From Myxacorys almedinensis A (GTDB lineage Bacteria; Cyanobacteriota; Cyanobacteriia; Leptolyngbyales; Leptolyngbyaceae), in assembly GCF_010091945.1 (NCBI RefSeq), contig NZ_WVIE01000015.1, forward strand, positions 1-64,000: a DNA stretch of 64,000 nucleotides, in the 5' to 3' direction. Made by a program: the position numbers and the translations under genes. Positions 1-64,000 of this stretch are shown here, piece after piece (positions within the stretch are counted from its first letter, which is position 1; the number at the start of each line of letters is the position of its first letter). The notes beneath the pieces were generated by a model, which had not been told where the DNA came from, made no database searches, and was given only the letters and a program-made list of their open reading frames with translations.

Positions 1-376
1 GCTTCCTGTCAAAATAGCGCGCTGCCAGGTCGATTATGTTACCCATGGGTCTGATTGGTCTCACCAGTCAGACCCATGGCTATAGGGGCAGGGTCTAGTT
101 GCTCGCATGTACTCCATCCCTACTCCTTCAGCGGCAGGGAAACGTTATGCCTCCTAAGCAATTAAAAACCTGTGATGAGCGAATGAGCGATCGCAGCAAG
201 GCTAGTTTGAGAGTTTCTATTTGTGAGTGCTGTGTATTCATTAAGCCATCTGAAATTGATCGGTAGGCTGCCCACCAATCAATTTCTAAATGTTCTTTGA
301 GCAGTGCATTCGTAATGACTGGCTTGATCTCTCTGAAGTTTCTTGCTCTTTCAAAAATGAAGTTTTGGAGCAGAAG
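1..376. other. Gene-free left edge
   Basis: I see no convincing gene here. The only structure is a strong hairpin at 43-79, listed separately. Short open frames on both strands lack family resemblance. The region lies beyond the stop codon of the minus-strand exported protein at 377-910. Confidence 0.5.
43..79. other. Strong hairpin, 17-bp stem
   Basis: Bases 43-59 and 63-79 are reverse complements except for one position, which would be a G-U wobble in plus-strand RNA. The loop is only three bases (CTC). The stem begins and ends with CCATGG. No T-run follows on either strand, so a classical intrinsic terminator is unlikely. It could be an RNA-processing or REP-like element. Confidence 0.7.
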
Positions 377-910
377 CTACTTCCAAACGCGGTTTTGGTG
401 TTCAGCTTTGCAGACCTTGAGAATACGCCGATCTGTGTTGCTAAGGTTGGAAATTTGGTGGAATCCTTCAAGCCCGGTGGGTAAAAGGGCTGGATTGTTC
501 AGAGAAGCAACCGAGGCGTTCCGTTCGAGTGCGATCGCATAGGGATTTTCGCTTTTCTCGTACGAGTTCACCACAGTCAGGGCTACTTTATCTGGCTGCA
601 CTGCGCCGTAGGTGCAATCAAACGACGACCGAGGCATGTAGAGCGCACCAATGAGTTTTCCCTGCTTCACTTCAAACACAAAGTAAGCCTTACCAAGTTG
701 CTCTGGCTGAGCCGATTGCCCGTACAGATAAACCCCATTTGGCAACGTTGCTGCGGTTGCTGCTGCTACTTTCTGTGTCTTCTGAAGGGGTGCAGCCTGA
801 GCCGGAATACTGACCGTAAGCAATCCAGCAGCAACTGATAAGCCTGTCAAAAAGCGTGCGGCAGTCTTAAAGGGGTTGAACGTGGGGCTGCTGAGCAGTT
901 GCGTTTTCAT
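377..910 (-). CDS. Exported small protein of unknown function
   Basis: A 177-residue protein. Residues 1-40 look like a Sec signal peptide: basic start, a phenylalanine- and leucine-rich hydrophobic stretch, and an AQA-A type cleavage site near residue 39. The mature part contains a segment on tone and interactions with the ligand typical of small periplasmic proteins (NGVYLYG, FEVKQGKLIGALY) and two cysteines (SFDCTYG and KVCKAE) that could form a disulfide. I recognise no characterised family. It stands alone, with gene-free DNA on both sides, and the ATG at 908-910 follows a purine-rich stretch on its own strand. Confidence 0.75.
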   Translation of the reverse strand: MKTQLLSSPTFNPFKTAARFLTGLSVAAGLLTVSIPAQAAPLQKTQKVAAATAATLPNGVYLYGQSAQPEQLGKAYFVFEVKQGKLIGALYMPRSSFDCTYGAVQPDKVALTVVNSYEKSENPYAIALERNASVASLNNPALLPTGLEGFHQISNLSNTDRRILKVCKAEHQNRVWK

Positions 911-1712
911 TGAAATGCCCTCTTATAAAAAACTACGGTAAAAAAAGTTTCGCTATATGCTCTGTACCTTGCGGCTAGAGATTTAGTGAATAGCTTAAGG
1001 GGTAGTGTTGGGATTACTACTCCTCCTATAGGTACGATTTCGGAAGAGATTTGAAATATAAGAGGTTTATTTTCTCTCAGTACTTCAGGTGTGGTGAACG
1101 TGAGGGCGAAGGTCGATCAAAAATCGGCTGAAGCTAGATAAACGCGTCTCCTCTAGGGATGCGCTTTGTGCCAATCGCTAACTCAGAGATGAATTCATGG
1201 ATCAATTTTTCCATTTCGAGGAAAATTGATCTTTTCCATATAACTATCAAATCATTTGTAGAGAGTTTAGGCGATCGTGGCTCGTGACAGTCTATGTTTT
1301 GACCACTGTAGAGGCGCTTCCAGAAAGTTTCAAAAAACCTTGAAACTATCACTCTGCTGCTTATGCAGGCAATGTGCGATCGCACTGCTTATCTTCAAAT
1401 TATCACAACTACCAAAACGAGAATATTAGTTCAGAGAAAACGCGACTATAACTTAACATCTGTCTATAGCCATTTAGCGATAGAACCTGAGTCAGCGAGA
1501 GATGGAGCCAATGTTAGTCCCAAACTTTGGAAGTAAAGACTGCCGTCAGTCAGCAGAAATAGAACATATGCGATCGCTTCGACGCTGTACAGATGATCCA
1601 CATATCTCAATAGCATGTGCGAAATAACGCCGGAAATTGTTTAGTAGGCAATACTTGCGCGGAAAGGGTTTGAAGAGTCTTCCTCCCAATCGCTAAATCG
1701 ATAAGCTGCCCC
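911..1712. other. Gene-free stretch of about 800 bp
   Basis: No supported gene. An 83-codon minus-strand frame (1134-1385) has no recognisable motif and a skewed composition. AT-rich patches around 1020-1080 could hold the promoter of the exported protein gene at 377-910. Three HIP1-type sites occur. I see no tRNA or other structured RNA. Confidence 0.5.
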
Positions 1713-2216
1713 TCAACGCCGATCGAGCAGCCGTCGCAATCGTACCTTCGTCGAGACATAAAGCGGAAACTGATAATGTTCTGCCATCAGCCACGATACA
1801 AACAGAAAATGGAGCGTAAATGTCAGCCCTACCCAGAATGCAGGAAACCAAGATCCGCTACTGCCAACGAGTGGGGGAAAGGCGTGCGACGACAGCCAAA
1901 TTAGAGACGGGGGCAAGATGACTAACGAAACGCTGACCAGCCAAATCACGACCGTCAGATCGACATCAAGTTGGTTTGCCGCTTGCCAATTTCGCCCTGT
2001 CCACCGCCACGTCATGGGTTGAGAACTATTTTCGACATGGATAGACTGGTCTTTTAGGTTTGCGGTAAAAATGTGGCGGCAAAAATCACAGGCAAACACA
2101 TCCATCAGCGTGAGCGACTCAATGTGACCATGACGGCAAATCGGACAGATGTAGGTGTCTTGAAAGTTGAGTGGGTGACGATCGTGCGAAAGAGAAGAGT
2201 GTTTTGAATGCGACAT
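1713..2216 (-). CDS. Zinc-ribbon membrane protein of unknown function
   Basis: About 167 residues from the ATG at 2214-2216; an in-frame ATG lies four codons upstream (2228), and I prefer the later one because MSHSKH begins the soluble part. Two CxxC pairs (CPICRHG near residue 24 and CDFCRHIF near residue 44) form a probable zinc ribbon. They are followed by a tryptophan-rich segment and two hydrophobic segments (about residues 92-115 and 124-148). The protein ends with a basic tail (RLRRLLDRR). The arrangement suggests a cytoplasmic metal-binding head anchored in the membrane. The family is not recognised and the function is unknown. Confidence 0.75.
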   Translation of the reverse strand: MSHSKHSSLSHDRHPLNFQDTYICPICRHGHIESLTLMDVFACDFCRHIFTANLKDQSIHVENSSQPMTWRWTGRNWQAANQLDVDLTVVIWLVSVSLVILPPSLIWLSSHAFPPLVGSSGSWFPAFWVGLTFTLHFLFVSWLMAEHYQFPLYVSTKVRLRRLLDRR

Positions 2217-2497
2217 AATCAATCTCAATTCCTTCGTGAGGAAGGACTTTTTTACACTTTAAGCGATCGCGTTTGTTGATGGATTTGCCTCCCTAAAACA
2301 ATTCATCTCTTAACAAAAGGAAGCCTCTAACAAGATCTCTCTCATCTGCAAGGCATTGCGGAGCTATTCTTGTCGGATGAATCACGATCGCTTTATGCCC
2401 AAGCCATACAGCCCTTTGACAATCTGGTTTTGGGACGTTCAACTCAGCCGCATAAAGAAAGGATAGAGTTTTGGACAAGGAACTTGCCTAGAAGGGT

Positions 2498-3466
2498 CTA
2501 GCAGCATCCGCCACCGTCGTAATGCCAGGTAGAATCAGTAATAATCACATCTTGCGGAAATTGCAGGGCAAACTTAGCCGCCGTTTTGTCGCAGACTGCC
2601 AAGGGAATGCCACGTTGCAGCAAATGACCGGCGCGATCATCGAGGAGGGGATCTGCCCCACTATAAATTGCTGTTTTTCCGGTGAATACACAGGCTCCGT
2701 CTTCAGGCATCGGCACTTTAAACGAAACCGAATCTAGGCTTTCTAGGAGGAGAGGTTTGTCTAGGTTGTAACTTTGGGTATCTAGAAGCCGATAGGGACG
2801 CCGGGCGCGAATTTCGATCTGCCCAAACCCGATCCCCACCAAGTGCTGAATATATTCATCGTACGTCAACGCGCCCGATAGACAGAGGGCGCGTAAACGT
2901 TCGTCTTCCTGAAGATGGAGCGGAATTGGACGGGTCGCGATCGGGTCGCTCATGATCAGCCGCCCACCAGGCTTCAGTACCCGATATGCTTCGATTAGCG
3001 CCCGTTTCAGATCTTCAGGTTCAAAGATATTAAACAAACAGTTTTGCGCCACAATATTTACTGAGGCATCCGGCACAGGCAACTCAAAGGCATCCCCCGC
3101 CAAAATGGTCACAAAATTGGGGTTAAACCAATCATTTTCCTGGGCGGCGACTTCCAAGTTAGAGGTCGCTGCTTTCCGCATTTCAGGAACGGGATCAACG
3201 GCAATCACGCCTCCCGGCTGACGGCAGAAATAGGCAAACTGAAGTGCCTCTATTCCGCCCCCGACTCCGATATAAAGCACGGTTGGCTCACCAAATAGCT
3301 CTGCCGAATGCACCGTTGACCCGCAACCATAGTTCATCTGATGCATGATTTCCGGTATCATCAGCCCTGGTAATTGGAGCGGCGGAGTGCTAACGCAGCA
3401 TAAGCCAACTTGAGGTGTTTCGGCGGCTTCGGCATACACTTGGGCAGTGGTTTCTAGATAACTCAT
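2498..3466 (-). CDS. arsM: Arsenite S-adenosylmethionine methyltransferase, arsenosugar type
   Basis: A 322-residue protein. It should methylate arsenite using SAM, the first committed step to methylarsenicals and arsenosugars, in the cytoplasm. The SAM site is visible as YIGVGGGIEALQFA (about residues 65-78), with an acidic GVIAVDPVPEM strand end and a GDAFELPVPDASVN segment. Cysteines likely to bind arsenic are C23-C24 (GLCC), C48 (NYGCGS) and the terminal GGGCC. The N-terminal block (GLCCVSTPPLQLPGL) is what I associate with cyanobacterial arsenosugar ArsM rather than ordinary class I methyltransferases. The radical-SAM partner ArsS usually expected nearby is absent from its immediate neighbours, and no arsR-like gene is visible. 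Confidence 0.88.
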   Translation of the reverse strand: MSYLETTAQVYAEAAETPQVGLCCVSTPPLQLPGLMIPEIMHQMNYGCGSTVHSAELFGEPTVLYIGVGGGIEALQFAYFCRQPGGVIAVDPVPEMRKAATSNLEVAAQENDWFNPNFVTILAGDAFELPVPDASVNIVAQNCLFNIFEPEDLKRALIEAYRVLKPGGRLIMSDPIATRPIPLHLQEDERLRALCLSGALTYDEYIQHLVGIGFGQIEIRARRPYRLLDTQSYNLDKPLLLESLDSVSFKVPMPEDGACVFTGKTAIYSGADPLLDDRAGHLLQRGIPLAVCDKTAAKFALQFPQDVIITDSTWHYDGGGCC

Positions 3467-3769
3467 AGCTATTTTTTTAGCGATCGTAAGTTTGAAACAA
3501 GGGACGAAGAAAATTAGTGGAACCGGGAAGTTCCAGGTTAACTACTCTCCCGTGCTTAGTTTAGATTTCTGATGGTCGTTGGAAACTGTTGCGTCTGCCA
3601 CTAAATTCAGGGTTTCTTCAGGGTTTCTTTTAGATTTGTCGTTTGCTTCGGGAGTGACTGGCGCTCAATCAACGGGTTAGAACCAGGCTGGCAGCCTTAG
3701 CCGCTAGAAAAGGGTCATCCTGTTTCTAGCGGCTAAGCTGTAGTGCTCAACTAAGAGGGGTAGCCTCTC
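3467..3769. other. Intergenic region with a 15-bp perfect hairpin
   Basis: Bases 3696-3710 and 3723-3737 are perfect inverted repeats (CTTAGCCGCTAGAAA and its complement) around a 12-base loop. The region lies 3' of the DUF4335 gene (stop at 3770) and 5' of arsM. It could end DUF4335 transcription, although no clear T-run follows. A short direct repeat, CAGGGTTTCTT twice, is present near 3610. Confidence 0.6.
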
Positions 3770-5197
3770 TTACTCAGCAAGCGTCTGCACTGCGCCGTTT
3801 GTTTTGAGGAGAAGCCGAACTTTTGTTTCTTGCCCATTGGGGTTGGGCGTAGCGATCACTTCTCCAAGGGCAGGAATGGAGGCGCGATCGCGCCATGAGG
3901 TAGCGTTTGGGCCGACTGGCTCCACCGCTTGTAGAGAGCCATCAGCCGCTAAAGTCAGAATAAACTGAATGTCATCTGGCAATCCCTGCGGCACTTGCCA
4001 ACGCGAGGCAAAGTAGGTCTTAAGTTCATCTACTTGGGGTTGCGCGGTTTCGGCAGAGGCTTGCCTTGATGCAGCGGCAACGCTGGGTAGCTGTGGGCGG
4101 CTTGCTGCTTCGGGTGCTCTCTCAGGGGTGGAGGCAGCATTATTCTCAGGCGAAAGAGGAAGCGGATCACCATCGCGATCTTGAGAGGCTGAGCCAGCGT
4201 TTGAGGGAGCTTTGGCAACCGCTTGAGGGCTTTTAGCACCACTCGCCGTTTGATCAGGAATTGGGGCAACTTGCACCGATCCTTCGGGGACATCTCGGAC
4301 AGGCAGTTGAATGCCCGATTGTGAGTTTTCGGGAACGGTTTGTTCAACTTTAAATCTAGGCAGATTTTCAGGAGCCGGCGGAGCAGAGAGGGGGCTGGTT
4401 TCTAGGGACGGTAACGGTACGGTGGTGGTGGGCAGGCTAGGCAGCGTCAGGGAAGAGGGCGGTGGGCTGCTTGGTAATGGCTGCACTGCCAAGCGCTGGT
4501 CAGAACTGCTTGCGCCCTGGCTAGCCGCCGTTTGAGGGGTGGGTTGGCGATCGAGAACGCGGACGGCAGTGGTGGTTAGCCCGATCGCGACTAGAGACAC
4601 GGCAGCGATTTTGCCCCAGGCGGGAGGGTTGCTTGCCCAGCTCGGTCGATTTAAAGTGGGAATAGCGGTAACGTCGGCAGAATATTCGTCGAGTGCCGTC
4701 GCCAGATCAGCCAGTTGAACCGCACTCAGTTGGATGGTGGAACCCGATTCATCGGTTGCCAGCGTGCCAAGATGCAACTCATGAGACAGCATCCCTTTGG
4801 GTTCGAGGTAGATACCTGCGGCATTGCCTTCAGAATCGAAGGGATGCCGATTGAAACTGGGGAGGCTTTGAGGAACGGCAACAGCACCATTGGAGAAACC
4901 GTCGCGCCCTGCAATAAAGCTGGAGGACTGATGCAAAAATTTCTGGACATAGCTGGTGACGGCATCACACAACGCTTGAAGCTGGTTGCGATCGCCGCGC
5001 ACTGCTACCCACTGGTCTTCCCCAACGCGAGGATCGTCAAAACTGAGTTTGAAGCGGACATTCTTTAGCGCAGATTGCCCGATCCAGCGAGACAGGGGAG
5101 AACTGTTCGCTGCAATTTCGAGGGTGCAGGTGGGCGGAGTGTACCGTCTTAAAACTGAGGTTGCAGGGGACATGGGTTCAAGTGTTGAATTCGTCAA
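3770..5197 (-). CDS. DUF4335 domain protein, proline-rich, one membrane segment
   Basis: A 475-residue protein. Residues about 10-90 carry the DUF4335 signature (LRRYTPPTCTLEI, then FKLSFDDPR). A single hydrophobic segment follows near residues 197-212 (IAAVSLVAIGLTTTAVRVL), then a long Pro/Ser/Ala/Gln-rich linker, and a C-terminal folded block (FASRWQVPQGLPDDIQFILTL). This implies a cytoplasmic N-terminus anchored to a membrane with an extended outer part. The DUF3038 gene lies 27 bases upstream on the same strand; these two families commonly occur side by side in cyanobacteria. A second start at 5173 (MSPATS) is possible. The function is unknown. Confidence 0.85.
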   Translation of the reverse strand: MTNSTLEPMSPATSVLRRYTPPTCTLEIAANSSPLSRWIGQSALKNVRFKLSFDDPRVGEDQWVAVRGDRNQLQALCDAVTSYVQKFLHQSSSFIAGRDGFSNGAVAVPQSLPSFNRHPFDSEGNAAGIYLEPKGMLSHELHLGTLATDESGSTIQLSAVQLADLATALDEYSADVTAIPTLNRPSWASNPPAWGKIAAVSLVAIGLTTTAVRVLDRQPTPQTAASQGASSSDQRLAVQPLPSSPPPSSLTLPSLPTTTVPLPSLETSPLSAPPAPENLPRFKVEQTVPENSQSGIQLPVRDVPEGSVQVAPIPDQTASGAKSPQAVAKAPSNAGSASQDRDGDPLPLSPENNAASTPERAPEAASRPQLPSVAAASRQASAETAQPQVDELKTYFASRWQVPQGLPDDIQFILTLAADGSLQAVEPVGPNATSWRDRASIPALGEVIATPNPNGQETKVRLLLKTNGAVQTLAE

Positions 5198-5224
5198 AAA
5201 AGCAGTGAGCGACCAAATTAGCTG

Positions 5225-5863
5225 TCATGAACTACCAAGAGTGGGGTTAGCAGGAAGCGATGCACGGCGCGACACTCCAAAGGATCGTTCTAGTAATGTT
5301 AACCAGAGACGCCGGACGCCATGATTGCTTCCGTAAAACAATAAATCAATTAGCAGCTTTAGTGCCAAGTTTGTGAGCGATTCGGTTGGGGTAGTGTCCC
5401 CATCTTCCATGCGCTCTTGGTAGGTATTGTGGAAGGCGTCTAAATAGTTTCCGAGCAAGGCAGCCTGGTGCGGTTCGCGGTTTTGTTCGGTCATCTGTTC
5501 TAGGAGGGCAACGGCTCGGCGGATGAGTTCGTTGTACTGCTTGGCGAGATGACAAATGATCAACGTTAAGGCGCGTGCTTCGTCTACGTCTAGCTTTTTG
5601 CGTCCCCCTTGCCCTTTTCTCAGGGGACTCGATTGCCGCAATCGCCATAGAGAGACGCGATCGCTAATCATCGATTCTAGATTAAGGTCGGTGGCGGCTT
5701 GAAGCATGGCTTCAGAACTGATGCCTGCGATCGCTTCTAGGGCCAGCAAAACAAGATCCAGTTGCGCTTTGATATTATCTAGCTGCTCTGAATCGGGTTG
5801 AGTTGGAAGGGTAAGTTCCTCCAGGGAGGAGGAAAAGCTAGAGGGCTGCACGGTGGAGGTCAT
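5225..5863 (-). CDS. DUF3038 domain protein
   Basis: A 212-residue, largely helical protein with no signal peptide or membrane segment. The DUF3038 core runs from about residue 25 (LDNIKAQLDLVLLALEAIAGI) through VSLWRLRQSSPLRKG to LLERSFGVSRRASL. It is the promoter-proximal gene of a two-gene unit with DUF4335, separated by 27 bases. Both families are cyanobacterial and uncharacterised as far as I know. Conserved pairing suggests they act together, which is inference. Confidence 0.87.
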   Translation of the reverse strand: MTSTVQPSSFSSSLEELTLPTQPDSEQLDNIKAQLDLVLLALEAIAGISSEAMLQAATDLNLESMISDRVSLWRLRQSSPLRKGQGGRKKLDVDEARALTLIICHLAKQYNELIRRAVALLEQMTEQNREPHQAALLGNYLDAFHNTYQERMEDGDTTPTESLTNLALKLLIDLLFYGSNHGVRRLWLTLLERSFGVSRRASLPANPTLGSS

Positions 5864-6046
5864 GGTTTCAGAGTAGGAGACAATCGGGGTGAATGTCTGG
5901 TGGTTACAAGTCTTGAAACAAAAGACTGGATGGAAATTACGAAAGTTTCTGTTCAGAGATTTTATCAGTCTAGCGGGAGGGGTGCGATCGCACAGTCAGC
6001 CAATAGGCAGAAGACAAGGGGCAGAAAACCCTATTTTTCGACGACA

Positions 6047-6805
6047 TCAGCCCCAGAAAAGCTGGCTCAGGAAGAAAGCAAAGGCAGCACTGCCAATCGG
6101 TACAGTTAGATTGTCGATGCCAAATTTTGAGAAGGCTTCTAAGGTCGTGGCGACCGCCGCGATCGTCAGAGAAATCAGCCACCCTTGCCATCCATTTCCT
6201 TGCGTTGCGATCAAAATCGCTAGGCTGACTGCAAAACTCACCAACGCCATTGTCAAAGAGCCTTCCCAGCTTTTTTTCATGCCCCAAACCGTGTAGGTAT
6301 GGCGTCCAAAGCGTTGACCGATCAACGCGGCTAACCCGTCGCCCCAGGTCATCACCAAGATCCCGATCGCGGCAAATTGGGGCAGATGAAGTGTCCAAAA
6401 CCAGGCGACTAATACGCCAATGCTGACTGCATAAAAGAATGTGCCGAGGCTTTTGCGACCCACGCCGTTGATGCCGGGCAAAATGGGAATGGAATACGAC
6501 AAGAGCGCGATCGCGCTAAACAAAATCGATGCACTGACGCCAACCCACCGGGGAATGTTGAGCAGCCACGCCAGCAGAATCACGTTTCCGGCACCAATGT
6601 GCACAATTTTACGAACGATTTCTGTCCCTGCTTGGGTGTAGCGGTATGCCCCTTCTGCCAGTAACCCGATCAATAGAATCCAGAGCGCCGCGATCGCGAT
6701 GGAGATCGGCAGGTTTAGAGGGGTGAATGCGCTGAGCGCTGAGCGCACCTCTGAAGGAACCGCCGATGGGGAGAACACATTTAGAAAGGTTGACCAGGAA
6801 ATCAC
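6047..6805 (-). CDS. Phytol/dolichol-type (polyprenol) kinase, membrane protein
   Basis: A 252-residue membrane protein with about six hydrophobic segments. Family landmarks are REIVRKIVHIGAG-like sequence (EIVRKIVHIGAGN near residue 65), the GDGLAALIGQRFGRH motif near residue 155, and KKSWEGSLTM near residue 177. These match the diacylglycerol/phytol/dolichol kinase family, whose cyanobacterial and plastid members (VTE5-like) phosphorylate phytol released from chlorophyll for tocopherol and phylloquinone synthesis. Phytol as substrate is inference from the organism. It is a single gene transcribed away from the DUF29 remnant. Confidence 0.85.
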   Translation of the reverse strand: MISWSTFLNVFSPSAVPSEVRSALSAFTPLNLPISIAIAALWILLIGLLAEGAYRYTQAGTEIVRKIVHIGAGNVILLAWLLNIPRWVGVSASILFSAIALLSYSIPILPGINGVGRKSLGTFFYAVSIGVLVAWFWTLHLPQFAAIGILVMTWGDGLAALIGQRFGRHTYTVWGMKKSWEGSLTMALVSFAVSLAILIATQGNGWQGWLISLTIAAVATTLEAFSKFGIDNLTVPIGSAAFAFFLSQLFWG

Positions 6806-7014
6806 AGTCAGAACGGGGCGAAGAGTGGTTTAGAAACGCTTGCTCTTTTTAACTTTATCGGGTTTCGTGGCGCTACATCTGTTACGGTTTTTGAGCGCCA
6901 GATGATTTGAGTTTAAGATTTGTTCTAGGACGCTCTCTGGCTCGACCAGGCTACCTGTTTTAGAATGAAATTTTGAATCTTTGAAATCCTAAACATTGCC
7001 CAAAGACGCTCGAC

Positions 7015-7476
7015 ATGGACGTTGCCCTATCTTCTCTAACTGCTGATTCTCAATCTCTTTATGAGACAGATTATTTGCATTGGATAGAGACAACCGTTGA
7101 GAAATTACGCCATCAGGACTATGCAAGTGTAGACTGGCAGCACCTGATTGAAGAAATCGAGGACATGGCGTGACGTGAGTGAAGAAGCTTGAGCAGCAAT
7201 GGTTGTGGTTTTGCTTCATTTGCTCAAGTGGCAATTTCAACCTGAGCGGCGCTGCGGTAGCTGGGAAAGTAGGATGGTTGAGCATCGCAGACGGGTGAGG
7301 GAGTTGCTAGACGAGTCACCCCGCCTGAACCCCTTTTTGTTCGGGTGTTTGATGGGTGTTATGCGTCGGCACGCCAGCAGGCAAAAGCTGAAACGGGTCT
7401 CCCAATCGAGACGTTTCCTGCTCAAGCACCTTATGCGCCGATGATGGCGATCGCAGATGAGTTTCTACCCCACTAG
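7015..7476 (+). pseudogene. DUF29 family gene, disrupted by frameshifts and stops
   Basis: The first frame (7015-7173) reads like a DUF29 N-terminus: LYETDYLHWIETTVEKLR, VDWQHLIEEIEDM, then a stop. The next block (about 7175-7335) is in a different frame and includes an internal TGA before MVVVLLHLLKWQFQPERR and MVEHRRRVRELL. The end (about 7335-7476) is in another frame again: RVFDGCYASARQQAKAETGLP, IETFPAQAPY, DEFLPH, stop. Put together, the three pieces cover a whole DUF29 protein of about 150 residues in the correct order. At least two indels plus a nonsense change separate the frames, so it is a recent pseudogene. DUF29 has no established function and is often multicopy in cyanobacteria. 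Confidence 0.88.
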
Positions 7477-7490
7477 CGCCGGTGCGAGCT

Positions 7491-8414
7491 TCAATTGATG
7501 GGCGGCGAGGCGTGTAGCCACTTTGCTAACAAACCTGTGACAACGCTTGGCTGCTCTAACTGCGACAGCACTCCTGCATCTGGAATCTCCTGAAAGCTCT
7601 GAATGGCTTGAGGATTGAGCGCGGCTAAGCGACGACCTAACTCTACTGATGTAAACTGCGCGGTTTTTCCCCAGACGATCGCGGTGGGAATTGCCAACTG
7701 CGGCAGATACATCGACAGATCGAAATACAAATCGCCCCGCAAAAATGCTAACGCTGAGTACTCTGCATTGGGTCGCCGCGCCGATTCTAAATAGGCTGAT
7801 ACCATTTCGTTGGTGATGCGGCTTTGCAGTTCTCCTGTGGGATAATCGCGCTTTGTAAATAAGAACTGCTCTAGAAAATTTCGCACTGCCAGATCGCTGG
7901 TTGCACCCAGGGTATAAATCAGCCGATCGAGCAACGGCAGCCCGATGATTTGCAGGGGGATGCGGCGTCCGGCAGCTTGTCCAAAGTCGGCAAACCCAGA
8001 GGGGCAACTGAGAAACAGAGAGCGCACTAAATGGGGTTGTGCAACGGCAAGGCGAACTGCGATCGCACCGGTCAGAGAAGCGGCAACCAGCGTCACAGGT
8101 GCTTCGGAAACCTGTTGAATCAATTCGGCAAGTGTCAGCAAATAGTCATCGTTTCGATACTGCCTGACTGGATGATCTGAGTCTCCCCAACCGAGCAGAT
8201 CCGGTGCGATCACGCGATGAGTGCTGGCAAATGCCGGATACACTTTCGACCATTCGTAGGCAGAGGCTCCGCCCCCAAAGCTGTGCAGAAAAACAAGGGG
8301 AGGCAGGGAGGCATCCGGTGTCCACGGTGCATCGACGGGGGTGTAGTAGGCGATCGCGCCGAGGGAGGTCTGAACGGTTTTTTGACCAAATCCGGGCGGC
8401 TGAAATTGCAACAT
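7491..8414 (-). CDS. Alpha/beta-hydrolase-fold protein, catalytic triad incomplete
   Basis: A 307-residue protein. The fold is clear from VFLHSFGGGASAYEW (oxyanion loop), RVIAPDLLGWGDSD, and a nucleophile-elbow VAASLTGAIA (Ser near residue 112). The other triad positions look altered: after strand 7 the text is VWGKTAQFTS with no acid at the usual place, and near the end the usual Gly-His is Gly-Val (DAGVLSQLEQP). It may therefore be a non-hydrolytic member or use other residues. A loop with CPSGFADFG is typical of a cyanobacterial subgroup. It is divergent from the CIA30 gene. Confidence 0.82.
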   Translation of the reverse strand: MLQFQPPGFGQKTVQTSLGAIAYYTPVDAPWTPDASLPPLVFLHSFGGGASAYEWSKVYPAFASTHRVIAPDLLGWGDSDHPVRQYRNDDYLLTLAELIQQVSEAPVTLVAASLTGAIAVRLAVAQPHLVRSLFLSCPSGFADFGQAAGRRIPLQIIGLPLLDRLIYTLGATSDLAVRNFLEQFLFTKRDYPTGELQSRITNEMVSAYLESARRPNAEYSALAFLRGDLYFDLSMYLPQLAIPTAIVWGKTAQFTSVELGRRLAALNPQAIQSFQEIPDAGVLSQLEQPSVVTGLLAKWLHASPPIN

Positions 8415-8645
8415 GACGCTATCTCTCTATAATTCTCTCTATGATGATGTACGAGAGGGGATGGAGCAGTTGGAAACGATCGTGAACGGGCTTGGTCAGG
8501 GGTGTTTTTCGGCAGAGTGCGATCGCGGCGGCTCTTCTTGGGTCAGCCTCTTGCAGTCTGTCGATTCGCTTTTCCGCACCTCAAACCTTCGTCGCTCCAA
8601 GCAGCGTTTCACTAGAATGAGAATGGTTTCTACCGGAGTACAACC

Positions 8646-9326
8646 ATGGCGCAGAAATGGGATCTCGGCAGATTTATTCAAACGTTAGACTATTTTGAAG
8701 CAATTCCCGTTGTTAGTTGGATTCAACACATGATTCAGCCTCGCCCCAATCCCCAAGCCGATCTCAGACAAGGGCAAGGCAGCGATCGCATCTTGTTCGA
8801 CTTTAGCAATCCGAGCCACGATATTTCCACAACTTGGGGCGCGCTCGATGATGTGGTGATGGGCGGCGTCAGCACCAGTTCATTTCAGTTGAGCGATGGC
8901 AAGGCGGTTTTTTCGGGCAATGTCTCGACCGACAATTCTGGCGGGTTTGCCTCTGTGCGGACTCGTAATTTTGATCCGGCGATCGCGCTGTCTGAGTATA
9001 CGGGCATTGAACTGCGCGTCAAGGGCGATGGCAACCGCTACAAATTTTTGGTGCGCGATGACGATGGCTGGGATAGCATCGGCTACTCTCACTCGTTTGA
9101 TACGGTGGCGCACGAGTGGATTGCCCTCCGCATTCCGTTTTCAAGCCTAATTCCGGTATTTCGGGCCAAAACGATGGCAAATGCAATGCCGCTCAATGCC
9201 GGAACCGTGCGATCGCTGCAACTGATGCTCAGCAAATTTGAATACGATGGAGCGCTCAATCCTAAATTCCATCCGGGAGAGTTTCGGCTAGAAGTGAGCA
9301 GCATTAGCGCCGTACGGGACGCCTGA
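8646..9326 (+). CDS. CIA30 family protein
   Basis: A 226-residue protein. The CIA30 (complex I intermediate-associated protein 30) domain covers about residues 48-220: ILFDFSNPSHDISTTWGALDDVVMGG, then GGFASVRTRNF, GIELRVKGDGNRYKF, and FHPGEFRLEVSSI; this is a galactose-binding-like beta sandwich. In mitochondria the namesake helps assemble respiratory complex I. In cyanobacteria a role in NDH-1 or photosystem assembly is only inference. There is no signal peptide. The ATG at 8646 follows an ACC start context, with no strong Shine-Dalgarno. Confidence 0.88.
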   Translation: MAQKWDLGRFIQTLDYFEAIPVVSWIQHMIQPRPNPQADLRQGQGSDRILFDFSNPSHDISTTWGALDDVVMGGVSTSSFQLSDGKAVFSGNVSTDNSGGFASVRTRNFDPAIALSEYTGIELRVKGDGNRYKFLVRDDDGWDSIGYSHSFDTVAHEWIALRIPFSSLIPVFRAKTMANAMPLNAGTVRSLQLMLSKFEYDGALNPKFHPGEFRLEVSSISAVRDA

Positions 9327-9473
9327 AAACGCGGCAGACATCCGATCGCACATAGAGTTAAGAGTTAGGCACCCTGTTTTAGGCAGTTTGAGTGTCACTT
9401 TGGCAGGCAGTGTAGCCGGAATGGTGAGACCCGATCGGAGTCGCGCTTGCCTAGACGCGATCGCTCTAATAAA

Positions 9474-10865
9474 ATGCCAGTGCCACATCTTCTAAAACCG
9501 TTGCCCTACTTTCAGCCGCTAATTCCTAATTTGGACATTGAGCAACGCAATTTTGACCTCAACCATCTACGGGCGGAAGATCGATCCGCTCACAACTGGT
9601 ATCGATTTATTCTCTCGTTTCCGCCTCATTTAGTGCGGCAGTATCTCGAAAAATTTGCCGTAACTCCGCAGCACACCGTTCTCGACCCGTTTTGTGGTAC
9701 CGGAACTACTGCCGTGGAGTGCAAGAAAACGGGCATTCCGACCGTGGGCATCGAAGCCAATCGGATGGCGTGGTTTGCGGGTTCTGTCAAGCTCGATTGG
9801 ACGCCAGACCCAGAGCGGTTGCTGCAACACGCCGAAAAAATAGGCGCGATCGCGAGGGCAACTATTGACGAAACTCAATCTGGCAAAGCGTCTTTAGGTG
9901 GCTCACATCCCCATGCCAAGGCACCCCGCACCTTGCCCGAAGAAAGCCAAAAGCTGCTGCTAAAAAACTCCATCAGCCCGTTGCCGCTCCACAAAACATT
10001 GATTTTGCTCGATCAGCTTCGGCAACACTCTCCCTCACCGTTTTTTGCTCACGAGCAACTTGCCCTCGCCAAAGCGATCGTCTTTTCGATCAGTAATATC
10101 CGGTTTGCGCCAGAAGTCAGCATCGGTAAAGCCAAAGCCGATGCTCCCGTAGTTGAGGTGTGGCTAGATGCCGTTCGTGCTATGGCAACCGACCTCGACC
10201 ACCTGCGATCGCGCCCTGCGATCGCCGCAACCATGCATCATGCAGATTCGCGGCAGTTGCTCAGCGTTTTAGACCCTGCCTCGATCGATGCCGTGATCAC
10301 CTCTCCGCCCTACCCCAACGAGAAAGACTACACCCGCACCACGCGGCTAGAATCGGTGCTTTTAGGATTTTTAAACAACAAATCCGATCTTCAAACCCTA
10401 AAGCGGGGATTGATGCGATCGAACAGCCGCAACGTTTACACCACCGACGACGATGACCAGTGGGTGGTGCACCATGGCGAAATTCAGCGCATTGCCGCCG
10501 AAATCGATGCCCGTCGTCTAGAGCTAGGCAAAACCAGCGGCTTTGAGCGGGTGTATGCTCAAGCTACAAAACTCTATTTTGGCGGCATGGCAAAGCATCT
10601 AGCCGATCTGCGCTATGCCTTACGTCCCGGCGCAAAATTAGCTTACGTCGTCGGGGATCAGGCGTCTTACCTGCGTGTAATGATTCGGACGGGGCGATTG
10701 ATTGCCGGGATTGCTGAGGCCCTGGGCTACGAAGTTGAAGCGATCGATTTATTTCGCACTCGGTTAGCTACAGCAACCAAAGAGCAGTTGCGCGAAGAAG
10801 TGGTGGTGTTGCGCTGGTCGGGCAAGTTTCCGGTTCGCTATCCCTTCAGCGATAAGCCGCTCTAG
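9474..10865 (+). CDS. Solitary site-specific DNA methyltransferase (SPPY type)
   Basis: About 463 residues from the ATG at 9474; an upstream in-frame TTG at 9447 is less likely. The SAM motif DPFCGTGTTAVECKK lies near residue 70 and the catalytic motif TSPPYPNEKDYTR near residue 279. SPPY is typical of amino-methyltransferases, especially N4-cytosine enzymes, though N6-adenine cannot be excluded. The order (motif I before motif IV) fits the gamma or beta-like arrangement. No restriction gene is adjacent; both neighbours are housekeeping-type genes. Cyanobacteria often carry solitary methyltransferases acting on the whole chromosome. Its target sequence cannot be read from the protein. Confidence 0.87.
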   Translation: MPVPHLLKPLPYFQPLIPNLDIEQRNFDLNHLRAEDRSAHNWYRFILSFPPHLVRQYLEKFAVTPQHTVLDPFCGTGTTAVECKKTGIPTVGIEANRMAWFAGSVKLDWTPDPERLLQHAEKIGAIARATIDETQSGKASLGGSHPHAKAPRTLPEESQKLLLKNSISPLPLHKTLILLDQLRQHSPSPFFAHEQLALAKAIVFSISNIRFAPEVSIGKAKADAPVVEVWLDAVRAMATDLDHLRSRPAIAATMHHADSRQLLSVLDPASIDAVITSPPYPNEKDYTRTTRLESVLLGFLNNKSDLQTLKRGLMRSNSRNVYTTDDDDQWVVHHGEIQRIAAEIDARRLELGKTSGFERVYAQATKLYFGGMAKHLADLRYALRPGAKLAYVVGDQASYLRVMIRTGRLIAGIAEALGYEVEAIDLFRTRLATATKEQLREEVVVLRWSGKFPVRYPFSDKPL

Positions 10866-10954
10866 AGGAGGGCGCGCTTTGCCAGATGTTTGAGCCGTTT
10901 GAGACACCGCAGAGTGATTTAGTTTTTGGGAAAAATCTCGTGCATTTCTGCCAA

Positions 10955-11073
10955 CTAGTAGATTGTCAACGTTGAGAGGTAGAGGGGTGAGAGGGTAGAT
11001 CTTACCCATCCACTCATCCACTCATCCACTCATCGATTCCCAGCCTCTCATTTCAAACTGGACAGACCACTAG
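10955..11073 (+). repeat. MITE-like interspersed repeat, complete copy A
   Basis: A 119-bp element beginning CTAGTAGATTGTCAACGTTG and ending GACAGACCACTAG. Its two ends match those of the 31307-31435 element in opposite orientation. The two termini are imperfect inverted repeats of one another, each starting with CTAG. The middle has tandem CCACTCAT units. It lies 90 bases past the methyltransferase stop codon. Confidence 0.75.
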
Positions 11074-11318
11074 AATAGAAGAAGCCGCCCCTGCCGCCGC
11101 TTTTGACTGATGGCAGGAATCTAATCGCGGTAGGCGTTGCCAAGTTCTGATCGCTCCCTACGGCTCCGCCTTTATCTGCCCTTTTGGAGATGCCGAGATT
11201 TAATGATGCAAAACTTAACACCGTGGTTCACGCTTGCTCTACTCCGCACTTTGGTAGACTTGTAAACTGAGAGCGTCGGTAGAAATGGCGCAAAATCAGC
11301 AGTTGGAGGACTTAGTTC
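11074..11318. other. Leader region of glpX
   Basis: No gene seen. A GC-rich stretch (11090-11190) with several short inverted repeats lies between the repeat element and the GTG start of glpX. The glpX promoter is presumably here. TTGGTAGACTTGTAAACT near 11254 could hold a -10 element, but no convincing -35 partner is visible. Confidence 0.35.
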
Positions 11319-12356
11319 GTGGAAAACACGCTTGGTTTAGAAATTATCGAAGTCGTAGAGCAGGCCGCGATCGCGTCGGCTCGTCTCATGGGAAAAGGCG
11401 ACAAGAACGAGGCTGACCGGGTAGCCGTAGAAGCCATGCGTGAGCGCATGAATAAAATTTATATGCGCGGTCGGATTGTGATTGGCGAAGGGGAGCGAGA
11501 CGACGCCCCCATGCTCTATATCGGCGAAGAAGTGGGCATTTGCTCTCAGCCCGATGCCAAAGACTTCTGTAACCCCGACGAACTCGTAGAAATTGACATC
11601 GCCGTTGACCCCTGCGAAGGCACCAACCTGTGCGCCTATGGTCAGCCCGGTTCGATGGCAGTGCTAGCCATTTCCGAAAAGGGTGGCTTGTTTGCCGCAC
11701 CCGATTTTTACATGAAAAAACTCGCGGCTCCTCCGGCTGCTAAAGGGAAGGTAGACATTAACAAGTCTGCCACCGAGAATCTGAAGATCCTGTCGGAATG
11801 TCTCGATCGCTCGATCGATGAATTGGTTGTCGTCGTGATGAAGCGCGATCGCCACAATGACTTGATCAAAGAAATCCGCGAAGCCGGTGCCCGAGTCCAA
11901 CTGATCAGCGATGGTGACGTAGGGGCAGCCATTAACTGCGGCTTCTCTGGAACCAACATTCATGCGCTGATGGGCATTGGGGCGGCTCCGGAAGGGGTGA
12001 TTTCGGCGGCGGCGCTGCGGTGTCTGGGGGCGCACTTCCAGGGGCAATTGATTTATGATCCTGCCGTTGTGAAGACCGGGCTGATCGGCGAAAGCAAAGA
12101 AGCCAACATCGCTCGCCTCAAAGAGATGGGCATCAACGACCCCGATAAAGTCTACACGGGTGAAGAACTCGCGTCGGGCGAAAACGTGCTCTTTGCCGGA
12201 ACGGGCATCACACCTGGAAACATCATGAACGGTGTGCGCTTCTTCAAAGGCGGTGCCAGAACCCAAACCCTCGTGATTTCCAGCCAGTCGAAAACGGCTC
12301 GGTTTGTCGATACGATTCACATGCCGGGTCAGCCCAAAATCGTGCAGCTTCACTAG
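11319..12356 (+). CDS. glpX: Class II fructose-1,6-bisphosphatase/sedoheptulose-1,7-bisphosphatase
   Basis: A 345-residue GlpX-family phosphatase starting with GTG. In cyanobacteria this enzyme removes the 1-phosphate of both fructose-1,6- and sedoheptulose-1,7-bisphosphate in the Calvin cycle. Diagnostic segments are [34 protein letters not shown] (metal-binding acids), [13 protein letters not shown] (the DPxEGT-type motif with a Cys), and ISDGDVGAA. The length matches cyanobacterial FBP/SBPases of about 345 residues. It is followed 141 bases later by hemA on the same strand, with a hairpin between them. Confidence 0.96.
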
Positions 12357-12376
12357 AAAGCAAGGCTGAGGGGCGA

Positions 12377-12445
12377 CGCGGGCAGCAACGTTTCGCAGAG
12401 AAACTTGAGAGATCCCCTCTCGTTCCTTTCGTCCCTCTGCCCGCG
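12377..12445 (+). other. Inverted repeat between glpX and hemA
   Basis: CGCGGGCAG (12377-12385) and CTGCCCGCG (12437-12445) are perfect 9-bp complements separated by about 50 bases. The downstream arm is followed by ACTTTCAGTCTTTG, only weakly T-rich. It may terminate glpX or form a structured hemA leader. Confidence 0.5.
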
Positions 12446-12497
12446 ACTTTCAGTCTTTGAGATCATTAAGAGCAGATCATAAGAGCGCCTTTTTAAT

Positions 12498-13781
12498 ATG
12501 AACATTGCTGTCGTTGGGTTAAGCCACAAAACCGCCCCGGTCGAAGTTCGAGAAAAGCTAAGTATTCCAGAGCCGGTTTATGATCAAGCGATCGCAGCGT
12601 TGTGCAACTGCCCCCATGTGCAAGAAGTGGCAGTGCTCAGCACATGCAACCGTTTAGAAATTTATTTAGTTACGTCGGAGACAGAATCTGGGATTCGCGA
12701 CGTCATTCAGTTTTTATCAGAGCATAGCAAGCTGCCGATTTCCATGCTGCGTCCCTATCTGTTTACGTTGCTCCATCAAGACGCGGTAACGCATTTGATG
12801 AGAGTCGCATCGGGGCTAGATAGCTTGGTGCTAGGTGAGGGGCAGATTTTGGCGCAGGTGAAGCATTGTCACAAAATGGGGCAGCAGCACAACGGTGTTG
12901 GACGAATTTTAAATCAACTGTTCAAGCAAGGCATTTCTGCCGGAAAGCGGGTGCGAACCGAAACGAGCATTGGTACCGGTGCAGTGTCGATTAGCTCTGC
13001 TGCCGTAGAATTGGCACACATGAAAGCAGACCTTGCCGCCAACCGGATCACCATTGTGGGGGCTGGCAAGATGTCTCGCCTGTTGGTGCAACATCTCATT
13101 TCCAAAGGGGCAAGAAATATTACGATTCTCAATCGCTCATTGGAACGGGCCCAAGAGCTTGCCAATCAGTTTCCGGATGCCCAGTTAACCTTGCGTCCCC
13201 TGTCGGAGATGATGGTAGCGATCGCAGCGTCTGACCTGGTATTTACCAGCACTTCTTCAACCGAACCCATTGTCGATCGCGCTAAACTTGAAAGCCAATT
13301 GGAACCGAGGCAGCCGTTGATGTTGTTTGACATTGCAGTGCCCCGCAACGTCGATGCCGATGTCAACGAGATGACCCATGTGAAAGCCTTCAACGTTGAC
13401 GATCTCAAGGCAGTCGTGGCGCAAAATCAGGAAAGCCGCCGCCAGATGGCAATGGAAGCCGAAGCCATGCTCGAAGAGGAAGTCGATACGTTTGATATCT
13501 GGTGGCGATCGCTAGAAACGGTATCTACGATCAGCAGCCTGCGCGATAAGGTCGAGACCATTCGGGCGCAAGAATTGGAAAAAGCGCTGTCTCGGTTAGG
13601 AAATGACTTTGGCGATCGCCATCGCGAAGTGATCGAAGCCCTGACGAAAGGCATTGTCAACAAGATTCTCCACGACCCGATGGTGCAACTACGGGCACAG
13701 CAAGATATCGAGGCGCGGCGGCGGGCAATGGAAACCCTGGAGGTGCTGTTTAACCTCACGTCTGAGCAGGCGAGCGTGTGA
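12498..13781 (+). CDS. hemA: Glutamyl-tRNA reductase
   Basis: A 427-residue enzyme reducing glutamyl-tRNA(Glu) to glutamate-1-semialdehyde with NADPH, the first committed step of tetrapyrrole (chlorophyll, heme, bilin) synthesis. The start [15 protein letters not shown] is family-typical. The catalytic cysteine lies in [10 protein letters not shown] (about residue 51). The NADPH-binding segment is [17 protein letters not shown] (about residue 180). The C-terminal dimerisation helices end the protein. The length matches other cyanobacterial HemA proteins. The start ATG at 12498 follows an AT-rich leader. Confidence 0.97.
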
Positions 13782-13932
13782 CGGAGGGCGGGACTTGAAA
13801 CGAAGGAGGGCGAGCGATCGCAGGACATCGCGAAAGGCTCGTCCCGTGATCCCTTCTACCTTAATAACCTTGTACCCTGATAGGTAGTAGATCCCTGCGA
13901 TCGATCCGTTGAGTTTACGAGGTAAGGCTGAA

Positions 13933-16926
13933 ATGCCCCACTCCCGCCATTGTTTTTTCAAGATTCTCGTGATTCTCCTGGGGTTTTGGTTCGGCTTCGA
14001 TTTGCTGGTGCGTCTCGTTGCCGAAAGCCTTTGGTTTCAGGAAGTGAACTATGGCAGGGTTTTTTGGGTACGCCTCGCCACCCAGGGCAGCATTGCTACA
14101 ATCGTCACCCTGCTTTCCCTGGTTTTTCTGCTGGGAAATCTTCGTGTTGCCGATCGCAGAGGTTGGCAAGATCTAGAGGCAGAAGAGGTTGACCAAAAAG
14201 TAACCTCCCGTACTGTAGCAGCGCTTCGCCTGTCTCGCTTGCTGCCGCTTAGCGTGACGCTTAGCCTGGTAGCAAGCTTGGTGATTGGCTATTACGGATT
14301 TGCGATCGCGCAGATTTGGCAAACCGATTGGGCAACCTCTGGCGTCATGCGGTCTTTGCCACAACCGTTTCACCCCGATCAGATCTGGCTCACGGTGGGG
14401 CAGTGGGCAACCCTGCCGGGGTTGATTGGGGTAGGCGGCATCATTCTGGCAGCGATCCCTGGTGCAATGCTAGTTCGTCCTCGGTTGACGCTAAACATCG
14501 GCGCGATCGCACTCAGCGTCGGGTTAGGATTTATTCTTTCCACCTACTGGGATACACTTCTCCAGTTTATTCACGCCACCCCGTTTGGGCAGGCTGATCC
14601 CCTGTTTGAGCGAGATATTGGGTTCTATATTTTCTCGTTGCCGATTGCCCAACTGCTAGAGTTTTGGCTGATTGGATTAAGCGTTTACGGATTTGTTGCC
14701 GTTTGCCTCACCTATTTATTGTCAGGAAACAGTCTGAGCGAAGGGCGCTTTGTCGGATTTTCCGAGCGACAGCATCGCCATCTTGCCGCCCTCGCGGCGA
14801 GTTTAATGGGCGCGATCGCGCTGGCATTTTGGCTGAGCCGCTACGAGTTGCTGTATTCCCGCCGAGGCGTCGCCTATGGTGCAAGCTATACCGATGTCAC
14901 GACTCAGTTGCCGGTCAACACGGGGTTGGCTGGTTTAGCAGGAGCGATCGCGCTTGGGCTGTTCTGGCAGCTTCTGCTGAAAAATCGCCCTAAAAAGCGG
15001 CTGCCGATCTTCAAAACCCTTGCTTTATATACCGCCATAGCTGCCCTTTCGAGTACGCTGTTGCCGCTTGCGGTGCAGCGCTTTGTCGTGCAACCGAACG
15101 AGCTAGCGCGGGAAACGCCTTTTATTCAGCGCAACATTGCCCAAACCCGCGAAGCTTTTAACTTAAACCTCATTGATGTCGAAACATTTAATCCTGAAAA
15201 CTCTCTGACCCTAGCCGATCTGCAAACCAACGAACGCACAATTCGCAATATTCGCTTGTGGGACACTCGCCCCCTCTTGCAAACCAATCGTCAACTTCAG
15301 CAAATTCGCCCCTACTATGCCTTTCCCAGCGCCGATATCGATCGCTACACGCTATTGCGCCGTCCCCCCAACCAGCCCCCCACTGCCGATCTCCAGCAGG
15401 TCTTAATTGCAGCCCGAGAATTAGATTATGATGGCGTGCCAGAAGAAGCAAAAACGTGGGTCAACAAACATCTAATTTATACTCACGGGTATGGGTTTAC
15501 CCTTAGCCCAGTCAACCAGGTTGCCCCTGGTGGCTTGCCCGCTTACTTTGTGAGAGATATTACAACCGATGTTTCAGGCGATACTCCTCTAAACGTGTCG
15601 AGCGAAGAAATTCGTTCCAGTATTCCGATTACCAATCCTCGAATCTATTTCGGTGAAATTTCGGATACCTACGTCATGACAGGGACGCGCGTCAAAGAGT
15701 TTGACTACCCAAGCGAGGATGGCAATGTTTACACCATTTATGATGGAACGGGCGGCATTCAGATTGCTTCAATGCCGCAGCGGCTCTTGTTTGCCAAATA
15801 TCTCAATGATTGGCAGATGCTCTTGACTCGCAACTTTACACCTACAACAAAAGTCTTATTTCGGCGCAATATTAACGAACGCATCCGCGCGATCGCGCCT
15901 TTTCTGCGCTACGATTCGTCTCCCTATTTAGTTGTTGCCGACACTCAAGCGCCTAACAGCAATCTGTTTTGGGTGGTAGATGCGTACACCACTAGCGATC
16001 GCTATCCCTACTCTGATCCCGGTCGGTCTGAGTTTAACTACATTCGCAATTCCGTTAAGGTCATTATTGATGCCTACAATGGCTCGGCTAACTTTTATAC
16101 TGCCGATCCGTCTGATCCGATCATTCAAACCTGGGAGAAGATTTTTCCAACCCTGCTGAAACCGTTAGACGAGATGCCAAAAACCCTGAGAAGCCATCTG
16201 CGCTATCCGGTAGACTTCTTTAAAAGCCAGTCTGATAGCTTGCTGACCTATCACATGACCGATCCGCAAGTGTTTTATAACCGAGAAGATCAGTGGCAAG
16301 TGCCGACCGAAACTTATGGCAGCGACACTCAGCCGGTCGAACCCTACTATCTGATCACCCGATTGCCAACGGCGATCAGTGAAGAATTTATCCTGTTGTT
16401 GCCCTTTAGACCCAATCAACGAACAAATTTGATTGCCTGGTTAGCCGCGCGATCGGATGAAGAACAATACGGTAGGCTATTGCTCTACACGTTCCCCAAG
16501 CAAGAATTGGTGTATGGAACGGAGCAAATCGAAGCGCGAATTAACCAAGATCCGGTGATTTCTCAGCAAATTTCTCTTTGGAACCGAGCCGGATCGCGAG
16601 CGGTGCAGGGCAATTTGTTGATCGTTCCGATCGAGCGATCGCTGCTCTATGTCGAGCCGATTTATCTAGAGGCTGAGCAAAACAGCCTGCCAACGTTGGT
16701 GCGGGTGATTGTGGCGTATGAAAATCAAATTGTGATGGCAGAAAGTCTAGATGCGGCACTCAGAGCAGTGTTTAGCGCCCAACAGCAGACGCCTGCACCC
16801 GCGATCGTGCGTCCGCTCGACGAGACTGAACCTTCTGCCCAACCGCCACCTCCAATTCCTGCCCCCTCTCCAACCCCGATTCCTGCCCAACCCCCAACCC
16901 AAGCTCCTGCCCAACCTCCAACATAA
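13933..16926 (+). CDS. UPF0182 family large membrane protein
   Basis: About 997 residues from the ATG at 13933; an in-frame TTG at 13909 would add eight residues. Seven or so hydrophobic segments occupy about residues 10-390, including FFKILVILLGFWFGFDLLVRL at the start. A long non-membrane region follows with the family block NPENSLTLADLQTNERTIRN, IRLWDTRPLLQTNRQLQQ and later HLIYTHGYGFTLSPVN. The C-terminus is a proline-rich tail of about 40 residues. The membrane part plus large outside domain fits the UPF0182 family, whose biochemical role is not established. It is convergent with aroA. Confidence 0.93.
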   Translation: MPHSRHCFFKILVILLGFWFGFDLLVRLVAESLWFQEVNYGRVFWVRLATQGSIATIVTLLSLVFLLGNLRVADRRGWQDLEAEEVDQKVTSRTVAALRLSRLLPLSVTLSLVASLVIGYYGFAIAQIWQTDWATSGVMRSLPQPFHPDQIWLTVGQWATLPGLIGVGGIILAAIPGAMLVRPRLTLNIGAIALSVGLGFILSTYWDTLLQFIHATPFGQADPLFERDIGFYIFSLPIAQLLEFWLIGLSVYGFVAVCLTYLLSGNSLSEGRFVGFSERQHRHLAALAASLMGAIALAFWLSRYELLYSRRGVAYGASYTDVTTQLPVNTGLAGLAGAIALGLFWQLLLKNRPKKRLPIFKTLALYTAIAALSSTLLPLAVQRFVVQPNELARETPFIQRNIAQTREAFNLNLIDVETFNPENSLTLADLQTNERTIRNIRLWDTRPLLQTNRQLQQIRPYYAFPSADIDRYTLLRRPPNQPPTADLQQVLIAARELDYDGVPEEAKTWVNKHLIYTHGYGFTLSPVNQVAPGGLPAYFVRDITTDVSGDTPLNVSSEEIRSSIPITNPRIYFGEISDTYVMTGTRVKEFDYPSEDGNVYTIYDGTGGIQIASMPQRLLFAKYLNDWQMLLTRNFTPTTKVLFRRNINERIRAIAPFLRYDSSPYLVVADTQAPNSNLFWVVDAYTTSDRYPYSDPGRSEFNYIRNSVKVIIDAYNGSANFYTADPSDPIIQTWEKIFPTLLKPLDEMPKTLRSHLRYPVDFFKSQSDSLLTYHMTDPQVFYNREDQWQVPTETYGSDTQPVEPYYLITRLPTAISEEFILLLPFRPNQRTNLIAWLAARSDEEQYGRLLLYTFPKQELVYGTEQIEARINQDPVISQQISLWNRAGSRAVQGNLLIVPIERSLLYVEPIYLEAEQNSLPTLVRVIVAYENQIVMAESLDAALRAVFSAQQQTPAPAIVRPLDETEPSAQPPPPIPAPSPTPIPAQPPTQAPAQPPT

Positions 16927-16951
16927 GCTCCACGATAGTGATTTCTCGTGA

Positions 16952-17004
16952 CTACTAAATTGTCAACGTTGAGTCGATGGGTAAATGGGTGGATGAGTCG
17001 ATTC
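16952..17004 (+). repeat. MITE-like repeat, half copy C
   Basis: About 53 bases begin CTACTAAATTGTCAACGTTG and continue with GAGTCGATGGGT, matching the left end of the complete copies (best with the reverse complement of 31307-31435). The right half and the second terminal repeat are missing. It lies between the convergent UPF0182 and aroA genes, eight bases from the aroA stop. Confidence 0.65.
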
Positions 17005-17011
17005 TGAGGTT

Positions 17012-18361
17012 CTAAGCTATCACCTGCTGCAATGTTGTGGTGAAATCAGGATAGGAAATGGCAGCAGCTTCGGCGCGGTGAATCGTCGTTTTACCTGAGG
17101 CATTGAGAGCCGCGATCGCTAAACTCATGGCAATCCGGTGATCGGTATAACTATCGACATCGGTTCCAACTAACGGATACCCGCCCGTAATTTCCAGCCC
17201 GTCTGCTCGTTCCGTCACCTTCGCGCCCATGAGATTGAGTTGAGTCGCCATGACGGCGATGCGATCGCTTTCTTTGACCCGCAATTCTGCCGCATCTTCG
17301 ATCACGGTCGTCCCCGCTGCAAACGCTGCTGCCACCGCCAACACCGGAATTTCATCAATCAACCGAGGAATCAGATCCCCCCCAATTCGGCACGCTTTGA
17401 GATGGCTGTGACGCACTCGCAGATCTGCCACAGGTTCACCTGCTACATCGCGCGGATTTTCTAACGTGATGTCGGCTCCCATCGCTTCGAGGGCTTCTAA
17501 AACGCCCGTGCGGGTCGGATTGACGCCCACATTTACGATCGTTAAATCAGAGCCAGGAACGATCGCGCCTGCCACCAGCCAAAACGCCGCCGAACTGATG
17601 TCCCCAGGCACCACAACGGTTTGACCGCGCAGGGTTGTCCCTCCGGTCACGGTCACGCTTTTCGCGTCAGGATCAACGCTGACTTGGGCACCAAACGCTC
17701 TCAGCATCCGCTCGCTGTGATCGCGAGAAATGGCGGGTTCGGTCACAGTTGTTTGCCCGTCTACCATCAGCCCGGCTAGCAGAATGCAGGATTTGACTTG
17801 GGCAGAGGCGATCGGCGACTGGTAGTGAATCGGCGTTAGGGCGCGTCCTTGAATGGCTAAGGGAGCTAGCGAGTTTTGCTGTCGTCCCCAAATGTCTGCG
17901 CCCATGTGCTGAAGCGGTTTTACGACGCGAGACATCGGACGCGATCGCAGCGACTCATCCCCCGTAACCGTAAAAAAGCGATCAGGATGCGACGCCAAAA
18001 TTCCCAGCATCAGCCGCAGCGTCGTTCCCGAATTCCCAGCATTTAGCACCTCCATCGGCTCGATCAACTGACCCAAACCGATCCCTCGAACCCGTACTTC
18101 TTCGGTATTGAGATCAGAAATATCCGCCCCCATCGCCCGAAAGCAACTCGCCGTACTGCGCGGATCTTCGCCCAACAGCAACCCACGAATGATTGTTTCT
18201 CCCTCTGCCAGTGCGCCCAGCATCAGCGCCCGATGGGAAATCGACTTGTCGCCCGGAATTTGCAACCGCCCCCGCAATGGCGACCCTTCCGTAGAGCGCT
18301 CGATCACAAGTTCATGTTGAGAAGTTTGAACATTAAGCGCGATCGTGGTCGAATTTGCCAT
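17012..18361 (-). CDS. aroA: 3-phosphoshikimate 1-carboxyvinyltransferase (EPSP synthase)
   Basis: A 449-residue enzyme joining shikimate-3-phosphate and phosphoenolpyruvate in the shikimate pathway to aromatic amino acids. Landmarks are [19 protein letters not shown] (residues about 32-50), [14 protein letters not shown] (about 108-121), [12 protein letters not shown], and [14 protein letters not shown]. The general pattern resembles the class II subgroup more than the enteric class I enzymes. The PEP-site glycine in NAGNSGT is retained, as in ordinary enzymes. The first about 15 residues before the conserved core are an N-terminal extension. It is a single gene convergent with UPF0182. Confidence 0.96.
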
Positions 18362-18409
18362 GGGGATCAGATAGACTGACTAGAACGTAAGTAATCCTAC
18401 CATTCCCCC

Positions 18410-18889
18410 ATGCTGACTCAGCATCGTAAACCTGTTCGCCTGTATATTGTCTCCAGAGATTTGCCGATTTGGTCAGAAGTGGAAACAACAGGGACGATTT
18501 ATCAGAAAAGCACCGATCAGTTCCATTTGGTCTTAACCGAGCCACGAGTCAATGAATCAGCATCCCGCAGAAAAGGCGGTTCCACCGTAACCACCACCCC
18601 GCGGTTGATTTGGCTCGACATTTCCCCCTGCCGCATCGCCATGACCATGCAGGGAGACGGCAAGGTTAGCTATCGCCATTTGTGGCAACGGGGTGTCTAT
18701 GGCTTTAGCCGCTATTGGTTGCAAGACGACTCAACAAAGCCCAACCCGTCGCTACAACTTCGCAACTTCACCCGCACCCTATGGCTAGAGCAGTCCCCCT
18801 TTCCCAAACTATTGCAGCTAGACTATGAGCTTTGGTCAGAAAAGCTGCAACTCGGTAGCTATGTTCTGCATTTAGAAATTTCAGATTAA
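18410..18889 (+). CDS. Conserved-looking protein of unknown function
   Basis: A 159-residue soluble protein without signal peptide or membrane segment. Features seen are RLYIVSRDLPIWSEVE near the start, LVLTEPRVNES, WLDISPCRIAMTMQGDGKVSYR in the middle, and a C-terminal LWLEQSPFPKLLQLDYELWS. The repeated tryptophans and beta-type spacing suggest a beta-rich domain. It is divergent from aroA by 48 bases, so the two may share a control region. I do not recognise the family. Confidence in its being real comes from clean codon use and the promoter-sized gap. Confidence 0.72.
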   Translation: MLTQHRKPVRLYIVSRDLPIWSEVETTGTIYQKSTDQFHLVLTEPRVNESASRRKGGSTVTTTPRLIWLDISPCRIAMTMQGDGKVSYRHLWQRGVYGFSRYWLQDDSTKPNPSLQLRNFTRTLWLEQSPFPKLLQLDYELWSEKLQLGSYVLHLEISD

Positions 18890-18980
18890 GCGACGATCGC
18901 AAGTCTGGCTCAAAAATTGCGGCTGTTAGGTTGTTCCCTCGTGAGGCAATCATTACCGCTCAGCCGCTATGTTCTAATTT

Positions 18981-19049
18981 AGTCTTCTAGATTTCAGACC
19001 TTTAGTCCTCTAGATTTCAGACCTTTAGTCCTCTAGATTTCAGACCTTT
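18981..19049 (+). repeat. Tandem 23-bp repeat, three units
   Basis: Three head-to-tail 23-bp units at 18981-19003, 19004-19026 and 19027-19049, each beginning AGTC(T/C)TCTAGATTTCAG and ending ACCTTT. A degenerate fourth piece (ATCTCAGACCTTTAGATC) follows near 19070. They lie between the convergent genes ending at 18889 and 19170. No coding frame runs through them. Confidence 0.8.
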
Positions 19050-19169
19050 AGATCACAAATCGATCACAAGATCTCAGACCTTTAGATCAAAAATGTCCGC
19101 AACTCTTGCTAAGGAAATTGCGGACGCTAGAACCCAATTGAAACTGCACTAAAGCACACTAGCGATAAG

Positions 19170-20903
19170 CTAGAACGTAAACGTAGTGCGGATCGTGCCG
19201 ATCACAATGTCATCATTGTTCTGATTATTTCCAGGATTGGTCAACCACACAATTCCAGGAGTAATAGAAATGTTGTCGTTGAGTTGATATTGGTAAAAGC
19301 CCTCAATGTGCAGAGAAGAATCACGATCTCTACCCACCAAGTTTCTGAAATTTCCACTACCCCCTTTGACCGTTGGCTCTCTGCCCACAATCACGCCTGC
19401 AACGCTGCCTTTCTTACCAAAATCTGGCACGGCTAACCCAACCGCCCAGTTCCAAATATCCAGGTCGCCTCTTGCGCCTGCGGCAAGCGATCGCGCTGTT
19501 GTGTAGCCCACATTGCCATTGAGCACCAATCTTGGACTCACTTGGAACGTTGCCGAGATGCCGTAGGCGTTTGCCGAAGTTGGCACATCTGCCCCCAAAA
19601 TTCCTGCGCCTGCCAGGTTACGGAAATTGGCTCGATCGCTGCCCACACTCCCTTCAGCCGTAAAGTCATTGTTGTAGGCATGGATGTAGGTGAACCCCAG
19701 TCCCAAGGCAGGACTCGGTTTAAAGGTTAGCTGCGCGATCGCACCGTAGGGTCCATTAAACAATCCATTGCCGGCCGCCGGATTGCTAGCCGTATCATCG
19801 CCTGCCAAGTAGCCCAGGCTCAACTCTAGCGCATCACTAAACTGATGCTGCACGCCTAAACCTTTGCCACCCAGTAGGTAGTAAATCGAGTTGCGGGTTC
19901 CAAAGTGGGTGAGCGCTCCGGTTGCACCGTCGCCATCCAAGTAGGGATTGAGCGTGTCAACAAAATCATCGATCGCGCCAGCATTGGCTTCGATGCTAAT
20001 CGTCGTTCTTTCGCCCAAGGGAAACTGATACAGCAGAGCATCGACGCCGACTTCGTTGCTGCCACCACCCGCAAAGCGGAAATTACCTTGACGGGTTAAG
20101 GGATCACCATTTAGGTTGGCAGGCAATTCTGAAATATTTTCAGCCTGGAGCCGAGTAACGAGTAGATCTCTGCCCGTAAAGCTGGTTTCTAAGTTCAGCC
20201 GGACGCGATCGCCAAAAATGGTATTTCTAGAAACCCGATCAGTGGTGCCGGTTGCTTGATTGGTAAAGTTTCTGCCTGAGGCAACGCCCGCAACCCCAAA
20301 GATCACTTCCCCAGTGAGCTTCGTTGTCGTCGAGAATTGCTGCCGTTCAAGGGTAGTGGTTCGCGCTTCGAGAGCATCCACGCGACCGCGCAACGTGGCG
20401 AGTTCTGCCGCAAATTCTTCTTGCAGCTTTTGCAGAGTGGCTAAATCTTCTTTCTTTACCAAGTCGGCAGTAGACGCCGCGATCAGTTCGTTCACGCGAT
20501 CGAGGCAGGCATTTAGCCCCGCCGCAAACTCGTAGCGAGTGAGGGCACGATTGCCGCGATAAGTGCGATCGGGGTACCCTGCAATGCAGCCATACCGCTC
20601 AACGAGAGATTGCAACGCCTGAAACGCCCAATCTGTGGGTCTTACATCAGAAAGTTGCGAAACGGAGGTGACTTGACCCATCGATGGCTTATTGGTACTG
20701 AGATCCGCCACGGCTGGAGTCTCATTAGCTAGAGTCTCATCGGCTGCCATGTGCTGGGCAACGACCTTTCCAGTTGACGCAGATTCGACAGACTTAGACA
20801 CTGAAGCGACCTCAGATGCCTGTGCCCCTGACACCACGGTCAAGCTAGCGGCGGCCAGCAGCAGAGGCTGAAGCCAGAGAATGCTGTAAAAACGGTTTGA
20901 CAT
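19170..20903 (-). CDS. SLH-domain outer-membrane porin, probable iron uptake porin
   Basis: A 577-residue outer-membrane protein. A signal peptide covers residues 1-29 (ends GAQAS). An SLH domain at about residues 80-135 (VSQLSDVRPTDWAFQALQSL, GCIAGYPDRTYRGNRALTRYEFAAGLN) anchors it to the cell wall. A coiled coil at about 145-190 follows (LQKLQEEFAAELATLRGRV), then an OprB-type beta barrel ending in a C-terminal phenylalanine (RTTFTF). This is the cyanobacterial porin architecture that includes the iron-selective type. A Fur-box-like site lies about 93 bases upstream, supporting iron control. Iron as substrate is inference from that site and family naming. Confidence 0.9.
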   Translation of the reverse strand: MSNRFYSILWLQPLLLAAASLTVVSGAQASEVASVSKSVESASTGKVVAQHMAADETLANETPAVADLSTNKPSMGQVTSVSQLSDVRPTDWAFQALQSLVERYGCIAGYPDRTYRGNRALTRYEFAAGLNACLDRVNELIAASTADLVKKEDLATLQKLQEEFAAELATLRGRVDALEARTTTLERQQFSTTTKLTGEVIFGVAGVASGRNFTNQATGTTDRVSRNTIFGDRVRLNLETSFTGRDLLVTRLQAENISELPANLNGDPLTRQGNFRFAGGGSNEVGVDALLYQFPLGERTTISIEANAGAIDDFVDTLNPYLDGDGATGALTHFGTRNSIYYLLGGKGLGVQHQFSDALELSLGYLAGDDTASNPAAGNGLFNGPYGAIAQLTFKPSPALGLGFTYIHAYNNDFTAEGSVGSDRANFRNLAGAGILGADVPTSANAYGISATFQVSPRLVLNGNVGYTTARSLAAGARGDLDIWNWAVGLAVPDFGKKGSVAGVIVGREPTVKGGSGNFRNLVGRDRDSSLHIEGFYQYQLNDNISITPGIVWLTNPGNNQNNDDIVIGTIRTTFTF

Positions 20904-20995
20904 GATGTTGCCTTGGTCTCACACCTAAAAGAACTGAAAACGGCTACTCAGTAGCTCTTCTTAAACTACCCGAAGGAAATTCTAAAATATATTAC

Positions 20996-21014
20996 GATAA
21001 TCATACTCATTCTC
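20996..21014 (-). promoter_or_regulatory. Fur-box-like operator upstream of the porin gene
   Basis: The 19 bases GATAATCATACTCATTCTC match the classical Fur consensus GATAATGATAATCATTATC at 16 of 19 positions. The site lies 93-111 bases upstream of the porin start, and its surroundings are AT-rich (TAAAATATATTACGATAA). Placement in the promoter region of a porin called iron-related on independent grounds strengthens the call. Confidence 0.75.
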
Positions 21015-21527
21015 GCTACCCATGCCTCTCGTGATAAGCGCGTCCTGTCATGTAGGTTTAATTCATTCTGAGAACTATTGTCAAGAACATGACAAGAACG
21101 ATTTTCCAAAGTAGTGAAAAAAGCTGAAATTTAGAAAGCAATTTTCAACCCTCTCTCCACCAAAACCAGTACAAAATTCTGTTCAGTAAATACTGATAGA
21201 GCGCTGCTTTAGAGGCGGACAATGCTTAACCTTTGGAGACGGAAAAACTGCTATTACTTTACATCAATTAGCGGGTTCTTCAAATGCGGGGTGGGGGGAT
21301 CAATTGCGAAACTGTTTGCTTAAATCTATCTGCCAGACCCCCTACAGTCTGAAATCTAAGCGACAAATTCTTGAAGTAAACTACCCTAGCCTTTGCTCAC
21401 AGAAGCGCGGGCTCTAGTGCAGAAGAGATGCGATCGCGATTTCTACGCAATTTTCAGGGTTGCCCAATCTGGCTATACATCGATTGCTGCCCCAATCCAG
21501 CCCCAATCCATGAGTGCCCAAGGGTAC
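21015..21527. other. Gene-free region upstream of the porin
   Basis: About 510 bases with no supported gene. They hold the distal upstream part of the porin promoter and the 3' flank of the exported protein gene at 21528-22997. Two GTCAAGAACATGACAAGAA-like copies of the motif CAAGAAC(A/G) occur near 21080-21100. No structured RNA is apparent to me. Confidence 0.4.
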
Positions 21528-22997
21528 TCAGCCTTGAGTATTGGTTGAGTTGACAGGCGGCGTTTCTCCATCGCTGACCTGAGAAGAATCGAGTTGATTT
21601 AAAAGTTTGAGACCTTTAACACGGTTAGTGGAGTTATCCTGGGGCTGTTGCTTGAGCCATGCGATCGCTTGGGCTTTCCCTCGCTTGGCAGCAACTCGCA
21701 ATGCCGCCCACGTTTGGACATCCGTGCGGGCAGGGTTTACTTGCAAGGCGGCATCAATGCGTTTTTTAATGCGACCCGAATCAAATTTCAGCAGATCTAA
21801 CACGTCATCGAGATCGTCCGCCGACGTGTGGATCACATACGTCGCCTTTGCCCAGCGCCCATCGATCAGATGGGCTAGCACCTGCTGGCTAGCGCTAGCC
21901 CACGGTTGATCCGCTTGAGTTTTGGTAATCTTGGCATGGCGAGCCACCAAATCAAGCTGAGCTTGGGCGGTATCCGTCCACTCTTTGATCCGCTGCTTTC
22001 GCACAGACTGGATCACTTCAAGAGCAGGCGACCATAGACCACTGCGCGCTAAAAATAAAGCATCCTTAAAAGCGCCACTGTCGATCGGAGATTTGTTGAG
22101 CGAAACAGGCTGTAGCTCAAACGGAACCCCTTTAGACTTGCGAGGCACAAGCTGATAAACCTGAAAGTCTGGCTCTAGGGCAACGGTGCGATCCACAAGC
22201 AGTTCGGGCGCACGACCTTTGCGAACCTTTTGCCAAGTTGGAGTCTGCCCGGTGGGGCTTGTCCAACTGATCAAGCCGCTGATGGTCGTGGAAACCGGGT
22301 TATAGTACACCACCGAGCCATAGACGATGGTAGAATCGCCTTTACGAGTTTTTCCGGCAAGATTGAGCCAGATGCCTTGAGCCGCAACGATATTTTTGCC
22401 CAGTTCCGGAGGGTTGTCATAACGTTCGACGATCGTATAGGGCAAGGTGTCGCGGCTGCCTGCCTCCGCCACCCGCGACTCTACTAACGGCTCTAGCACA
22501 AACGACTCTTCAACCTCGTTGATCCCTAGAACATTAATAAACTGAAGCGCTTCTTTTTTCTGGGGCGTGGGGTTTAGAACCCTACGGTAGACGCGCACTT
22601 CGCTCAAGCGGTGGGGACAACGCGCCCCTTCAACCAAACTCGCCGGGTTGGAACAGTTGGTTTCGCGGCGAAAAATGGGCAACAGCAGATCCACGGTTTG
22701 CTTGGCAGCTTTTCCAGGACTCTCTACACGAATCTGGTCGCCCGCGCTGAGACCGTTTCGTTTGAGGTCTGATTGAACTTCGGCTAATGTTTTTGGATCA
22801 TCCCACACCGAGAGCGGAATCCTTGCGCCTTCAGGGAGGTAGCGATTCATCCAGGCAACAGATTTTGGGTCGATGATGAATTGAAAACTTGCCCAAGCAC
22901 TGCCTGCCACAAGTCCAGAGGCGCTGAGCATGATCAACCCCACCCCCCAAGTGCCGAAGCGGGGAAGCGAGATTCTAGAGAGACGGAATCGTTTCAT
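21528..22997 (-). CDS. Membrane-anchored or exported protein of unknown function
   Basis: A 489-residue protein. A basic N-terminus and a hydrophobic segment at about residues 16-38 (WGVGLIMLSASGLVAGSAWASF) form a signal peptide or signal anchor. The remainder is mostly soluble: an NRYLPEGARIPLSVWDDPKTL block, a beta-rich middle (GIWLNLAGKTRKGDSTIVYGSVVYYNP) and a helical C-terminal half with hints of repeated helix pairs (DALFLARSGLWSPALEVIQS). Two cysteines near residues 115-127 (NCSNPASLVEGARCP) could form a disulfide outside the cytoplasm. The family is not recognised. It sits upstream of nothing obviously related; the next minus-strand gene is a glycosyltransferase 98 bases away. Confidence 0.78.
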   Translation of the reverse strand: MKRFRLSRISLPRFGTWGVGLIMLSASGLVAGSAWASFQFIIDPKSVAWMNRYLPEGARIPLSVWDDPKTLAEVQSDLKRNGLSAGDQIRVESPGKAAKQTVDLLLPIFRRETNCSNPASLVEGARCPHRLSEVRVYRRVLNPTPQKKEALQFINVLGINEVEESFVLEPLVESRVAEAGSRDTLPYTIVERYDNPPELGKNIVAAQGIWLNLAGKTRKGDSTIVYGSVVYYNPVSTTISGLISWTSPTGQTPTWQKVRKGRAPELLVDRTVALEPDFQVYQLVPRKSKGVPFELQPVSLNKSPIDSGAFKDALFLARSGLWSPALEVIQSVRKQRIKEWTDTAQAQLDLVARHAKITKTQADQPWASASQQVLAHLIDGRWAKATYVIHTSADDLDDVLDLLKFDSGRIKKRIDAALQVNPARTDVQTWAALRVAAKRGKAQAIAWLKQQPQDNSTNRVKGLKLLNQLDSSQVSDGETPPVNSTNTQG

Positions 22998-23095
22998 GAC
23001 TCAGCAAGGAGCAACAGCATAGATGGAGCAGCGATCGCAGTAACCCCCACTGGGAATGACACCCCTCTTCTGAATGGTATATGGACACAGAGAAA

Positions 23096-24316
23096 TTAGA
23101 ACATTTTTCCCTCTAAGACTTTCAAATATCGCTGCCCTGCCCGTTCCCACGTATAGTCTGACTCGACGAGCGATCGCGCCGTGTGTGAAAGCTGCGATCG
23201 CAGCGTGGGGTCTTCAAATAACCGTGAGATCGCCTGGACATACTCTGGCATAGAATTGGCTCTGAGCGCCCGTAGCGGAGTGTTTGCCCCATCTACCACC
23301 AGCCCTTCTAAGCCGCGATCGCTGGCAACAACCGGCGCTCCGGCTGCCATTGCTTCTAGCGTTTTATTTTTGATTCCATATCCGGTTCGCATCGGAATCA
23401 CACACACCGTTGCTTGATGTAAATACTCTGCCATGGAGGGCACTTGTCCAGTCACGACGATACCCGGTTGCTCACCCAGGTTCTGAATGTCTGCGGTAGG
23501 GCGAGAGCCAACTAGCGCCAGGGTTGTGTCGGGGTAGTGTTCTCGAAGGGCGGGTAAGATGTTTAAACTCAAGAATTTAGCTGCATCGATGTTGGCGAGA
23601 TTGTCCATTGCGCCAATAAATACGAGGTGATGCCCCCCCGGATCAGCCGCTCGGTAAGGAAACGCAGAAAAATCTACGCCGTTGGGAATGACCTCAATGC
23701 TAGCGGTTGGATCAAAGGCATAAAGCTGATTTCGGTCATCGTCTGTTGTGACTACGAGATGGCAAAACTTTTTGCAGTAGCGCTGTTCGTAGCGCTTTAA
23801 AAGCGGCAAGTTTAAGCGATCGCGCCAAACCTGTTCAGACGTGCCGGTTTGCAACTGATTTCGACACGATCCATAAACTGAACTGTGGACATTCACCACC
23901 GTCCGCAACTGCTGCCGAAATTCTGGGCGCACATACCGTTCATTCACACTATGTTCACAGGTGATCACCTCAAACCGTTGCTTTTGCACGGCGCGGTCAA
24001 TCCAGGCTTGCATCTCGGCTGAATGCTGGGCTAGTACACTGGGCGGCGTTCCTTGCTGCAAAAAGCTGGCAAACCGAGTTACCTTTCCGGCAAGCCCAGA
24101 CGAGGAACCCGTGTGAGGACGGGGAAAAACCACCAACTCGGTGACGCGATCGCGCAGGGTGGCAACCTCGGCATCGGTCACATCGTCAGTGCGTTGAGTG
24201 AGAACCGTAACGGGATGAAACTGTTGCAGATAGTTCAACAGGTGAAACGTCCGAACTTGGGTTCCACCTTTGGTGGGGGGGTAGGGAAAAGTAGCAGACA
24301 CCATCAAAATATTCAT
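23096..24316 (-). CDS. Glycosyltransferase family 4
   Basis: A 406-residue GT-B fold enzyme transferring a sugar from a nucleotide donor, probably for cell-surface polysaccharide. The N-terminal domain starts MNILMVSATFPYPPTKGG with TQVRTFHLLNYL. The C-terminal donor domain shows VIPNGVDFSAFPY, LVFIGAMDNLANIDAAKF, TLALVGSRPTADIQ, and the family acid pair region GYGIKNKTLEAMAAGAPVVAS. The gene is divergent from the next two plus-strand genes, which are also glycosyltransferase-like, forming a small surface-glycan cluster. The substrate is unknown. Confidence 0.92.
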   Translation of the reverse strand: MNILMVSATFPYPPTKGGTQVRTFHLLNYLQQFHPVTVLTQRTDDVTDAEVATLRDRVTELVVFPRPHTGSSSGLAGKVTRFASFLQQGTPPSVLAQHSAEMQAWIDRAVQKQRFEVITCEHSVNERYVRPEFRQQLRTVVNVHSSVYGSCRNQLQTGTSEQVWRDRLNLPLLKRYEQRYCKKFCHLVVTTDDDRNQLYAFDPTASIEVIPNGVDFSAFPYRAADPGGHHLVFIGAMDNLANIDAAKFLSLNILPALREHYPDTTLALVGSRPTADIQNLGEQPGIVVTGQVPSMAEYLHQATVCVIPMRTGYGIKNKTLEAMAAGAPVVASDRGLEGLVVDGANTPLRALRANSMPEYVQAISRLFEDPTLRSQLSHTARSLVESDYTWERAGQRYLKVLEGKMF

Positions 24317-24438
24317 GGAGGCATTTCCTTAGACGTGCCGTGAGACGAATTGCCATTCACGGGAATACTGACGATATCCAGAGTTCCCAATAAGTTGCCC
24401 TGTTTTTGAGCCTAAATTGATTTCAACGTGATAGGAGA

Positions 24439-25467
24439 ATGGGTATGCCTTCGTTTGGGCTGTATACGCTGGCTAACGATACTGTATTTGATCAATTTGT
24501 AGCATTGATCAATAGCATTGAAGAAAATGTTGGCTCCGATATTCCTATTTGTGTTATTCCTTACAATCGCAATATTGAAAATATTCAGCGTGAAATTAGC
24601 ACTCGTAACAACGTTACCTTATTTGAAAACTGGTTAGCGATCGAGCGGTGGGATAACTTTTTTAATAGCGTTTGGCAGTTTCATCCGCGCACAAAGGACT
24701 CGAAATTAAACCGTCCGGGGTGGTATGGCGGATTCGTGCATCGCAAGTTTGCTGCTTTTGAGGGCAATTTTGATCGATTTGTCTTCTACAATGCTGACAC
24801 GCTCGCCATGAAGCCGCTCGATGATATGGTCAGCCAGCTTCACCATTACGACCTGGTTTTTAACGATTGGGAACACACAAAACGACGGGATCTCACAGAA
24901 CTCAATCTAGATGTGATCGAACCTGCGATCGGGCTGCAAGAAGCAGAAATTCGTCCGTTATTACACTGTGATCGTTTCTTCGCAGCGCGGCGCGGCATGT
25001 TTAACGATGTGTCACTGATGCAGTTGAAAAAGCGATTGGTAGAAGATAACCAACTCCAGTGGATTCGCGATCGCTCGTGGTGGTCAAGTTCAGCGATGTT
25101 CAATTATCTAACGTTGGCTCAAGACTGCACCGTGTTCAACGTTACGCTTAGCCCCAACGAGTCAGCGCGAACCGGAAATTGCGCGAATGCCGATCTGTTC
25201 GTCAATCAAGACAACGTTCTCTACAACGCAGATGGGTTAAAGCCGATTCATCGCATTCATTATACGAGCTATGCTTCGAGGGATTTTGCGCGATTGTGCG
25301 GGGGCGAAGATGTGGATATTCCGCACAAAGATGTCTTTTTGCACTATCGCTTTCTCAAGACTCCCGATCAAAAACCTCAAGCTTTGGTGGCTCCAAAAGC
25401 GACGACTAAGCTGCTGCGGTTGCTTCGCAGTTCCCGAAGGGTAATCGCTGCACACCAATATTTCTAA
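24439..25467 (+). CDS. Npun_R2821/Npun_R2823-type protein, GT-A-like
   Basis: A 342-residue soluble protein resembling the cyanobacterial Npun_R2821/Npun_R2823 group: FGLYTLANDTVFDQFVALIN at the start, then GGFVHRKFAAFEG and DRFVFYNADTLAMKPL. The YNADT pattern resembles the DxD-type site of GT-A glycosyltransferases (GT8-like). A Shine-Dalgarno-like ATAGGAG precedes two nearby ATGs, 24439 and 24445. Its neighbours are a GT4 gene (divergent) and a GT2 gene (same strand, 44 bases on), supporting a role in glycan assembly. Activity is inference. Confidence 0.83.
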   Translation: MGMPSFGLYTLANDTVFDQFVALINSIEENVGSDIPICVIPYNRNIENIQREISTRNNVTLFENWLAIERWDNFFNSVWQFHPRTKDSKLNRPGWYGGFVHRKFAAFEGNFDRFVFYNADTLAMKPLDDMVSQLHHYDLVFNDWEHTKRRDLTELNLDVIEPAIGLQEAEIRPLLHCDRFFAARRGMFNDVSLMQLKKRLVEDNQLQWIRDRSWWSSSAMFNYLTLAQDCTVFNVTLSPNESARTGNCANADLFVNQDNVLYNADGLKPIHRIHYTSYASRDFARLCGGEDVDIPHKDVFLHYRFLKTPDQKPQALVAPKATTKLLRLLRSSRRVIAAHQYF

Positions 25468-25511
25468 GCTCAAAAAACTTGTTCAGGTATAATGTCAACC
25501 TCCAGCCCACA

Positions 25512-26456
25512 ATGCCCAAAATTAGCATCTGCATTCCTACCTTTAACCGCGCTCACTTGTTGCCGTTTGCGATCGAAAGTGTTGTTGAGCAAACAGAGCA
25601 AGATTGGGAACTAATCGTGTGTGATGATGGCTCTAGCGATCGCACCCCCGAATTGCTCGCAACCTACCTAGACACCCGAATTCACTACATTCGCCATCCC
25701 AAAAATATTGGCAAAAGCAACAACATGCGCTCTGGGTTTGAGGCAGCAACCGGAGCCTACTTCATCAAGTTTGACGACGACGATCGCTTGACCCCAAACT
25801 TTTTATCTCAGACAAGCCAGATTTTAGATCGCTCACCCACCCTCGATTTTGTGGGCACGGATCATTGGATCATTGATTCGCACCATCAGCGCGATGAAGC
25901 TGCCACCGAGCAAAATTCTCAGCAGTGGGGGAGAACAAATTTGCCCACAGGTGTGGTTGCCAACTTATTAGAAGTGGTGTTTGTCAACCAAAGCTTTCAA
26001 ATTGGCGCGACGTTGTTTCGGCGACAGGCACTGCTGGATCTGGGATACATGCGCCCCAATATCCAAAACTGCGAAGATAACGATCTGTTGGTTCGGCTAG
26101 CGATCGCGCATAAGCAAGGCTATTATCTGCCCCAACGCCTGATGGAATATCGCGTTCATCCGGAACAACAGGGCATCGATCGCGCCATTCCCTACCTAAA
26201 AGACAAACTGAAGTATTTACAGAACTTCCAATTTGAGCAAGAGCCATTGGAAAAAGTGCGACGATCGCGCCTCGCTGAAACTCAATTACTGTTGGGACTG
26301 CGATTGATTGAAAAAGGCGAAACGCAGGTTGGGAGAGACCTTGTGAGCGCTGGAAGATCGGCTTCAACCTCAAAAGCGCTAACCGGAATGGCGCTTTCTG
26401 TGCTGCCGCTTGGGGTGCGATCGCGCGCCTTTAACTTGATTCGCCAAACCCGGTAA
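25512..26456 (+). CDS. Glycosyltransferase family 2
   Basis: About 314 residues from ATG at 25512 (MPKISICIPTFNRAHLL); a start at 25479 would add eleven non-conserved residues. GT-A features are clear: ISICIPTFNRA at the start, ELIVCDDGSSDRTPEL with the first acid pair, YFIKFDDDDRLTPNF with the DxD-like metal motif, and NCEDNDLLVRLAI as the distal acidic segment. There is no membrane segment, so it acts at the cytoplasmic face. It likely forms one unit with the preceding Npun_R2821-type gene. The acceptor is unknown. Confidence 0.92.
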   Translation: MPKISICIPTFNRAHLLPFAIESVVEQTEQDWELIVCDDGSSDRTPELLATYLDTRIHYIRHPKNIGKSNNMRSGFEAATGAYFIKFDDDDRLTPNFLSQTSQILDRSPTLDFVGTDHWIIDSHHQRDEAATEQNSQQWGRTNLPTGVVANLLEVVFVNQSFQIGATLFRRQALLDLGYMRPNIQNCEDNDLLVRLAIAHKQGYYLPQRLMEYRVHPEQQGIDRAIPYLKDKLKYLQNFQFEQEPLEKVRRSRLAETQLLLGLRLIEKGETQVGRDLVSAGRSASTSKALTGMALSVLPLGVRSRAFNLIRQTR

Positions 26457-26533
26457 ATTTAAGGCGACACGATGGCAAGACAGATTAAAAATAGACGCGG
26501 CATAGGCTCACGAATAAACGTCGCTCGACAGCA

Positions 26534-26998
26534 TCACAAACCGTCAGAACCCAACAGAGACGCTCCTCCAGCCTTTGGCGAAACAGATCGCAGGTGTTCC
26601 CAATCTTTTAGCAAAACCTCGCCCCACTTTGCCGCCAAATTTACCTGCGTAAACGGCACTCGCACCGACGACTGAGGCATCTCAAACTCTAACTCGATTG
26701 ATTTTCCTCGCTCTGGCGGGGCTTGCATATCAACCGCTTGCCGATTGACCAGCAGCCGAATTGCCTGCACATCGTTGAGTGAGAAGGTTTGAGTTTGCAC
26801 AATGCCCCTGCGAGTTGCTTTTCCCCAGGTCAACTCGTCGCCCTTTTGCGCCAACACCGAGTAAATGTCAAACTTCGCGCGATCATAGTGATCCGCCCAT
26901 TGCCGATAAGTTTCTAGCTTTTGATATTCGTTCCAGCCTGCCCACGCTAGCCCGATAAATACAGCCAGCAGCGGGAGCCATAAAAGTCCGTGAATCAT
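26534..26998 (-). CDS. Single-pass membrane protein of unknown function
   Basis: A 154-residue protein. An N-terminal hydrophobic segment (GLLWLPLLAVFIGLAWAGW, residues about 4-22) is followed by a basic-aromatic stretch and a probable beta-rich domain (RRGIVQTQTFSLNDVQAIRLLV, SIELEFEMPQSSVRVPF, VNLAAKWGEVLLKDWE). The topology suggests one anchor with the body on one side of the membrane. The family is not recognised. It lies convergent with the glycosyltransferase genes and divergent from the subtilase gene by 186 bases. Confidence 0.72.
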   Translation of the reverse strand: MIHGLLWLPLLAVFIGLAWAGWNEYQKLETYRQWADHYDRAKFDIYSVLAQKGDELTWGKATRRGIVQTQTFSLNDVQAIRLLVNRQAVDMQAPPERGKSIELEFEMPQSSVRVPFTQVNLAAKWGEVLLKDWEHLRSVSPKAGGASLLGSDGL

Positions 26999-27184
26999 AC
27001 CTAACGAGAGTCATTAAGAATTAGAAAAATTTAGCCTCTAAGATCATGGTATCTCGGTAAAACATTTAGTTTTGCGTCATCACCCCTTTTTCCTGCCGCA
27101 TCCGTCTAATGGCTGCGCTATGTTGGAGTTCAACTTCGACGTTTGATAGAGAACTGGTTGGTAGAAAACTATTGATAGAGGACT

Positions 27185-29020
27185 ATGAGAAAGTTTCTGA
27201 TCATCGGCTTGTGCGTGGTGGGCTTGGGATGGGCGATGTCTAACTTTGCAGGACTCGCCGCCAAAGGGGTGTATGAGCGCATTGTGCTGGATTTTAGAGA
27301 AGACGTAGGAACGGCTGAAATTCAGAACCAGGTCAATGCGATCGCAACTCAATTCAACGTCCGTCCTCAACTCAACAGCCGCTTTTCCCAAGCTGATCAC
27401 CTCTACATCGTCGAGGGCGATCGCCAGCTTCTCAAAGCGCTGAGACGTTCCCCTATTTCTAAATACACCGAATATATTGAGCCTGACTATATTTACAGCA
27501 TTCCCGAAGCAACCCAAGCATCAGGATTTACCCCATCGCCCAGCCTACCTAACGTTGGGCAAGCTCCTAATGATCCGCTCTACAGCAGACAGTGGAACCT
27601 TCACAACATCAACATTGAGGCAGGATGGGCAGAAACCAAAGGCAGTGGCATTACCGTTGCCGTGATTGATACCGGAATTTCTCAAGTTCCAGATCTCAAC
27701 GAAACAAAAATAGTCGCTGGCTACGATTTTGTTGGCGATCGCGACACTGCCGCCGATGACAATGGACACGGCACCCACGTTGCGGGAACGATCGCCCAAT
27801 CCACCAACAATGGCATTGGCGTTGCCGGAATTGCCCACGAAGCCTCTCTCATGCCGCTCAAAGTCTTAAGCGCTAGCGGCGGCGGCACCGTTGCCGACAT
27901 TGCCGAAGCGATCCGATTTGCCGCAGACCACGACGCCACGGTGATCAACATGAGTTTGGGCGGCGGCGGTGAAAGCAGTGCAATGCGAGAAGCGATCGCT
28001 TATGCCCATAAAAAAGGAGTCGTCGTCATTGCCGCTGCCGGAAACTCTGGGCGCAATGCGGCAGACTATCCGGCTCGCTATCCCTACGTGATTGGAGTTG
28101 GCGCATTGGGGGCAGCAGGCGAGAAAACGCCTTACTCAAACTTTGGTGCAGGCGTGGATATCTCGGCTCCTGGGGGTGACACCTCAACCGGAGAAGCAGG
28201 AGGGATTTTGCAAAATACGATCAACCCTCAGACCGGAGAATCGATTTTTGCTGCCTTTCAAGGAACCAGCATGGCGGCTCCCCACGTTGCAGGCGTAGCC
28301 GTTCTGATCGAAGCGACGGGCGTCAAAACCCCGGATGAAGTAGAAGCTGTTCTTGCCAAATCGGCACGTCAAGTTCAAGACGATCCTTTAAATCACTTTG
28401 GGGCAGGTAAGCTAGATGCGGCGGCGGCAGTGAGCCTGGCGCTTAAAGGCAAGATCACATTCAACGATTTCTTCCGATGGTTGCGGGACAATGGCTACCT
28501 CAATCCGCGCTTTTGGATCGATGGCGGCGCAGTGGCACTGCTGCCCAAACTAGCGATGGTAGTCGGCTCTTATTTGTTGGCGTGGTTTCTCCGCAGCTAC
28601 TTTCCTTTTACGTGGAGTTGGTCGCTGGCAACAGGCTTGATCACTGGAAGTTCTGGATTCTTTTTGGTTAGAGGAGTTTATTTGTTTGATGTGCCTCAGT
28701 ATCCCTTTCGCCTGCTCGGAAGCTCGCTCCCGGAGATCGGAAGTGCCGTCCAGGGGAGCAGTGCTCTCAACCCTATTTCTGCCAGTGTGCTGATTCCGGC
28801 AGTGCTGCTTGCGCTACTGTTAGGGCATCAGCAGTGGAAGTGGTTTGCGATCGGGTCTTCGATCGGCGTCTCTGCTTGTCTCGGAATCAGTGCGGTGATC
28901 GATCCGACCTTGATGTGGCTCGGCGGGGGCGCGATCGCTCGCCTCTACCTGATCGTTAACGCGCTTCTCTGCTTTGGCTTGGCTCGGCTCGCAATCAAAC
29001 CAAAGGACACACTCGCATGA
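27185..29020 (+). CDS. Subtilisin-like serine protease (S8) with C-terminal membrane domain
   Basis: A 611-residue protein. An N-terminal hydrophobic segment (FLIIGLCVVGLGWAMSNFAG) is a signal or anchor. A propeptide-like region (about 30-105) precedes the S8 domain with the triad Asp in VAVIDTGI (about 161), His in NGHGTHVAGT (about 194) and Ser in GTSMAAPHVAG (about 361). After residue about 450 there are four or five hydrophobic segments, for example LAMVVGSYLLAWFL and SASVLIPAVLLALLL. The combination places an exported protease domain next to a polytopic membrane anchor. A 71-residue gene overlaps its stop by four bases. Its substrate is unknown. Confidence 0.92.
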   Translation: MRKFLIIGLCVVGLGWAMSNFAGLAAKGVYERIVLDFREDVGTAEIQNQVNAIATQFNVRPQLNSRFSQADHLYIVEGDRQLLKALRRSPISKYTEYIEPDYIYSIPEATQASGFTPSPSLPNVGQAPNDPLYSRQWNLHNINIEAGWAETKGSGITVAVIDTGISQVPDLNETKIVAGYDFVGDRDTAADDNGHGTHVAGTIAQSTNNGIGVAGIAHEASLMPLKVLSASGGGTVADIAEAIRFAADHDATVINMSLGGGGESSAMREAIAYAHKKGVVVIAAAGNSGRNAADYPARYPYVIGVGALGAAGEKTPYSNFGAGVDISAPGGDTSTGEAGGILQNTINPQTGESIFAAFQGTSMAAPHVAGVAVLIEATGVKTPDEVEAVLAKSARQVQDDPLNHFGAGKLDAAAAVSLALKGKITFNDFFRWLRDNGYLNPRFWIDGGAVALLPKLAMVVGSYLLAWFLRSYFPFTWSWSLATGLITGSSGFFLVRGVYLFDVPQYPFRLLGSSLPEIGSAVQGSSALNPISASVLIPAVLLALLLGHQQWKWFAIGSSIGVSACLGISAVIDPTLMWLGGGAIARLYLIVNALLCFGLARLAIKPKDTLA

Positions 29021-29232
29021 CTCTTACAGGTGTAATTCAGCGTAAAGGTTTTGGAACCGGAACTTGGGCACTCGATGCCGATGATGGCAAGTCCTACGAA
29101 CTTCATCACCCACCGAGTGATCTTCAAAAGGTGGGTCTCAAGGTCAAAATTGATGGGCAAATTCGTGAGGATGTGATGACGATCGCGATGATTGGTCCAG
29201 TTTTAGAGGTTCAGTCGTTCACTGTTCTCTAA
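29017..29232 (+). CDS. Small protein coupled to the subtilase
   Basis: A 71-residue soluble protein beginning with ATG inside the subtilase stop (ATGA overlap, 29017-29020), a classic sign of translational coupling. The sequence reads as a small beta barrel: TGVIQRKGFGTGTWALDADDGKSYELH, then VGLKVKIDGQIRED and GPVLEVQSF. This is similar in style to small OB-like or DUF5818-type proteins, which I cannot confirm. No signal peptide is visible, so it probably stays in the cytoplasm while the protease is exported. Confidence 0.8.
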   Translation: MTLTGVIQRKGFGTGTWALDADDGKSYELHHPPSDLQKVGLKVKIDGQIREDVMTIAMIGPVLEVQSFTVL

Positions 29233-29238
29233 CCTGCA

Positions 29239-29391
29239 ATGTGCTTTAAACAACTGCTTATCGAGAACTTGTTTGCCTGGCTCAAGCCATATCGAGCTAT
29301 TGCTACCCACGATGATCAGCGAGGTGCTCAGCGAGCAACGAAGGTTTTGGATGCACTCTATCTCGCTGCTGCTGTCGTTTGGCTCAGTTGA
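29239..29391 (+). mobile_element. C-terminal remnant of an IS5-type transposase
   Basis: A 50-codon frame ending at TGA 29389-29391 reads LLIENLFAWLKPYRAIAT followed by LDALYLAAAVVWLS. This matches the last about 45 residues of IS5-group DDE transposases, where IExxFAWLKxYR-type text carries the catalytic glutamate region. Nothing of the rest of the transposase is present upstream; the preceding gene ends seven bases before. It is a truncated leftover with no activity. Confidence 0.8.
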
Positions 29392-29410
29392 TCACACTCC
29401 TAGAAAAAAT

Positions 29411-29452
29411 CGTAATGTGTAGTGGCTGATTGAGCACAGACTACCCATTACG
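29411..29452 (-). terminator. Hairpin with T-run on the minus strand
   Basis: CGTAATGTGTAGT (29411-29423) pairs with ACTACCCATTACG (29440-29452) at 12 of 13 positions. On the minus strand it is followed by ATTTTTTCTA, the form of an intrinsic terminator. No minus-strand gene precedes it, so it may instead be an end of the decayed mobile element or block antisense reads. Function is uncertain. Confidence 0.45.
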
Positions 29453-29585
29453 ACTGAGTTGGAGGAAAGGTTTCATGAAATCTTCAGCAGTGGCGTCACT
29501 GCCCACCCATGACTTCTTTGCCAAACAGCTATTTTCCCGATCGGCTCTTGTACTATGAAGGAAAGTTTATAGGAACGACAGAACT

Positions 29586-31022
29586 ATGAGTGCTGCAAGC
29601 AGTTCAAGAATTAAATTTGGAACCGACGGTTGGCGCGGCATTATTGCCGATGACTTCACTTTTTCTAACGTCTGCAAAGCTACCCGCGCGATCGCCAGCT
29701 ATCTCGAAACCGCTTATTCAAAAGACCGTCCTGTGTTGGTCTCTTACGACACTCGCTTTTTAGCCGATCAATTTGCCCACACTGCCGCTGGTGTGTTAGC
29801 CGACTTGGGCTGGACGGTCAAAGTTGTCGATCGCGATTGCCCGACGCCCGTGATTGCCTACAACGCCCGGCACCTCAACTCAGCAGGCGCACTGATGTTT
29901 ACGGCAAGTCACAATCCGGCTCCCTACTGCGGCATCAAATACATTCCCGATTATGCAGGCCCAGCAACGACAGAAATTACCGATACGATCGTGGCAAATT
30001 TAGAAAATGCCTCAGACGCGATGCCAAGTGGCAAGAGCGCTGACAAAATTTCCACCTTTGATCCCAAGCCTGTATATCTCAAATTTATCTACAGCATTCT
30101 AGATGTAGAGCGCATTCGCAGCGCCAAGTTGAAGGTCAAATATGACGCGCTTTACTCCACCTCACGCGGCTATTTAGACACGGTTTTAGAGCATTGCGGC
30201 TGCGAAACCGAAAGTTTTAACACCTATCGGGATGTGTTGTTTGGCGGCGGAATGCCTGAACCTAAGGGCGAACAGCTAGAAGGGTTGGTTGAAGCTGTCA
30301 AAAAAGACCATGCGGATTTGGGCTTAGCCACCGATGGCGATAGCGATCGCTTCGGCATCATTGATGAACAGGGGACGTTTCTCACGCCCAACACTGTTTT
30401 GCTGTTGCTTGCCCGTCACCTCGTTAAAAATAAAGGTAAAAAAGGCGCGATCGTGCGTACCGTGGCAACGACTCACTTGCTTGATAACTTTGCAACCAAG
30501 TATGACCTAGACTTGTATGAAACGCCGGTTGGCTTTAAGTATGTTGGTCAGAAAATGCGTGAAACTACGGTGCTAATTGGGGGTGAAGAATCGGGTGGGC
30601 TGAGCGTGATTGGGCATATTCCCGAAAAAGATGGGGTGTTGGCAGATATGCTCGTGGCAGAAGCGATCGCTTACGAAGGCAAACCGCTCAGTCAGTTGGT
30701 GCAAGAAGCGATCGCAGAAGCCGATGGGCCGCTTTACAACAACCGCCTCGACATGCACCTGACCAATGAACACAAAGAGGCAGTTTTAGAATCCGTTACT
30801 AAAAATCCGCCCTCTAACATTGCCAATATCGGGGTTAAAGAAGTTGGTCGCAAAGATGGCATCAAGCTATATCTAGAAGAGGGAAGCTGGGTGCTGCTGC
30901 GTCCGTCTGGAACCGAACCCCTAATCCGGGTGTATATCGAAACCAACTCTCCTGAAAAAATGGAGCAAATCTCTGAGTATATGGAGAAAATGATTCACCA
31001 AATTGAACCTGTTGCTGTGTAA
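29586..31022 (+). CDS. Phosphoglucomutase/phosphomannomutase family protein
   Basis: A 478-residue alpha-D-phosphohexomutase interconverting 1- and 6-phosphosugars through a phosphoserine intermediate. The start is KFGTDGWRGIIADDFT. The phosphoserine loop is TASHNPAPYCGIKY (Ser near residue 102). The metal-binding loop is LATDGDSDRFGII (about 255). The sugar-binding loop is GGEESGGLS (about 332), and the phosphate-binding loop RPSGTEPLIRVY is near the C-terminus. The length fits the bacterial group of about 480. Whether glucose or mannose phosphate is the main substrate cannot be decided. An intrinsic terminator follows. Confidence 0.93.
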   Translation: MSAASSSRIKFGTDGWRGIIADDFTFSNVCKATRAIASYLETAYSKDRPVLVSYDTRFLADQFAHTAAGVLADLGWTVKVVDRDCPTPVIAYNARHLNSAGALMFTASHNPAPYCGIKYIPDYAGPATTEITDTIVANLENASDAMPSGKSADKISTFDPKPVYLKFIYSILDVERIRSAKLKVKYDALYSTSRGYLDTVLEHCGCETESFNTYRDVLFGGGMPEPKGEQLEGLVEAVKKDHADLGLATDGDSDRFGIIDEQGTFLTPNTVLLLLARHLVKNKGKKGAIVRTVATTHLLDNFATKYDLDLYETPVGFKYVGQKMRETTVLIGGEESGGLSVIGHIPEKDGVLADMLVAEAIAYEGKPLSQLVQEAIAEADGPLYNNRLDMHLTNEHKEAVLESVTKNPPSNIANIGVKEVGRKDGIKLYLEEGSWVLLRPSGTEPLIRVYIETNSPEKMEQISEYMEKMIHQIEPVAV

Positions 31023-31031
31023 ACCTCTTAA

Positions 31032-31066
31032 CGGGAACAGACGAGCCATCTGTTCCCGCTTTCTTT
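31032..31066 (+). terminator. Intrinsic terminator after the phosphohexomutase
   Basis: A perfect 10-bp stem CGGGAACAGA (31032-31041) and TCTGTTCCCG (31049-31058) with a 7-base loop, followed by CTTTCTTT. It lies ten bases past the stop codon and immediately before the next gene's start at 31071. Confidence 0.88.
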
Positions 31067-31070
31067 GCTT

Positions 31071-31310
31071 ATGAAATCCCTTGCGACTCTGATTACGGCT
31101 TGCATTTTAGGCGGTTGGGTTGCTGCGATCGCTCTAATCTCCGTTCAAAATGCCGCCCCCGTTTCCTTTCGCTTTCTCACCTTCCAAACGATCGAACTGC
31201 CGTTTGGCTTAGTGCTAGCGTTTAGCACCGCCCTCGGTATGATTGGGGCAGCGATCGTTCAACCCCTGCTCGGCTCTTCCCCTGCTGCGTCTGACAGGGA
31301 AAACGACTAG
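31071..31310 (+). CDS. LapA/DUF1049-like small membrane protein
   Basis: About 79 residues from ATG at 31071. Two hydrophobic segments (about 3-24 and 38-62) flank a short loop with SVQNAAPVSFRFLTF, matching the DUF1049/LapA pattern of two helices with a conserved NxxPVxFxFL loop. The E. coli namesake takes part in control of lipopolysaccharide assembly; a similar role here is inference. The stop codon TAG (31308-31310) is the first part of the CTAG end of a MITE-like repeat, so the C-terminal residues may have been fixed by that element. Confidence 0.82.
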   Translation: MKSLATLITACILGGWVAAIALISVQNAAPVSFRFLTFQTIELPFGLVLAFSTALGMIGAAIVQPLLGSSPAASDREND

Positions 31311-31435
31311 TGGTCTGTCAAGGTTGAAATGAGGGTCTAGGGTCGATGGGTGGGCGGTAGATGGGTAGTCTGGAAACCGGAACCATCGACTCATCCACCC
31401 ATTCACCCATCGACTCAAAGTTAACAATCTACTAG
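31307..31435 (-). repeat. MITE-like interspersed repeat, complete copy B
   Basis: A 129-bp element. On the plus strand it starts CTAGTGGTCTGTCAAGGTTG and ends with AACAATCTACTAG; its reverse complement has the same ends as the copy at 10955-11073. The outer about 22 bases are imperfect inverted repeats and much of the interior (GTCGATGGGTG against CACCCATCGAC) is also palindromic, so the whole can fold on itself. It overlaps the stop of the LapA-like gene and lies between two convergent genes. Confidence 0.8.
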
Positions 31436-31447
31436 GGTAAAAACTGC

Positions 31448-32374
31448 CTACAAGGCGTAAACCTGCCCGTCAATCAGCAAGCGGGTGATGCCTTTTGCCT
31501 GTAAATGGGGCGCGGCTTTTTGCAGAACTCGGCTATCTGGTACTTTAATCACCCGCTGTGTGCGAATGTTAGAAAACCGCCTCGCAACCCGATGGTTATC
31601 AAACACGGGTAGCGTTCTCTCTTGAATCTCATCCGACGGGATCTGCCCCAACTCAACAAACTCGCTCAGCGGACGGGCCACAAGCTCGGCTGAGCGATCA
31701 ACCACGAGATAACACGTTCTTGGGATTGCTGCCTCTGCGATCGGTAACACATGAATAAACTCTGTGGCGCTGAGATGAATTGAGGGCAACACAGAGACAT
31801 CATCCCCATCTTCCTCATCTTCGTCGTCAAATTCACCGCTCAAGGCTGAGTCAAGATCATCTTCGTCGTCCTCGTCGTCCTCGTCGTCTAACCCGTCGCT
31901 AGTCTGAAGCAGCAAATCGGCTCCGATCACCTTCTTAACGGTTGGTGCAGACTTCTCAACTTCCCCAACTTCTTCAGAATCGACGAGTGGTTCGCTGGCG
32001 TCATCTTCAGCCTCTAGCGATCGTTGCCGCGCCCCACTTTGCGGCATCGTGGAAGAACGCCGCAACACCGGAGCCGTGACTTTTCTTGGTTCTGGTTCAA
32101 CAATTGGCTTCACCTCTGCCAACGGCTCAGCCGCTACAGGTTCTGGCTCTAGTAAGTTGCCCTGAACCGTGACCTCCGAGCTAAACCGAGCGGTTCGCTT
32201 CTGTTGGATCAAGCGTTCATACTCGTCAGACGACAAACTTGTTTTGAGAATGCGGCTAATCGTTGTGTTGCTAACGCCGTACTGCTCTGCTAACGTCAAC
32301 GTGGTGTGTCCTGGTTGGCGGTACAGTTCTACAATGTCCTGTTTATCCGAATCTGTCAGTCTGCGAGAACTCAT
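31448..32374 (-). CDS. Helix-turn-helix protein with acidic linker
   Basis: A 308-residue protein in three parts. Residues 1-60 are a helix-turn-helix of the resolvase/transposase type (RLTDSDKQDIVELYRQPG, LAEQYGVSNTTISRILK). The middle (about 60-205) is a low-complexity linker with a strongly acidic run of Asp/Glu at about 170-200. The C-terminal about 100 residues are folded (LSATEFIHVLPIAEAAIPRTCY, RVARRFSNIRTQRVIKVPD). There is no catalytic DDE signature, so it is probably a DNA-binding regulator or nucleoid-type protein rather than a transposase. The target and role are unknown. Confidence 0.82.
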   Translation of the reverse strand: MSSRRLTDSDKQDIVELYRQPGHTTLTLAEQYGVSNTTISRILKTSLSSDEYERLIQQKRTARFSSEVTVQGNLLEPEPVAAEPLAEVKPIVEPEPRKVTAPVLRRSSTMPQSGARQRSLEAEDDASEPLVDSEEVGEVEKSAPTVKKVIGADLLLQTSDGLDDEDDEDDEDDLDSALSGEFDDEDEEDGDDVSVLPSIHLSATEFIHVLPIAEAAIPRTCYLVVDRSAELVARPLSEFVELGQIPSDEIQERTLPVFDNHRVARRFSNIRTQRVIKVPDSRVLQKAAPHLQAKGITRLLIDGQVYAL

Positions 32375-32507
32375 ACCTAAGAGCGCCGATGCTTAAGGGG
32401 CGATCGCGAAGATTACTGACTCTATTCTATGTCGAAGGTCGCAATCAGGGAAAACAAAGAAGGCAGAACTCCTTCATTCTGCCTTCGTCTAGCGTTAACG
32501 TGTGTGC

Positions 32508-33620
32508 TTACGCTCTTCTGCGCCCTCCAGCCCGCCGCGATCGACTGAGGTCGTATTCAAGCACTGCCCCAATGCCAAACAAAACTCCACTAAAAATCCA
32601 GAATAGCTCTAGCAAGCCGCCGCTCTGATAGTTGGGATACCCTGGAAACAGCGGACTGGTCGCATACTTAAGCCACATGTCTGCAATGTAGAGCGAGAAC
32701 GCAGCAGCAGCAATCATCCGCCACGATTGGGAAAACCGTCCGCCCCAAAAGGCAAGCAGCAACGTAGTTGCCACGATAATGATGAAGACGTCGGCAATCA
32801 CGTAGAAGTAGTTTACGAAGGCTTTCAAGGGGCTGAGCACTGCTTCGATCGCATTTACCCATTCGGGTGCAGGCGGTTGGGCGGCTGCGGCGGTTGCTGC
32901 TGGAGTAGCAATGGGTGGAGTAACGAGACTGGCAGGACTTGGCTCAGGGCTGACCTGAAGTTGAGGCGTTGGAATGACGCGCAGCTTGGGTGACGCTTGA
33001 ACACTGGGTTGGGGTGACGCAACCCCAGGCTTTTGAGGAACTTTAATGGGAGCCGGTTGCGCGGCAGCCGGCGCGATGCCAAACAGATCTACTTGGGGAA
33101 CAGTCTGGGCATTGCCTGCGATCGTAATCCAGGTGACGAGGGCAATGTTCACCGCCGCAATGCCGCTCACGATCATCCACTGCCACAGTTCTAAATTGAG
33201 GCGGCGGCTGGCAAATGCCATCACCATCCCCCAGCCCAAACAGATATACGCAAGAATGTAGAAAAAATCGCCAGGAGACACGTCGGGTTCCTGATGAAAC
33301 ACCACCTCCCAAACGGTAAACAAAATAGTACCCAAGGCATAAAACAGCATTCCTAGCCCAATGCCAAGCCAGACCTTCCGTCCACTAACAATTTGTGGAC
33401 TCAACCAATTCCTCAAACACAGCACGGCTGCCGAGAGAAACGCAACAATTTCAAACACGGCTGTTCCAAGCAGATACCAGCTTTCACGGTCTTTGCCAGG
33501 GTCAGAAACGCTAAACAGCAGAAAAAATAGAAGTGCTAAGACCGCCCAAATGATTTCTGCAAATACGATCGTTTGCACCGATGCAGATTTGCTCGCAGAT
33601 TTTCCTAGTGAACTACTCAT
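32508..33620 (-). CDS. Polytopic membrane protein with proline-rich loop, unknown function
   Basis: A 370-residue membrane protein. About eight hydrophobic segments are visible: five before residue 175 (for example TIVFAEIIWAVLALLFFLLFS and GDFFYILAYICLGWGMVMAFA), then a Pro/Ala/Gln-rich loop of about 80 residues, then three more (VIADVFIIIVATTLLLAFW among them). It ends with a very basic tail (SRSRRAGGRRRA). The topology resembles large integral sensor or transporter-type proteins, but no nucleotide-binding, kinase or transport motif is present. It is followed by a soluble unknown gene upstream on the same strand, 60 bases apart. Confidence 0.8.
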   Translation of the reverse strand: MSSSLGKSASKSASVQTIVFAEIIWAVLALLFFLLFSVSDPGKDRESWYLLGTAVFEIVAFLSAAVLCLRNWLSPQIVSGRKVWLGIGLGMLFYALGTILFTVWEVVFHQEPDVSPGDFFYILAYICLGWGMVMAFASRRLNLELWQWMIVSGIAAVNIALVTWITIAGNAQTVPQVDLFGIAPAAAQPAPIKVPQKPGVASPQPSVQASPKLRVIPTPQLQVSPEPSPASLVTPPIATPAATAAAAQPPAPEWVNAIEAVLSPLKAFVNYFYVIADVFIIIVATTLLLAFWGGRFSQSWRMIAAAAFSLYIADMWLKYATSPLFPGYPNYQSGGLLELFWIFSGVLFGIGAVLEYDLSRSRRAGGRRRA

Positions 33621-33680
33621 AAAACAGTGAGAAAGGGGATGAAGGAGAACGATAGCGACGCGACGTAACCGAGCAGACGA

Positions 33681-34358
33681 CTACTGCCATAGCTTGCCTA
33701 CAGACGACTGATTCATCCAGTTGATAAATCGAGTGCGTTCCATTGGTGGAAGGTCTTGCAGAGCATCTAAAATGCGCGACACAAACGGAGATTTGCCAAA
33801 ATACGCTTTGCCGAGACGATGCAGTTCTTGAAGCAGCAGACTCAAATGCTTTTCTTGCCAAACAGGAGTCTCTAAGCTGTTGAGCGGATCAACACTCAGC
33901 AGTTGTTTGACCGCTTCTCGCGTCTCTGCCTGGGGAAATCGCCCTCTTGAGAAGACCTCCGCAATATCTTTTTGAAAGGTTGCCGCTTGCTTTGTGCCCA
34001 TGAAATCTTCGATGTCGATGTAAACCGCTTGCACCATCAGCAGTCCCGCTTGGATAAATATTGCGGGTGGCGTCCCTCCGGCAACCATAGGAGCAGGGGG
34101 GGTGTCGTTGCCTAACTGATCAAGGCGAATTTTGCCCCAGATACTGTAGCGCTCTGGTTCTTCTAGGAGAACGCAAGCCTTTCCCTGGTTGTCGGTCAGA
34201 TCCCGCCAAAATGCCCTTGCCTCTTCTTCTTGGTTGGCTTGGAACATACTGATGAGCCGAAAGGTCTGCCCCTGATAGGACAGAATCGGAACTTTTTGAT
34301 CACGTTTAGGATGTTGAACATTGGTGATTTCAACGTCCTGCCGTTTCAGGATGAACAT
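33681..34358 (-). CDS. Soluble protein of unknown function
   Basis: About 225 residues from the ATG at 34356-34358 (MFILKRQDVEITNVQHPKRD); an earlier in-frame start at 34412 adds 18 unlike residues. The N-terminal half is beta-rich with QTFRLISMFQANQEEEARAFWRDL and CVLLEEPERYSIWGKIRLDQL. The C-terminal half is helical (AATFQKDIAEVFSRGRFPQAETREAVKQLL, LSLLLQELHRLGKAYFG). No signal peptide or membrane span is seen. The family is not recognised. It is the first gene of a minus-strand pair with the polytopic membrane protein. Confidence 0.78.
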   Translation of the reverse strand: MFILKRQDVEITNVQHPKRDQKVPILSYQGQTFRLISMFQANQEEEARAFWRDLTDNQGKACVLLEEPERYSIWGKIRLDQLGNDTPPAPMVAGGTPPAIFIQAGLLMVQAVYIDIEDFMGTKQAATFQKDIAEVFSRGRFPQAETREAVKQLLSVDPLNSLETPVWQEKHLSLLLQELHRLGKAYFGKSPFVSRILDALQDLPPMERTRFINWMNQSSVGKLWQ

Positions 34359-34412
34359 AGACCAGCTAGAGGAGGGGGTAGGGGTATGGAGGGGTGGGCG
34401 ACAGGAAAGCAA

Positions 34413-34809
34413 ACTCCCCTGGAACCGTTGCTATTATGCCTGCGATCGCTAGAATTGACGCGACCACCCAAAAATCAAAGCCCGCAGTGCACTAGTCAAC
34501 GAGTGACCCACTCCCTTCAATTCCCTTTTTTTGGCTGTCAATTTACACATCCTTCATAAAAATTGAGCCAATGAGCAAATCTACGGATATTCGGATTTAT
34601 ACCGATCGGTGACGCCCTGATCGTTGGATTCTCTACCCCGCTTTGTCGCGATCGCCAAAATATTCGGATTTATACCAATCGGTTGAGCACGATCGGTTGA
34701 GTCTAGCTATCCCCGTTCTCTCCCACGATGCCCCTTGTTCTCCCGTTTTCCACAATTCCGAATTCCAAATCATCCCTCTCCCGTTTATCATATTTAAATA
34801 AGTTTCCTG
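34413..34809. other. Gene-free region with a 24-bp direct repeat before the tRNA
   Basis: Two near-identical 24-base copies occur at 34587-34610 and 34660-34683, both starting ATATTCGGATTTATACC and differing by one base (G/A). Otherwise the stretch has no gene. It separates the minus-strand genes from tRNA-Arg and presumably holds the tRNA promoter. Confidence 0.55.
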
Positions 34810-34882
<73 letters not shown>

Positions 34883-35143
34883 TTAATTTAAGCAACGCCT
34901 AAGAAACCTCCTTCAAGGTGAGAGACTGGCGCGGGAGAAATTTCTACTGGTTTATAGAACACGCTGATAGTTTAAGAGAACTAGTAGGACGAATTCTGTC
35001 ACAAAATTCCGGCACAATGGGGCAGGGTGTTTTGAATCCTGAATTTTGAATCCTGAATAAGGAGGGTGAATTTGTAGCGAAGGACTTTTGTTATGGCACA
35101 AAGCGGTGACCTAGCCCGTCATGGAACCTGAATCGAGGAACGC

Positions 35144-35526
35144 ATGAATTTTTTTGATGTACCCCATCTACGGCAGGCAATTGAATATCCAGGATTCTGG
35201 AGCGGCTTATTTTTCATCTGGAAAATTGTTTTTGCAGAATCTGGGCGGCTTGTAAGGTTTTTCTTGTCGGGAGACAGCAATTTTACGAAAAACACGGGGG
35301 TGGTCGGTGATTTTAGCGCGGTTTATCCCTGTCGCGCAGACGTTTGCGCCGATCGTGGCAGGAATTGGCACCCGATGCACGATCGCTCCTTTTTGCCTTA
35401 TAACGTGGTGGGCGGACTACTTCGGATGTTTGGCATTCCCTCCTTGGCTACTGATTAGGACAAGTTCTGCCTGCCGACCCACTCGACAAGTACCTCTTGC
35501 CGATTATTCTAATGATGATTGTTTGA
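35144..35526 (+). pseudogene. DedA family membrane protein gene, deleted and frameshifted
   Basis: The first frame (from 35144) reads MNFFDVPHLRQAIEYPG, GLFFI, IVFAESGRLVRFFLSGDS, a good DedA N-terminus. A second frame (from about 35305) holds ILARFIPVAQTFAPIVAGIGT, the conserved DedA middle motif. The first frame resumes with YNVVGGLLRMFG, and a third frame at 35485-35526 gives DKYLLPIILMMIV then stop. The region between the N-terminus and ILARFIP lacks about 70-80 residues usual in the family. The gene is thus both deleted and frameshifted. Intact DedA proteins are polytopic membrane proteins linked to lipid flipping and membrane potential. Confidence 0.88.
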
Positions 35527-35589
35527 TGATTGTTGCCTCGTGATTACCGTTTGTTTTCACATCTACCAAGATTGGAACTTTAACCCACA

Positions 35590-37314
35590 TTGAAACATCG
35601 CTCTAGCTACTGGCAAATTCTTCCCTACGTGCGCCCTCAGTGGAAAACCATTGCACAGGCGACGGCGTGTACCTTGGTGCTGACGGCAACGTGGCCTGTG
35701 TTGGCATGGCTGGCAAAGCAGATGTCTGAGCTTGTCGCGGCGGGACGGGTAAGCGCGGTGGCTGAGCTAGCGGGTTTTGCGGCGCTGGTTTGGGCAAGTC
35801 AAAAACTGGCTCAGTATGGGCAGGATACGCTGATGGCAAAGGCGGCGCTGTCGATCGCGCTGCAACTCCGACAACGAACCTACGCGCATATTCAGCAGCT
35901 AAGTTTAAGCTATTTTGAAACGGCACAAACCGGGGACTTGGCGTATCGGCTGACCGAAGATGTCGATCGCATTGGCGAAGTGATTAACAAAGTCTTTCAT
36001 CAGTTTGTGCCAAATGTGCTGCGGCTGGTGATTATGCTGATTTACATGGTCATTCTCAACTGGCAGCTTACTCTGGCAACGCTGATTGTGGCTCCTCTGA
36101 TGGCATTTTTGATTGCCTGGTTTGGGGAGCAGTTGCGGAAGCTTTCGTATAAAAGCCAAAGCCGGGTTTCGGATCTGTCGGCGCTGCTGATCGAGATGTT
36201 TAGCGGGATTCGGCTTGTGCAAGCCTTTGCTGCCGAGGAGTATTCGATCGATCGCTTTAACCATGCCGCGAAGCGAAACTGGCAGGCAAAATATGGAACC
36301 GAGCGTCTACGAGCGATTCAATATCCGGTAGTGGGGTTTTTAGAAGCGCTGAGTATGCTGTCGCTGTTGCTAGTTGGCGGCTATCAGATCTCGCAGGGCA
36401 ATTTAACGGGGAGTGGCTTTATTAGCTATATCGTTGCGGTGGTAATTTTGTTTGAGCCAATTGCAACGGTGACGAACAACTACAACGAGTTTAAGCAAGG
36501 AGAAGCATCGGTCGATCGCATCTTTGAGCTAATCAGGCTGAAGCCGTCGATTGTGGAACAGCCCAACGCCCTGCCCTTACCTGCTGTGAATGGCAAGGTT
36601 GAGTTTGACAGGGTGAGCTTTGCCTATCAAGCGGGGAGACCGGTGCTGCAAGAGTTGAGTTTGCGGGTGCTGCCGGGAGAGATGGTGGCGCTCGTGGGAA
36701 GTTCTGGAGCCGGAAAAACTACGCTTGTGAATTTGATTCCTCGCTTTTACGATCCGCAAGCCGGAGAGATTTGGGTGGATGGCGTGAATATCCGGGATGT
36801 GTCTCTTAAAAGTTTGCGGCGGCAGATCGGAATTGTGCCCCAGGAGACGACGTTGTTCACAGGGACGATCGCGCAAAATATTGCCTTCGGACAGCCGAAA
36901 TTTGAATTAGATGTGGTGAAGGAAGCAGCGAAGATTGCGAATGCCCATCAGTTTATCAGTCAGTTTCCGGACGGGTATAACACATGGGTGGGGGAACGAG
37001 GAGTGAATTTATCGGGTGGGCAGCGACAGAGGCTTGCGATCGCACGAGCCGTCTTGCTCGATCCCCGCATTCTGATTCTCGATGAAGCAACCTCTGCCCT
37101 CGATTCTGAGTCTGAAGCATTGGTACAAGAAGCCCTCGAACGAATCATGGAGAGCCGAACGGTCTTTATTATTGCCCATCGGTTAGCGACTGTTCGCCGG
37201 GTCGATCGTATTTTAGTGCTCGAAAAAGGGCGCGTGGTCGAGTCTGGAACCCATCAGGAACTCCTTGCCGAAGGCGGACGGTATGCAGGGTTCTATGCTC
37301 AACAGTTTAGCTGA
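35590..37314 (+). CDS. ABC exporter, fused permease and ATPase
   Basis: A 574-residue half-transporter expected to act as a dimer. Six transmembrane segments lie in about residues 15-300. The ATPase follows: Walker A GSSGAGKTTLVNL (about 373), Q-loop VPQETTLFTG, signature NLSGGQRQRLAIARA, Walker B RILILDEATSALDS and the H-loop histidine in VFIIAHRLATV. The start is TTG at 35590; an in-frame TAA nine bases upstream forces the start here or downstream. It belongs to the MsbA-like lipid/glycan exporter class (HepA-type in heterocyst formers). The substrate is unknown. A hairpin follows 65 bases after the stop. Confidence 0.93.
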   Translation: MKHRSSYWQILPYVRPQWKTIAQATACTLVLTATWPVLAWLAKQMSELVAAGRVSAVAELAGFAALVWASQKLAQYGQDTLMAKAALSIALQLRQRTYAHIQQLSLSYFETAQTGDLAYRLTEDVDRIGEVINKVFHQFVPNVLRLVIMLIYMVILNWQLTLATLIVAPLMAFLIAWFGEQLRKLSYKSQSRVSDLSALLIEMFSGIRLVQAFAAEEYSIDRFNHAAKRNWQAKYGTERLRAIQYPVVGFLEALSMLSLLLVGGYQISQGNLTGSGFISYIVAVVILFEPIATVTNNYNEFKQGEASVDRIFELIRLKPSIVEQPNALPLPAVNGKVEFDRVSFAYQAGRPVLQELSLRVLPGEMVALVGSSGAGKTTLVNLIPRFYDPQAGEIWVDGVNIRDVSLKSLRRQIGIVPQETTLFTGTIAQNIAFGQPKFELDVVKEAAKIANAHQFISQFPDGYNTWVGERGVNLSGGQRQRLAIARAVLLDPRILILDEATSALDSESEALVQEALERIMESRTVFIIAHRLATVRRVDRILVLEKGRVVESGTHQELLAEGGRYAGFYAQQFS

Positions 37315-37378
37315 AGTGGCAAGGTGTGCCGTAGGTTTGAGACGATGTTGGTTGACCATGAGGTTGATCGAGATACAA

Positions 37379-37404
37379 AGCCCTTCTCTTTAGAAAAAAG
37401 GGCT
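37379..37404. terminator. Hairpin after the ABC exporter
   Basis: AGCCCTT (37379-37385) and AAGGGCT (37398-37404) form a 7-bp stem with a 12-base A/T-rich loop. It is about 65 bases past the exporter stop. The tail on the plus strand is AAAGTC, not T-rich; on the minus strand it is TTTGTATC. A weak terminator candidate. Confidence 0.45.
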
Positions 37405-37502
37405 AAAGTCGGCGCAGTTGGGTGATCCGACGCGGCAAAATTGATCAGCCAATCAGGGTCTAGCCAATCAGAGTCTAGAGGGTAGAGCTTTAGAAACAGC
37501 CA

Positions 37503-37835
37503 TCACCGAGCCGCATCTAGATCCGTGATGGTAGTGCCAAAGTGCTTACATTGGGCGGTTTGGCGGGTCGATAATCCCATCTGTTTTAGCAACCGATTGA
37601 CATGGCGATCGCTAATTTCTACCCCCGTTTCCTTGACCAAATGTCTCTGCAACCAGTGGGCAGTCCAGCGCTCAAACGGGTAGCCAAACTGTTTGGGGCT
37701 ATGGCTAACTAACTCCTTTAGCCGAGTTAGATAGTGGTCGTTAATGGTCTTCGGGCGACCTACAGAAGAGGTCTTCCAAGAACGCTCGGCAAAAGGTTGA
37801 ACGTGCTGTTGAACACTATTTTGCATGGGGAACAC
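37503..37835 (-). CDS. IS630-like winged helix-turn-helix protein, lone
   Basis: A 110-residue basic protein. SSVGRPKTINDHYLTRLKEL and FGYPFERWTAHWLQRHLVKE followed by VEISDRHVNRLLKQMGLSTRQ match the N-terminal DNA-binding wing of IS630-type transposases. The DDE catalytic part that would follow is missing; the frame stops shortly after. It may be a remnant of the transposon or a small DNA-binding protein derived from one. It is followed on its upstream side by AT-rich gene-free DNA. Confidence 0.7.
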   Translation of the reverse strand: MFPMQNSVQQHVQPFAERSWKTSSVGRPKTINDHYLTRLKELVSHSPKQFGYPFERWTAHWLQRHLVKETGVEISDRHVNRLLKQMGLSTRQTAQCKHFGTTITDLDAAR

Positions 37836-38413
37836 TCCTATCGTTCAAACCAACAGTTGGGCTTAAAACTGACGAATCTGCAAACAAATTTTGGCAACGT
37901 TCCCTGATCTAAAATATGTTAAAAACAATACATTCTCTCGCCTAAAAAGCTGAGAGTTTCTACGTTTTTACTTTCAGGCTAGGTCTAACTCAAGCCATGT
38001 CTAAAAAGCCATTTTTTAGGTATTGAGCCATTAGAACTTAACCTCAATAATCACCGTGTAGGCAGATAGATGCGATCGCTTCTTAATCTAAAAATAAACT
38101 TACTAGATTACAAATTATTTCGCAACCTGTATTTACAAACAAAAGACCAAATTATTTAGAAACCCTCATTTTCTTGGATCAAAACTAAAACTTAAAACCA
38201 GAAGTAAGAGAATTGACATCTGTATTTATTATCTAAGTTCTAAAAACGTATTTCTACTCGATGAATTAAGAAATACTGAGTATAAATAATTTGTATTTGG
38301 TCAAAGCTAAGATTAGGAGTGTCAGAGAATGCTTGGAAGGATCGAATCGGGTTTCAAAACATTGTTTTAAACATTATTGTCAGCTTTCTTGTTGCTCGTG
38401 TGAGGCTAATAGC
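37836..38413. other. AT-rich gene-free region
   Basis: About 580 bases of AT-rich DNA with no supported gene. It separates the IS630-like fragment from DUF2584 and has lower GC than the surrounding genes. An open frame extends upstream of the DUF2584 start (38291-38413), but it has no resemblance to the family. The drop in GC together with the adjacent transposase piece suggests insertion and decay. Confidence 0.5.
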
Positions 38414-38683
38414 ATGGGAATGCCCTGTGAAGTTAATTGTATTTTAAAGTTGAGTGCTGGCACCGGGTACCCGACAAAACTGGTGCTGCACAGCGAACAT
38501 CAAGCCACAAAGCCAGGATATCGAATTTTTGCGATCGATCTGCCAATTCCGTTAGTAGACGAAAACTGGCTTACCCATGCTGATGTGGTGATTGATCACC
38601 TCGCGTGGCAACAAAAGCAAACTCAGCTTACCTTCAGAATTGTCCGAATTTATACACAACCGTTTGCAATGAAAGAGGTTTAA
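38414..38683 (+). CDS. DUF2584 family protein
   Basis: About 89 residues from ATG at 38414, beginning MGMPCEVNCILKLSAGTGYP, the usual DUF2584 start. The rest follows the family: LVLHSEHQATKPGYRIF, DLPIPLVDENWLTHADV, LTFRIVRIY. I prefer this start to the longer frame beginning 38291, because the extra 41 residues are cysteine-rich and unlike the family. It is a small soluble protein of unknown function, and it converges with the next gene with a 4-base stop overlap. Confidence 0.87.
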   Translation: MGMPCEVNCILKLSAGTGYPTKLVLHSEHQATKPGYRIFAIDLPIPLVDENWLTHADVVIDHLAWQQKQTQLTFRIVRIYTQPFAMKEV

Positions 38684-39393
38684 CTGCCGCTGCACCGCTG
38701 CTGCCAATCGGGAACAAAGGTTTGCCGTGATGCTAACGATTGCAAGCGATCGCGGTAAGCTTGTAGCGTCGTGCGGTAGGGGGATGCAGCCGGTGGCGCA
38801 GATTGCAGCGCTTGATCAACGACCAGAATTGCCTGCTGCCAATTTTGGCTACAGGTTGCTTGCAGCAATTGCTGATCTAAAATGCCTGTCGATCGCGATG
38901 AACCCACGATCGTAATTCTCGAAAATTGCTGAGTGCTGTTTACCCTGGGGATAGGGAAGTTAGATTGCGATCGTGGCGCTGAATCACGAACGACAACCCC
39001 CGGTGAAATGACAGTGCGTTTTGTGCCAAGGTCGGATGGAATGATCAGGAGAATTTGGGAGCCAAGTGGAGCAAAATCTGGGCTAAAACTGGGGTCACTT
39101 AGTTCTTCTACCGTCGGAGCGACCTGATCAAAAATGACGGGAGGCACAGCAGACGCGCCATTCTCGAAATCAAAATTTGGCTTGCCCAACTGCGACTCTT
39201 GACCCAACTGCGACTTTGGATAAGAACTCGGAATCGAAAGGCTCGATCTGCTTGGATGGTGGCTCGGTGAGTAAATCGGTGAATAAAATTGCGCGATTTG
39301 TGCGATCGCAGGAGAACTGTAAAGCGCGATGATGCCGCTAATTGCCAACCCTCTGTTCACAATGCCCCCTGCGATCGCGGCTCCATTCATCAT
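38680..39393 (-). CDS. Exported serine/proline-rich protein of unknown function
   Basis: A 237-residue protein. A signal peptide covers about residues 1-31 (GLAISGIIALYSSPAIAQ). A low-complexity Ser/Pro/Gln region follows. The C-terminal part has an RITIVGSSRSTGILDQQLL block, then a helical ATCSQNWQQAILVVDQAL and two cysteines (C near 181 and QQRCSGS at the end). I do not recognise the family. The gene overlaps the DUF2584 stop by four bases, on the opposite strand. Confidence 0.72.
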   Translation of the reverse strand: MMNGAAIAGGIVNRGLAISGIIALYSSPAIAQIAQFYSPIYSPSHHPSRSSLSIPSSYPKSQLGQESQLGKPNFDFENGASAVPPVIFDQVAPTVEELSDPSFSPDFAPLGSQILLIIPSDLGTKRTVISPGVVVRDSAPRSQSNFPIPRVNSTQQFSRITIVGSSRSTGILDQQLLQATCSQNWQQAILVVDQALQSAPPAASPYRTTLQAYRDRLQSLASRQTFVPDWQQRCSGS

Positions 39394-39676
39394 GATTTTC
39401 TCCAGAAGAAAAGCTTGTTCTTAGCATTAAACATTTGAGCAAGAGTTGCCTCTACTCAGTGAAAGAAATTAGACCACTTGAACGGCAACATAGGGTGTCA
39501 AACGAAGTATGTCCTGAGAAACAAACACCCGATTGAAACAGGGAACCGAGACGGTGGAGAAACCATCTAAGATCCCGTGCCATCGTTAAGAATCGCAACT
39601 AGTCTGTCACCCATTTTCCACACCCAATCCTCCGGTACATTAAACTAGTCTACGCCCGTAGTTTCTGTTGCATAAA

Positions 39677-40966
39677 ATGAAAACTTGGAAAACGTTTGGA
39701 GTCTTCGCACTGTTAGGAATTGCCCTGAGTTGGCTAGTGAGTTGTAGCCCTGGAAGGGTTTCTTCGGGTGGGGCACAAGGCTCTGGCACGGGAGAAGTCG
39801 AATTTTGGACGATGCAACTGTCTCCTCAGTTTGATGACTATTTCAAACCTCTAATCGCAACCTTTGAGAAAGAAAATCCTGGCACCAAAATCCGGTGGGT
39901 AGATGTGCCGTGGGCAGAAATGGAGCGCAAAATCTTAACGGCGGTGGCGGCAAAAACTGCGCCGGATGTCGTCAATCTAAATCCTGGTTTTGCCTCTCAA
40001 TTAGCCGAACGAAACGCTTGGATGACCTTAGATGACAAAGTACCTGCCGAGGTCAGACAGCAGTATTTTCCTAACATTTGGCAAGCCAGCATTCTCAACA
40101 ATCAAACATTTGGTATTCCGTGGTATTTAACAACGCGAGTTGCGATTTACAACACCGATATTTTTAAGCAAGCTGGGGTAAATACTCCGCCAGCAACTTA
40201 CGCAGAGTTGGCGCAAGCGGCAAAACAAATTAAAGATAAAACCGGCAAATATGCGTTTTTTGCAACGGCAGTTCCGGGAGATTCGGGGGAAATTATGGAG
40301 TCGTTTGTGCAGATGGGGGTTCAGCTTGTGGATGCCCAAGGCAAAGCGGCGTTTAATTCTCCTCAAGGGAAAGCGGCATTTCAGTATTGGGTTGATCTCT
40401 ATAAAAATGGCTTGATGCCGAAAGAAGTGCTCACCGAAGGACATCGCCATGGGATTGATCTTTACCAGCAAGGCGGAACGGCGGTTTTGGCATCGGGTGC
40501 AGAGTTTCTAAAAACCATTGCCAAAAATGCACCTACGATCGCGCAGGTTTCTGATTCTGCGGCTCAAATCACGGGCGAAACCAACAAAAAGAATGTGGCA
40601 GTGATGGATTTGGTGATTCCCAAAGACACCGACCAACCCGATGCGGCACTGAAGTTTGCGCTATTTGTGGCGAACAACGCAAATCAGCTTGCCTTTGCAA
40701 AAGCGGCGAACGTGTTGCCCTCCACCGTTAGCGCTGCGTCTGACCGCTATTTTACGACCATGCCTGCCAACGCCACTGCGATCGACAAAGCCAGAATTGT
40801 GAGTGCGGGTCAGCTTAAGGATGCTGAAGTGTTGATTCCGGTGATGAAGGATGGCAAGCTGCTGCAAAAGACGATTTATGAGAACTTGCAGGCTGCGATG
40901 CTCGGTCAAAAATCGGTGGATCAAGCGATCGCAGATGCTGCCCAAACTTGGAATGCGCGATCGTAG
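39677..40966 (+). CDS. Sugar ABC transporter substrate-binding lipoprotein
   Basis: About 429 residues from ATG at 39677 (a TTG at 39668 is in frame). A lipoprotein signal ends with a lipobox-like LVSC near residue 23. The mature protein has the family 1 solute-binding pattern: VEFWTMQLSPQFDDYFKPLI, NPGTKIRWVDVPWAEMERKIL, APDVVNLNPGFASQLAE, and FGIPWYLTTRVAIYNTDIFK. It should bind a sugar or sugar-derived compound in the periplasm. No permease or ATPase gene is next to it; folC and a phosphonate-type importer follow. The cognate channel must be elsewhere. Confidence 0.9.
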   Translation: MKTWKTFGVFALLGIALSWLVSCSPGRVSSGGAQGSGTGEVEFWTMQLSPQFDDYFKPLIATFEKENPGTKIRWVDVPWAEMERKILTAVAAKTAPDVVNLNPGFASQLAERNAWMTLDDKVPAEVRQQYFPNIWQASILNNQTFGIPWYLTTRVAIYNTDIFKQAGVNTPPATYAELAQAAKQIKDKTGKYAFFATAVPGDSGEIMESFVQMGVQLVDAQGKAAFNSPQGKAAFQYWVDLYKNGLMPKEVLTEGHRHGIDLYQQGGTAVLASGAEFLKTIAKNAPTIAQVSDSAAQITGETNKKNVAVMDLVIPKDTDQPDAALKFALFVANNANQLAFAKAANVLPSTVSAASDRYFTTMPANATAIDKARIVSAGQLKDAEVLIPVMKDGKLLQKTIYENLQAAMLGQKSVDQAIADAAQTWNARS

Positions 40967-41016
40967 GTTTAGCCAGACCGCCGTTCTTCCGAAAACATGA
41001 CGGTCATTTTATAAGC

Positions 41017-42288
41017 TTATTCGGAACCTTGTGGTGTTTGCGTTTTTGCTAAAAAGTCTCCGATGAGATAGAGCGATCCGCACAACACCACGAGTTTTTT
41101 ATCGTTGTTTTCTTCGCACCTAGTGGCATCCAATCCGGCAAAAACATCTTGATAATTTTGACAGTCAACTAATCCTGGGCAAGTTTGGGTTGCCAACGTT
41201 ACCAACTGCTTTGGCTCAGCAGAACTATGCCCCGGAACTGGAACTAAGTAGAGCGAATCTCCAGGCTGCAAGAGCGCTTTGAAGATATCGCTATGATCTT
41301 TAGTAGATAGCATTCCCATTACCCAATGGATAGAGGGTTTATTTAAGGTGTCGATGTAATCTCGTAACGCTTTAGCGCTCTCAACGTTATGTGCGCCATC
41401 AATCAAGATCTTATGTTTTTTCCAGTCACACCACTGTAACCGCCCTGCCCATTTTGTTTTCTCAATGCCGTTGATGATGTTGTGATCTGAAATGTTCCAA
41501 CCGGTGGCTTTGAGGTGAAAAAGAGTTGCGATCGCAAGTCCTACATTCTGTCTCTGCACTGCGGCAGGTAATGGAGGATAATACTGAATTCCATCGTATT
41601 CAACCTGCCCGGTTGCCAACGGCTGGCTCGAACGTGGGGTAATCAACAGGCAAGATAAGGCTTTAATGCGTTGACCAATCACGGTTTGGGCGTCTGAAGG
41701 AAGGGTTGAGAGTGCCACCACTGCCGGACAGTTTGGCTTGAGGATTCCCGCTTTTTCAGCAGCGATTTGCGCGATCGTATCTCCTAATCGCTGCCAGTGT
41801 TCGCGGCTAATCGAGGTGATGATACTAGCGATCGGGCGATCCACCACATTCGTGGCATCAAGCCGCCCACCGAGACCTACTTCTACGATCGCCATGTCCA
41901 CCGCTTGCTCTGCAAAGTAAAGCCACATTGCTGCCGTAATAACTTCAAACTGAGTCGGAGACGGCTGTTTGGGATCAATTGCCGCTTGCACCTTTAGCAA
42001 AACGCGATACAGATCATCTGGTGAAATTGGCTGCCCATTGATACAAATTCGTTCGCACCAGTGAATTAAATGAGGCGAGGTATAACGCCCTACCTTATAG
42101 CCTGCCTCTGCTAAAACGGAAGATAAATAAGCGCACACAGAGCCTTTACCATTGCTGCCTGCAACATGAATAATCGGCACATGATGCTCCGGATGGTCTA
42201 ATGCCGCAAGAAGCGTCAGGCTGGCTTCAAGCCCCAGATTGACCCCGAATAATTCAAACTGTTGTAGAAATTGTTCAACCTTTAACAT
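41017..42288 (-). CDS. folC: Bifunctional folylpolyglutamate synthase/dihydrofolate synthase
   Basis: About 423 residues from the ATG at 42286-42288 (MLKVEQFLQQFELFGVNLGLE); a start at 42333 would add 15. It adds glutamate to dihydropteroate and to folates. The ATP-binding P-loop is VAGSNGKGSVCAYLSSVL (about residue 40). Later Mur-ligase features are ITAAMWLYFAEQAVDMAIVEVGLGGRLDATN, SIITSISREHWQRLGD and ILIDGAHNVESAKAL. The length fits bacterial FolC. It is convergent with the sugar-binding lipoprotein gene. Confidence 0.94.
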   Translation of the reverse strand: MLKVEQFLQQFELFGVNLGLEASLTLLAALDHPEHHVPIIHVAGSNGKGSVCAYLSSVLAEAGYKVGRYTSPHLIHWCERICINGQPISPDDLYRVLLKVQAAIDPKQPSPTQFEVITAAMWLYFAEQAVDMAIVEVGLGGRLDATNVVDRPIASIITSISREHWQRLGDTIAQIAAEKAGILKPNCPAVVALSTLPSDAQTVIGQRIKALSCLLITPRSSQPLATGQVEYDGIQYYPPLPAAVQRQNVGLAIATLFHLKATGWNISDHNIINGIEKTKWAGRLQWCDWKKHKILIDGAHNVESAKALRDYIDTLNKPSIHWVMGMLSTKDHSDIFKALLQPGDSLYLVPVPGHSSAEPKQLVTLATQTCPGLVDCQNYQDVFAGLDATRCEENNDKKLVVLCGSLYLIGDFLAKTQTPQGSE

Positions 42289-42497
42289 GCTGTAGGATGC
42301 TATTCGATGGGGAGAGGGTTGAGGTGAGAGCAATACAAGGTATCTTAATGTTTAATTGAGTCTATCTACTTATTCTAAAGCGATTGTTTATGAGTTGAAT
42401 CAACGGATGGTACTTAGCTTAAATTAAACGATCAAATCTACAGATTGCTAACTCAATATGGTATCTTCCAAGTTTAGAAATAGGTATATCGCAATCG

Positions 42498-43418
42498 ATG
42501 AAAAAACTGTTGGTTTCTGGATTTCTCTTACTATCGCTTTTACCATTGGCGGCATGTTCTAATCATTCTTCTCCTAGCTCATCTGCTAATTCTGCTGCAC
42601 AAGCCAAAACCTTTGTGACAGGCGCGATTCCCGACCAAGACCCTGAAAAACTCCAGCGACTCTACGGCAAGCTCTCTAGCTATTTAGAACAAGAATTGGG
42701 AGTAGCAGTGAGCTATCAGCCCGTCACCGATTATACCGCTGCCGTGACTGCATTTAAGGTGGGAGATTTAGATATGGTGTGGTTTGGCGGTTTAACGGGG
42801 GTGCAAGCCCGGCTGCAAGTGCCTGGCGCGGAGGCTTTATCTCAGCGAGATATTGATGCTCGGTTTCATAGTGTCTTGATCGCGAACAAAAATAGCGCTC
42901 TTAAGCCGATGAGGGATGCTCAAGAATTGACCAACCTTAAAGGGCGCACCTTCACATTTGGGAGTGAGTCGTCAACCTCTGGTCGGTTGATGCCGCAATA
43001 TTTTCTACAGCAGGCAGGGGTTACCTTAACCGATTTCAAAGGACAAGCAGGATTTTCTAAAAACCACGATGCCACAATCGAGCTTGTGACTGCCGGAACC
43101 TATGACGCTGGTGCGCTGAACGAGCAAGTTTGGCAGAAACGCTTGATGGAAGGCAAGATCGATCAGAGCCGGGTAGAAGTGATTTGGCGATCGCCAGAAT
43201 ATTACGACTATCATTGGGTGATCAATCCAAGTGTAAAGCAGCGCTTTGGAGAAGATTTTCCCCAAAAAGTGCAGGCGGCGTTGATGAAGCTTGACCCCAC
43301 TGTGCCGGAGCAAAAGGAGATTTTGGAGTTGTTTGGCGCGGAGAAATTTATAGCGACGAAGAATGAGAATTATGCTCAGATTGAGCAGGTTGGGCGAGAG
43401 ATTGGCAAAATTAAGTAG
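42498..43418 (+). CDS. PhnD-like (putative selenate/phosphonate-type) ABC substrate-binding protein
   Basis: A 306-residue lipoprotein with a lipobox (LPLAACS, Cys near residue 20). The mature part starts AIPDQDPEKLQRLYGKLSSYL, with VAVSYQPVTDYTAAVTAF and LDMVWFGGLTGVQARL, a pattern I associate with proteins named putative selenate ABC substrate-binding protein and more broadly with PhnD. The ligand is an oxyanion or phosphonate, not fixed by sequence. It heads a three-gene importer with the ATPase 115 bases downstream and the fused permease three bases after that. Confidence 0.88.
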   Translation: MKKLLVSGFLLLSLLPLAACSNHSSPSSSANSAAQAKTFVTGAIPDQDPEKLQRLYGKLSSYLEQELGVAVSYQPVTDYTAAVTAFKVGDLDMVWFGGLTGVQARLQVPGAEALSQRDIDARFHSVLIANKNSALKPMRDAQELTNLKGRTFTFGSESSTSGRLMPQYFLQQAGVTLTDFKGQAGFSKNHDATIELVTAGTYDAGALNEQVWQKRLMEGKIDQSRVEVIWRSPEYYDYHWVINPSVKQRFGEDFPQKVQAALMKLDPTVPEQKEILELFGAEKFIATKNENYAQIEQVGREIGKIK

Positions 43419-43533
43419 GCGCGATCGCACTCGCCAATCTGAGATCCTCGCTGGGGCAGTTGGGATTGAAGGCTGCCTGAGATTCTATAGTTAAAGTTGC
43501 ATAATGAATTGAGTTCCTTAACGCCGTCTACCG

Positions 43534-44280
43534 ATGTCATCGGCTCCTGTGATTTCCCTCGATCGTGTTACGTTTCGGTTTGGGCAGTTTGTTGCTTTAG
43601 CCGACGTTTCGCTGCACATTGGGATGGGGCAACGGGTGGCACTTGTGGGGTCGAGCGGAGCCGGAAAGAGTACGCTGATTCGATTGATGAATGGAACGCT
43701 GCAACCCACACAAGGAGAAATCCGAGCGTTTGGGCAGGAATTAAGCCAACTTAAACCGCAACGTCTTCGCCAAATTCAACGCCAAATCGGAACAATTTAT
43801 CAGCAATTACATTTAGTTGATAATCTGCGAGTGATTCATAACGTCAATGCTGGGCATCTAGGGCGGTGGTCTTTTTGGAAAGCATTGATCTCTCTAGTTG
43901 TGCCGCTTGATCTGCCCACAGCAACGAATGCCTTAACTCAAGTTGGCATTTTAGAAAAGCTCTACGAGCGTACTGATCGGCTTTCTGGAGGGCAACAGCA
44001 GCGCGTCGCGATCGCGCGAGTTCTTGTCCAAGATCCTCTGGTGATTCTCGCCGATGAACCCATTTCGAGCCTCGATCCCCAACTCAGCCGCGATGTCATG
44101 GAGCTTCTATGCCAGATCTGTGAACCATCGAACCGTTCGCTGGTTGTGAGTTTGCACAATATTGAGTTTGCTTTGCGCTACTGCGATCGCATCATTGCTC
44201 TGCGCCACGGTCGGCTCCTGTTCGATGCTCCAACTGGGTCGGTATCTAACGAAATGATCGCTGATCTATATCGTCTCTAA
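43534..44280 (+). CDS. PhnC-like ABC transporter ATPase
   Basis: A 248-residue ATPase energising the importer with the neighbouring lipoprotein and permease. Walker A is [13 protein letters not shown] (about residue 36), the Q-loop [13 protein letters not shown], the signature [16 protein letters not shown] (about 145), Walker [16 protein letters not shown], and the H-loop [12 protein letters not shown]. It follows the phosphonate-type subfamily. It ends four bases before the permease start, so the two are co-transcribed and probably coupled. Confidence 0.93.
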
Positions 44281-44283
44281 GCC

Positions 44284-45957
44284 ATGACCAAACCTGCATC
44301 CCGATTTTTCATCGCTCCATCGCTTTTGTGGGGTTTGGTAGGTTTAGCTGCGATCGCGCTGTCGCTCTGGCAAGCTGGGCTTTTTCGCCAAGCCGTTTTC
44401 AATCTGAATGGATTTCCGTTATTGTGGCGATTCGTTGTCGCTAGTGTTCATCCTGATGTAAGCAGAAATTTGCTAGATATTACACTGCGAGCGTCATTAG
44501 TCACGTTGGCTTATGCAGTCTGCGGAACGTTTTTCAGCGTTGTAATTGGTGCTGTAGCAGGGGTATTCTGTTCAGAAGTTTGGTGGCTAGAAGTCCTCCA
44601 AGCCAACCACTTTAGGTACGCTGGCTTTCAAATTATTCGCGCTTTGCTAGCCTTTCCTCGTGCGATTCATGAATTGATTTGGGGTTTGTTTTTTCTCAAT
44701 ATTTGGGGACTCGATCCGCTCGTGGCAGTGGTTGCGATCGCAATTCCATTTGGAGCAATTACCGCAAAAGTGTTTTCAGAAATTCTAGACGAAACGCCAA
44801 GACAGCCCTTGTTAGCACTGATCAATAGTGGTGTTGCTCCGCTAGCTGCGTTTCTCTACACGCTGTTGCCACAAGCGTTTCTAAATTTGCTATCTTACTC
44901 GTTTTATCGATTTGAGTGCTCTATTCGTGCTGCTGCTGTGCTTGGTATCATCGGTGCGGGTGGATTGGGATATGAAATTCTTCTAAGTTTGCAATCGCTT
45001 CGCTATGAGCAGTTATGGACATTTTTTTATGCGCTGTTTTTTCTAAATGGCTGCGTTGACTTTGCAAGTGCAGCCCTTAGAACCCAGCTAGGATGCGCCA
45101 GTCGCATTGATCTCAATGCCCACCACCCACCGAGCCGCAATCGGCAAAACAGCCATCGCATTTTCGGTTTGTTTCCCATCGCGATCGCAGGGGTAGCCCT
45201 GAGTTTTTGGTACATTCAGCCCGATTTTAGTAAAGTTTGGTCGCCGCGATCGCAGCAACTTTTTAATCAGATCGTCCAAGCTTCGCTACCCCTCGACTTT
45301 AGCGCTCTCCCTCACCTCATGCCGCTCTCTCTTGAGACGGTTGCCATGTCTGTGCTGGCGATCGCGATCGCAGCCATCGGTGGACTGTTGCTAGCGTTTC
45401 CGGCAACCCAAAATTTCTTTCTTCTCAGCAGAGTGCTCAATCGCTATCGCGGCGACCGTCTTCTTCCTCACGTCATGCTGGCGACTGCTAGAATAGTACT
45501 GCTGCTCTGCCGTGCCATTCCCGCCCCTATTTGGGCGCTGGTCGCCCTCTACGTTTTGTTTCCTGGAATTTTGCCCGGCGCGGTTGGGCTGGGGTTGCAC
45601 AACCTTGGAATTTTAGGCAGGCTGTTTGCAGAAGTGATCGAAAATCTAGAGCAACCCCCGCTTGAGGCGCTCAAGGCTGGAGGAGCGCCAGATTCTCTCG
45701 TTTTTCTGTATGGCGTCTTACCGCTCACCATGCCTCGCTTTCTCGCCTACACGTTATATCGGTGGGAAGTCTGTATGCGCGAAACTGTAATTGTTGGGTT
45801 AGTGGGTGCAGGTGGGTTGGGGCGCGCGCTCACCGAACAGCTAAGTAGTTTTGACTATCCATCTTTGGGCGTGACGCTGAGTGCGTTTTTGGTGTTAACG
45901 TTTCTGGTGGATTGGATCAGCGCCACCGTGCGGCGATCGCTAAGAGCATCCTCATGA
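44284..45957 (+). CDS. Fused double PhnE-like ABC permease
   Basis: A 557-residue membrane protein holding two permease domains in one chain. The first (about 1-265) ends with ILDETPRQPLLALINSGVAP and IIGAGGLGYEILLSL; the second (about 290-557) has IENLEQPPLEALKAGGAPDS and VGLVGAGGLGRALTEQL. Each has the EAA-type ATPase contact loop followed by the conserved GAGGLG helix. A normal PhnE is about 270 residues and works as a dimer, so this fusion supplies both halves with one ATPase gene. This is one of the tidier indications that the three genes form a complete importer. Confidence 0.92.
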   Translation: MTKPASRFFIAPSLLWGLVGLAAIALSLWQAGLFRQAVFNLNGFPLLWRFVVASVHPDVSRNLLDITLRASLVTLAYAVCGTFFSVVIGAVAGVFCSEVWWLEVLQANHFRYAGFQIIRALLAFPRAIHELIWGLFFLNIWGLDPLVAVVAIAIPFGAITAKVFSEILDETPRQPLLALINSGVAPLAAFLYTLLPQAFLNLLSYSFYRFECSIRAAAVLGIIGAGGLGYEILLSLQSLRYEQLWTFFYALFFLNGCVDFASAALRTQLGCASRIDLNAHHPPSRNRQNSHRIFGLFPIAIAGVALSFWYIQPDFSKVWSPRSQQLFNQIVQASLPLDFSALPHLMPLSLETVAMSVLAIAIAAIGGLLLAFPATQNFFLLSRVLNRYRGDRLLPHVMLATARIVLLLCRAIPAPIWALVALYVLFPGILPGAVGLGLHNLGILGRLFAEVIENLEQPPLEALKAGGAPDSLVFLYGVLPLTMPRFLAYTLYRWEVCMRETVIVGLVGAGGLGRALTEQLSSFDYPSLGVTLSAFLVLTFLVDWISATVRRSLRASS

Positions 45958-45975
45958 GTTCCATGTTTCAAGCTA

Positions 45976-46248
45976 ATGAATGAGCTTTACCACGGCTGGC
46001 AAATTGAAGTTGCGACAGAATCCGACGGATTTTCGTTTCAATGCTGGCTGCCTGGAAATCGGCTTGCAGTGAGCGATCGCAAGATTTATGCATCGATAGA
46101 ATTAGCGCGGCTCGCTGCCCAGACAAGAGCCGATACCGAATCTGCAAAATGGTCGCTCCGGCGCTGGTATGCCACCTGCATCGAAAAGCGGCTCCACGTC
46201 GATGAGGTTCTGTCGTTAGAGTATTTAATCGTAGAAACGTTGGGCTAG
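45976..46248 (+). CDS. Small soluble protein of unknown function
   Basis: A 90-residue protein 18 bases after the permease on the same strand. The sequence YHGWQIEVATESDGFSFQCWLPGNRL, KIYASIELARLAAQTRADTESAKWSLRRWY and LSLEYLIVETLG suggests a small alpha/beta domain. There is no signal peptide. I do not recognise the family, though similar short proteins are common in cyanobacteria. A shared transcript with the importer is possible but not required. Confidence 0.75.
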   Translation: MNELYHGWQIEVATESDGFSFQCWLPGNRLAVSDRKIYASIELARLAAQTRADTESAKWSLRRWYATCIEKRLHVDEVLSLEYLIVETLG

Positions 46249-46299
46249 CCACCCCGGCAACGAAGGGAAGATTCCACCTCAGCACCCCGGCGGCTATCT

Positions 46300-46333
46300 A
46301 AAAAAGCCTCTCCGCTGACGGGCGAAAAGGCTT
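46300..46333 (-). terminator. Intrinsic terminator of rpsD
   Basis: On the minus strand AAGCCT (complement of 46328-46333) pairs with AGGCTT (complement of 46304-46309), followed by TTTTTAGATAG. The 18-base loop is GC-rich. It lies 40 bases past the rpsD stop and is oriented correctly for it. Confidence 0.82.
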
Positions 46334-46373
46334 GAAGAAATGATTCGAGTGCCGCGGATCGAATGGGTAGAAC

Positions 46374-46982
46374 CTACGCCTGACGGGAGTAATATTCCAC
46401 CACCAGCAGTTCGTTGATCTGGAGGGCAACCCACTCTCGATCAATAATGTTGTTCACCTTTCCGGTGAGCTTGCTCTTATCAAACTCCAGGTGGCTTGGC
46501 AGATTTGCTAAGCCGGGGTACTGAAGATTTGCCTCGACAAGCTTTCTAGAGCGATCGCGATCGCGCACACCAATCACATCCCCCGCACGGCACTGATAGC
46601 TAGCAATATCCACCACACGACCATTGACGGTAACGTGTCCATGGTTTACCAACTGCCGCGCGCCCGGAATCGTCGCTGCCATGCCCATCCGAAAGACGGT
46701 GTTGTCTAACCGCATCTCTAGCAGTTGCAACAAGACCTGCCCAGTAGAACCCGCCGCCCGACGTGCTTTCCGCACATAGCGCAGCAGTTGGCGCTCGGTC
46801 ACACCATAATTAAAGCGAAGCTTCTGCTTTTCATCCAACCGGACTGCATATTCAGACCGTTTTTTGCGGTTTTGCCCGTGTTGTCCGGGGGGATATGCCC
46901 GTCTGGGGGTTTTGCGAGTCAGACCCGGTAAGTCTCCTAAGCGACGCGCAATTCGTAAACGCGGACCTCGATATCGCGACAT
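46374..46982 (-). CDS. rpsD: 30S ribosomal protein S4
   Basis: A 202-residue protein binding 16S rRNA early in small-subunit assembly. The start [21 protein letters not shown] is typical of cyanobacterial and plastid S4. The S4 RNA-binding domain follows ([37 protein letters not shown]), and the end is family-typical (VVEYYSRQA). It is alone, not in the alpha operon, as is usual in cyanobacteria. An intrinsic terminator follows. Confidence 0.97.
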
Positions 46983-47138
46983 GAAATTTCCTCGTGTACT
47001 CGAAAGAAGATTTTGACAACTTTACTAGTATAAGGCTTTGAGTTGACATCGGGGAAGTCTATTTTTTGTTTGTTGAATTCTGGTACCTTGAGTTCTGACA
47101 AACAAACAAGAGTCTGACTTAGGTTTCGCTTCACCTTA

Positions 47139-47176
47139 GAGTTGGAATACCTACTAAGAGTTGGAATACCTGCTAG
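47139..47176. repeat. Tandem 19-bp repeat in a divergent promoter region
   Basis: Two adjacent copies of AGAGTTGGAATACCT(A/G)CTA, at 47139-47157 and 47158-47176, differ by one base. They lie between the divergent rpsD and the beta-helix protein gene, 47 bases before the latter's start. The placement would suit a regulator-binding site, which is inference. Confidence 0.6.
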
Positions 47177-47222
47177 GTAAGAAACATAATCGTTCAGGTA
47201 GATACATCCCCAAAACGACCCA

Positions 47223-48416
47223 ATGGAGAAGCAGCCGCTCAGGTTAATCGCAGGTTTCGTCTCAATGCTGGTTGCGCTCAGTGTTACTGTCTATGGGTTT
47301 GCTTCAGAGTATGGGTTTGCTTCAGAGTTTCGCGAAGCCCCTCGCCCCCCCGCCGGACTGGTCTATATCGGGGAACCGGCGCAAGTGGTGGTCAATTCTA
47401 GCTTTGTCAGCCCCCTTGTAGAAGTGTTTGGAGATGTGGCGATCGGGCAGAAGAGCTTTGTCGCGAGTAACACCATTATTCGGGCTGACCCCGGAACGCG
47501 AGTGTGTATTGGCAACGAAACGAATCTACAAGACAACATTTTGGTTTTGGGATCGCGCTCATTGCCGTCCCCGTCATCGTTCTGCGGCAGCCGCTCTAGC
47601 AGCACTCAAGAGCGAACTAGCATTGCTCACCAAGCGGTGATTGTCAATTCTCGGATTGGGAAATTTGCATTTGTTGGGTTTCGATCGCGCATCACCAACA
47701 GCATTCTCGAAGACGGAGCCTTTGTGCTGCATGGGGCAACCGTGACAGGGGTGCGGATTCCTAAAAACCGCTTGGTGGCCATTGGGCAAACCCTCACGAC
47801 GCAGGCTCAAGCCGATGCTCTGCCGTTCAAAAGTGAAGCTCACAGCGCCTTTCAGGAAGACGTTTTGGAGGTAAACGAAGAGTTTGCAGAACACTATTCT
47901 GAGTTGTGTGAGACCGAGGGCTGTGATGCTGTAACGGGCGTCAGTATTGCACCCCGCACCTCGTGGAATGCGAACCCCGTCAAGCCGACGCTAGGAGTGG
48001 GGGTTTGGGTAGAAGAATTTGCTCGGCTTGTAGGGGATGTGCGCTTGGGAGCCAATAGCGTTGTAGGACGCCGCACCTCGATTCGGGCAGATGAAGGGGC
48101 ACCGATTGTGATTGGTGAGAATGCAGTGATTGAAGAGCGTGTGACGTTTCATGCGCTGAAGGGAACGAGCATTCATATCGGTCGTAATTTGGCGACAGAT
48201 AACAACATTGTGTTTCACGGACCGCTCACGGTCGGCGATAACCTCACGATTGGCGATGATGCGATTTTGTTTCGTTCGACGGTTGGCGATCGCGTGACGA
48301 TTGGTGCGGGGGCGATCGTGGTTGGTGTAAGGCTGCGCGACGATGTTCAGATTCGCGATCGCGCGGTGATTACGACGCAAGCTCAGGCGGATGCCTTGCC
48401 CCTACGACAGGCATAA
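47223..48416 (+). CDS. Exported double left-handed beta-helix protein, gamma-carbonic-anhydrase-like
   Basis: A 397-residue protein. A signal peptide ends near residue 26-35, where an in-frame duplication (YGFASE twice) occurs. Two hexapeptide-repeat beta-helix domains follow, about 40-215 and 245-395, each with IRADxG and each closing with the same TTQAQADAL motif, so they arose by duplication. Compared with gamma carbonic anhydrases, which bind zinc with three histidines, domain 1 keeps one (SIAHQA) and domain 2 keeps two (VTFHAL and VFHGP, with Asp where the third His is usual). A carbonic anhydrase role is therefore possible but unproven. It is divergent from rpsD. Confidence 0.85.
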
Positions 48417-48447
48417 ATCTAAGCGAGACGGGCGTTACAATAGACCC

Positions 48448-48666
48448 ATGAAGCTACTTTTAATTGGGCTAGTTCGCGGCTACCGGGTGATTATTTCACC
48501 TCTGTTTTTGCCGACCTGCCGCTTTCAGCCCACCTGTTCCCAGTATGCGATCGATGCGATCGCAACCCATGGTGCACTCAAGGGCAGTTGGTTGGCGACA
48601 AGGCGAATTTGCCGCTGTCATCCCTTGGCGTCGGGGGGCTACGATCCGGTGCCGCCGAGAGACTAA
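48448..48666 (+). CDS. yidD: Membrane protein insertion efficiency factor YidD
   Basis: About 72 residues from ATG at 48448. The sequence [44 protein letters not shown] contains the three-cysteine YidD signature. It helps YidC-dependent insertion of membrane proteins at the inner face of the membrane. The longer frame from 48391 overlaps the preceding gene and is not supported. It starts 31 bases after the beta-helix protein stop on the same strand. Confidence 0.93.
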
Positions 48667-48738
48667 AGCAGTTTTGGGTTCCGTAAGAAGTAAGGGGGGA
48701 ACTGTAGAACCGGGTAGAAATCGTTCTTGTTCCCTGCT

Positions 48739-49623
48739 ATGCAGAAAGCTCCTTTGATGATTGCGATCGCGGCGATTTGTGCAGGCGGCATCGGCATCGG
48801 CATCGCCGCTACGTCTAACCGTTCCGCTCCTCGCGTTGCCGTTTCTCCATCTTCTCAACCCTCTTCTTCCGCCACCCCCTCGCCCGCTACGTCGCCCGTC
48901 GTGACGACCTCGCCTCCGCCGCCAAAACCTGCTCCGTTGGATGATTTTCCGCATCAGCGCCTTGTGTTTCGAGACGAGGTGAACGGTTCGCCCTTTGCTC
49001 CATTTCGCGATCGCGCCCGTGCTGCCATCAAGCGCCGCGATGTGGCGTTTATGAAGAGTGTGGTGCCTAAAGCAGGCATTGGGGTTGGATATGGCGCACC
49101 GCAAACCTTACAACAGTGGACTTTAGAAAACCCAAATGCGCCATTTTGGAGCGTGCTTGAAAAAGCGATTATTGGTCCCTGTTCCCTTAGTAATGTCCGA
49201 TCGGAGTCTGTTCCCATGGTGCGCTCCGAGCAAACTGCGGATGGCTTTGTCTGCTCGAATGCAGGGGGTGAATTTGAGAAGCAGTATCCCCCCTCGCCCG
49301 GAACTCAGGGCGTTGGGCATCTCATTGATAAGGTGATTATTGAAGGCGAACATGTCAATGTGAGAGCGCAGCCGACGACGAATAGCGCGATCGTTGCAAG
49401 ACTCTCGAACGAGGTCGTCAAGCTCGATCAAAAATCGTTTGAAACGCTCTACGGTGAACAGCAACGATATGACCCGATCAATAGCTGGATGCCGATTGTT
49501 CTGCCCAATGGCAAACCAGGCTATGTATCCAGTCGTTATGCCCGTCAGCCGTTGGAAAATCAGCTAATTTTTGCACAAATCAACGGCAAATGGCAACTCA
49601 CCGAGATTCCCGGAGGAGATTAG
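48739..49623 (+). CDS. Exported SH3b-like domain protein
   Basis: About 294 residues from ATG at 48739; a TTG at 48727 is in frame. The N-terminus is hydrophobic (APLMIAIAAICAGGIGIGIAA), a signal or anchor, then a Ser/Pro/Thr-rich linker to about residue 65. A helical domain follows (SPFAPFRDRARAAIKRRDVAFMKSV), and the C-terminal about 100 residues contain an SH3b-like segment (GEHVNVRAQPTTNSAIVARLSNEVV, GYVSSRYARQPL). SH3b domains commonly bind cell-wall peptides. It probably acts in the periplasm. Three 12-bp repeats cover its stop codon. Confidence 0.85.
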   Translation: MQKAPLMIAIAAICAGGIGIGIAATSNRSAPRVAVSPSSQPSSSATPSPATSPVVTTSPPPPKPAPLDDFPHQRLVFRDEVNGSPFAPFRDRARAAIKRRDVAFMKSVVPKAGIGVGYGAPQTLQQWTLENPNAPFWSVLEKAIIGPCSLSNVRSESVPMVRSEQTADGFVCSNAGGEFEKQYPPSPGTQGVGHLIDKVIIEGEHVNVRAQPTTNSAIVARLSNEVVKLDQKSFETLYGEQQRYDPINSWMPIVLPNGKPGYVSSRYARQPLENQLIFAQINGKWQLTEIPGGD

Positions 49624-49653
49624 CCAACCGATTAGCCAACCGATTAGCCAACA
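49618..49653 (+). repeat. Tandem 12-bp repeat over a stop codon
   Basis: Three units of GATTAGCCAACC (last base differs in the third), at 49618-49629, 49630-49641 and 49642-49653. The first includes the TAG stop of the preceding SH3b-like gene. Expansion or loss of units would not change that gene's frame. Confidence 0.8.
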
Positions 49654-49692
49654 GGGATGATAAGGTTTTTGCTATGTTTATCCCCGATTGGC

Positions 49693-50442
49693 ATGAAGCC
49701 TTACCAAACGGTTGCGATCGCAGAATGCTATGAACCCCTCGTCGAGATTCCTAAGGATATCTTTGGGTTTGTGACGCCCCATCCTTACGCTAAACTGGGC
49801 GCACCTTACGGTAAGAAATCTCCGTTTTATGTGCGGCGGGGTGTTTGCGATCGCTTGCTCTTGGCTCACACCACTTTGCAGCAGACCCATCCGGGCTGGA
49901 AGATTCAGATTTTTGATGCCTACCGCCCGGTTGCTGTACAGCAATTTATGGTGGATTACACGGTTGCTGAGGTGGTGCGATCGCGAGGATTAAGCCTAGA
50001 TCAGATCACGGAAGCGCAGCGAGCAGAGATTTTCCAACAGGTCTATCAATTCTGGGCAATGCCAAATGTCGATCCGCAAATGCCGCCACCCCATAGCACC
50101 GGAGCCGCGATCGATGTCACGCTGATGAATGCTGAAGGTGACGTGGTAAACATGGGTTCGCCCATCGATGAGCTTTCGCCGCGATCGTTTCCCAACCATT
50201 TTGCAGACAGCGCTCATCTCAGCGAAAAAACTTATCATCACCATCGCCAACTGCTGTGCAGTATCATGGTGAAATCGGGATTCAAGCGCCACTGGAACGA
50301 GTGGTGGCACTTTTCCTACGGTGATCAGGTTTGGGCATGGTTGACTATGCAGGAAGAAGGGCAGGAAGAAGGTGCGATCGCTACTAATCAACCTTCAGAA
50401 AATAAGCTGTCCAAAATAGCTCATTATGGAAGAGCAGCCTAA
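49693..50442 (+). CDS. VanX/DdpX-like D-Ala-D-Ala dipeptidase (M15)
   Basis: About 249 residues from ATG at 49693 (MKPYQTVAIAECYEPLVEIP); an upstream in-frame ATG at 49657 is less likely. The zinc site is visible as PPPHSTGAAIDVTL (His and Asp about residues 138-145) and NEWWHFSYGDQVW (Glu and His about 207-211). This matches the M15D dipeptidases that hydrolyse D-alanyl-D-alanine for peptidoglycan turnover or reuse. No signal peptide, so it is cytoplasmic. It stands alone; no vancomycin-resistance genes are nearby. A bidirectional hairpin follows. Confidence 0.92.
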   Translation: MKPYQTVAIAECYEPLVEIPKDIFGFVTPHPYAKLGAPYGKKSPFYVRRGVCDRLLLAHTTLQQTHPGWKIQIFDAYRPVAVQQFMVDYTVAEVVRSRGLSLDQITEAQRAEIFQQVYQFWAMPNVDPQMPPPHSTGAAIDVTLMNAEGDVVNMGSPIDELSPRSFPNHFADSAHLSEKTYHHHRQLLCSIMVKSGFKRHWNEWWHFSYGDQVWAWLTMQEEGQEEGAIATNQPSENKLSKIAHYGRAA

Positions 50443-50482
50443 CCGCAACGAACAGGTTTCACAGAATCAATAACAGAATCAA

Positions 50483-50527
50483 TAAAAGCGGATGCAAGCT
50501 GTAAATCCTCCGTTGCACCCGCTTTTA
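50483..50527. terminator. Bidirectional terminator
   Basis: TAAAAGCGGATGCAA (50483-50497) pairs with TTGCACCCGCTTTTA (50513-50527), 15 bp with one wobble on the minus strand. It lies between the convergent dipeptidase (stop 50442) and cyclophilin (stop 50545) genes. The A-rich and T-rich arms allow termination in both directions. Confidence 0.85.
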
Positions 50528-50544
50528 TGACGTTTGCGAAAGGT

Positions 50545-50985
50545 CTACGCTTCGATTTTTACTGACAAAATTCGATCATTGGCTCGGATGGCATTCACCA
50601 CATCCATATCATTGGTCTGACCAAACACCGTATGCATTCCGTCTAAATGCGGTTGAGGCGAATGGCAGATAAAAAACTGACTGCCGCCTGTATCCCGTCC
50701 GGCATGAGCCATCGACAGGGTACCCGCCTTGTGCTTATTTGGATTAATTTCGCACTTAATCTGATATCCCGGTCCGCCGGTTCCTGGCATTCCCGATGCA
50801 CCTTCCCGCGTATTCGGGCAACCGCCTTGCACCATAAAATTTGGAATCACCCGATGGAATGCCAAACCGTCGTAGTATCCCTTTGTTGACAAATCCACAA
50901 AGTTTTTTACGGTGTTGGGCGCGTCTTGGTCAAACAGATCCAAGTGAATCGTGCCTTTGTCCGTTTCCATGATTGCGCGAGTCAT
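50545..50985 (-). CDS. Peptidyl-prolyl cis-trans isomerase, cyclophilin type
   Basis: A 146-residue cyclophilin catalysing proline isomerisation in folding proteins. Family motifs are [30 protein letters not shown] (active-site Arg in FHRVIP), [29 protein letters not shown] and HTVFGQTND. There is no signal peptide, so it is cytoplasmic. The start [18 protein letters not shown] is clean, and a terminator lies past its stop. It is a single-gene unit on the minus strand. Confidence 0.95.
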
Positions 50986-51044
50986 AGACGTGTCCCCTTA
51001 TTTCAACCCCACTATCCTAGCAGGGAGTACAAGCAGGGAAGCGG

Positions 51045-51506
51045 TTAGGGAAATTCGGGATTGAGCTTATAAATCGCCCAGGTTGTGTAGGTGCCTATCG
51101 GTGCCCAGAGCAAGAAAGGAACGAGCAGCAATGCCGCCCATCCCGAAATCGGTAAGACCCGTGCGGTGAGAAACAGCCCAATTACAAATCCTAACCCGCC
51201 GACAAAGGTTCCAAGTTTGAGGCTGCGCGACCATAGCAGTGATGGAGAATAAGCTACGATCGCAACTTCTAGCACTAGATAAAGAATCATCAATTGCCAG
51301 TCCTGGGTTTCTTCCCACACAATGTAGGCAGACCACGCGCCACAAATAAAAACAACCGTCCAAATTACCGGAATTAGTTTCTCGAAGGTGAGCCAGCGCG
51401 GACGCCGCAACCGGTTAAACCACTTCACATCCTGCGGTCTGACAATGCCGCTTCCTAAGGCAACGAGAAACGTAATCGCCCCAATCACCATCCACGATTT
51501 GATCAT
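51045..51506 (-). CDS. TspO/MBR family membrane protein
   Basis: About 153 residues from ATG at 51504-51506 (MIKSWMVIGAITFLVAL); the longer frame from 51590 adds 28 unlike residues. Five hydrophobic segments are visible. Family features are WFNRLRRPRWLTFEKLIPVIWTVVFICGAWSAYIVWEE, with the tryptophan/proline-rich loop typical of TspO/MBR, though the end (WAPIGTYTTWAIYKLNP) is a divergent form of the usual C-terminus. Members bind tetrapyrroles and affect stress or pigment signalling. It lies upstream of the urease locus, on the opposite strand. Confidence 0.85.
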   Translation of the reverse strand: MIKSWMVIGAITFLVALGSGIVRPQDVKWFNRLRRPRWLTFEKLIPVIWTVVFICGAWSAYIVWEETQDWQLMILYLVLEVAIVAYSPSLLWSRSLKLGTFVGGLGFVIGLFLTARVLPISGWAALLLVPFLLWAPIGTYTTWAIYKLNPEFP

Positions 51507-51863
51507 AACTTTGGCTCGAAAGATAATTATTGAAAAATTCCATACGTTGAAAGCATATGGTGTGATTGTGTCAGAGTTATGCGATCGCACGAATCAACCC
51601 TGAGAACGAGAAGCGATTACCAGGCAAACCAACGTCAATAATAGTGCCACCAACCTACCAAAACTTCTTTGAGATGTTGCATCAAGGAAGCGCTTGTTCA
51701 AACTCGATCGCGCCAAGTTGCATCAAGGAAGCGCTTGTTCAAACTCGATGTCTGCAATAGCGCTTGGGGTGCTAAAGAAGTTCTTAAGTTCTACAAAATA
51801 TTGCCGAAACACGCTACTGTAATCGACAGTAAGCTAACCACGATTAGCGACACGCTCTGTTCA
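51507..51863 (+). other. Region upstream of ureD with 33-bp direct repeats
   Basis: About 357 bases between tspO and ureD. An open frame continues in phase with ureD back to 51669, but its residues are unlike UreD. It contains two 33-base direct repeats (51676-51708 and 51717-51749), listed separately. The urease-locus promoter is presumably here. GTA-N8-TAA at 51819-51832 is one base short of the NtcA core, and no matching -10 is placed correctly. Confidence 0.45.
51676..51749 (+). repeat. Two 33-bp direct repeats upstream of ureD
   Basis: Identical 33-base units at 51676-51708 and 51717-51749, starting GTTGCATCAAGGAAGCGCTT and ending AACTCGAT, with an 8-base spacer CGCGCCAA. Their spacing (41 bases start to start) is not a multiple of three, so the copies are read in different frames in any extended ureD product. 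Confidence 0.88.
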
Positions 51864-52721
51864 GTGAACCAACCTCATCCTTCCCCTCCCACATTTGCCC
51901 CCAACGATTGGCATGGTGCTCTATTCCTAACGTTTGCTAACCGCCATGGCGCAACTGAGCTAATCGAAAATTTGGGACAGGCTCCTCTAAAGGTACAACG
52001 CCCCTTTTACCCAGAGGGGGATGAGGCGTGTCACACGGTTATCATGCATACAGCAGGTGGCATCGTGGGGGGCGATCGCTTATCGCTCGACATCCGCCTG
52101 CTACCCAACAGCAATGCCCTGCTGACTACCCCTGCCGCCGCCAAGGTTTACCGCACACAGGGGAGAGAGGCTCGTCAAACAGTTGCGATCGCAGTAGCAG
52201 CAAGCGCCGTTTTAGAATGGTTGCCTCAAGAAACAATCGTGTTTGATGGCGCACTCTATCGCCAAGACCTGCGAATTGATCTTGCCCCCAACGCCCACTG
52301 GATCGGTTGGGACATGACCCGCTTTGGGCGCACCGCGAGAGGAGAGAAGTTTATCAATGGAGTGTGGCGATCGCACACCGAAGTCTGGCAAAACGATCGT
52401 CCGGTCTGGATCGATAGACAATGGCTCCCCGGTAGTGACGTATTGTTTCACAGTCCCCACGGGTTGGCAGGCAGTCCGATCGTGGGCAGCTTTGCGTATA
52501 TTGGTCAAGCTGTAGATCCTGAACTTGTGCAAGCGGCGCGTTCTCTTTGGTCAGGCACATTGGGGGAAACGGGTGTGACTCGCTTGCAAACCGGAATGCT
52601 GTGTCGATATCGCGGCACTTCTACAATAGAGATGCGCCAGTGGTTTATTGCTGTTTGGCAATTGGTTCGAGCAACGCTATTCAAACGTTCAGTCTGCATT
52701 CCTAGAGTTTGGCAACTGTAA
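51864..52721 (+). CDS. ureD: Urease accessory protein UreD
   Basis: About 285 residues from GTG at 51864, the best start before the conserved WHGALFLTFANRHGATELI block. It helps nickel delivery and activation of apo-urease. Family text is PLKVQRPFYPEGDEACHTVIMHTAGGIVGGDRL, LLTTPAAAKVYRT and EWLPQETIVFDGALYRQ. It is the first gene of the urease locus. The accessory genes ureE, ureF and ureG are not in the window. It is followed 14 bases later by an MNT gene rather than ureA. Confidence 0.93.
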   Translation: MNQPHPSPPTFAPNDWHGALFLTFANRHGATELIENLGQAPLKVQRPFYPEGDEACHTVIMHTAGGIVGGDRLSLDIRLLPNSNALLTTPAAAKVYRTQGREARQTVAIAVAASAVLEWLPQETIVFDGALYRQDLRIDLAPNAHWIGWDMTRFGRTARGEKFINGVWRSHTEVWQNDRPVWIDRQWLPGSDVLFHSPHGLAGSPIVGSFAYIGQAVDPELVQAARSLWSGTLGETGVTRLQTGMLCRYRGTSTIEMRQWFIAVWQLVRATLFKRSVCIPRVWQL

Positions 52722-52735
52722 TTGAGGTCACGCCC

Positions 52736-53044
52736 ATGGATCTTACCCTTCCCATGGATCTTCCCATCGAACAGATTATCGAATTTTGTCAACGCAAACC
52801 GATTCGTAAGCTCTCGCTATTTGGCTCAATTTTAAGAGAAGATTTCAAACCAGAAAGCGATGTCGATATGCTAGTAGAATTCATTCCAAATAGTAGGGTT
52901 GGTTATTTTGAACTCATTGGAATGGAAACGGAATTAACAGAAATGCTTAAGCGTAAAGTTGATCTCCGAACGTCCGCAGAAATTAGCCGCTATTTCCGTC
53001 AACGAGTCTTAGATTTTGCACAGGTCATTTATGAACATAGATGA
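52736..53044 (+). CDS. MNT-domain nucleotidyltransferase (MntA-like antitoxin)
   Basis: About 102 residues from ATG at 52736, preceded by TTGAGGT; an ATG at 52754 and a TTG at 52709 are alternatives. The minimal nucleotidyltransferase motif GSILREDFKPESDVD fits GSx10DxD exactly. Further family text is LSLFGS, MLVEFIPNSRVGYFELI and KVDLRTSAEISRYFRQRVL. In type VII toxin-antitoxin systems MntA silences HepT by AMP transfer. Here a HEPN gene follows 18 bases downstream. The pair lies between ureD and ureA, so it is likely carried on the urease transcript. Confidence 0.9.
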   Translation: MDLTLPMDLPIEQIIEFCQRKPIRKLSLFGSILREDFKPESDVDMLVEFIPNSRVGYFELIGMETELTEMLKRKVDLRTSAEISRYFRQRVLDFAQVIYEHR

Positions 53045-53062
53045 TATGCGCGTCTGCGGCAT

Positions 53063-53377
53063 ATGCTGGATTACGCCTGCCAAGCCGTTCGATTTCTGGA
53101 AAACAAATCTCGCGCTGAGATGGATGCAAATGAAATGTTAGCCGCTGCTTTGTTTCGTTGTCTTGAAGTCATTGGAGAAGCCGCTTCACGCATTACAAAA
53201 GAACGTCAGAGGGAATTACCACAAATTCCTTGGTCAACCGTTATCAGTATGCGAAACTGCATCATTCATGGTTATTTTGATATTGATTTAGATGTTGTGT
53301 GGGACACAGTAACGTACAATTTGCCGCAACTGATCACTGAGCTTGAGACTATTATTGCTGCTGATATTGAGGAGTAA
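53063..53377 (+). CDS. HEPN-domain protein (HepT-like), N-terminus disrupted
   Basis: A 104-residue frame from ATG 53063. It has HepT-type text: [37 protein letters not shown] and RNCIIHGYF, which is exactly RX4HXY, the toxin active site whose Tyr is the AMP-acceptor. Upstream, the ATG at 53031 that overlaps the MNT gene reads MNIDDMR and would be the usual start, but it is in a different frame; CGTCTGCGGCAT (RLRH) at 53051-53062 is in the frame of the body. A one-base loss near 53048 explains this. The shorter product keeps the core helices, so activity is uncertain. Its stop is two bases before ureA. Confidence 0.88.
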
Positions 53378-53379
53378 CC

Positions 53380-53682
53380 ATGCAACTGACGCCCCAAGAG
53401 AAAGATAAACTGTTGATTTTTACATCTGCACTGTTGGCAGAACGACGCAAAGCGAGAGGGCTAAAGCTAAACTATCCAGAAGCGATCGCATTCCTGTCTG
53501 CCGCCATTTTAGAAGGCGCAAGAGATGGACAAACCGTTGCCCAACTGATGAATTATGGAGCGACTCTGCTAACCCGCGATGACGTGATGGACGGCATCGC
53601 CGACATGATTCACGAAGTCCAAGTCGAAGCCACCTTTCCCGACGGCACAAAACTAGTCACCGTTCACAATCCCATCTGCTGA
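53380..53682 (+). CDS. ureA: Urease subunit gamma
   Basis: A 100-residue structural subunit of urease. It is family-typical throughout: [81 protein letters not shown]. The length of 100 equals the usual UreA. The start follows TGAGGAG just two bases after the upstream HEPN stop, so translation of ureA may depend on the HEPN gene being read. ureB follows after 23 bases. Confidence 0.97.
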
Positions 53683-53705
53683 TTTCCCCAAGGAGTAGGA
53701 ACGCT

Positions 53706-54050
53706 ATGATCCCAGGCGAACTGTTTGTTGAAGACGGCGAAATCGAACTGAACGCCGGGCGCGAAACCCTGACCCTATCGGTTGCAAACAGCGGCGATCG
53801 CCCCATCCAAGTTGGCTCTCATTTTCACTTCTACGAAGTCAACGCGGCGCTAGACTTTGACCGAGAGCAAGCCCGTGGGCTGCGCCTCGACATTCCCGCA
53901 GGCACGGCAGTTCGCTTTGAGCCAGGAGACACACGCGAGGTGACGCTTGTTCCCCTCAGGGGGACTCGTGAAGTCTATGGGTTTAATGCCAAAATCGAAG
54001 GAGCTTTAGACGCAAAATCTAAGAAGGGGAAAAAGAAAACTAAGCTTTAA
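53706..54050 (+). CDS. ureB: Urease subunit beta
   Basis: A 114-residue structural subunit. Family motifs are [62 protein letters not shown] and [15 protein letters not shown]. The length is slightly above the common 101-105 because of a lysine-rich tail ([11 protein letters not shown]). It is 23 bases after ureA. The alpha subunit gene ureC does not follow directly; more than 2 kb separates them. Confidence 0.96.
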
Positions 54051-54142
54051 TGTAAGTGTCTTAATGTAAATTTGGAAACTCTTCTTATAGAGCGGGGTTT
54101 CCTCGGAAACTGTGTCAATCCTATCCCTATCGGAGTTGCCTT

Positions 54143-54823
54143 ATGAACTTCAAAGATCTACGACGCTTGAACGCCCAATATCTCACCACGATCAAAAGCG
54201 TCATAACGCTGCTCAAAGATCCGGAACAAACAGAATCGGTCTATGACGTTGAAGATGCTTTACGGCGATCGCATCCGCAGACCCTGGCATCATCCGTCAA
54301 GCATATGCTGGCTGATCCGCAGGTGGCACAGCTTGCCCAAGAACGCTATACTCCGCCCTCTCCAGAGATCGCAAAACTCCTCACCTACCCTCCTCATTCG
54401 TTGGGCTTTGCCTTCGCCAACTACATCTCATCAGCAGGGTTTGATCCAGGGTTTTATCGCAAGCTTGATGTCATTGACGAGGCGACCTATCTTCTATTTC
54501 GGCTGAGGCAAACCCACGACATTTGGCACGTTGTTACCGGCTTTAGTGTTGATGTTCCGGGGGAAATTGGTCTTAAGGCGTTTGAACTGGCTCAAACTCG
54601 CCGTACTCTATCTGGGGTGCTGATCGCTGGAGCTTTTCTGCAAACCTTGCTGACCCACCCTGATGGGCTAGATAAATTGCTCGATCGCATTGCTTCGGGC
54701 TACCGCATGGGCGCAAAAGCAAAACCGTTACTGGCTCAAAAGTGGGAAGACCACTGGGAAAGACCTGTCGAAGACATTCGCAAAGAGTTGAACATTGAAC
54801 CGATGCCAGTCTACGTTCCTTAA
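54143..54823 (+). CDS. Coq4 family protein
   Basis: A 226-residue soluble protein. The Coq4 metal site HDxxH-x11-E is intact in THDIWHVVTGFSVDVPGEIGL (about residue 126). Other family text is LGFAFANYISSAGFDPGFY and the C-terminal WEDHWERPVEDIRKELNI. In mitochondria and proteobacteria Coq4 acts in ubiquinone ring modification (C1 decarboxylation/hydroxylation). Cyanobacteria make plastoquinone, not ubiquinone, so the function here is open. It lies inside the urease locus on the same strand, 92 bases after ureB. Confidence 0.9.
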   Translation: MNFKDLRRLNAQYLTTIKSVITLLKDPEQTESVYDVEDALRRSHPQTLASSVKHMLADPQVAQLAQERYTPPSPEIAKLLTYPPHSLGFAFANYISSAGFDPGFYRKLDVIDEATYLLFRLRQTHDIWHVVTGFSVDVPGEIGLKAFELAQTRRTLSGVLIAGAFLQTLLTHPDGLDKLLDRIASGYRMGAKAKPLLAQKWEDHWERPVEDIRKELNIEPMPVYVP

Positions 54824-54891
54824 TAGCGGCTCAGTATTTGCAGTAAAAGATTGGGAACTATGAATGCGATCGCGCCTCCAAAGAGAGCATC

Positions 54892-55307
54892 GTGAACGTT
54901 AGAAGATTTAGTTCCCGCAACAAAACATCCCAAACGCTCATTGCCTTCGTAGTCATCATTGCAATATTAGTCGCGATCGACAATTGGCTGCCCTACTCAC
55001 TCCTCAGCCATTACAAACGCCCGGTTGATTCTCAGCCTCAAATTCTGAGGCAATATGGTGCAATCGCAGAAACCATTCAGTTCTCCATTGTAGACGGAAC
55101 TACGGAACCGCAGACGACTACATTCCTTTTGAAGATGCACGATCGCTCTATCGTTCTGCACCTGAGCCTAAACTGTTATATGCGATTCAGTCTGCCAATC
55201 ATGCCAACATGCTTTGGAAAGAGAAACAGAAACTTCAAACGCAGATTTTTAACTTCATTCAAGCCAATACTAAATACGATACAGCATCGAACATACTTGT
55301 AAGATAG
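54892..55307 (+). pseudogene. Alpha/beta-hydrolase remnant, core deleted and frameshifted
   Basis: From 54892 the frame reads an N-terminal membrane segment (TLIAFVVIIAILVAIDNWLP), then QYGAIAETIQFSIVDGT, the usual first strand of a BEM46-like hydrolase. At about 55115 the C-terminal part is in another frame: YIPFEDARSLYRSAPEPK, LLYAIQSANHANM and LWKEKQKLQTQIFNFIQ, ending at TAG 55305-55307. This is the acid and histidine end of such a hydrolase. The about 150-residue core with the nucleophile is missing. The gene is therefore both deleted and frameshifted. The frame-1 continuation to 55302 is not a real protein. Confidence 0.78.
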
Positions 55308-55415
55308 TGAAATTCCTAGTGGAATGATGAACACAAAATCATTGTAAGAACTTGAGAGTGCAGCGTTGAAACGCCGTATGATACATTCGGTTTAGAAGAT
55401 CGTAAAAGCAGGCGT

Positions 55416-55736
55416 ATGAAACCAGATTCACCTACGATCGCAGAACTCGTCCAGCGAATTGTTGCCGTCGCCAATCCCGTTCGGATTATTTTATTTGGTT
55501 CAGCCGCCCGTGAAGAGATGACGCCAGACAGTGATTTAGACGTGTTGGTTGTCGTGCCAGAAGGGCAACATCGCCGTCGCACCGCAGGCAAGATCTACAT
55601 GAATTTGATTGGCTTTGGAACTCCCGTTGATGTGGTTGTGGCGACAGAAGACGATCTCCAAAGATATGGGGATAACTTTAGCCTCGTCTATTATCCTGTT
55701 CTCCGAGAAGGAAAAGAAGTCTATGCAGCCTCTTAG
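55416..55736 (+). CDS. MNT-domain nucleotidyltransferase, second pair
   Basis: A 106-residue MNT protein. The motif GSAAREEMTPDSDLD fits GSx10DxD exactly, within RIILFGSAAREEMTPDSDLDVLVVVPEGQ. The C-terminal part GTPVDVVVATEDDLQRYGDNFSLVYYPVLREG is a different lineage from the first MNT protein in this locus. It overlaps the next HEPN gene by 14 bases. It is the probable antitoxin of the second pair, between ureB and ureC. Confidence 0.9.
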   Translation: MKPDSPTIAELVQRIVAVANPVRIILFGSAAREEMTPDSDLDVLVVVPEGQHRRRTAGKIYMNLIGFGTPVDVVVATEDDLQRYGDNFSLVYYPVLREGKEVYAAS

Positions 55737-56142
55737 TCCTGAAATTGGCAGTCCTAGGGACTGGTTACGATACGCTAAAAGTGATTTAGTAATTGCTCAA
55801 TCGGCTCGTTTGCTACCAGAAGTGTTGTTTGACTCGTTCTGTTTTCATGCTCAACAAGCAGCAGAAAAAAGTATGAAAGCAGTTCTTGTGCAAGCAGGAA
55901 TTCGCTTTCCATTCACCCACAATCTAGAGACACTAACAAATCTCATTAAAACGGCTGGAATAGATTGGGATGAAACACTGAATCCAGTAATAGAACTAAG
56001 CATCTACGCTCTCGCTGGGAGATATCCTAGTGTCTCTGAAGCAATTACTGAAGAAGAATACGATCAAGCGGTTGCGCTTGCAGAGCAAGTTTTCACCTGG
56101 GCACAGTCTCTTATCGAAACACTCTCAGAGGAATCCCCATGA
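55723..56142 (+). CDS. HEPN-domain protein, second pair
   Basis: About 139 residues from ATG at 55723; the longer frame from 55609 overlaps the MNT gene and is not supported. The HEPN text is [39 protein letters not shown] and [14 protein letters not shown], the PF05168-type, unlike the RX4HXY type of the first pair. I see no RX4-6H motif in it. Its stop overlaps the ureC start (ATGA, 56139-56142). Possible roles are toxin, substrate adaptor or a structural role in the operon; which is not decided by sequence. Confidence 0.9.
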
Positions 56143-57848
56143 GTTACCGCATGAATCGCCGCGCTTACGCTGAAACCTTTGGTCCGACTGTGGGCGATCG
56201 CGTCCGGTTAGCCGATACGGAACTGATTATCGAAGTCGAACAAGACTACACCACCTACGGCGAGGAGGTGAAGTTTGGCGGCGGCAAAGTGATTCGCGAT
56301 GGCATGGGACAATCTCCCATTACCAACGAAGATGGCGCGGTCGATGCGGTGATCACCAACGCGCTGATCCTCGATTGGTGGGGCGTGGTCAAAGCGGATA
56401 TTGGTATTAAAGACGGTAAAATTGCGGCGATCGGCAAAGCCGGAAATCCTTACATCCAAGACAACATCACCATCATTATTGGGCCTGGAACCGAAGCGAT
56501 CGCAGGGGAAGGGATGATCCTCACCGCAGGCGGCATCGATTCGCACATTCACTTTATTTGTCCGCAGCAGATCGAAGTTGCGATCGCATCAGGCATCACA
56601 ACAATGATCGGCGGCGGCACCGGGCCTGCCGCAGGCACCAACGCCACCACCTGCACTCCCGGCCCTTGGAACATTTACCGAATGCTTCAAGCTGCCGATG
56701 CCTTCCCGATGAACATTGGATTTCTCGGCAAAGGCAACACCAGCCAACCTGCTGCCCTCGAAGAACAGCTTAAAGCAGGCGCAATGGGCTTAAAACTCCA
56801 CGAAGATTGGGGTACGACACCTGCCGCGATCGATACTTGCTTAACTGTGGCAGACGAATACGATGTGCAAGTCGCGATTCATACCGACACCTTAAATGAA
56901 GCTGGGTTTGTCGAAGATACGATCGCGGCATTCAAAAATCGCGTCATTCACACCTATCATACCGAAGGCGCAGGCGGCGGACACGCGCCCGACATCATCA
57001 AAGTCTGCGGCGAAGCAAATGTGCTGCCTTCATCGACCAATCCCACTCGCCCTTATACGCTGAATACGTTAGACGAACACCTCGATATGCTGATGGTCTG
57101 CCACCACCTTGATCCCAGCATTCCAGAAGACGTTGCTTTTGCGGAATCTCGAATCAGACGAGAAACGATCGCAGCAGAAGATATTCTCCACGATTTGGGC
57201 GCATTTAGTATGATATCGTCTGACTCTCAAGCCATGGGGCGCATCGGAGAAGTGATCATCCGCACCTGGCAAACAGGACACAAAATGAAAGTCCAACGAG
57301 GGGCATTAGCCGAAGATTCATCACGTAACGACAATCACAGAGCGAAACGCTATATTGCAAAATACACGATCAATCCTGCGATCGCGCATGGCATCGCTGA
57401 GTATGTCGGCTCGGTAGAAGTGGGTAAAATTGCAGATTTATGCGTGTGGCGTCCGGTAATGTTTGGCGTGAAACCAGAAATGGTGATCAAAGGTGGAATG
57501 ATTGCGTGGTCACAAATGGGAGATGCTAACGCCAGTATTCCTACGCCTCAGCCAGTCCACATGAGACCGATGTTTGGTAGTTTTGGAGGTGCGATCGCAG
57601 CTACCTCGTTCACGTTTCTCTCTCAAGCTGCCCTCAAAAAAGGCATCCCCGACAAACTCAAGCTGCACAAGAAAACCCTGGCTGTCTCAGGCGTTCGCAC
57701 CCTAACGAAGCGCGACATGAAACTCAATGACGCCCTGCCGCAGATGGAAGTCGATCCTGAAACCTACGAAGTCCGCGCTGATGGAGAACTGCTCACCTGC
57801 GAACCTGCAACGGTCTTACCCATGGCGCAACGGTATTTCTTATTTTAA
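56139..57848 (+). CDS. ureC: Urease subunit alpha
   Basis: A 569-residue catalytic subunit hydrolysing urea to ammonia and carbamate at a two-nickel site. The nickel-ligand text is [14 protein letters not shown], the carbamylated lysine lies in [12 protein letters not shown], further histidines are in [14 protein letters not shown] and [17 protein letters not shown], and the flap is around [22 protein letters not shown]. Length and motifs are normal, so it should be active if UreEFG exist elsewhere. Its ATG overlaps the HEPN stop by four bases, so it is probably translated with it. It is separated from ureA-ureB by more than 2 kb of unrelated genes. Confidence 0.97.
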
Positions 57849-57936
57849 AAATTTAAGGAAGACATGGCTCGACCAAAAATTGATCAATGAATATGAGAAG
57901 GTAGAGATAGGTGCATTCTTTTAGGTGATCTTTGCT

Positions 57937-58341
57937 ATGACTCCAGAGCCTATGCGTTTGCTAAAGCTACCAAAACCGTTGACGGTGCTGCTAACGGTGC
58001 TATTGCCCCTTGCCGCGATCGCAGCGATTGATTTACTTCCTTACTTCCAGTACAAATATGCTTACAGCCAGATGAACTCTCACATCCGCAAAGGGATGAA
58101 CCTTGACGACGCCATGTTTTTGCTCAAGCGGGAGGGCTTTCAAGTGGGCGAAAAATATACCCCCCCAGGAACGAAGAACATTTACTTAGCAGAAGTTATA
58201 TTAGTCAATCATGTTCCAATTACAATCACTTTGCTAAATGCAATCGGAATGAAAACAGATTTTTACCCAACAGAAGTGCTAGAGGCTGGCGCTGACAACA
58301 AGATTCGGCGAACTGTGGGAGTAACCGATTTTGACATGTGA
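57937..58341 (+). CDS. Membrane-anchored small protein of unknown function
   Basis: About 134 residues from ATG at 57937; a GTG at 57925 is in frame. A hydrophobic segment near residues 15-36 (LTVLLTVLLPLAAIAAIDLLP) is a membrane anchor. The rest is a small soluble domain (SHIRKGMNLDDAMFLLKREGFQVGEKYTPPGTKNIYLAEV). Short, anchored proteins like this are common in cyanobacteria. I do not recognise the family. It follows ureC by 89 bases on the same strand but need not be linked. Confidence 0.72.
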   Translation: MTPEPMRLLKLPKPLTVLLTVLLPLAAIAAIDLLPYFQYKYAYSQMNSHIRKGMNLDDAMFLLKREGFQVGEKYTPPGTKNIYLAEVILVNHVPITITLLNAIGMKTDFYPTEVLEAGADNKIRRTVGVTDFDM

Positions 58342-58427
58342 AAGAGCTAACTGCACGATTGCAATATCTAAACACTGCAAGTTCTAAAAACAACGAGTTC
58401 TAAAAACAAAAAGTCGCTATAGGTCTT

Positions 58428-59237
58428 GTGTCTGATCTACTCCATTACACTTTAGATGGGGATCGAACCTTACCGATCGTGGTCTTTCTCCACGGTTTTC
58501 TTGGCAGCAGCGAGGAGTTTGATCCCGTCGTTTCTCTGCTGGCTGGGCGGTTTTGTTGCCTGAGAATCGATTTGCCAGGGCACGGTAAAACTCAGGTGGC
58601 AGGCGGAGAAGAATGCTATGCGATCGCGCCAACGGCAAGGGCGATCATACGGCTTCTCGATCATCTCGCCATGCCGCCCACCTATCTGATGGGCTACTCA
58701 ATGGGCGGACGGTTAGCCCTCTATCTGGCGCTGCACTATGATGCTCGGTTTCCCAAGGTGATGCTTGAATCGGCTTCCCCTGGCTTAAAAACCGAAGCCG
58801 AACGAGTGGCACGACGACATCACGATTTTGCTCTCGCCCAACGCTTGGAAACCGATTTTGCTGGGTTTTTGGCAGAGTGGTATGAGCAACCCTTGTTTCG
58901 ATCTCTAAAGCAGCACCCACAGTTTGAGACAATGATTCAGAATCGCTTAAAAAACGATCCTGCAACGCTTGCTACATCACTTCGATGTATGGGCACAGGA
59001 ATGCAACCGAGCTTGTGGCAGCAATTATCACGGCATCAGTCTCCGGTGTTGGGAGTAGTTGGAGCGTGCGATCGCAAGTTCATCACAATCTATCAAGAAA
59101 TGGCGATGCTGTGCTCCACTCTGCACGTTGCGATCTCGCCTGACACAGGGCACAACGTGCATCTTGAAAACCCCGAATTTATGGCATCCTGTATCCAAAG
59201 TTTCTTCTGCGATCGCGATCCTTTGATCTGCTCCTGA
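58428..59237 (+). CDS. menH: 2-succinyl-6-hydroxy-2,4-cyclohexadiene-1-carboxylate synthase
   Basis: A 269-residue alpha/beta hydrolase starting with GTG. It should cleave pyruvate from SEPHCHC in the phylloquinone/menaquinone pathway. Landmarks are PIVVFLHGFLGSSEEFDPVV, LRIDLPGHGKTQ, the nucleophile GYSMGGRLALYLALHYDARFPKVMLESASPGL, the acid in VVGACDRKF and the histidine in SPDTGHNVHLENP. The triad is complete, in contrast to the hydrolase-fold protein at 7491-8414. No other men genes are close. The naming rests on the GYSMGGRLAL and ESASPGL text typical of MenH. Confidence 0.85.
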   Translation: MSDLLHYTLDGDRTLPIVVFLHGFLGSSEEFDPVVSLLAGRFCCLRIDLPGHGKTQVAGGEECYAIAPTARAIIRLLDHLAMPPTYLMGYSMGGRLALYLALHYDARFPKVMLESASPGLKTEAERVARRHHDFALAQRLETDFAGFLAEWYEQPLFRSLKQHPQFETMIQNRLKNDPATLATSLRCMGTGMQPSLWQQLSRHQSPVLGVVGACDRKFITIYQEMAMLCSTLHVAISPDTGHNVHLENPEFMASCIQSFFCDRDPLICS

Positions 59238-59342
59238 GTTTTTGGGCTGGCAACTGCAAGATTCTAACTTTGGCTAGATGAAGGCTAAAACCTTGCCCAT
59301 GAGAATTTTAGTTAATCTCTCAGCGCTAATTTTTATCCTGTG

Positions 59343-60065
59343 ATGTTGAAGCTTATTCGCCACGCAAGTCAGTCGCTAATTTCCTGGGGGCGGCGCGTTG
59401 GGCTGTCTTTCGTGCCGCTGTTGACGGCGGTTCGGCTCGCTGGGTTAGTACTCGCCGCGATCGCGCTGTGGGGCTTTGCTGAAATCGCAGAAGACGTGCT
59501 TGAAAAAGAAACCTACGCCTTTGATGTCAGCGTTTTGTTTGCGATCCAGCAGGTGCAAGAACCGTGGCTCAACCCAATTATGCTGGGCATCACAACGGTG
59601 GGCGATCCCGGAGTTCTCGTGGCGTTGTGTTTGCTAGTGAGTCTATGGCTCATCTGGCGTCGCCACCGCCCTGAAGCCTTCACCATTGCGATCGCGGCAG
59701 TGGGGGCACTGGGGCTAAATATGCTGCTCAAGACGTTGTTTGAGCGCGATCGTCCTCAGTTGTGGGCACGAACGGTGGATGTCCGTTTTTACAGCTTTCC
59801 GAGCGGACACGCGATGCTCTCGATGGTGATTTTGGGTTTATTTGGTTACTTACTCGCGAGTCGGCTTTCTCGATGGCGCACCCAAATTATTAGTGGAACG
59901 GCAGTTCTAATTTTATTAATTGGCTTTAGCCGCCTGTATTTTGGCGTGCATTGGCTAACTGATATTGTTGCGGGTTATGCGGCTGGATTCGTTTGGCTAG
60001 TTGCCTGTCTTCTGAGTCTTGAAATTCATAAACAGCGTCATCAATTGCCCAGTTCAGAACAGTAG
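59343..60065 (+). CDS. PAP2 family phosphatase
   Basis: About 240 residues, ATG at 59343 directly after a GTG. Six or so membrane segments are visible. The three PAP2 motifs are present: KTLFERDRPQLW (KX6RP), YSFPSGHAMLS (PSGH) and SRLYFGVHWLTDIVAG (SRX5HX3D). It should remove phosphate from a lipid such as phosphatidic acid or undecaprenyl pyrophosphate at the membrane. The substrate is not fixed by sequence. It follows menH on the same strand, but a functional link is not evident. Confidence 0.92.
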   Translation: MLKLIRHASQSLISWGRRVGLSFVPLLTAVRLAGLVLAAIALWGFAEIAEDVLEKETYAFDVSVLFAIQQVQEPWLNPIMLGITTVGDPGVLVALCLLVSLWLIWRRHRPEAFTIAIAAVGALGLNMLLKTLFERDRPQLWARTVDVRFYSFPSGHAMLSMVILGLFGYLLASRLSRWRTQIISGTAVLILLIGFSRLYFGVHWLTDIVAGYAAGFVWLVACLLSLEIHKQRHQLPSSEQ

Positions 60066-60313
60066 ATTTTGGTGTTGCTGGTCATAAAAAATGCCCGGTT
60101 TACCAGGTCTACAATTTCCTACATTGCCGAAGCTTGCGAGTTGTTTAAGCGTGCGATCGCAGGACGCGAGTTTTGGTGCCTGTGCCTTTGTCAGCGTTGA
60201 CCTATATCTTTATTTCAAACCTCTTATTTGAGTAAGCTTTCTATTAAACTGTTCTTTCAGAGAGTAATCACTTCAGAATAATCAGAATAATTAGTTCAAG
60301 GAGACAAAACAGA

Positions 60314-60889
60314 ATGGCTAGCTCTCCCATGCATTACACCCGCATTGATATGGCTGCAAATGTTCGCTCGGAAACGATCGATATCCTAAATCAGACCCTG
60401 GCATCTACGTTAGATCTCAAAACTCAGGTCAAGCAGGCGCATTGGAACGTCAAAGGGATGGACTTTTATCAATTGCACGAGTTGTTTGATGAGATGGCAT
60501 CTGAGCTAGAAGAATTTGTTGATCTTGTGGCAGAACGGGTTACAGCCCTCGGCGGCACTGCTTTTGGCACCGCCCGCATTGCCGCTCAAACCTCGGCTCT
60601 GCCAGAATATCCGGTTGAGATCCTCGATGGCAAATCTCATGTCACGGCATTAGCCGATCGCTACGCTATCTATGCAAAAATTGTCCGCGATGGCATTGCC
60701 TCAACCGATGACTTGGGCGATGCAGACACGGCGGATCTCTATACCGAAGTGTCGAGGGCGATCGATAAGCGCCTCTGGTTTTTAGAAGCGCATTTGCAAG
60801 CAGAATCCGCGATCGCGGCAGCCTCCAATGGTGCTCCGCCAGCGCATAGCAAATCTGATGGCAAAAAATCAAAGTCGAAGCTTAAATAA
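60314..60889 (+). CDS. dps: Dps ferritin-like DNA-protection protein
   Basis: A 191-residue protein forming a 12-subunit shell that oxidises and stores iron and protects DNA. The ferroxidase residues are in KQAHWNVKGMDFYQLHELFDEMASELEEFVDLVAERV (His near residue 44, Asp and Glu near 60-66). The C-terminal tail is lysine-rich (KSDGKKSKSKLK) and may bind DNA. A good Shine-Dalgarno (AAGGAG) precedes the ATG. AT-rich tandem copies of AGAATAAT lie in its promoter, near 60275. Both match a stress- or iron-responsive gene, but no regulator site can be called. Confidence 0.93.
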   Translation: MASSPMHYTRIDMAANVRSETIDILNQTLASTLDLKTQVKQAHWNVKGMDFYQLHELFDEMASELEEFVDLVAERVTALGGTAFGTARIAAQTSALPEYPVEILDGKSHVTALADRYAIYAKIVRDGIASTDDLGDADTADLYTEVSRAIDKRLWFLEAHLQAESAIAAASNGAPPAHSKSDGKKSKSKLK

Positions 60890-60928
60890 GCGATGGTCTT
60901 GAAGGGTGACCCTCAGCGCGATCGCAGA

Positions 60929-62167
60929 TCATTCATCTCCACTGCTGTGATCAAACTGCTCAAACAGTTTTACCAACACCACGTTAGAAAACAAAAATCC
61001 TTCTGGGGTGGTCAGCCGTAACCGTCCGGTGTGTGTGGGCACCTCTGTCGGCAGCAACGTGTCATCCGTTCCAACCACTTCAACCCATCCGGCGCGTTGA
61101 TAGGGTTTCAAGCAAATCCAAATTTTGCTAACGCAGGCGGCCCCAAACTGCTGCGCCAGTCGTTCTAGGCTCAAGCCCTCGGCAAGGCGAAGACCCACCA
61201 TCAACGTGTCTAGCAACATCTCAGATGGAACGGCTTCAGGTATGCTGAGCGCCGAGGGATGGTGCTGCTGCTGATCGAGCCACTCGTAGTATTCCTTGGT
61301 TTTGCGAGGTCGAGACCTGCGATCGCCGTTCACATAACTCGTTGCACCCATACCAAAGCCATAAAATGAGCGGTTTTCCCAGTACACCCGATTGTGACGA
61401 CACTGATAGCCCGGTTGGGCATAGTTGGAGATTTCATAATGCTGGTAGCCCGCTGCTGTCAAGACGCGATCGGCGGTGCAATACATAGCGGCGGTGAGTT
61501 CGTCGGATGGCAAGGGCGCTGCCCCTGGGCTGTATTGTTTGCCAAAGACCGTCTGCGGCTCGATCGTGAGATCATACGCCGATAGGTGCGTGGGAGACAG
61601 GGCGATCGCGCATTCCAACGACGCTTGCCACTGCTCAACAGTTTGGTTGGGCAATCCCGAAATCAAGTCCAGGCTGATGTTCTCAAGCCCAACCTGACGA
61701 ATCAGATCCATTGCGGCATACACATCGTCTACCGTATGAGTTCTGCCGCACATGCTCAGCAACTCCGCCTGAAACGCTTGAACACCTAAACTCACTCGAT
61801 TGACGCCTGCTGCCCGGTATCCCCGGATTTGCGCCAAGTCAAACGTGCCCGGATCGACCTCCATCGAGATTTCGGCATCGTCGTCTATGCCAAAGTGCTG
61901 ATCCAACGCCGCGAGAATTTGGTTGAGTTGAGCTACCGAGAGCAGAGAAGGGGTGCCGCCGCCAAAGAACACGGTTTTGAGCGGTTTACCGAGCGCAGGC
62001 GTGAGGCGAATTTCGGAGCAGAGGGCATCGGTATAGTGTGCGATCGCAGTGGAAGTTGTCCCATTGCGCCGATCCCCCACTACGGAAATAGGAAAATCAC
62101 AGTAAAAACATCGGCGGCGGCAAAACGGAATGTGAACATATGCCGAGCTTGGACTATTAAATTCCAT
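60929..62167 (-). CDS. hemW: Radical SAM heme chaperone HemW
   Basis: A 412-residue radical-SAM protein inserting heme into respiratory enzymes; such proteins are often misnamed coproporphyrinogen oxidase. The Fe-S motif is HIPFCRRRCFYCDFPI (CxxxCxxC, with Cys near residues 16, 20 and 23), followed by FFGGGTPSLL and SMEVDPGTFDLAQI. The HemW-type C-terminal region is present (MLLDTLMVGLRLAEGLSLERL and GRLRLTTPEGFLFSNVVL). It lacks the extra features of HemN. It is transcribed towards dps. The start ATG at 62165-62167 is the first of the frame. Confidence 0.9.
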   Translation of the reverse strand: MEFNSPSSAYVHIPFCRRRCFYCDFPISVVGDRRNGTTSTAIAHYTDALCSEIRLTPALGKPLKTVFFGGGTPSLLSVAQLNQILAALDQHFGIDDDAEISMEVDPGTFDLAQIRGYRAAGVNRVSLGVQAFQAELLSMCGRTHTVDDVYAAMDLIRQVGLENISLDLISGLPNQTVEQWQASLECAIALSPTHLSAYDLTIEPQTVFGKQYSPGAAPLPSDELTAAMYCTADRVLTAAGYQHYEISNYAQPGYQCRHNRVYWENRSFYGFGMGATSYVNGDRRSRPRKTKEYYEWLDQQQHHPSALSIPEAVPSEMLLDTLMVGLRLAEGLSLERLAQQFGAACVSKIWICLKPYQRAGWVEVVGTDDTLLPTEVPTHTGRLRLTTPEGFLFSNVVLVKLFEQFDHSSGDE

Positions 62168-62511
62168 TACTTCTTAAGCATCACTTGAATAATATTTATT
62201 GCCAATTCTCAACGAACAGTCTTTAATTGGGTTCCACACAACCGATCCCCCTGATCTCGGCTTAAAATTGCTTCGATTTGTATCACAAACTACGAAGATT
62301 TGGGCGGTAAACCGTCCATGGGGCAAGGCACAGACAGCGCAAATCGATTCATTCGTAGATATAATGATGCCAGGTTAAGCGAATGGTTAAGATTCATCCA
62401 ATCGTTCTTCTTTTATCCTTATTTCTATCATCATTAAATGGTCTTAACCCCCTATTTAACTGTGCTAAATTTTACAAGACTTAGCGCATCCCTCTCCCAA
62501 CATTCAGTCCT
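62168..62511. other. Intergenic region between hemW and the PIN-TRAM gene
   Basis: About 344 bases between divergent genes, with no gene. GGTTAAG occurs twice (62373 and 62385). A TATAAT at 62360-62365 could serve the plus-strand gene, but no good -35 is at the expected distance. Nothing else is seen. Confidence 0.4.
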
Positions 62512-63618
62512 ATGATTGATGCAGTCATTATTATTTCCTTCATTCTAGCAGGGGCGGGAATTGGCTATCACGGGATCGAAGCCCTCCCCGGAAATCTCCT
62601 CCAACAGGCAACCGATCCCGGCTCGCTGCGGATCGTGCTAGCCGGGTTTGGGGCGCTCATTGGCTTCGCTTTCGGCATTTCAGCCCAAGCAGGATTCCGC
62701 CGCCTACAACGGCATATTCGTGACTTGCCAGCCGATGTGCTGCTGAGTCGCTCTGTCGGCTTGGTGGTTGGTTTGTTGGTGGCAAATTTGCTGCTCGCTC
62801 CGATTTTTCTCCTGCCCATTCCTTCAGAGTTTTCGTTTATTAAGCCCCTTGCTGCGGTTCTCGGTAGTATTTTGTTTGCGGTTTCTGGCGTATCCCTCGC
62901 CGACCTCCATGGGCGATCGCTGCTGCGGCTCATCAGTCCTAGCAGTGTAGAAGCTCTGCTTTTGGCTGAGGGCACGATCAAGTCTGCAACCACCAAAGTG
63001 CTCGATACCAGTTGTATTATTGATGGTCGCATTGCTCAACTGCTCGACACGGGCTTTCTAGAAGGGCAACTGCTTGTTCCTCAGTTTGTGCTACAAGAAT
63101 TGCAGCAGGTGGCAGATGCGTCTAGCGATCAAAAGCGAGTTCGAGGGCGGCGGGGGCTAGATATTCTCAACGCCATTCGAGAAGCTTATCCCGATCGGGT
63201 GATGATTCACCCTGCGGACTATGAAGATGTGCAGACGGTCGATGCTAAGTTGGTTCGGCTTGTGCAAGATATTAACGGCGCACTGCTGACTACAGACTAT
63301 AACCTCAATAAAGTTGCCACGGTGCAGAAAGTGCCCGTGCTCAATGTGAATGATTTAACTCAAGCCATGCGCCCGACTTATCTTCCGGGCGATAGCATTG
63401 ACTTGAAAATTTTGCGAGAAGGAAAAGAGCCAGCCCAAGGCATTGGCTATCTCGAAGATGGCACAATGGTTGTGGTTGAGGAAGGGCGTCAGTTTGTGGG
63501 CGACGAACTTCAGGTGACTGTGACAAGCTCGCTGCAAACCTCGGCAGGTCGCATGATTTTTGCCAAGCCCAAGGCTTCTGCGATCAGCGCTAGGGGCGCA
63601 AGTGAAGGCTATGCCTAG
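62512..63618 (+). CDS. PIN/TRAM domain membrane protein (YacL-like)
   Basis: A 368-residue protein. Four hydrophobic segments fill about residues 1-130. A PIN nuclease domain follows (VLDTSCIIDGRIAQLLDTG, DVQTVDAKLVRLVQDINGALLTTDYNLNKVA), with the expected conserved acids. A TRAM RNA-binding domain ends the protein (LREGKEPAQGIGYLEDGTMVVVEEG and VTVTSSLQTSAGRMIFAK). This matches bacterial YacL-type proteins, linked to ribosome-associated or DNA-repair functions depending on species. An RNA target is inference from the domains. Confidence 0.92.
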   Translation: MIDAVIIISFILAGAGIGYHGIEALPGNLLQQATDPGSLRIVLAGFGALIGFAFGISAQAGFRRLQRHIRDLPADVLLSRSVGLVVGLLVANLLLAPIFLLPIPSEFSFIKPLAAVLGSILFAVSGVSLADLHGRSLLRLISPSSVEALLLAEGTIKSATTKVLDTSCIIDGRIAQLLDTGFLEGQLLVPQFVLQELQQVADASSDQKRVRGRRGLDILNAIREAYPDRVMIHPADYEDVQTVDAKLVRLVQDINGALLTTDYNLNKVATVQKVPVLNVNDLTQAMRPTYLPGDSIDLKILREGKEPAQGIGYLEDGTMVVVEEGRQFVGDELQVTVTSSLQTSAGRMIFAKPKASAISARGASEGYA

Positions 63619-63665
63619 CAGAGTGTGCTAAAAATCAAATCTTCGCGCCGTTTTGTGCGTTCTCT

Positions 63666-63869
63666 ATGGTTCGTTCTGTAGTTCGCTCTGTGGTTCGCTC
63701 TCACGAAAAAGCCTGTTCTCTCTGCGAAAAAGTGGTTCCTGTCCTCTACCACGTCCAGTTCGATGCATCGGGCGAGTGGTGGTTTGTGTGCCGTGACTGC
63801 TGGGAACATGTGAGCCGGAATAAGCGGCTGTATACCTATAGCGGCACTTGGAAAGCACAGAAGCGCTGA
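63666..63869 (+). CDS. Small zinc-binding protein of unknown function
   Basis: A 67-residue protein. Two CxxC pairs (CSLCEKVVPVLYHVQFD and FVCRDCWEHVS) likely hold one zinc ion, and an aromatic C-terminus (YTYSGTWKAQKR) follows. The start has three near-repeats of VVRS, from tandem GTTCGCTCTGT-like bases; the true start may be a little later. Similar short two-CxxC proteins ending in YxGTWK occur in cyanobacteria. The function is unknown. It follows the PIN-TRAM gene by 47 bases. Confidence 0.75.
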   Translation: MVRSVVRSVVRSHEKACSLCEKVVPVLYHVQFDASGEWWFVCRDCWEHVSRNKRLYTYSGTWKAQKR

Positions 63870-64000
63870 CCGTTTTGAAATGTCTGACGTTGTACCAGGG
63901 TGATGATCAGTTCAGAGAGGCTTGGTAGCGGCTATCTTTGCCATCGAGTCTGCTTAACTCCTTCATGGCTCAACTTAGCTGATAAGTAGCCCAACATCTG

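Follow-up and report, generated by a model that had tools for sequence, protein, structure and literature searches.

The open reading frame at positions 47,223 to 48,416 of the window (the whole 64,000-nucleotide stretch of Myxacorys almedinensis A DNA analysed here) codes for two domains related to gamma-class carbonic anhydrases (gamma-CAs), and the metal ligands and further site residues of this enzyme class are divided between the two. We consider it probable, at about three chances in four, that the protein represents an exported gamma-class CA in which two complementary half-sites create one hybrid metal site at the interface of the second domain (D2) with the first (D1). The division of the ligand histidines recurs without exception in the related tandem proteins that we collected from several bacterial phyla.

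The tandem gene and the kinship of its product

The gene and its main parts are located in the window as follows:

47223..48416, forward strand: tandem gamma-CA-like gene, open reading frame with ATG start, 397 amino acids plus stop; match to Pfam Hexapep, matches to Cam and CcmM in both domains
47223..47312, forward strand: probable Sec signal peptide, about residues 1-30, assigned by eye; relatives also carry hydrophobic leaders
47355..47918, forward strand: domain D1, residues 45-232, gamma-CA beta-helix plus C-terminal helix, 'H117 side' kept
47928..48413, forward strand: domain D2, residues 236-397, gamma-CA beta-helix, 'H81/H122 side' kept

The best match of the protein to a solved structure was 9lin (dGCA1; E 1.6e-26), and further matches were obtained to Cam of Methanosarcina thermophila (E 1.8e-25) and to CcmM (E 1.1e-22), with stretches of D1 and D2 each aligning. 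Judging from these alignments, the kinship of both domains to gamma-CAs is far beyond chance. The tandem pair of gamma-CA domains proposed in the preliminary description is thereby confirmed, and the motifs which it reported as common to both domains are indeed present, namely TTQAQADAL and IRADxG (IRADPG in D1 and IRADEG in D2). The Pfam model Hexapep scored 51.3 bits against a gathering threshold of 27, and the NCBIfam models of CcmM (NF053794) and carb_anhyd (NF040597) scored 183.6 and 159.3 bits, respectively, which leaves the protein below the curated cut-offs of both equivalogs (550 and 380). At the superfamily level, it is a hexapeptide left-handed beta-helix protein and sequence kin of Cam. 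Weak matches to models of the CysE, GlmU and LpxD type could point to a hexapeptide acyltransferase rather than a relative of carbonic anhydrases, but the best acyltransferase model reached 46.4 bits versus the two scores given above, and among solved structures the closest relatives are gamma-CAs and CcmM; this identity was rejected on the model scores as extremely unlikely.

Cam (PDB 1QRG, 1THJ) shares its beta-helix fold with the tandem protein, and the Cam residues His81, His117, His122, Arg59, Asp61, Glu62, Asn73, Gln75, Asp76 and Asn202 are all found if the tandem protein is taken as a whole. Cam has one domain per chain, forms homotrimers with three equivalent sites and carries an acidic loop, whereas the tandem chain consists of two half-site domains. 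The set characterising the Cam subclass is present but divided, with Glu62 in D2 and Asn73, Gln75 and Asn202 in D1, and the acidic loop with Glu84 is absent, D2 reading HALKGTS. The N-terminal gamma-CA domain of CcmM from beta-carboxysomes, which gave the top-scoring NCBIfam model, has the same residue set, yet within one domain. CcmM is a carboxysome protein with RbcS-like repeats and no export signal, whereas the window protein stops after D2 and starts with a hydrophobic leader of the export type. The window genome separately encodes a CcmM-like protein, in an open frame of 679 amino acids on contig C4.

An AF2 model calculated from 67 rows had an only moderate mean pLDDT of 72.9 and a pTM of 0.82; an earlier one from 10 rows (pLDDT 47.8, pTM 0.41) was too poor for use. 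Foldseek returned Cam (1qq0, E 2.5e-4) as the top solved match of the model, and VIA yielded a Z of 9.7 to CcmM (7o4z) and Cam (1qrl) for the D1 part, which is what this comparison mainly probes, the assignment of D2 being based on sequence. Because the model shows helices only at model residues 150-154, 161-187 and 342-345, D2 is predicted to lack a long C-terminal helix; it does have a Cam-like N-terminal segment.

The hydrophobic N-terminus of the window protein resembles a Sec-type signal peptide by eye and probably is one, in agreement with the export suggested earlier, and we infer a location outside the cytoplasm. Some Actinomycetota relatives carry lipobox-like or Tat-like leaders, also by eye. 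The preliminary description had called export unusual for relatives of gamma-CAs; it appears less so than claimed, as one signal peptide is marked in the gamma-CA alignment of PMC5746736, according to its figure legend. The signal-peptide region of the window gene contains a perfect tandem duplication of 18 bases (47292-47327), resulting in two copies of YGFASE, and a near relative (L036) has a single copy of this segment.

The gene is flanked by rpsD on one side and yidD on the other. The yidD frame as listed (48391-48666) begins within the 3' end of the tandem gene, and an in-frame ATG further on, at 48448, is by eye the likelier start. The neighbouring genes, namely phosphonate-type ABC genes (by eye), rpsD, yidD and an M15 peptidase gene, provided no functional lead; several of them recur in two close loci only (L036 and L083).

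Survey of tandem proteins

In a phylum sample of 386 genomes, 117 gave at least one match at E <= 1e-12, for the most part CcmM, with 4 candidates scored per genome; a scan of genome contigs gave at least 22 loci. Profile searches at E <= 1e-40 recorded matches in 3/42 genomes of the window's own order, 18/291 of the order and 70/217 of the family of G380, and 12/19 of the family of G306. At E <= 1e-30, 7/296 genomes matched in the phylum of G800, an Actinomycetota MAG which holds locus L055. By our reading, all matching rows of the order, family and Actinomycetota-phylum searches were taken into the survey.

Tandem proteins occur in Cyanobacteria, on a Deinococcus plasmid and in Actinomycetota. 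One locus (L052) lies on a short contig of a Burkholderiales MAG and may be misbinned. The nearest kin of the window protein, L049, is identical to L036 of genome G185. The copy on plasmid 3 of Deinococcus deserti (L111, WP_012694801.1, 'carbonate dehydratase') is 68% identical to the window protein and has the same split site, but is encoded on a plasmid and in another phylum, which suggests, as far as the sequences go, horizontal transfer between phyla. No study of this protein was found among the literature matches listed for the organism.

The first set comprised 66 full-length tandem proteins, 62 of them distinct, which fall into 27 of type A (the window's type) and 35 of type B (the Nostoc type). 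The two types are about 27% identical on average, whereas the minimum identity is 53% within type A and 40% within type B. Adding 7 proteins from Deinococcus and Actinomycetota led to 69, and a further 43 open reading frames (33 distinct) to 102 distinct proteins. Excluded from the counts were the single-domain loci L047, L048 and L068, a 175-residue frame containing D2 only (L102), frames of less than 360 residues (L033 in two pieces, L056, the short copy of L097, and L100 in two pieces), L119, which lies in two frames, and exact copies (4 in the 66-protein set and 10 in the 102-protein set). The tandem gene is spread over two frames in L033, L100 and L119, which may reflect an assembly error or a real break. 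By eye, the pieces of L033 and L119 carry the same partition of site residues as the counted proteins, and L056 carries its D1 part.

Partition of the site residues

Alignment to solved chains placed Leu109, His136 and Val141 of D1, and His310, Asn327 and His332 of D2, at the positions of the Cam ligands 81, 117 and 122. The residues kept in the window protein are listed with their occurrence among the 102 distinct proteins:

47523..47534, forward strand: D1 Asn101, Gln103, Asp104, equivalent to Cam Asn73, Gln75, Asp76; Asn 100/102, Gln 102/102, Asp 100/102
47628..47630, forward strand: D1 His136, equivalent to Cam His117, putative metal ligand; 102/102
47874..47876, forward strand: D1 Asn218 in the C-terminal helix, aligned to Cam Asn202; 102/102
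48084..48095, forward strand: D2 Arg288, Ala289, Asp290, Glu291, equivalent to the Cam Arg59-Glu62 stretch; Arg, Asp and Glu (Cam Arg59, Asp61, Glu62) each 102/102
48150..48152, forward strand: D2 His310, equivalent to Cam His81, putative metal ligand; 102/102
48216..48218, forward strand: D2 His332, equivalent to Cam His122, putative metal ligand; 102/102

The counts of one ligand histidine in D1 and two in D2 given in the preliminary description are therefore correct, whereas the Asp it assigned to the lost ligand of D2 is an Asn in the window protein and occurs in 30 of the 102 aligned relatives. The partition, with only His117 in D1 and only His81 and His122 in D2, held at each stage of the count (62/62, 69/69 and then 102/102), and all three ligand histidines inside one domain were found in neither D1 (0/102) nor D2 (0/102). 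The single-domain rows used as a control, mostly CcmM N-termini from fetched loci and including two overlapping copies of the window genome's CcmM, have all three in one domain in 33 of 35 cases, the exceptions being L045 and L046.

The further residues follow the ligands. The few exceptions on the D1 side are Asp for Asn73 and Glu for Asp76, and on the D2 side an N-terminal Cam-like Pro-x-Thr-x-x-Asn is also kept (Pro 102/102, Thr 100/102, Asn 101/102). All ten kept site positions are at least 97% conserved and are among the 40 of 346 core positions at that level, whereas none of the nine opposite positions (Arg59, Asp61, Glu62, His81 and His122 in D1; Asn73, Gln75, Asp76 and His117 in D2) reaches it (Fisher p = 1.1e-5 for 69 rows, which is only indicative for related sequences). 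The ligands are partitioned strictly, the other residues less so: Arg59 is found in 24/102 D1 domains and Asp76 in 32/102 D2 domains, and Asp61 is still present in 19/62 D1 domains of the 62-protein alignment, from which the D1 figures for Asp61 and Glu62 were taken because a gap shifts these columns in the larger alignments. The window D1 itself retains Arg87 and Asp89, the equivalents of Arg59 and Asp61. The partition, its invariance and the kinship to Cam and CcmM can be read directly from the aligned proteins.

These data bear on the possibility that the protein is a degenerate pseudoenzyme with a decayed metal site, serving only as a scaffold or binding protein. Neither domain alone has the full His triad, some CcmM proteins are treated as non-functional CAs in PMC5472144, and the single-domain relatives L045 and L046 have lost ligands. 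However, decay would not leave one complementary set invariant in 102/102 proteins across subtypes of about 27% identity, and the non-ligand catalytic residues are retained on the same faces as the ligands. In view of this complementary and invariant loss of ligands, we rejected degeneration as the main reading and regard it as quite unlikely.

The proposed hybrid site

Which residues would face each other in the tandem proteins was taken from known structures. In gamma-CA trimers, the metal is bound by His81 and His122 of one monomer and His117 of its neighbour (PMC4519908). The table of the trimer interface in PMC8000050 has the N-terminus, R45, D47, H66 and H89 on one side and Q60, D61, H84 and the C-terminal helix on the other, with an inter-monomer salt bridge between Arg45 and Asp61. 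We mapped these residues by their spacing to Cam R59, D61, H81 and H122 on side one and Q75, D76 and H117 on side two, and the same text supports this mapping by equating Cam Glu62 with a neighbouring position. D2 has retained side one, including Arg59 and the Cam-like N-terminal segment, and D1 has retained side two, including Asp76 and the helix with Asn202. The linker joins the C-terminus of D1 to the N-terminus of D2, which by this comparison are presumably the ends that touch at the published interface.

Because D1 keeps the ligand 117 and D2 keeps 81 and 122, a D2:D1 interface would have the full ligand set. The degenerate zinc site implied by the preliminary description is not upheld, as the histidines kept in 102/102 proteins are exactly those that face each other across one subunit interface in known gamma-CAs. 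A complete site between the domains was the counter-case which that description itself had named; at the level of sequence, the ligand complement of such a site is complete in all 102. At the proposed site, D2 would supply Arg59, Asp61, Glu62, His81 and His122 (Cam numbering), and D1 would supply Asn73, Gln75, Asp76, His117 and, from its C-terminal helix, Asn202. One metal ion, zinc or iron, would be bound where the two faces meet, either within one chain or between chains, and CO2 and HCO3- would be interconverted there, outside the cytoplasm. Iron is stated to be a gamma-CA metal in PMC5746736.

If the presumed oligomer is a three-domain ring like the known trimers, it would combine either two D1 with one D2 or one D1 with two D2 and would thus contain one complete site. 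As strict alternation of D1 and D2 is impossible in such a ring, the two other interfaces would be without a full site. To our knowledge, no tandem protein has been assayed for activity.

A comparable asymmetry is known from the gamma-CA heterotrimer of plant complex I (gammaCA1, gammaCA2 and CAL), which consists of non-identical units and has a complete zinc site at one interface only (PMC7567890, PMC9873573). In Arabidopsis, H130 of gammaCA1 meets H107 and H135 of gammaCA2 at one interface, and Gln101, H130 and Tyr207 at another all come from gammaCA2 (PMC9873573). In contrast to the fused tandem units, the plant proteins are encoded by separate genes, belong to the CamH subclass and are located on complex I; two of the plant subunits retain all three histidines, and neither tandem domain does.

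Gene neighbourhoods and alternative functions

In four loci of one genus (L035, L071, L072 and L073), an open reading frame for a beta-CA with a Tat-like RR leader follows the tandem gene on the same strand, which probably represents a two-gene operon for exported CAs. The frame downstream in L035 is Pfam Pro_CA, the gap amounts to about a dozen bases or less by frame coordinates in the three loci measured, and the tandem gene is present in 4/6 genomes of this genus. A beta-CA gene is the direct neighbour in these 4 of 27 type-A loci and is absent in the other 23. In the type-B loci, a small protein, exported by eye, is encoded next to the tandem gene or one frame away in 29 of the 29 loci examined, for example:

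L037, positions 3284-3895: type-B partner protein

The members of this partner family that were tested had no Pfam or NCBIfam match and look FN3-like by eye only. A related open reading frame (E 2.6e-10) is present in one Actinomycetota locus (L120); no relative was found within the short flanks of the type-B-like Actinomycetota loci L114 and L115.

The uncharacterised partner in all type-B loci examined is one reason to consider that the hybrid site may bind a metal for another job, such as bicarbonate or CO2 sensing, another hydrolase reaction, or binding of a ligand at the vacated interfaces. In the same direction point the absence of the acidic loop and the variability of the Cam84 position, which is Lys in the window protein and E in 56, K in 31, A in 13, T in 1 and R in 1 of the 102 proteins, and plant complex I offers a precedent, as an acyl-CoA is held there where a gamma-CA interface is incomplete (PMC9873573). 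On the other hand, the Cam set for hydrogen bonding and proton transfer (Asn73, Gln75, Asn202 and Glu62) is preserved, a CcmM domain counted as lacking the acidic loop is reported to be active (PMC4519908), and the beta-CA gene adjoins the tandem gene in one genus. A function other than CO2 hydration is therefore rather unlikely in our view, and we continue to favour an exported CA with one hybrid site. As a more tentative and still doubtful extension of this reading, the vacated interfaces may have taken on a new role, e.g., in docking the Nostoc-type partner or in building an asymmetric complex on a bicarbonate system of the membrane. The tandem proteins would then be 'heteromerised' gamma-CAs, an exported family in which complementary loss of half-sites has locked the two fused units of a single chain together and left one site per chain.

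No match to an alpha-CA was obtained in the window genome, and its two matches to beta-CAs are a 247-residue frame without evident leader and a C-terminal remnant. The tandem protein may therefore be the only exported CA of this genome. In the remnant (L122, contig C1), the beta-CA frame is cut to its C-terminal 109 residues, and a different frame is open upstream.

Origin and significance of the tandem proteins

A tree built from 90 domain rows grouped the D1 domains of types A and B together (99/93), and likewise their D2 domains (100/95), which supports one fusion event before the split of the two subtypes; the tree program flagged long branches and unsettled bootstrap values. D1 and D2 do not come out as sisters in this tree: the fork from which D1 and single-domain relatives branch is unresolved. 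The tandem arrangement may therefore stem either from the duplication of a single gene or from the joining of two related ones.

Among the open-licence PMC matches listed, including the available text of PMC13249358, PMC10096703 and PMC5472144, we found none that describes a gamma-CA in tandem form or with a split site. The cyanobacterial CAs named in the reviews among these, as far as their available text goes, are CcaA, CsoSCA and CcmM, and the envelope enzymes EcaA and EcaB (PMC10096703, PMC5472144). Judged by sequence, the gamma-CA site of this fused and apparently exported protein is split in a complementary manner, which is most likely the reverse of decay. If this is true, the tandem proteins would clearly show how a site at an oligomer interface can be shared out between the halves of a fusion protein, and would be a bacterial counterpart of the gamma-CA heterotrimer in plant complex I. 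Scanning such enzymes domain by domain for the His triad would wrongly call them dead, and an exported gamma-CA would be added to the cyanobacterial inventory.
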